This document shows positions 1-23,058 of a DNA stretch of 23,058 nt, one piece after another (within the stretch, counting starts at the first letter, position 1; each line of letters begins with the position of its first letter). The notes beneath the pieces were generated by a model. That model was given only the letters and a program-made list of their open reading frames with translations. It ran no database searches and was not told the origin of the DNA. The DNA comes from a virus. The position numbers and the translations under genes were made by a program. Location: positions 1 to 23,058 of the IMG/VR virus record IMGVR_UViG_3300037189_012269, one strand, 5' to 3'.

Positions 1-159
1 AACTCCGAGGCCATGCTCAAGAAGCACTACCACAATCCAAAAAACAAAGAAGAGGGCGAAGCCTGGTTCAATCTAATACCTCTAACTGTTCCGATATGTT
101 CCGATGAAAATGAGGTCACAGCGCAAGAATACCTCGAAGAGGCAAAACGAAAACATTGA
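1..159 (+). CDS. int: Tyrosine recombinase (phage integrase), C-terminal end only
   Basis: Open from the first base and ending at TGA 157-159, so only the last 52 residues are present. The fragment has the pattern ending many tyrosine recombinases: a short helix, then K-K-H-Y, then an E-A-W-F-N-L segment resembling the usual 'HYR...A..FW.I' tail. The Tyr at bases 28-30 is the likely nucleophile that forms the 3'-phosphotyrosyl link during strand exchange. The remaining catalytic residues (R, K, HxxR) lie outside the window. The gene runs toward, and ends about 40 bases before, a tRNA 3'-end fragment that is probably its own attachment site, the usual layout of phage int-attP modules. It is convergent with the late genes. 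The last 20 or so codons contain one copy of a repeat that recurs at 264-300. Identification rests on the short tail and the context. Confidence 0.72.
   Translation, partial: NSEAMLKKHYHNPKNKEEGEAWFNLIPLTVPICSDENEVTAQEYLEEAKRKH
81..116 (+). repeat. Imperfect direct repeat, copy 1, inside integrase 3' end
   Basis: This 36-base stretch matches 264-300 except for a small indel and two or three substitutions. Each copy contains two GTTCCGA units (88-94 and 98-104 here). The copies lie on either side of the tRNA-derived attP core. They could be arm-type integrase binding sites or a duplication left by recombination; neither is shown. Confidence 0.75.
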
Positions 160-198
160 TAAATCAATGAAAGTCCTCTTATTCTCACTGTAAATAAG

Positions 199-228
199 TG
201 CCGGAAACAGGACTCGAACCTGCAATAT
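199..228 (-). other. attP core: tRNA 3'-end fragment (T-arm and acceptor strand)
   Basis: Read on the minus strand this contains a canonical T-arm, GCAGG-TTCGAGT-CCTGT, directly followed by a 7-base acceptor strand TTCCGGC and discriminator A. No acceptable D-arm or GG-containing D-loop lies upstream, so it is a partial tRNA, not a gene. Many tyrosine integrases use tRNA 3' ends as attB and carry the matching 3' piece in attP so that integration restores the tRNA. The position between the integrase 3' end and the endolysin gene fits attP. The tRNA species cannot be named from this piece; the partner gene would begin with GCCGGAA or a wobble variant. Confidence 0.7.
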
Positions 229-264
229 ATAAGGTAAAAAGCCTTATTTCATATAGGTTTTTTT
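217..264 (+). terminator. Probable intrinsic terminator of integrase, overlapping attP
   Basis: On the plus strand AACCT 217-221 pairs with AGGTT 255-259, ATAT 225-228 with ATAT 251-254, and ATAAGG 229-234 with CCTTAT 242-247. This gives about 15 pairs with one 3-base bulge on each arm and a 7-base loop, and a run of seven T (258-264) follows or overlaps the last pairs. The orientation suits termination of the integrase transcript, which ends at 159. The outer stem shares bases with the tRNA T-arm fragment. Confidence 0.5.
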
Positions 265-300
265 CTAACTGTTCCGACAGTGTTCCGATGAAATCGAGGT
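264..300 (+). repeat. Imperfect direct repeat, copy 2, non-coding side of attP
   Basis: Second copy of the repeat at 81-116, with GTTCCGA units at 271-277 and 282-288. Unlike copy 1 it contains a perfect small hairpin, ACTGT-TCCG-ACAGT (268-281). With copy 1 it brackets the attP core, an arrangement expected of integrase arm sites. Confidence 0.75.
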
Positions 301-330
301 GCCATAGCGAGAATAAGCAGTGCTTGAGCA

Positions 331-825
331 TCACCCGCTGAACCGAATCCGGCTGCGGATACAACTCAGATTGCGCGTTTTTCTCCAAACTCCATCGCCC
401 TCTCGATCCCCACTTGCGGAGCTTCTGCTGCCAAAGGTATTGCCCTCCACGGTTGGCACATCTCCGTTGGCATCTGGCGGACCCGTAGCAATGCCAATGT
501 GGCTGAAACGATATACGAGCAGATCCCCACGCTGAACGTCGCTCATGGTCGGTTTGCGGAGCTTTACGGTTTGATCGACTCCGCGGCACCATGTTTCAAA
601 ATCCCAGGCACCGGCGGTTTGCGGACGCTCAAATGAAACTACTCTCCCTTGGATCGCCTGTTGAATGACCCAGCACACGAAGGCGGCGCACCAGGGCCAC
701 GCGCCCACGGGCAGCCAGGTGGCAGTCTGATAGGCTGCGATCTGCGGACCGCCATTTGCTTTGGTTTCGCGGATGCCAACCTGAGATTCGGCAATGGCGG
801 CAATGGCTTCGGCAAGGGTGCTCAT
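331..825 (-). CDS. Endolysin, CHAP/NlpC-type cysteine peptidoglycan hydrolase
   Basis: A 164-residue protein likely to cut peptidoglycan amide bonds at the end of infection. The nucleophile motif W-P-W-C-A-A-F-V puts the cysteine at residue 46. The histidine is H109 in S-H-I-G-I-A-T-G, and V-E-G-N-T (127-131) gives a plausible third residue, N129. The block V-G-I-R-E-T (16-21) before the cysteine is typical of phage amidases of this fold. There is no signal peptide, so export would rely on the holin encoded just upstream. The start ATG lies three bases after the holin stop, and the preceding bases offer only a weak ribosome site. It is the last gene of the late block before attP. CHAP and NlpC/P60 are not separable by eye. 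Confidence 0.82.
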   Translation of the reverse strand: MSTLAEAIAAIAESQVGIRETKANGGPQIAAYQTATWLPVGAWPWCAAFVCWVIQQAIQGRVVSFERPQTAGAWDFETWCRGVDQTVKLRKPTMSDVQRGDLLVYRFSHIGIATGPPDANGDVPTVEGNTFGSRSSASGDREGDGVWRKTRNLSCIRSRIRFSG

Positions 826-828
826 CGC

Positions 829-993
829 CTATCGGTTTTTGAACGTGTTAATCACCCCAACCAACGCCGTGCCAATCGCAATTAAAGCCGCTGCCTGGGC
901 TGGATTGAGGGCGATGCCGGCGGCGGTCGCAATCTGAATGATGCCGCGCCAGGTGGATTCTTGTTTGAGGTAACTAAAAAGGATTTCTTTCAT
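829..993 (-). CDS. Small holin, two membrane segments
   Basis: A 54-residue protein with two hydrophobic segments, about residues 15-29 and 33-51, separated by a short N-P turn, and a basic tail (F-K-N-R). The order and the W-R-G-I-I start of segment 1 resemble a common family of small phage holins. The frame is open further upstream to 1041, but that start would overlap the previous gene and add a tail of no membrane character, so the internal ATG at 993 is preferred. It lies between a one-helix membrane protein and the endolysin, forming a lysis cassette. No Shine-Dalgarno sequence is visible. Its likely role is timed permeabilisation of the inner membrane to release the endolysin. Confidence 0.75.
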   Translation of the reverse strand: MKEILFSYLKQESTWRGIIQIATAAGIALNPAQAAALIAIGTALVGVINTFKNR

Positions 994-1016
994 GATGATA
1001 TTACTTTGGGAGATTT

Positions 1017-1241
1017 TTAACGGCGTTGCCGCCAATGGCATTCGACCATTCCGCAGCCAATGGCCATGCGCTCAACTTCACACTGCAATTTTTCAATCGT
1101 ATCCACCTGGGCCGCAATCAGCTTGTCCTGAGCCTCGAGGCGAGACACCAGGAACCGCCACATGATGGCAGCCAACGTGGCAATGGTAGACGAGAGGAGA
1201 CCAACCGTTCCAAGCATCCAGGCAATAGGCAATTCAATCAT
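1017..1241 (-). CDS. Small membrane protein with coiled coil, lysis cassette
   Basis: A 74-residue protein with one N-terminal hydrophobic helix (about residues 5-28), then a charged heptad-like helix (about 33-58: S-R-L-E-A-Q-D-K-L-I-A-A-Q-V), then a short tail with cysteines at 54, 63 and 68. Topology and position immediately before the holin suit an inner-membrane spanin (Rz-like) or a holin-associated protein, but it is shorter than typical spanins and no outer-membrane partner is visible. Assignment to lysis is by context only. Confidence 0.6.
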   Translation of the reverse strand: MIELPIAWMLGTVGLLSSTIATLAAIMWRFLVSRLEAQDKLIAAQVDTIEKLQCEVERMAIGCGMVECHWRQRR

Positions 1242-1261
1242 GGCTGTTCTGTATTAGTAGC

Positions 1262-1597
1262 TTACCCACTAAACTGGGCAGGATCCTCGGAATGAGTTAC
1301 CTCTGCAGCGACCTCAGGCGCAACGTAAAGCACGCTGCCATCGTCCTGAGGCTGATAAATACGCAAGTCAAACGCTGGCGCTTTATGATATGGATTTACC
1401 GTGCTGAGTGCATCGAGTAACGTTGCATACGCGCCAAGCGCTCCAACTGCATGCGTGCCAAAAACCTCAAATACCGCCGAATCAGTAGCGAGCTTATGCA
1501 GCTGAATTAAACGTGCCTCAATAAATGAAAGCGTATCTATTGTAAGCTGCTCGATCTCGGCGGCAGAACGTTGAGCTGGAGTTATTGTAGTGTACAT
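1262..1597 (-). CDS. Unknown small protein between tail fibre and lysis genes
   Basis: A 111-residue protein I do not recognise. It has no signal peptide or membrane segment. Residues 1-60 look helical, and the C-terminal half is acidic and proline-containing. Its ATG lies only two bases after the tail-fibre stop, so it is probably co-translated. Small proteins at this place in other phages include fibre assembly chaperones and unknowns; a chaperone role is only a guess. No Shine-Dalgarno sequence is visible in front of it. Confidence 0.6.
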   Translation of the reverse strand: MYTTITPAQRSAAEIEQLTIDTLSFIEARLIQLHKLATDSAVFEVFGTHAVGALGAYATLLDALSTVNPYHKAPAFDLRIYQPQDDGSVLYVAPEVAAEVTHSEDPAQFSG

Positions 1598-1599
1598 AG

Positions 1600-4248
1600 T
1601 TACTTGAGGAGAACTGCTGGAAATGTCTGGCTACTTGCGCCAGTGATACTTTTATTTGAAAAACTAGATCCTAATGCTGGCATCGATGAATTGCCGGCGG
1701 CAGATGGTAGCGATCCGCCATAATAAGTATCCCAAGTCGAAACCTGAGTACCAAATAGGGCATTCACCAATGCGAAAGCGCCTCCACCGTAACCAAGAAC
1801 AGTAAGTGTTCCACCCCAGCTTGTAGATCCAACGCTGTTTTGAAGTGCTAACCAATACAAACCTTTATTCAAGGTGATCGATCCAGTCGCTGCCGTAACA
1901 AATCCAGTGGCGGCACAGCTAAAAGAAAATTGAGATCCTATCCGATTATTCGGCATCCCATCAGGCCCTGTATCGTAAATTGCTCCGCGAACTGTCTGAC
2001 TTGCATTAGTGCCACTAATGATCTTCATAGTTGCGCCAGTAATCGTCCTGGTCGAAGGCACCCAATAAGGTAAAAACCGAATATCTGGAGGATTTGAACC
2101 ATACGTACTAATGACTGATGAGGTATCAGTTCTCAGGGTGGAAAATGGAAGAAGCCCAAGCGAAATACCAGCCCAAGCTGAGCTTGATGCCTGGGTAATT
2201 GGTTGGCCTAAGAATGATCCAAATCGCTCATCACCCATCCCGCGGGTCAAAGCACTTGTAGCATTTGTTGCAGCCTGGTTAGTCAACTCGACTTGACCAG
2301 TAAATGTCTGAGATCCAGAAAATGTCTGGCTGGAATCAGAGACCGCGATGGTACCGCCGTAATTGACCGGCCAATTGAAGGTTCGCCCACCCACAATGAT
2401 TTGGCCGAAGTCTTTGATTTGAACGAATCCGACACCTCCATAATCGTTCCAGCCGAGAGAGATTGCGGTTCGTCCGGATTGTGAATCAGGTGAAAAGAAT
2501 CTGAATCCTTGATTGGTGGCAGCAAAATCACCACTAGCTCCACTTCCGGTGAAGGCATATCTGTCGCTTGATTGTGAGAAAATCCCGCCTGGACCACTGG
2601 AGTGGATGGTATCTCCTGAGCCATCGTTTGGATCTCCGCTATTCGAAACGATGATCGCAGGGGAATACGAGTCAGAGGAATCCCACACTGACGCACCGTC
2701 ACCGTTTCGCTCGACGACATTAGACGATCCACCGTATGCGGTGCCAAACATCCCTCCATAAATGTTAGCGCCATCCGCGCGCAAATATCCTTCAAATGAA
2801 GTCGGAGTGCTTTCAGTTACTCCATCAGAGCGCAAAGCAATATACCCATCCTCATCAGGTAGGTGCCAGACTCGATTGTCAGACAACACAGGTGGTATTA
2901 AGCGTCCAAACCATTGTCCTTGAATCCACCTCAACACGCCAAGCACGCGCTCAATGGCAAGAGTGATCGTCGAAGAGTTTTGAAATACCGCAACATCGTC
3001 TCCAGAGTCTGAATTGATTTGAGCGCCTGTTGCATTCTGACTGCTGAGTATAGCGCCTGAGCCATCGCCAGCCGCCATTGCTTCCAATGCATTTTCACCC
3101 GTATTTCCAGCAAATTTCCCTGAACCATTTGGGCCACGCTTGACTAAAGTATTGGCCGTTGCCGCAGATGTCGCATCCGTGATGTCAGCGCTTCCAAGCG
3201 TAACTGCCCCAGTGCGTCCTGCTACGGAAGCAACTGGTACGGAAGTCAGGTAATTCTGAGCCTTAACAAACGCAGTGCTTGCGATCTTCGTCGATGAGTC
3301 AGTAATTGATGGCGTTGGAACAGTTGGCGTACCAGTAAGAGCGGGAGATGCAAGAGGTGCCTTTAGGTTCAACGCTGCCTGCTGAGCATTCGATACTGGC
3401 TTATCGGCATCGCTGGTATTGTTTACACCGCCAAGCCCAACCATTGAGGCGGTGATGCCGCTGACAGTGCCGGTAAAATTGGGGTTGGCAATCGATGCTT
3501 TGGAATCAAGTCCAGCCTGGAGATTGACCACCTCGCTAATTGCATGAGTATGCGCGGATGGGGTAAAGGAAGATGGAATGCCTGTGAGCGAAGAATAGCT
3601 GTGGTTATGAACAGGCGGCGCAAAGTCAGACGAGTTCATCGTTGCCGCAGTGCCCAATAGCAGCGCGGTGCGCGCCCCAGATCGATCAGCAGCAAGAGCG
3701 GTCTGCACCGTGGACGCTGTCACGGTCTGGGCTGCGAGGCTAGAGAGTGGTAAAATCACCATGCCTCCGGTCGCATCAAAGCAGATCGCGCAGTTGCTTC
3801 GGCTGGCCGGCAATGGCAAAGTGGTGACTGACGATGATGGTTCAGCCTCATGAAACCTCAGCGGCACACGGGTTTCGTCCTGCTCGCGGATCAGGCGGGT
3901 CAGTTTATCAAACTGCGCCTCAAAGTCTTGTGCTGGTAATCGGTTATTAGCGACCAGATCCAAGCTCTGGCTTCGATCCGTCACCCGCAAGATCGTTAAG
4001 ATGGATCCTGCAGCCGGCCGAGTATTGGTCGTTCCCAGCGTGCCGTCATAAAACGTGATCGCCGCAGATGCCGGGTTGATCAGAGAGACCGTGTAATGAG
4101 TACCCTGGGTCTGGAGAGTGGCAATGCCGGCAGCATTCGTAACCCAGAGCCGCAGCTCGGAGACGCTATTGACCTGAAGGCCAGAGCTGTAAGTCGCCCC
4201 GCCATTGGCAGTCAGTCGCACAATCACGGGCTCGGTGGATGAAACCAT
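1600..4248 (-). CDS. Tail fibre with T7 gp17-like N-terminus and receptor-binding C-terminus
   Basis: An 882-residue host-recognition protein. Residues 1 to about 125 resemble the T7-type fibre attachment domain, ending in the typical Q-S-L-D-L-V-A-N-N-R-L-P-A-Q-D-F segment, which would dock on the gp11/gp12-like tail tube. A shaft follows with two HxH motifs, H214-N-H216 and H233-T-H235, which in long tail fibres bind metal at the trimer axis, and with collagen-like P/T/G stretches around 290-330. The middle is S/G/D-rich. The last 180 or so residues look like a beta-sandwich binding head (G-A-I-Y-D-T-G-P-D-G-M-P and G-L-Y-W-L-A-L). A candidate promoter lies just upstream (4278-4298). The distal coding region is AT-richer than its neighbours (two 60-base lines counted at 40 and 43% GC), a pattern often seen in exchanged receptor-binding tips. 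Confidence 0.85.
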   Translation of the reverse strand: MVSSTEPVIVRLTANGGATYSSGLQVNSVSELRLWVTNAAGIATLQTQGTHYTVSLINPASAAITFYDGTLGTTNTRPAAGSILTILRVTDRSQSLDLVANNRLPAQDFEAQFDKLTRLIREQDETRVPLRFHEAEPSSSVTTLPLPASRSNCAICFDATGGMVILPLSSLAAQTVTASTVQTALAADRSGARTALLLGTAATMNSSDFAPPVHNHSYSSLTGIPSSFTPSAHTHAISEVVNLQAGLDSKASIANPNFTGTVSGITASMVGLGGVNNTSDADKPVSNAQQAALNLKAPLASPALTGTPTVPTPSITDSSTKIASTAFVKAQNYLTSVPVASVAGRTGAVTLGSADITDATSAATANTLVKRGPNGSGKFAGNTGENALEAMAAGDGSGAILSSQNATGAQINSDSGDDVAVFQNSSTITLAIERVLGVLRWIQGQWFGRLIPPVLSDNRVWHLPDEDGYIALRSDGVTESTPTSFEGYLRADGANIYGGMFGTAYGGSSNVVERNGDGASVWDSSDSYSPAIIVSNSGDPNDGSGDTIHSSGPGGIFSQSSDRYAFTGSGASGDFAATNQGFRFFSPDSQSGRTAISLGWNDYGGVGFVQIKDFGQIIVGGRTFNWPVNYGGTIAVSDSSQTFSGSQTFTGQVELTNQAATNATSALTRGMGDERFGSFLGQPITQASSSAWAGISLGLLPFSTLRTDTSSVISTYGSNPPDIRFLPYWVPSTRTITGATMKIISGTNASQTVRGAIYDTGPDGMPNNRIGSQFSFSCAATGFVTAATGSITLNKGLYWLALQNSVGSTSWGGTLTVLGYGGGAFALVNALFGTQVSTWDTYYGGSLPSAAGNSSMPALGSSFSNKSITGASSQTFPAVLLK

Positions 4249-4266
4249 GACTCATGAAAGTCTCAG

Positions 4267-4299
4267 TTTCCCACCAGAGTATATTTCCCAGGTGGGAAA
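4267..4299. repeat. Three TTTCCCA half-sites forming two alternative hairpins
   Basis: TTTCCCACC (4267-4275) can pair with GGTGGGAAA (4291-4299) over nine bases. TTTCCCAGGTGGGAAA (4284-4299) is itself a 16-base inverted repeat. The array fills most of the 51-base gap between the polyvalent protein and the tail fibre. No T-run follows on the minus strand, so it is unlikely to be a simple intrinsic terminator. Confidence 0.7.
4278..4298 (-). promoter_or_regulatory. Candidate promoter of tail fibre and lysis genes
   Basis: On the minus strand a near-perfect palindrome TTCCCA-CC-TGGGAA (4298-4285) is followed after one base by TATACT (4283-4278), five of six matches to a sigma-70 -10 element. 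Transcription would start near 4271, giving a leader of about 23 bases before the fibre ATG at 4248. There is no good -35 hexamer; the palindrome occupies part of that region, so a phage-encoded activator or a repressor site is likely. The same arrangement occurs at 21428-21448. Confidence 0.5.
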
Positions 4300-7200
4300 T
4301 CATTGCCCAACCACCGATTTTGCAACGCCGTACAAGTCGCGCGCCAAGTGGCTGATCGATGCCGCGGCACTCACGGTATCATTTGATACCGCAAAGCCTG
4401 ACAATAACGCTTCCACGTCTTTGAATACGCCATCGGCATCACGGGTGCCATCAAACCAATCTGGAACTCTGCCAACTGCTTGAGCCGCCTGACCGACACT
4501 GGAGAAGATATTTCCCTCAATCGAGTAGGTGCCCGTCGCTTTGTAGATTGCGCCTTGAATCAAATCACCCAAGATCGGCAAACCTTGGAGAGGGCCGGTG
4601 AGCGTCGAGAGCGCTAGCCGCTTGGCATCCCAATTCTTGGCGTCAAGCAAGTCATCGTCATCCCCATCTCGCGCATCCTTCCATGCGGTACGGATCAAAG
4701 TGGCAATCATCCCTCCAACCAGCCAAGTAACGGCCACAGCACGCGCCTTGTCACCCATGCTGGCATCCTTGCTTGCCAGCGTGAACGCCGTGAGCCCCAG
4801 CTTCTGACGAGCTTCCGAGGCAAATGCCCAGGACAACTTCATGATGGCTGCAGCTCGGTTCTCAAACAACGAGCGGGCCCCCACGCGCGTCGGCTGCGCA
4901 ATCCGATCAGTGGCACGCTCGGCCGCCTGGTGAGCATAGGCGCTAGCCGCAGCCCCCGAAAGCCCGAGGTTCTTGGCCTGGCCAAGCTGGTAGTCGTAGA
5001 TCATGGCGTAGGATCCCGCGGTGAAGAGCGCATCAGCCCCACCGATAAGCCGGCCAAGTTTCGCGACGGCATGTTTCAGCTGGTTGGGCTCTGAGGCTTT
5101 CAGGCCATCCATTGCCAGGCGAACCACCACCGGCATTTCTGCCAAGCGCCGTTGGATGTAGGGAGACGCGAGTGCCTGTCTCCAGCCGAGGTTGCCAGTC
5201 ATCAGCGCACCCAGCCGCTTGAGGTAGGACGCAGTGGGCATTTCTGCAAGGGCCGCACCCAGCTGAGTCGATTGAATTGCCAGGACCCCGGCACGCCCGA
5301 CAAGAATCGCCGATGCAGCGCGACCGGCCATCCGGTTAAGCCCTTGGTTGAGCGCCAGGTGCGATCCCGCATCACGGGTGCCGCCGGTGGCAAAGTCCTC
5401 AATCCAGTTGCGGATGACCTTCATGCCCTGGTCGCCGGCCTTGGCTTCCATCGAGTTCCCGACATCGCGGGAATTCACCAATGCCAGTGCCTCCTTACCA
5501 AATGCACCGTAGGCAATGAAGTGTTCCATCTGCTTGGCGTGAGCAATGAAGACCTGGTGAGCATCCTTGAAGAGTGGCTCAGCAATCGCATCCTGGGAGC
5601 GGGTGCGCAGGCTGCCTGGAGTCATCGACCCACTGGACATGCCGAAGCCGGTCAGCGGATCGGAAACTTGACCAGCCGCGGCGCTTACCGGAGCAACCGT
5701 GAGAGGAGAATAGAACTTGTGCCGTGGCATGTTGACCCCGTAAAGCTGCACAAACACCGCGTTGATTCGGTCGTACTCACGGCTGTATTCATCGATGAAA
5801 TGTGCACGGATTGCCTTGGCCTCATTCGAGAGCAGGGTTTCAAGCTGGTCCATGTCCTTCTGCTCGTAACGCCAAGAGCCGTTGGGATTGCCGTTTTCAT
5901 CGACATGGCCAAGCATGTGGCGCTTGCCGTCTTCCTGCCTCCACATAAGCGTTGCGGTGATCGCCTCCATTGGGCTGAGGGTCCGCCCTGCCCAGGAGAT
6001 TGTTTTCTGGGACATCTCCCAGGCCAGCTTTTCCGCCTTGTAGCGGCTACCGGCAAGCTGGAGGAACAAGTCATCAAGCGCATCAAACTTGGCCTGCATC
6101 GCATCTGACTTGGCATAAGCCGCGGCGCGCTCGAGATCCACCAGGCGATTACCCTCCGCGGACTTTGAGCCGAAGACGTAGTGCACTGCCTGCTCAAAAC
6201 TACCCAAGCCAAGGACGATGTTCTTCCAACCACCTTTGAGATTATTGTCATCCAGGATTTTCTGATCGCGCTCAGCCGCGGTGCCCGCCTTGCCGGTATC
6301 CTGTTGTAATGAGTCGCGAGAATTGCGCAGGCGCTCACGCTGACGTGACAATTCAATCGTGCGCATCTGGTAGCCACTGAAAAAGATCCGGGTTGCTTCC
6401 AATAAAGCAGCTTCGCGCCGCGCGGCATCGGCATTGGCCCAGTTGCCGGCCAAGGACACGAGCCCCGCCTGCAGCGTCAAATGCGCCTCATCCTTTGCGG
6501 TCGTAGCCACATTGCTTGCCAGGGATTCCAGGCGGAACACCTCAGCTTCCACTTCAGGTCCGGTCATTGTCATCGATGCCTCAACCGAGCGGAAGAGGTC
6601 ATGAACATCCGCGCCGATTTTTCCGAGCGGCTTCTGACCAGCCTCATCCTTTTGCGGACGCGTGCGCTTGAGCAGGTCGCGAAACTCCTTGTCATACTGC
6701 GTCTTCATCCAGCGCTCCAATTCATTGTCGGCCTTGGCCAGCTTATCGCGGAGATAGGCCAGGCGCGTCTCATCCGATCCCAGCTGAGCAATGGCCGTGT
6801 AACCACCGATCCTGCCCCTGATCTCCGGTGGAAGCGCCATCAGAATCGCATCCAAGGATCGGAGCGCCCGCAGCACTTCCTGCTTGGGCGAGTAGTTATT
6901 TTCCTGGGCAACCGTCTGAGTGGCAAGCCAAGCATTGGTTTCCTCGCGGGCCGTAATGCGCGCCTGCTTGATGTCCGCAAGCGCCCCCTTCATCGCCTCC
7001 TTCATCTTGGCCACCATGTTCTGCTCCTTGATCAGCAGCTCCCACATCGCGTCCGGGGTTGGCTCACTGATCAGATTATTGTCGTACATCTCCTGCGCCG
7101 CCTGGTCAGGCATCAGCTGCCCGCCAAAGACGGAGCGTGAAATTCCATCCGACCCATCGTAGTCGCCCGCGCGGTGAAGCTGGAACATGTTGGGATGTTT

Positions 7201-10200
7201 CTTGAGCGCCGCGGACTTGGACATGAGTCGCCCGCGTAGATTGGAATCTGGATCAGAAAGGTATTCATGGCCTGGCTGGCTCTTGAGCTTTACCAGGTCA
7301 TCATTGGACAGAATCCCATAGTGGTTGCCATACGCGATCATCTCGAGCTCCTGCGTCCGCTGAGCCTCACGCATCGCTGCCTCCTTCGCCAATGACTTCT
7401 TCGTGCGCTTGGCACCGGCCAACAACTCAAATCGCTCCGCTTCGATGCGCAGAGCATTAAATGACTTCGAGATTTTACTCATCGCCTGGGCGCGCCGAAT
7501 TGGATCCTTCACGCGGGCCAGCGCATCGCCGGCCATCAGGTCGCTCAATCTGGCATTACCTAGCGAGAAAGCGGGAGAACCTTCTTGGATTCTCTCACCC
7601 TGCGCATTTTCGCCCCCAAAAAACCGTTGTCCTTGATTGGCATCTGGATAGGTAAACATTCCGCTTTCCACTCCTGAAATATTCATCGGCTGCAAGTTAT
7701 CTCCCGACGCCTCGATCACCATTTCAGAAACCATGAACTTCTGATTCATTGGCTGAAACCGTTTAAGAATCGCTTCCGCCGCTTTTCGGTCACTTGCTTT
7801 AGCGTGCAAAAATAAGTGAGTCCCGCCTTGGCCACGTCCGAAATCTTGGATTTCCTGCGGTGTCAGACTCAAAAAGTCGGATTCTTTGCCAACCATCGTC
7901 GCCACCACCTTCAACTTCGCATTGACCATGATGCCGACAATCGCGTCATTCTCCGCCTTGGATAATTCTAAGGCTTGTGCTAGATTAACAATTTCGTCCG
8001 GCGAGGAAATCTGAATATCTTCCAAGTTCCATGAGGCTTGCGGCGCAAAACCGTCAGCGGCACCCGTGGCATTTTTCAACTTTATCTTGGAATTCACCAC
8101 GCCGTAGCTGTCGATTGATGAATACGTTTCGTGGTTGATGACAATATGATCCAGCAACTTAAACCCTCGATTCTCCATTTCCTGAGCGTGACGCATGGTT
8201 ATGCGTAAATCCGCGCCAGACGGCGTTGGATCACCGCTTGGGTGATTGTGAATCAACACATAATGAGTCGCTCCAGCATTGCGCAGAAACTCGACATGAT
8301 CTTCCATGCCATTTACAAAAGTTTTTCCGCCTTCAAACACTTGGGCACAGCATGGCACCCGGCTTGTGACTGCCATGGCTTTGACCACTTGATGGCCTGG
8401 ACCGCCTTTGTGGCGCTTCGTCCGTGGCTTCATCGCCAACAGATAAAACGTCTCAAACATCGGATTGCGAAGTGCCATTGCCTTCGTCGCAAGGTCGTCT
8501 TGGCTTTGAATCGTTTCCCCGAGAAATCGAACTTCCAGATTTACCGCAATTCCCTGGGCAAGCCTTTGACGAAGCACTTGTACGCTGGCGAGTCGTCCGG
8601 CATCGCGCCGGCTTGGAGCTTGCGTTTCACCACCTTCTTCTTGCCCAATGATGGAGGCTGAGAAGTCAAAGATGAGTTGGCGTTTGTCTTCATAAGAAAC
8701 CTTAGGTTGCTCTAAACGTAGTTCATCTCCCCCGATCCTGTCAAGAAGCGACTCGTGAAATGAGCCAATGGAGAAAGCAAACGAACCTTGGCTTAGTCCG
8801 TTTCCGCCCAATACCTCGCCAGTGCTTTCTCCGCCACCTCGTAACGGGTTCGAATACGCTCCTGCACGTCGGCCGGAAGATGCGATATCGATAAGCTTGG
8901 CGCTGTTTTCGGCGTTGCGACGGGTGTTGCTCCGGCTGACTTCGGCTTCGGCTTTGTTGAAGAGTTGCTTGAAGGTGCCATCAAAAAGAGAATGCATCGC
9001 TGGCAGCACTTCGTCAAGGCCTTTGCCGGTGCCGCCGGCATCCACTTCCTGAAAGGTTTTCTCAATTAAAGAATGCGCTGCATTTCCAATGGAGAATGCA
9101 CTTAATCCTGCTTCGCCAGTTCCCGATCCATCCATTCCGCCGCCTCGCGCATCTCCTTCCGCAATGATTCGATCTCGGACGGTGTTAGCCGGTTTGAATT
9201 TGACGAGGGTGCGAGCTTCGGATTCGGTGAGGTAATCAAATCCGTAGCCGGTTGCTCGACGGAAGTCATCTTCGACATCGCTGAATTTGGCTCGGAGTTG
9301 ATCGAGTAAGTCTTCACTGAGATTTAGCTTAGCGCTGTATTGCTTTCCGGTCAACGCAAGACTCCCGATTACCTCACCGCCACTGCTGCGGATGTGATCC
9401 GCCAAGGCAGCAAATGTGCCGCCTTGGGTAAGCGTGTCATCTACCAAGAAATAAGACTGGCCTGCCTTTACCTGGCCATCAAAGGTTGGCTGAGAAAATA
9501 TCCGATCTAATCCGGTTTTTCCTCCCCTGTATGCTCGTACCGACTGGATAATCTCTGCATCAACATCGAGCCAGAGCGATTTGCCGAGAGCTTTAGCTAC
9601 CGCTAGAGGAATCCGATTGCGGCCAGATTCCTCAATCGCCAGCACTGGCACGATCAACGGCTTGCGGCCGCCAATGGATGCGCGAACTTTTTCAATTATT
9701 TCGGGAGTCACGAGATCCTTGGCTAGTCGCAGCGCCGCAACGGAATCGCCACCCTTCGCTGCAGTGTAGTCTGGATGATTAGCTGTTGCACCCAAGTCGT
9801 GTGCCACAATGCTATCAGCCAGTGATACAGGGAATGAACGCCCAATCGAAAATGCGGGTTCGCTAAGATTAACCGGATTACCGTTCGCCTCGGTGATCTT
9901 GATCTTGGAATCATCAAACATCACATAGTTATGAGAAACGTCACCACGCAACGGCTCAATGCTCGCGAGCAATTCTTGGCTTGGCTCCCAGTTGCGAATC
10001 TTGTCGCTGAGCGCGGCTGAAATTGCCTGGGCTGGATACTCAAATCCAAGCCAGTCATCTGCCTCCAATGCACTCAAGAACCTTTCCTGATCGGAAGTAA
10101 ATGATCCATCGCCAATTGCCGTCTTCACATCCTCGATCTCCGCATCTTCAGGAAGAACGGAAAGGAATTGTTCTTTGATCTCCTGGATAGGTCGATTCCT

Positions 10201-13200
10201 GCTGTTTCCATCAAAATAGCGAATGCCTTGAATACCTACGCCATGAAGCACCCGTGATGCTCTTTCCTGGCTTCCAATCCCATCTGGAGAAAATTCTTTA
10301 TCTGGGAATGCTGCTGCCAAAAACTTGACCAAATTTCTTCCATCTAAGTCAGTCCTCGCCTTGGTTTCTTCCCATAGAGGCTGGTCAATTTTGATCGATG
10401 CAATCGCTGCCTTTACGAATTCGCTCTGTTCTGCCAGTGGTTTTTCCCAATCAATCAATTCACCTTGATCTACATTAAGTTCGACAGTGTAAAGATTGCC
10501 GCTTGGGGAATCTGCTAGCTGCTGAGCTTCTTTCGATGAATCAAATGGGCCATTGATCGCTTTGGGTCCATCCGTAACCCACCACTTCCCATCGCTGTCT
10601 TTAATGACCCCCAAGCTACGACCAGCCTTCATGTATCCCTTGGCCACGGCTTTCGCCTTTGCAAAATACAAGCCCCAGCCATACGCCTGCGCACCTTCGC
10701 CGGTTCCGATCTTGTCCAGACTGAACTGATCGACATCGTGCGGCGTGCCATGAAATGCACCAATCGAGAATGCCGCCGGCCCAATCACCGTGGATCCATC
10801 CGTGCCATTGAACACTTGAGTGCTGCCATTGGCCGTGACCGAGCTATTCCCAATCCTCGTCGGAATGGCTTGGCCAATGGAAAACGGATCACCTTCAGGG
10901 ATGCCTAGCAATTCACCGGCCTGCTGGCGGACCGCGGTATCATGCTCATCCTGCTGATCTACGCCCATCAGCTTTGCCAGGTAGGCATCATAGTTTCCCC
11001 GGTCGAACTCGCCATTCTTCTCCGCCTGCTTCATGGCAGCCACGCGGGACATCACGATCCCCATGCGCGCACGCAGCGCCTCCATAAAGGACTTCAGCTT
11101 GAACGCAGTCTTCTGGCCGGTGATCTGGCCGACAGCACCAATGTGGGCCGATACCACCGCCCGCGGCAGGTTAAACTTGTTCTTTCCATCTTTCGCAGTT
11201 CGGAAGATTTCCATCTGCGCAAGCTGGCCAATCGCCTCCTCAATTCGGACATCAGTCACGTCAGCATCCGCCATCCCCTCTGGGATGAATCGTACCGACT
11301 CGCTATCCTTGCGCTTGGATAACACCTCGTCAAAAGCACGCAGCAGCGCAATATCCTCTTCCCGGCTGATCAATCCCTTGGCCCGTGCAGCGCGCCATTT
11401 GCCGTGAATCGTCTCCTCGAGCAGCGTGCCAAGGTGGCCACCAGCAAAAATGGTATTCACATCCTGACGCAAACCATCACGAATCTCAGAAGTATGCTGA
11501 CCAAGAACATGCAAGGTCATTTCGCCCGTGCCGCCACCAGCCTCCTCGTGCAGCTTCAGTTCCTCCGCAATTCGTTCAGCCGCCTGTGGGCTCGTTGCAG
11601 CGGCTTCGCTAAGCGTGTAAAGTTTCCCGAGATCAAACACGTTCTCGTCACCCGTGGCCTTGGCAAGGATTTGCCCACTGAGCAGCATTGTTCCCATCTC
11701 GGCGATGTGATCGGCCCGCATGTTATCCAGCGCCGCGGTATGGCTACTGATGATCTGCTGCACCTCGGTGAGGTTTTTACCCCTGGCGATTTCCTCACCG
11801 GTTTCCCCATCATGCACGGCAAACATCCCGTCTGGCCGGGCAATGATTTTTGGGAATGCAAAACCAAGCGTTGCCGCCCGTTCCATTGCCAGGCGCTGCG
11901 CCTCGATCTGCCGGTTTAGCTCAGCCTGGGCAGCCACCGCCTCCGGGGATTCTGGCATGCGCTCCTGGGCATCAATCGCAGCCGCACCCGAATCCAAGCC
12001 CTTGGCAATGCCAGCCCGGATTTGCTGCGTCGATTCCACCGAGTAACCCGCCGCTGCCATCTGCAGATCAGTGGCACCCGCAAATACCTTCACTCGGGCA
12101 TCGCGGCCGGCAGCGCCAGGAATCCCCATCAACGCAAGTGGCATCACCATCGCAAACGCCTCGATATTCTCCTGCGCGTTTGGCATGATGATCTCGCCGG
12201 TGTCATGACCAAATGCCGCTGCGATCTCACGCACCCCAACATCAATGTAATTCTGCCCAATTTCCTGCAGCCCTGACTCCGTACCACCCGCCACAAACCG
12301 CGTGGCTCCGCGTAGGATCGGATTCTTTATTCGGTCCATGACGCCGGTAAGCGCCTTGTCGAAAAATGGCAACTGCCCTCTCAGAAGATGGGATCCTAGC
12401 ATTTCAGATCCAGTCTCGAGCGCCGCTCCAAAGAATGATGCTTGGCCTGCAAAATCCGATGCATCCTTATAATTTATCCCAGCCTCAGTTTGAGCCTGCA
12501 GCAGACTTTGATAATGGCTTTCCTTGAGACTCGAAAACAGCACCACCGCCGAATAGGGATTCGATGCCATCAGCGAAGTCGTTAAAGCGCCCGCCGTACC
12601 GTAGGCCATCGTTTCGCCGAGCTGACCCCACCAGCCATCAGAAACTTTCTTCACCGGGTCAAACTGACCTTCTCGAATGTTCTGCAACTTTTGCACGAAA
12701 TCCGCCTTGCGACGATATTCCGTAGGTCCATCCACTTGCGCGCTTGTATCCCAGCCACGAGGATCCAAAACCAAATCCACAATGTTGGTCTTTGCGTTCT
12801 GAGCCAACGTCTCGATGTCGCGACCGCTCTGCTTGGCGATGTTTGCAAAAAACTTTGGATGCTCCTCCTTGGGCACGCCTGACGCCATTACGGCGATGGC
12901 TTGCATGAACCCATCTCGCTCTTCCGGCTTGAGCTTGTCGTAAATTTCGAATGCCGTCCGCCGCGTCGACTTTTGATCGATGGCAGCTTTCGTTTGACCA
13001 TCATAGTCTAACCCATCGTTGACCAATCCCGCAGCAATTCCCACGAACTTGCCGGCACCCGACGCGTCCTGCCAAGATTTCCAGAGCTCGGTCACCTCGT
13101 CCTTGTAAGGAGCAATGGCGGCACGAGCGGCGCTTTCTGCCTGGTAATACACCTCGTGCAGGTCTGCATCCAATTCCTCAGAATAACCAGGCATCTTGCG

Positions 13201-13767
13201 GACTTCATCGCGAATGATCGCCCAATCCGCACGTGGATTTGATGGTTTGGTGAGGGCTAATGCCGCCGATGTCGCTGCCTGCCCCGTCACCATTTCAATC
13301 GCAATCCGCGTCCGGTCACGCCGCTGCGCATCTTTCACAATTTCCGCATGAAATGCCTCCTCGCTCTCGGCCCCGCGACCACCAAAATTTCGCTCCGCGG
13401 AAACTGCCATCGCCAGGTGGCGACCCAGTGGGCTCGGATCGATCGGCTCACCATCATTGTCCAAGTTCAAGAATGCATCGTTCGTCGCCTGGATCTGACC
13501 TTCTTGCGGAGTCTTGGCCCAGCTAAGATCCTGGTCCTTGTAATAACTCTCGGGATCAAGCGCTGCCTGGTCGATTTTCTGCCGGCTCGTCTTGCGCCAC
13601 TCCTGAACGGATTTCTGATATGCTTCCTCCTCCGCATCCCAGGGATTTACCCCAAAGGCTTTTGACATATCAAAAGAGTCGCTTTGCGGAATGCCAACGG
13701 GCGTAGGCTCGAGCGGCTGCGGATCTGCGGCGGTCATCTGACCGTTAGAATCAAGAGTGAGTGACAT
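4300..13767 (-). CDS. Giant polyvalent internal virion protein (gp16 position), multi-enzyme
   Basis: A 3155-residue protein probably packaged in the head and ejected into the host with the DNA. Seen in order: helical N-terminus (1-750); zincin-like region with E-E-T-I-H at 784-788; ADP-ribosyltransferase-like domain (1004-1300); phosphoribosyltransferase-like domain with V-D-D-T-L-T-Q-G-G at 1442-1450; orphan segment (1562-1663); RadC/JAB domain with H1840, H1842, S1850, D1853; JAB-like second domain (1912-2027); long helical region; membrane-like segment at about 3009-3027; acidic D-G-D-D-D-D patch after it. Six F-S-(I/L)-G motifs separate the modules. T7 gp16 is about 1300 residues, so this is more than twice as long, and I see no lytic transglycosylase motif. 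Such domain sets are known from the 'polyvalent proteins' of phages and conjugative elements, thought to act against host defences on entry. The start at 13767 follows the gp15-position gene by 19 bases with no Shine-Dalgarno. No frameshift is seen. Confidence 0.85.
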   Translation of the reverse strand: MSLTLDSNGQMTAADPQPLEPTPVGIPQSDSFDMSKAFGVNPWDAEEEAYQKSVQEWRKTSRQKIDQAALDPESYYKDQDLSWAKTPQEGQIQATNDAFLNLDNDGEPIDPSPLGRHLAMAVSAERNFGGRGAESEEAFHAEIVKDAQRRDRTRIAIEMVTGQAATSAALALTKPSNPRADWAIIRDEVRKMPGYSEELDADLHEVYYQAESAARAAIAPYKDEVTELWKSWQDASGAGKFVGIAAGLVNDGLDYDGQTKAAIDQKSTRRTAFEIYDKLKPEERDGFMQAIAVMASGVPKEEHPKFFANIAKQSGRDIETLAQNAKTNIVDLVLDPRGWDTSAQVDGPTEYRRKADFVQKLQNIREGQFDPVKKVSDGWWGQLGETMAYGTAGALTTSLMASNPYSAVVLFSSLKESHYQSLLQAQTEAGINYKDASDFAGQASFFGAALETGSEMLGSHLLRGQLPFFDKALTGVMDRIKNPILRGATRFVAGGTESGLQEIGQNYIDVGVREIAAAFGHDTGEIIMPNAQENIEAFAMVMPLALMGIPGAAGRDARVKVFAGATDLQMAAAGYSVESTQQIRAGIAKGLDSGAAAIDAQERMPESPEAVAAQAELNRQIEAQRLAMERAATLGFAFPKIIARPDGMFAVHDGETGEEIARGKNLTEVQQIISSHTAALDNMRADHIAEMGTMLLSGQILAKATGDENVFDLGKLYTLSEAAATSPQAAERIAEELKLHEEAGGGTGEMTLHVLGQHTSEIRDGLRQDVNTIFAGGHLGTLLEETIHGKWRAARAKGLISREEDIALLRAFDEVLSKRKDSESVRFIPEGMADADVTDVRIEEAIGQLAQMEIFRTAKDGKNKFNLPRAVVSAHIGAVGQITGQKTAFKLKSFMEALRARMGIVMSRVAAMKQAEKNGEFDRGNYDAYLAKLMGVDQQDEHDTAVRQQAGELLGIPEGDPFSIGQAIPTRIGNSSVTANGSTQVFNGTDGSTVIGPAAFSIGAFHGTPHDVDQFSLDKIGTGEGAQAYGWGLYFAKAKAVAKGYMKAGRSLGVIKDSDGKWWVTDGPKAINGPFDSSKEAQQLADSPSGNLYTVELNVDQGELIDWEKPLAEQSEFVKAAIASIKIDQPLWEETKARTDLDGRNLVKFLAAAFPDKEFSPDGIGSQERASRVLHGVGIQGIRYFDGNSRNRPIQEIKEQFLSVLPEDAEIEDVKTAIGDGSFTSDQERFLSALEADDWLGFEYPAQAISAALSDKIRNWEPSQELLASIEPLRGDVSHNYVMFDDSKIKITEANGNPVNLSEPAFSIGRSFPVSLADSIVAHDLGATANHPDYTAAKGGDSVAALRLAKDLVTPEIIEKVRASIGGRKPLIVPVLAIEESGRNRIPLAVAKALGKSLWLDVDAEIIQSVRAYRGGKTGLDRIFSQPTFDGQVKAGQSYFLVDDTLTQGGTFAALADHIRSSGGEVIGSLALTGKQYSAKLNLSEDLLDQLRAKFSDVEDDFRRATGYGFDYLTESEARTLVKFKPANTVRDRIIAEGDARGGGMDGSGTGEAGLSAFSIGNAAHSLIEKTFQEVDAGGTGKGLDEVLPAMHSLFDGTFKQLFNKAEAEVSRSNTRRNAENSAKLIDIASSGRRAGAYSNPLRGGGESTGEVLGGNGLSQGSFAFSIGSFHESLLDRIGGDELRLEQPKVSYEDKRQLIFDFSASIIGQEEGGETQAPSRRDAGRLASVQVLRQRLAQGIAVNLEVRFLGETIQSQDDLATKAMALRNPMFETFYLLAMKPRTKRHKGGPGHQVVKAMAVTSRVPCCAQVFEGGKTFVNGMEDHVEFLRNAGATHYVLIHNHPSGDPTPSGADLRITMRHAQEMENRGFKLLDHIVINHETYSSIDSYGVVNSKIKLKNATGAADGFAPQASWNLEDIQISSPDEIVNLAQALELSKAENDAIVGIMVNAKLKVVATMVGKESDFLSLTPQEIQDFGRGQGGTHLFLHAKASDRKAAEAILKRFQPMNQKFMVSEMVIEASGDNLQPMNISGVESGMFTYPDANQGQRFFGGENAQGERIQEGSPAFSLGNARLSDLMAGDALARVKDPIRRAQAMSKISKSFNALRIEAERFELLAGAKRTKKSLAKEAAMREAQRTQELEMIAYGNHYGILSNDDLVKLKSQPGHEYLSDPDSNLRGRLMSKSAALKKHPNMFQLHRAGDYDGSDGISRSVFGGQLMPDQAAQEMYDNNLISEPTPDAMWELLIKEQNMVAKMKEAMKGALADIKQARITAREETNAWLATQTVAQENNYSPKQEVLRALRSLDAILMALPPEIRGRIGGYTAIAQLGSDETRLAYLRDKLAKADNELERWMKTQYDKEFRDLLKRTRPQKDEAGQKPLGKIGADVHDLFRSVEASMTMTGPEVEAEVFRLESLASNVATTAKDEAHLTLQAGLVSLAGNWANADAARREAALLEATRIFFSGYQMRTIELSRQRERLRNSRDSLQQDTGKAGTAAERDQKILDDNNLKGGWKNIVLGLGSFEQAVHYVFGSKSAEGNRLVDLERAAAYAKSDAMQAKFDALDDLFLQLAGSRYKAEKLAWEMSQKTISWAGRTLSPMEAITATLMWRQEDGKRHMLGHVDENGNPNGSWRYEQKDMDQLETLLSNEAKAIRAHFIDEYSREYDRINAVFVQLYGVNMPRHKFYSPLTVAPVSAAAGQVSDPLTGFGMSSGSMTPGSLRTRSQDAIAEPLFKDAHQVFIAHAKQMEHFIAYGAFGKEALALVNSRDVGNSMEAKAGDQGMKVIRNWIEDFATGGTRDAGSHLALNQGLNRMAGRAASAILVGRAGVLAIQSTQLGAALAEMPTASYLKRLGALMTGNLGWRQALASPYIQRRLAEMPVVVRLAMDGLKASEPNQLKHAVAKLGRLIGGADALFTAGSYAMIYDYQLGQAKNLGLSGAAASAYAHQAAERATDRIAQPTRVGARSLFENRAAAIMKLSWAFASEARQKLGLTAFTLASKDASMGDKARAVAVTWLVGGMIATLIRTAWKDARDGDDDDLLDAKNWDAKRLALSTLTGPLQGLPILGDLIQGAIYKATGTYSIEGNIFSSVGQAAQAVGRVPDWFDGTRDADGVFKDVEALLSGFAVSNDTVSAAASISHLARDLYGVAKSVVGQ
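7687..8034 (-). other. Domain: probable decayed second JAB-like fold (residues 1912-2027)
   Basis: Directly after the active JAB domain, this stretch repeats its secondary-structure pattern: beta strands (A-I-V-G-I-M-V, K-V-V-A-T-M-V), a T-H-L-F-L-H-A-K-A-S-D-R segment (H at 1988) where the first copy has V-L-I-H-N-H-P-S-G, a helix, and M-V-S-E-M-V-I where the first has L-L-D-H-I-V-I. The zinc ligands are missing. Reading by pattern only. Confidence 0.35.
8071..8763 (-). other. Domain: RadC-like JAB metallopeptidase (residues 1669-1899)
   Basis: The JAMM zinc motif is intact: H1840-N-H1842, seven residues, S1850, two residues, D1853, followed by the RadC-type L-L-D-H-I-V-I strand. JAB domains are zinc isopeptidases or peptidases; RadC-type members are common in mobile elements, substrate unknown. 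A plausible catalytic Glu lies upstream in Q-V-F-E-G-G. Confidence 0.85.
8779..9084 (-). other. Domain: orphan module between two F-S-I-G motifs (residues 1562-1663)
   Basis: About 100 residues I do not recognise: a helical first half (L-I-E-K-T-F-Q-E-V-D ... L-F-N-K-A-E-A-E-V) and a glycine-rich second half. Its boundaries are set by the two flanking motifs. Confidence 0.5.
9118..9840 (-). other. Domain: phosphoribosyltransferase-like (residues 1310-1550)
   Basis: The segment Y-F-L-V-D-D-T-L-T-Q-G-G-T-F (D1443, D1444) matches the PRPP-binding signature of type I phosphoribosyltransferases (hydrophobic residues, D-D, then T-x-x-G-G/T). Members transfer between PRPP and a base or similar group; here the acceptor is unknown. 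Domains of this class are known in phage polyvalent proteins. Confidence 0.75.
9868..10758 (-). other. Domain: ADP-ribosyltransferase-like (residues 1004-1300)
   Basis: It begins F-H-G-T-P-H-D-V-D-Q-F (H1006) and continues G-T-G-E-G-A-Q-A-Y-G-W-G-L-Y-F-A (1021-1036), a block I associate with the ART-like domain common in phage polyvalent and MuF-type proteins. The end of the domain (V-M-F-D-D-S-K-I-K-I) also fits. If active it would modify a host target with ADP-ribose from NAD; target and catalytic Glu are not assigned. Confidence 0.7.
10888..11490 (-). other. Domain: degenerate zincin-like metalloprotease (residues about 760-960)
   Basis: L-L-E-E-T-I-H-G (782-789) sits where a zincin has HExxH, but the first His is Glu (E784-E785-x-x-H788). 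R-I-E-E-A-I (841-846) could supply the distal Glu ligand. Loss of one zinc ligand suggests an inactive or altered enzyme. Confidence 0.45.
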
Positions 13768-13786
13768 GAGATTGGATTGTTAAAAG

Positions 13787-15808
13787 TTAAATCGACCAGC
13801 CAACGACTTCGGTGCCGTCGTTCTTCGGAACGCCCGAGGGCGAGTAAATATCAAGACGCCCCTTGAGGTAGTCCGCAGTCCGGTCCATCCACCGGCCTTG
13901 ATGGCTACTGCCATCCGACAGCTTCACCGTGATCATCTCCCGCGGCTTTACCCCGGCGGCACGCAGCCGCTCTTCCACGTCGGGCGAAACTGCAATGTCC
14001 CCGGCACGCAAACGAGTCGGAGCGTCCCGAGAACCCATGGCATCTTCATGAGTGGTAAATGACGCAATGCCCTTTTTTGATAGGCGATCGGGCGTCGGAT
14101 CCCCTGGATAACCATATGCGGTGGTCCGAGTGCCCGTGGGCACCTGACTAGTCGAAGGATCGATTTTGCGCGTTGGCTTGGGTGGTACGTTAGATTCGTG
14201 AAATGCTTTCCGCGCCTGCTCACCAGCGATCTCGCGCACCTTCTCCTCGATCTGCTGCGAGCTCGCTTCTAGATTGCTTTTGTACCAATCCATCAGCTTG
14301 ACCTTGGCCATTCCCAACGTCTGATCGTATTTGATTTGGCCAGCCGTTCGAGCCTTGTTCGCCTCAGGAGTACTCCAATCAACGGTCGGCTTCATGTTCA
14401 CGATGGCCTCCGCGGTCGCCTGTGCCAGGGAATCATTTGATGCGGTCTTATCCGCCCGGCTTTCCCATAGGCGCTTGAACCTCTCCTCCCGGATCGCGTT
14501 GCTTGGCTCCTCCTTTTTATTTGCACCAGTCTTCTCATTGATCAGCGCAATCTGTTCATCGGAAAAACGCAGCGACTTGAGCTTGTCTGGATTCTTGAGA
14601 AATCCATCGTTGATCATTTTCTGCGTGAGGATCGGTGGATCGGTCGCGTCCGGGAGTTTTACCAAGCCACCATTCTTGGCTACCTCATCCAGTGACTTGA
14701 GCGCCTGATCAATCGGCATCTTGGCCTCGTAATCGAGCGCCGCTTGCTTGGCTTTGAACTTGTCCTCAAATGCCTTCCGCAATGGGCCCTCTGGCAGGTT
14801 GAGCAGCGTCTGGCTGATCTCCACGCCATTCATGTCCACCGGCTGGCTAAGGTCAGGCACATAGCCGTCAATCAGCCGCGTAAGCTCGCCGGCCACCAGT
14901 GCCTGATTATTCGGATCCGCCCGAGCAATCCGTGCCCGGTCGCTCTGATATTCGAGCGCAAACTTTTGGACGCTGTTGATTTCCTCCGGCCGCAACTTGG
15001 CGCTGTATTTGGTCTCGATCTGGTCGATCGTCATGCCACGCACCGCATCATCCTGGGCTGCGTTGATGGTGTTGATGGTGTTTTCCCTCAGCTTGGCAGT
15101 CGCTCGCGAGCGGAACTGATTCACCAAGTCATAGCTCGCTCCTAGATTCGCTTTGAGGTACTGATCGATCTTCTCACTTTCAGCCAGGAACGACTGAGGA
15201 TCCTGGTCAACGTGCTGATTTGCATCGAAGGCATACATCTTCTCATTGATGTGCATGTTCAGCTTCTCCTCCTGAGCGGGATTGATCATGCCACCGGCAG
15301 AGGCAATTCGCATGGCACGCACCGCACCTTCCCGGTCGCCCTGGTCAAGTGACTGCTCGATCGCATTGTTGACGTGCATCTGCCCCATCTCCACGGACTT
15401 TACCGCGGCCTGAGTTTCAAAATGAATCTTCTGACGACTCGACCAATCGGCGAGCTCGCTCTTGGCGCGCTCTAGCCCTGCAGGCGACAACCCAAGGTTT
15501 TGCAATCCATCATTCCAGCTGCTCGCTTTCTCCTCGAAGTCTTTTCCCCAGTTGTTGGTATCGCTGCGGGTCAGTAGCTCATTGGAAAACTTCGAGGCTT
15601 CTTCATTGCGCTGCCGGAAGAACTCCGCGGTCTTGCCGGCCTCCTCAAACTTGCGAGCGCGCTCAGCAATCTCAAACCCCTTATCGCCGATTTGAGAGAT
15701 GGTTTCTCCCATGCGTGCCATCGCCTCTCCCTGGGCCATGGCAACTCCAGGTTTGGCAAGCGGCACGCCGGGGCCGGCATCAATGTAGCGAGTGGGTGGT
15801 AGTGGCAT
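13787..15808 (-). CDS. Internal virion protein (gp15 position) with C-terminal 3D/double-psi barrel domain
   Basis: A 673-residue, mostly helical and charged protein at the place of T7 gp15, between gp14- and gp16-like genes, so probably part of the ejected core. The last 111 residues (from T-A-Y-G-Y-P-G at 563) differ. G-D-I-A-V-S-P-D resembles the 3D-domain strand before the active site, and W-M-D-R-T-A-D-Y-L-K-G-R-L-D-I-Y carries three aspartates, D642, D646 and D653, in the spacing of the 'three Asp' domain found in MltA-like and Rpf/YabE-like wall enzymes. That would make it a virion-borne peptidoglycan hydrolase opening the wall during ejection, which T7 does with gp16. The start follows the previous stop by three bases, with a possible weak AGGA site nine bases before ATG. 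Function of the first 560 residues is unknown. Confidence 0.75.
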   Translation of the reverse strand: MPLPPTRYIDAGPGVPLAKPGVAMAQGEAMARMGETISQIGDKGFEIAERARKFEEAGKTAEFFRQRNEEASKFSNELLTRSDTNNWGKDFEEKASSWNDGLQNLGLSPAGLERAKSELADWSSRQKIHFETQAAVKSVEMGQMHVNNAIEQSLDQGDREGAVRAMRIASAGGMINPAQEEKLNMHINEKMYAFDANQHVDQDPQSFLAESEKIDQYLKANLGASYDLVNQFRSRATAKLRENTINTINAAQDDAVRGMTIDQIETKYSAKLRPEEINSVQKFALEYQSDRARIARADPNNQALVAGELTRLIDGYVPDLSQPVDMNGVEISQTLLNLPEGPLRKAFEDKFKAKQAALDYEAKMPIDQALKSLDEVAKNGGLVKLPDATDPPILTQKMINDGFLKNPDKLKSLRFSDEQIALINEKTGANKKEEPSNAIREERFKRLWESRADKTASNDSLAQATAEAIVNMKPTVDWSTPEANKARTAGQIKYDQTLGMAKVKLMDWYKSNLEASSQQIEEKVREIAGEQARKAFHESNVPPKPTRKIDPSTSQVPTGTRTTAYGYPGDPTPDRLSKKGIASFTTHEDAMGSRDAPTRLRAGDIAVSPDVEERLRAAGVKPREMITVKLSDGSSHQGRWMDRTADYLKGRLDIYSPSGVPKNDGTEVVGWSI

Positions 15809-15811
15809 ACG

Positions 15812-16324
15812 TTAGGATCCTGCTGAGTAACTTTTGAGATTGGTGGCACCTGGGCTACTGCCGGTCGCACCCGCAAACCCGGAGGCAACACTTGCAATTC
15901 CCTTGAGCCCGGTCGCCACTGCCTGAGTGCGCATGACGCTCGCCTGGGTTTTCCCTTCCCAGATTGACATGTTGGCCGCGGCTTGCAGCGAGCGAGTCTT
16001 GTTCTTGGCCTCGTAGCCAATGTCGAGAATGTCGCGGTTCAGCATCATCGAGGTTTCCCCAAGGATCGCCAGCGGCGTACCCTCCATCGCCATCCCGCTC
16101 TGAGCCATGGCCGCGCGTTGGCGACCAATGATCCCAGCATTCTCCCGCTCCTTCCGACGGGCATTCTCGGCAGCCACATTCGTCTGCCGCACGGCCTCAT
16201 CCCGCTGGATTTGAGCGTTGTACTTGCCAGTGGCTTCCGCGGCATTGGCGGCATCCATTTGTCCTTTGACACTGGTGACCGTGCCAATGACGCTGGCAAC
16301 CACTGCGACGTTGATAAAGCTCAT
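15812..16324 (-). CDS. Internal virion protein, T7 gp14-like
   Basis: A 170-residue protein with a hydrophobic start (V-A-V-V-A-S-V-I-G-T-V), then a long alanine-, arginine- and glutamine-rich helix and a glycine/serine-rich end. The block R-Q-R-A-A-M-A-Q-S-G-M followed by G-T-P-L-A-I-L is a pattern I know from virion core proteins of the T7 gp14 type, which leave the head first and form a channel in the outer membrane. The position directly before the gp15- and gp16-like genes agrees. Its ATG overlaps the stop of the upstream gene (ATGA at 16324-16321), so translation is probably coupled. Confidence 0.75.
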   Translation of the reverse strand: MSFINVAVVASVIGTVTSVKGQMDAANAAEATGKYNAQIQRDEAVRQTNVAAENARRKERENAGIIGRQRAAMAQSGMAMEGTPLAILGETSMMLNRDILDIGYEAKNKTRSLQAAANMSIWEGKTQASVMRTQAVATGLKGIASVASGFAGATGSSPGATNLKSYSAGS

Positions 16325-16767
16325 GATTCGAGAATGGGGTTAGATTGTTTCCACTGATTGAGCGCCGGGTGATTGTCTCCAAGCAACGGATTGTGAATTG
16401 GCTCCAAAATCGCTTCACCAATCTTGGCCACGTCCGTTTCATCGGTGACGTGAAAGGTGGTGAAAACTGCATCAGTTTCGGCATACACCACCCGCCGCGT
16501 GCCGGCCGGAGTGATGCCGGTGAATGGCGCTTCAATGATGGCATTGCCCTCGGTTTCCGAAATCATCCGTAGCCGACCCTTGGACAACACAAACGGATGC
16601 TCGGTGAGGTGGCGCATGCTGGTCAGCAATGTGCCCGCCGTGACCTGGCATTCGCGAATGTAGAGCCCTGGCGTAAATCGATGGACCACTGGCGCGGTGG
16701 CAGGTGGCAGCTCGACCATCGCGGCTTCCAACTCATCAATCGTTTTTGGAATGGTTAGCTCGTTCAT
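16321..16767 (-). CDS. Cupin-fold phage protein
   Basis: A 148-residue protein that reads as a single small beta barrel. V-T-A-G-T-L-L-T-S-M-R-H-L-T-E-H (H53, H57) then V-L-S-K-G-R-L resembles cupin motif 1, I-E-A-P-F-T-G-I-T-P-A-G-T-R-R the middle strands, and F-T-T-F-H-V-T (H106) motif 2. Three histidines could bind a metal. Proteins of this type occur among structural genes of many podoviruses, but I know of no established role, and whether it is in the virion is open. ATGA overlaps join it to the tail-tube gene upstream and the gp14-like gene downstream. Confidence 0.65.
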   Translation of the reverse strand: MNELTIPKTIDELEAAMVELPPATAPVVHRFTPGLYIRECQVTAGTLLTSMRHLTEHPFVLSKGRLRMISETEGNAIIEAPFTGITPAGTRRVVYAETDAVFTTFHVTDETDVAKIGEAILEPIHNPLLGDNHPALNQWKQSNPILES

Positions 16768-19613
16768 AGCTCGAGGCGGTAGCGCAGGTTCATCGACATG
16801 ACATTGAGCGGAATCGGCTGGGTTTGGCGGATGGCGACACTCACCTGGCGCTCGGTATTGCTTTCAACGTACTCTTCCACCAGCCCGGTGAAGGGCGTGG
16901 CTGCCACATCTAGCACCGAGTCCTCACCTCGAATCTGCATCTCACGCCAGGTGGATCCACTATCGCTGGAAATCTCCCCGCCGATCGTCTTCCAGACCTC
17001 GAGGGTCGCACGCGTCAGGCGCTTCTTCCCCAGCTTGCTCAGGCTGTTTGGATCCATCGTCTCCAGGTACGTCGGCTCAATGATGCTCGAGTATGGTAAA
17101 CCAATGATGGCGGACGAAGCAGCTGCATCCAAGGTAACCGTGCCAGTGGAACTCACGACCAGGTCGCGGTGCACCATGCCATCTGCCAGAATTGAAACCG
17201 TCTTGCCCTGCAAGTGGATGAGCCCAGAACAAACCTTGCTCACCGGCGTCACCGTTTTGGCGCTGTCGAGATAAACGGCCGTAGCATGATGCCCATCCTT
17301 GAGCTTGCGAATCGTATCGGCCTGGAAACGTTCGATGTATCGCACCGTCGCTCCAGCCACCGTGCGCTTCACGCTCACCCACACCTGGTCATCCTCACCA
17401 GATCCGAGGACCACTGCGACCGACTCGAAAATCCCATCCGTCAGGTGCCTGGACCAGCCGGTCACCGCCTGGCCGCGTTCATAGGTAAGCGCCAGTAGGT
17501 CACCGCGGTCAGTCACAATCCACACAATCGCCTCGGGGTTGCGCTGAATTGCCAGCTGCTTGAACGACGCATCGCCCAGGTGCTCCGCGAGCATGTTCAG
17601 GTCGACCGCATTGTAGCCGTCCTTGTCCGCTGCATACGCATACTCTCGCAGCTTACGCTTCGATCGCTGAATGAATACCAACGCATCATTGATCATGCGC
17701 GCCTGAATGGAGGCAGATCCAAATGACGTGTTGCGGCGTAGCTTGGAAATATCCTCGCCGAGCTTTTGGCCGTACACCCACTCCCCGGAAGAGGTGCCGA
17801 TGATCAATAGCTCCTGTGAAACCAACCATTCAATCGAACTCGATTCATCCGCCAGGATGCGGTAAATGAGCGCCCGGTCATCCTCGGCACCCGTTCGAAA
17901 ATTGCCATAGTCATCAACCGCGGAACCCCAGAGCGTGGTGGGTTTGGCCGTGGATCCTCCAAACCACAAACGACCATCGTGGATCGTAATCGCCCGCGGA
18001 TAGCCATTGGTTGGATTCCAGACTGGAGCCTGCCAACGCGTTGTTGCATCGCCTGAATACAATGGCGTGATGACCATTCCGACTGCATCCGACGGGGGAT
18101 CAATGGTGATCGTTGGCGCTGCTGAATAATTCCCTTCATCGACCACCCCCCACTGGACTTTCCCGCCCGAAATCGTCAGATAGATTTTGGCAACTCGTCC
18201 TCCTGGTGATGCCAATGTTCCACCAGTCAGAGTGAATTTCGGAATTGCCAAATAACCTGCTCCCGAGGTGTACGTGCTACCTGCACTATCGCCGGCGATG
18301 GAAATGGCACCACCAGTAGTCAACGTAACCTTCAAATTCGCCCCGGTGCGTGTGGCACTCGGGCTTTGCACCGCGACAATCTTTACCACCCCAGCCTGAT
18401 TCGGATTGGTGACCTCGAGCTCTGCTATGAAATTAGTTGGCAGCGTTGGAGCAGTACCTCCGGCACTCACTCCAGTGTATGAAAGCTGCTTCACCCGCAA
18501 AAAAACGGGGTCGGTTTCATTACCCGTAACCAGCTGCTGCACGCTGCCGATCGACGATTGTACCGGCAAATAGCTTTCCCAGGTGATCCCATCGCTGGAA
18601 CGTTCGACTAAAAGCGATACCGACCAGTTGCCAGTCCCTGACGTATCAGCCCGCACCAGGATTGACCAGGCACCCAGAGTATAAATGGCATCGCTGGTCT
18701 CATAACCAGTCGTTCGCAGCGTGATTTTTTTTACCAGGTCACTGCGGCGCTGCGATACCAACCACTTGGTGCCAACGTGGTCTTGAGTGAACAGACCACT
18801 GGTCGATGATGTAAGATTCACCAGCTCACCGGCATTCACCGTTGGACTCGTTACCCCTGCAATGGCTAAGTTTGTCTCCACCCACCAGGTTTTCCAGTCA
18901 CTCCCAGTCAGGGGTGCGATCACGTTCGCGCGCATTGATGCGGATTCGCTCGATGTGATCGGCTTCGCGCAGGCAAAATAACGCGATCCAACGGCAACAA
19001 TCGTACCGACCGCAAAGTTATTCGAATTGCCGCTCGAGCTCCATTGCATTGGAACGGCTACCGTATCGAATAGAGTGTTATTAAAATAGTCGCGATACCG
19101 CGCACTTGTCGTGGTCAACGTAGTGGCAGTGATGTTCTCATCCAGGAATGGACCCCAGCTTTGCTCGAGAGTCTGCAGGCTAAATGCCGTGGAGGAGTAA
19201 CGGGAAAGCGCCATCGGCGGATGCGCCGGATGCGCGATCATGAGCACGTCGTTTTGCTGTGCGAACTGCAGCTGGTCGAGCTCGCTTGCCAAGTACGGCG
19301 TCACGATACCAGACGCGACCACCGCAAGGCTATCCGCACTCCAGATCTGCAGCGCCAGATTGGAAAACTCCACCAAGTACTGAGTCGTCGAATTGACAAT
19401 GAATGAAACCAACCGTGACGCCGAGCTGCCAGAAATTGCCGATCCAATGTATTCCAACCCAGGCCGGCGAAAGGCACCGCCATAGATCGTGCCGCGCATG
19501 TTCTGCATCGTGCGGCACGCCATCCGATATTTGTCCATGTCGATTCGAGGATCCAGCCACGGAGAAATTTCCCCCGCGTTGAATGATACCCGGCGATCCA
19601 ACACCTCACTCAT
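16764..19613 (-). CDS. Tail tubular protein B, T7 gp12-like (nozzle)
   Basis: A 949-residue protein. Its beginning, S-F-N-A-G-E-I-S-P-W-L-D-P-R then Y-R-M-A-C-R-T-M-Q-N-M and F-R-R-P-G-L-E-Y, is the hallmark of gp12-type tail nozzle proteins, which form the distal part of the short tail and carry the fibres. The middle, rich in T, S and G, looks like beta-propeller or beta-sandwich material, as in the family. The frame is open to 19706, but the ATG at 19613 is preferred: the family motif follows it closely and it forms an ATGA overlap with the upstream gp11-like gene. The stop overlaps the cupin-gene start (ATGA at 16767-16764). T7 gp12 is about 790 residues, so this one is moderately longer. 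Confidence 0.88.
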   Translation of the reverse strand: MSEVLDRRVSFNAGEISPWLDPRIDMDKYRMACRTMQNMRGTIYGGAFRRPGLEYIGSAISGSSASRLVSFIVNSTTQYLVEFSNLALQIWSADSLAVVASGIVTPYLASELDQLQFAQQNDVLMIAHPAHPPMALSRYSSTAFSLQTLEQSWGPFLDENITATTLTTTSARYRDYFNNTLFDTVAVPMQWSSSGNSNNFAVGTIVAVGSRYFACAKPITSSESASMRANVIAPLTGSDWKTWWVETNLAIAGVTSPTVNAGELVNLTSSTSGLFTQDHVGTKWLVSQRRSDLVKKITLRTTGYETSDAIYTLGAWSILVRADTSGTGNWSVSLLVERSSDGITWESYLPVQSSIGSVQQLVTGNETDPVFLRVKQLSYTGVSAGGTAPTLPTNFIAELEVTNPNQAGVVKIVAVQSPSATRTGANLKVTLTTGGAISIAGDSAGSTYTSGAGYLAIPKFTLTGGTLASPGGRVAKIYLTISGGKVQWGVVDEGNYSAAPTITIDPPSDAVGMVITPLYSGDATTRWQAPVWNPTNGYPRAITIHDGRLWFGGSTAKPTTLWGSAVDDYGNFRTGAEDDRALIYRILADESSSIEWLVSQELLIIGTSSGEWVYGQKLGEDISKLRRNTSFGSASIQARMINDALVFIQRSKRKLREYAYAADKDGYNAVDLNMLAEHLGDASFKQLAIQRNPEAIVWIVTDRGDLLALTYERGQAVTGWSRHLTDGIFESVAVVLGSGEDDQVWVSVKRTVAGATVRYIERFQADTIRKLKDGHHATAVYLDSAKTVTPVSKVCSGLIHLQGKTVSILADGMVHRDLVVSSTGTVTLDAAASSAIIGLPYSSIIEPTYLETMDPNSLSKLGKKRLTRATLEVWKTIGGEISSDSGSTWREMQIRGEDSVLDVAATPFTGLVEEYVESNTERQVSVAIRQTQPIPLNVMSMNLRYRLEL

Positions 19614-20227
19614 AGGCGACCTCCACGAGTTGAGTTGAGACGGGCCATGATGAGCCGCGAACGCCCGAAAATGCGGGACCATGGAGCATTCTCCCGGCTG
19701 CCACATTCGTGCGCATCGATCAACCGGGCTTCACCGAGCGCCCGGCGGAAACTCACATCAACCTGGCCAGCCTTCTCGGCGCTTCCCTGGAGAGGGATTG
19801 CCAGCTTTGATGCCAGGCGGCACGCAATCGCCTGCTGCACCAGGACACCCAACGTACCAATCGGCACCTGGGAGATGTAGCGGATCACGCAGGTTGTCGC
19901 GTCACTCGCGAGCTTTGATCCTTCAAGCTGGAAACTCTCATCAGAGGTTCCCCATTCTTCGCCATTCACCTCGAGCACCCGCAGGCAATCGGACGGCAGT
20001 TGATAGTAAAATGTAAATCCGGTCACTGGGGCCGGCAACACCTGAGCCAACGTGGCGCGCTGCGTGGCGCGGTTCCAACGTCCCAGGCAAAGCACCTCCG
20101 CAATCGCCGAATCCGCGAACTGCTTGCAAAGCCTGGCAGGCTTGCTGGTCACGTCATCGATGCTGCCAATCGGCATTTCGCCGAGCATGGACAGAGCGTG
20201 GTTGGCGAGGTCGGTGTTGGTGGTCAT
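19610..20227 (-). CDS. Tail tubular protein A, T7 gp11-like (adaptor)
   Basis: A 205-residue, largely helical protein. The start (N-H-A-L-S-M-L-G then a short gap and I-D-D) and the central Y-Y-Q-L-P-S-D-C-L-R-V-L-E-V are typical of gp11-type adaptors, which bind the portal and join head to tail nozzle. Length agrees with T7 gp11 (about 196 residues). It starts 87 bases after the capsid stop, beyond the capsid terminator; between them I find no convincing promoter, only a small GCAGC-CGG-GCTGC hairpin (20252-20264). No Shine-Dalgarno precedes the ATG, so how expression beyond the terminator is achieved (read-through or an unrecognised promoter) is unclear. Confidence 0.82.
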   Translation of the reverse strand: MTTNTDLANHALSMLGEMPIGSIDDVTSKPARLCKQFADSAIAEVLCLGRWNRATQRATLAQVLPAPVTGFTFYYQLPSDCLRVLEVNGEEWGTSDESFQLEGSKLASDATTCVIRYISQVPIGTLGVLVQQAIACRLASKLAIPLQGSAEKAGQVDVSFRRALGEARLIDAHECGSRENAPWSRIFGRSRLIMARLNSTRGGRL

Positions 20228-20272
20228 GCGGTAAAAATCGAGCAGCCGGGCTGCGCCAAAAATAAAAGTGAG

Positions 20273-20304
20273 AAAAGCCCGGCCCCAGTTTCCCAGGGCC
20301 GAGC
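20273..20304 (-). terminator. Intrinsic terminator after the major capsid gene
   Basis: On the minus strand GCTCGGCCC (20304-20296) pairs with GGGCCGGGC (20285-20277) over nine bases with one U-G pair and a ten-base loop, followed by TTTTCTC. It begins about ten bases after the capsid stop codon. Partial termination here would keep capsid protein expression above that of the tail genes downstream. Confidence 0.8.
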
Positions 20305-20314
20305 CAAGGTTGAA

Positions 20315-21262
20315 TTACTGACCAACGGTCGAGCACTGCACTTCGAGCACGCCTTCGTCATAGAGACGAGTCGCACCCCAGCCCCACTCAGTGCGAAGCT
20401 GCACGTCGTGACGGTAGTTTGGCAGTTCATCGACCCAGGCTTGTGGGTTCTCGGCAATGCCGAAGACCACTGCCGAGCGGGCGAAGGCGTAGCACGAACG
20501 ATAAGCCGATGCACCGGTGCCGGACGTCGGCAGAAGCGCAGGGTTGACCGCCTTGATCGCCATGCCCATGAGGTTGACAATCGCTCCGCTATTGAGCCCA
20601 CGCAGTGCCTGGAAGTCAGAGCTGGTGAACTTCGTTTCGCTGAGCAGCGCTGGAATCTCGTTGTGCGAGATGATCAAGGTCACATCGCTTTGACTCTCGA
20701 CATCTTGTCCGGTCACGTCGGCAACGCCAAACTTGCGGATGATTTCGAGCAATTTGTCAAAGGTCAGCGAACTCGCCGTAGCTGATCCCGACCGCACATA
20801 GTTGTAAGCAACCGACTGGGTTGTGGGAAGGGCGACCGAAGTTGCACCAGCTTTACCAGTTTGCACGGATCCGCGGATCCCATCGATGAGCACCTTGTCG
20901 CGGTCACGACCTGCGGCAGCAAGTTGCTGACGAAGGATCTGCGAGTGAGGTGAACCAATCGATCCGAGTTGGATCGCATCACGGCGGTCGATGAAATGCG
21001 CGGAGTCCTTGAACGCCACCTTAAGCCAGCGGTGTTCCACCAGTGGCGCAGCTACCGTAGTGGCAACTAGGCTACCACTGCTTCCAGCTACCGTGTTGGC
21101 GTCAGCCGGTTTCAGGATTTGGAACCGCTTGCCATCGCCTTGGACGGTTTCGGTGTTGACGTAACTCTCGAGACGAGAGCCGAGTTGTTGCATGCCGAGT
21201 TTCCACTCGTCACTGTACAAGTTTGGGAAGGAATCAGGGATTCCAGATGCATAAGTAGCCAT
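20315..21262 (-). CDS. Major capsid protein
   Basis: A 315-residue protein placed directly after the scaffold gene, as in most tailed phages. The start (L-G-M-Q-Q-L-G-S-R-L-E-S-Y-V, then T-E-T and G-K-R-F), the F-I-D-R-R-D segment near 93 and the C-terminal V-Q-L-R-T-E-W-G-W-G-A-T-R resemble the capsid proteins of temperate podoviruses of the BPP-1 type (HK97 fold). No protease gene or obvious propeptide is visible, so assembly on a separate scaffold is expected. It has its own candidate promoter (21428-21448) and strong terminator, consistent with very high expression, although no Shine-Dalgarno is present in front of the ATG. Assignment is from general family resemblance and position. Confidence 0.8.
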   Translation of the reverse strand: MATYASGIPDSFPNLYSDEWKLGMQQLGSRLESYVNTETVQGDGKRFQILKPADANTVAGSSGSLVATTVAAPLVEHRWLKVAFKDSAHFIDRRDAIQLGSIGSPHSQILRQQLAAAGRDRDKVLIDGIRGSVQTGKAGATSVALPTTQSVAYNYVRSGSATASSLTFDKLLEIIRKFGVADVTGQDVESQSDVTLIISHNEIPALLSETKFTSSDFQALRGLNSGAIVNLMGMAIKAVNPALLPTSGTGASAYRSCYAFARSAVVFGIAENPQAWVDELPNYRHDVQLRTEWGWGATRLYDEGVLEVQCSTVGQ

Positions 21263-21427
21263 AGTATTTGGTGATTTGGAGTTTGAATTTGAGTTGCACT
21301 AGCGTTTGCGAGTGTCCGCCAAATTGCGGGTCGCCTCCGTCCGTTGCCGAACGTGGCACTCATCACCGGGCTGCCGTAGCAGGTGTCCTTCAGAGCACGC
21401 TGCATCCTGTGAAATCCCTCATCTCCA
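21263..21427 (-). promoter_or_regulatory. Capsid mRNA leader with hairpin potential
   Basis: About 158 bases would be transcribed ahead of the capsid ATG if the upstream promoter is real. On the RNA strand there is CTGC-TACG-GCAG (21382-21371), a UNCG-class tetraloop hairpin, and TGCC-ACGTTC-GGCA shortly after. The last 40 bases are A- and C-rich with no Shine-Dalgarno, probably unstructured. No known riboswitch class is recognised. Confidence 0.35.
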
Positions 21428-21448
21428 ATTCTACTTCCCAGCTGGGAA
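21428..21448 (-). promoter_or_regulatory. Candidate promoter of the major capsid gene
   Basis: Minus strand: perfect 14-base palindrome TTCCCAGCTGGGAA (21448-21435), one base, then TAGAAT (21433-21428), five of six matches to the -10 consensus. It lies immediately downstream of the scaffold terminator hairpin. Same architecture and spacing as the site before the tail fibre (4278-4298). A -35 hexamer close to TTGACA is absent. Confidence 0.5.
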
Positions 21449-21488
21449 AACAAACGCCCGCCCCCGGAATCAAACCGAAGACGGGCGT
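21447..21488 (-). terminator. Probable terminator after the scaffold gene
   Basis: On the minus strand ACGCCCG (21488-21482) pairs with CGGGCGT (21460-21454), with a long loop that itself can pair (CGG with CCG), followed by TTGTTTT. It begins about 20 bases after the scaffold stop. Its T-run merges into the palindrome of the capsid promoter. Confidence 0.6.
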
Positions 21489-21511
21489 ACCTACATACCA
21501 ACGGAAAAACT

Positions 21512-22465
21512 CTATTTCCCTCGACGCTTCGACTGCGCGTCATCCAGCGCATAGAGCTCGGTGACTCGCTTGAATGATTCGGGATCATTGCGCCACCGTG
21601 GATTCGCCTTCATGATCTCAACCGCCTGCTGGCGTGGCGAGTGACTGCCGGTCGCAACCTCCTGGCCTACGCCCGGCAGCGGTGCTTCACGCAGCGCACG
21701 GCGTGCCTCATCGATAACACGAACGACTTTGGGGTTAGACATCGCCGCTTGCATCGCAGGATCTGCGAGATCCTCTGGAGAAAAGCGCGACTGCACAAAG
21801 GCACGGTTTTGTTCCAGCCTGGCATCATAGTTATCGCCCCATTCCTTTTGGAAGATTGCCACTGATTCCTGGGACAGCTGAGCCACCTTTGCCTGGGCAG
21901 CTTCCAACGACTGATTCGACTGGCCGGCCACACCCTCGAGGTGTTTTGAAATCAATTCCTGAGCCGCAGCCGCGGGAATGTGATGCTTGTGAAAAATCTC
22001 GGCATACGGCTGCATTGCCGCATCGTTCCAATCCACTCCATCGGGCAGCTTGTCAGGCTTCAGGAGATAGCCGTCCAGGCTCTCCGGCACCCCGGCATCG
22101 CGGCGGAATGCTGCAATGTCATCGTCGCTAGCACCCTCTTTCGGATAACTAACGCCCGTGGCCTTTTTACCCACAAATCCCAGCGTGTCATCCATCATGC
22201 GGAACAAGGTGGCTTCATCCTTGGCAGTCGCTGCCTTGGTCGCCAGGCGCTCAAATCCCGCAGCCCGCAGGTTTTCCGTCCATCCCTCGTTGAATTGCCC
22301 GCCCTTCTGGACATGGTCGCCAAAGAAGTTGCTCGGTGGTGGGGCAGCCGGGGTTGCACTCGCTGCAGGGGTTGATGCGCCACCCATGAATCCGCCCTGA
22401 CTCGGGGCGGCAGCTGGCATTGGGGTTGCGGCTGGTAGCGCCGCGTCGGGTGTTAGTTCACTCAT
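21512..22465 (-). CDS. Head scaffolding protein
   Basis: A 317-residue protein. The first 45 residues are low-complexity P/A/G; the middle is helical, with D-G-Y-L-L-K-P-D (about 130-137), a helix-rich Q/A/E section (about 180-215) and E-W-G-D-N-Y-D-A-R-L, which recurs in podoviral scaffolds; the end is basic (S-K-R-R-G-K), as usual for scaffold tails that contact the capsid. Placed between portal and capsid genes. It would drive prohead assembly inside the shell and be absent from mature virions. The start overlaps the previous stop (ATGA at 22465-22462). No Ser-His protease motif is seen. Confidence 0.8.
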   Translation of the reverse strand: MSELTPDAALPAATPMPAAAPSQGGFMGGASTPAASATPAAPPPSNFFGDHVQKGGQFNEGWTENLRAAGFERLATKAATAKDEATLFRMMDDTLGFVGKKATGVSYPKEGASDDDIAAFRRDAGVPESLDGYLLKPDKLPDGVDWNDAAMQPYAEIFHKHHIPAAAAQELISKHLEGVAGQSNQSLEAAQAKVAQLSQESVAIFQKEWGDNYDARLEQNRAFVQSRFSPEDLADPAMQAAMSNPKVVRVIDEARRALREAPLPGVGQEVATGSHSPRQQAVEIMKANPRWRNDPESFKRVTELYALDDAQSKRRGK

Positions 22466-22755
22466 AATGGAAAATCAAAATCCGACTTAGCCTTGCGGAT
22501 CATGCGAAGCAAATGGCTCACCACTGCACGCTCACCATCCCGCACCGCTGCGCGCAGAGCATTCACCTCTCCGCGGTCAGTCGCTAGGAATGTGCGACCT
22601 AGCAGATCAAAGCGTTCAACCAGGTGCTTGAGCAGTTCGCGCCCAGACTCGCTGTCGAATAATTCAACGGCAAGCTGACAGAGCCGGTCTTGATCCTTGC
22701 GTCGCTGGTCCTGGCTCGCTTGTGCCAGTGCTTGCTTGTCGGTGAGAATGCTCAT
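22462..22755 (-). CDS. Bbp19-like small head-module protein
   Basis: A 97-residue helical protein with S-G-R-E-L-L-K-H-L-V-E-R-F in the middle and A-L-R-A-A-V-R-D-G-E-R-A-V-V after it. This pattern resembles the small protein encoded between portal and scaffold in BPP-1 and related temperate podoviruses (Bbp19). Function is unknown to me; a role in head assembly or packaging is inferred from position. ATGA overlaps join it to the portal gene upstream (22755-22752) and the scaffold gene downstream. Confidence 0.6.
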   Translation of the reverse strand: MSILTDKQALAQASQDQRRKDQDRLCQLAVELFDSESGRELLKHLVERFDLLGRTFLATDRGEVNALRAAVRDGERAVVSHLLRMIRKAKSDFDFPL

Positions 22756-23058
22756 GCTTGTTGCATCATCTGGCCAAGGTTTTGCCGCACGTCTGCCGGA
22801 GCATTGCCCACCTTCTGCACGACGTTGGCCGCGCTTTCCATCTGGGCCGCTTGTTGTTGCTGCGCCCGCTGCTCAGCCCGCGCGGCTTGAATTTCGTTGA
22901 TCGCCTTTTGCGAGCGGATCCAGCTTTCTGGCAGCCCCCCATTCCTGGCGGATTCACGAACGATGGTAGGCATGTCGAGCGCATCAACCGCGTCCGGGTA
23001 GAGTTGAATCATCGGCTGCACCATGCCCATGAATTCCATCAGGCTGCCATTCTCCCGT
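22752..23058 (-). CDS. Portal (head-tail connector) protein, C-terminal part
   Basis: Only the last 101 or so residues are in the window; the gene continues beyond base 23058. The visible part starts within a helical region (N-G-S-L-M-E-F-M-G-M-V-Q), continues with D-A-L-D-M-P-T-I-V-R-E, a pattern common near the end of T7 gp8-type portals, and finishes with a Q/A-rich helix that would form the crown or barrel. Position at the head of the structural block agrees. The portal forms the dodecameric DNA entry ring and binds the gp11-like adaptor. Confidence 0.7.
   Translation of the reverse strand, partial: RENGSLMEFMGMVQPMIQLYPDAVDALDMPTIVRESARNGGLPESWIRSQKAINEIQAARAEQRAQQQQAAQMESAANVVQKVGNAPADVRQNLGQMMQQA

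Follow-up and report, generated by a model that had tools for sequence, protein, structure and literature searches.

Recurrent junction motif between modules of a giant phage protein suggests a polyprotein-like organization

A giant protein encoded by a viral contig carries six copies of a short F-S-(I/L)-G peptide next to its modules, and related proteins carry other short peptides in corresponding places, alike within one protein and different between proteins. Giant proteins of this type are probably injected into bacteria by phages. At about even odds (a probability of roughly 0.5), we read the motif as a signal that marks the junctions throughout an injected, polyprotein-like protein; its likeliest reader would be a protease cutting at those seams. 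The question bears on whether such proteins, once injected by a phage, work intact or as separate fragments.

Organization of the window protein

The window is the whole stretch of viral DNA that was analysed, positions 1–23,058 of IMG/VR record IMGVR_UViG_3300037189_012269, and the window protein is the 3155-residue product of its minus-strand open reading frame at 4300–13767. Since genes for tail tubular proteins A and B and for internal virion proteins adjoin it, the product is likely to be a virion protein that is delivered with the genome. The ADP-ribosyltransferase (ART), phosphoribosyltransferase (PRTase) and RadC/JAB modules all lie within this one phage reading frame, as in a polyvalent protein; the ART and PRTase assignments rest on Pfam matches below the cut-off together with homology. 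The features are as follows.

4300–13767, minus strand: polyvalent-type protein of 3155 residues in the gp16 (large internal virion protein) position (reading frame, gene order)
10903–11670, minus strand: zincin-like domain, degenerate, residues ~700–955 (alignment with relatives)
10873–10887, minus strand: copy 1, PFSIG, residues 961–965, after the zincin-like domain (FS aligned in relatives; predicted disordered)
10774–10872, minus strand: short segment conserved among relatives, lying between copies 1 and 2, residues 966–998 (predicted β-strands)
10759–10773, minus strand: copy 2, AFSIG, residues 999–1003, directly before ART strand 1 (predicted strand, pLDDT 85–91)
9868–10758, minus strand: ART-PolyVal-like module, residues 1004–1300 (PF18760 below the curated cut-off, homology)
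9841–9855, minus strand: copy 3, AFSIG, residues 1305–1309, ART/PRTase seam (predicted disordered)
9154–9831, minus strand: PRTase-like module, residues 1313–1538 (phrog_22413, 4.8e-70; PF00156 below the cut-off; homology)
9085–9099, minus strand: copy 4, AFSIG, residues 1557–1561, after the PRTase (sequence, PRTase comparison)
8764–8778, minus strand: copy 5, AFSIG, residues 1664–1668, before the JAB segment (sequence)
8107–8280, minus strand: RadC/JAB module core, residues 1830–1887, with HNHPSGDPTPSGAD intact (PF04002, 2.1e-14)
7558–7572, minus strand: copy 6, AFSLG, residues 2066–2070, before the conserved C-terminal part (sequence, relatives)
4303–7557, minus strand: conserved C-terminal part, residues 2071–3155 (common to L016, L033, L012, L025 and others)

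Elsewhere in the window, positions 331–825 encode a CHAP-like domain (below the Pfam cut-off), probably that of an endolysin.

An earlier note on this DNA had placed the six copies at residues 962, 1000, 1306, 1558, 1665 and 2067; these are exactly the positions of their phenylalanines, and no further copy occurs in the six reading frames. Composition alone predicts 0.10 occurrences of FS[IL]G in the protein, the maximum among 20,000 shuffles was three and the reverse pattern G[IL]SF is absent. The recognised domains lie between copies as the note had described (ART between copies 2 and 3, PRTase between 3 and 4, RadC/JAB between 5 and 6), and the segments 966–998 and 1562–1663 match no recognised domain in Pfam or PHROGs. 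The former (10774–10872) also occurs in relatives, with a conserved ...IGP. Two of the note's generalizations had to be narrowed. Its statement that the motif marks every module boundary is valid for the middle third of the protein, because no copy precedes residue 961 or follows residue 2070, and the five-residue form (A/P)-F-S-(I/L)-G describes the window protein, whereas relatives conserve the core [FY]-S-[ILMV]; the A/P before it and the G after it are a variant particular to the window protein.

An AlphaFold2 model built with 38 sequences (mean pLDDT 73.7) covers the copies at 962, 1000 and 1306. Those at 962 and 1306 fall in predicted disorder. That at 1000, directly before the ART, is predicted to lie within strand 1 of the ART module, which is at odds with a linker fully exposed at this seam. 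An earlier AlphaFold model of residues 700–1345 (mean pLDDT 58) gave no matches in a fold search of the PDB.

The junction motif among relatives

Relatives were gathered with an ART core alignment as the best 80 IMG/VR and best 80 genome loci (about 160, a selection rather than a census), which after removal of redundancy gave 87 large proteins (at least 1500 residues) and 38 short ones. An aromatic residue or L.Q occurs at positions −7 to −3 relative to the ART in 73 of the 87 large proteins versus four of the 38 short ones (p = 4e-15), with a peak at −5 (56/87 versus 4/38). The peptides in this place are FSIG, YSIA, FSIS, RFAV, LFQS, YYQP, LLAK and similar in large reading frames and G-I-K/R/T-A in short ones. 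The possibility that the motif is a piece of the ART domain was rejected, as it is absent from standalone ARTs.

The junction variant differs by protein: FSIG in the window protein and NYSI(G/A), RFAV, LLAK, FSRxG, TLFQ or RFQP elsewhere. Unbiased k-mer counts often place a protein's own junction peptide among its most over-represented peptides (NYSI, RFAV, LLAK, FMPAE, FSIG in L094, TLFQ, RFQP, FQR in MetMV, FSRxG). Further copies of the 4-mer preceding the ART, counted within the same protein, number 38 (in 19 proteins), compared with 4.2 and 3.3 for permuted partners (maxima of 19 and 11 in 5000 permutations); without the F-S family the count is still 22 versus 2.8, and recurrence is at the chance level for offsets further upstream and for short proteins. 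The motifs on the two sides of the ART agree in 19–23 of 83 proteins, about two being obtained by permutation. Recurrence and agreement both persist when the whole F-S family and near-identical junctions are left out. The regular expressions that define the junction classes were drawn up after inspection of the data; the permutation tests are not tuned to any class. Sites that are alike within a protein and variable between proteins, as in a polyprotein, are what this comparison yielded. One relative of 5409 residues (L017) combines two ART copies with a JAB domain; several of its seams carry LLAK.

Module gain, loss and exchange at the motif

The earlier note had proposed looking in relatives for F-S-x-G at domain edges whatever the domains present, and this is where it was found. 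Recurrent motif copies coincide with the edges of homology blocks (BLASTP block starts or ends) in 29 of 46 cases. Randomly placed sites give 9.9 such cases and control sites sharing the dipeptide give 15.1; a consensus repeated at module boundaries is what would be expected of a polyprotein. In relatives of the window protein the end of the ART (...NYVIFDEN...EENG) leads into [FY]S and then into unrelated modules, among them a PRTase, a GNAT-like domain, a second ART and the C-terminal part.

The relative L016 corresponds to the window protein minus residues 1311–2063; in its ...ETAFSVGWSGLADAL... the sequence to the left of the motif is as at copy 3 and that to the right as at copy 6. A second pair of empty and occupied sites is provided by L033 (GETFSLRPGDFAARMEAKF) and L038 (GETFSL-module-TTFSIR-module-ITYSIRPGDFSARMEAKF), and in both pairs the empty site is marked by a single motif copy. 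An extra ART stands between YSIG copies in L024 and is missing from L012. Comparison of relatives thus bears out module exchange at the motif, which forms part of the second reading offered in the earlier note. The PRTase that stands between FSIG copies in the window protein recurs in L105 with FSRAG and in L099 with TLFQ on its flanks, and in a Moraxella MuF-PRTase protein without a flanking motif. A scan of viral contigs for the PRTase found no relatives. In Moraxella phage Mcat8, a 'coat protein' (L002:7999-9738) appears to be a MuF-like head protein fused to the same PRTase module, with no junction motif.

The note had also taken synonymous variation among the copies as a sign of selection on the peptide. 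The variation is real, but codon identity between copies exceeds expectation (210/370 versus 166 expected from codon usage; 88 copy pairs in 22 proteins), so part of the likeness is due to common descent at the DNA level. A DNA-level repeat or target-site duplication was rejected, as synonymous sites mostly differ despite this excess.

The zincin domain and the Q class

The zincin-like domain of the window protein reads EETIH at residues 784–788 (11404–11418), where the relatives L014, L016 and L094 have HExxH, and so lacks the signature of zincin MPTases. HExxH has been lost from the window protein and about ten relatives, all of which retain the motif; the domain looks catalytically dead in the window protein, and cutting in cis by the zincin was rejected for this family. 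The losses in the window family form a stepwise pseudopeptidase series (VHERTH, IHETVE, REEIHH, VEEIAE, MRDFSQ).

An independent set was assembled from the best 80 loci picked on the zincin core alone, with a smaller alignment as the query because the first was too diverse, and comprises 61 non-redundant reading frames, most without an ART. Before the zincin, 60 of the 61 carry Phi-x-Q and 14 the reversed pattern; the motif is most often followed by G and stands after very different upstream modules. Over whole proteins of this set, enrichment of [FY]xQ[GSAPN] is not convincing (188 forward versus 175 reverse; 141 versus 99 for a narrower pattern), and the seam before the zincin is therefore the one firmly established here. 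Taken with the PRTase, which carries FSIG, FSRAG or TLFQ according to the protein it sits in, this near-constant Phi-x-Q indicates from sequence comparison that the motif belongs to the protein and not to the module.

Within the ART set, the zincin is of the ST..HExxH type in 20 of 21 Q-class proteins, against 15 of the remaining 66 (Fisher, 2e-9). On an ART tree, Q motif and zincin type are scattered (15 and 17 changes), and the three supported independent pairs leave this comparison underpowered; the link may reflect shared descent.

Interpretation of the motif

In viral polyproteins, as at picornavirus 3C sites, a single consensus recurs at the seams; each virus keeps its own, and it differs from one virus to another. 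The phage proteins share the repeated seam consensus, and some of their variants (LFQ/G) resemble 3C sites; the phage case differs in being known from sequence alone, and the resemblance is not a claim of relatedness. Copies that stay alike within a protein despite module exchange, and differ between proteins, point to one reader of all copies, and a single such partner would keep them alike. The likeliest partner would be a protease that cuts the seams at Phi-x-[Q or I/L/M]/small residue and frees the modules, acting in the head or after ejection. For the Phi-x-Q class the protein's own zincin domain is the candidate cutter; for the F-S class it would be another phage or host protease, necessarily acting in trans as the in-cis domain looks dead. 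The JAB domain, which the earlier note had suggested as a cutter, is not a general one, being absent from 17 F-S motif-bearing relatives. The note's first reading, a processing site, gains from the single variant per protein, the absence of the motif from standalone domains and the predicted disorder of two of three modelled copies; it falls short of demonstration, and the loss of HExxH in cis, the 17 relatives without JAB and the partial common descent hold our estimate at even odds. Rather more tentatively, and at somewhat under an even chance, phage polyvalent proteins may be true polyproteins, cut at every seam, with a protein-specific junction code that co-evolves with the peptidase. One injected chain would then yield separate effectors, and any module could be added between two copies of the code.

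The same likeness within proteins and drift between them, together with retention of the motif after loss of HExxH, would follow if each copy were a docking or packaging signal, bound but uncut by one hypothetical partner (an ejection-channel protein, a scaffold, a chaperone or the dead zincin-like domain itself) that, for example, threads the chain module by module. A copy predicted as a structured strand suits such binding, but a docking signal need not occupy nearly every seam, directly beside folded modules, and we regard this as unlikely, though worth serious consideration. For the F-S class, where the motif stays although the in-cis domain of the window protein has lost HExxH, either a trans protease or a docking role may apply. 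That modules are swapped exactly at the copies, and that their codons agree beyond expectation, would also suit a linker kept solely by recombination through it, its copies descended from one another and functionless in the finished protein. Most copies differ synonymously, however, and the DNA they have in common is too little to support homologous recombination. Modules that are not homologous and come from proteins with other motifs acquire the resident one, and exchange alone could not hold the peptide constant against drift, all of which makes this improbable. It is more doubtful still, and very unlikely, that the motif simply forms the opening strand of each module's fold or caps it. In favour are the predicted continuation of copy 2 into ART strand 1 and the isoleucine at −3, which recurs in standalone ART; against it, the folds that follow the motif are unrelated (PRTase, GNAT-like domain, second ART, C-terminal part), and neither standalone ART nor the Moraxella MuF-PRTase protein has the motif.

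Relation to known systems

Polyvalent proteins have been described from phages and conjugative elements (Iyer et al., 2017; PMC5512222). In that paper self-cleavage by the zincin is proposed and P1 DdrB is reported to be processed; the N4 virion RNA polymerase, which has a related peptidase domain, is packaged without being cleaved, and this last case counts against the processing reading. The proteins described there resemble the window protein in size, in combining ART-PolyVal and JAB, in lying beside genes for internal virion proteins and in having zincin MPTase domains; the window protein differs in that its zincin-like domain lacks HExxH. A search of that paper's text found no inter-module junction motif, and no mention of such a motif or of a junction code came up in the literature searched. 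Polyvalent proteins and the idea of zincin autoproteolysis are thus already known, and the junction code is without a report in those texts. In P1, the injected internal head protein DarA is trimmed once, N-terminally, by the phage protease Pro (PMC12810830, PMC9024508), a case alike in that a phage protease trims an injected protein and different in its one N-terminal cut without repeated seam sites.

A protein's own junction motif could serve to locate its module edges, and hence modules not previously known, from its sequence alone, and exact predicted seam sites are available for many proteins, including those of cultivable phages. A hand-written consensus query led to giant proteins of Bordetella phage BPP-1 (Bbp10), Caulobacter phage Jess A, Pseudomonas phage AF and Cobetia phage Carin1, which share gene position and order with the window protein and have Phi-x-Q before the zincin; they belong to the Phi-x-Q class with HExxH intact, whereas the window protein is of the F-S class. 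Because these phages can be cultivated, the processing question is testable. In Bbp10, FDQ at 606 and FYQG at 766 flank an upstream segment. The annotation of Bbp10 (L252:5712-11870) is that of a crystallin beta/gamma motif protein; the protein is a giant one that bears a zincin. A Caulobacter phage giant protein annotated as a 'lysis protein' (L253:5649-11768) has a zincin and an LAQG junction.
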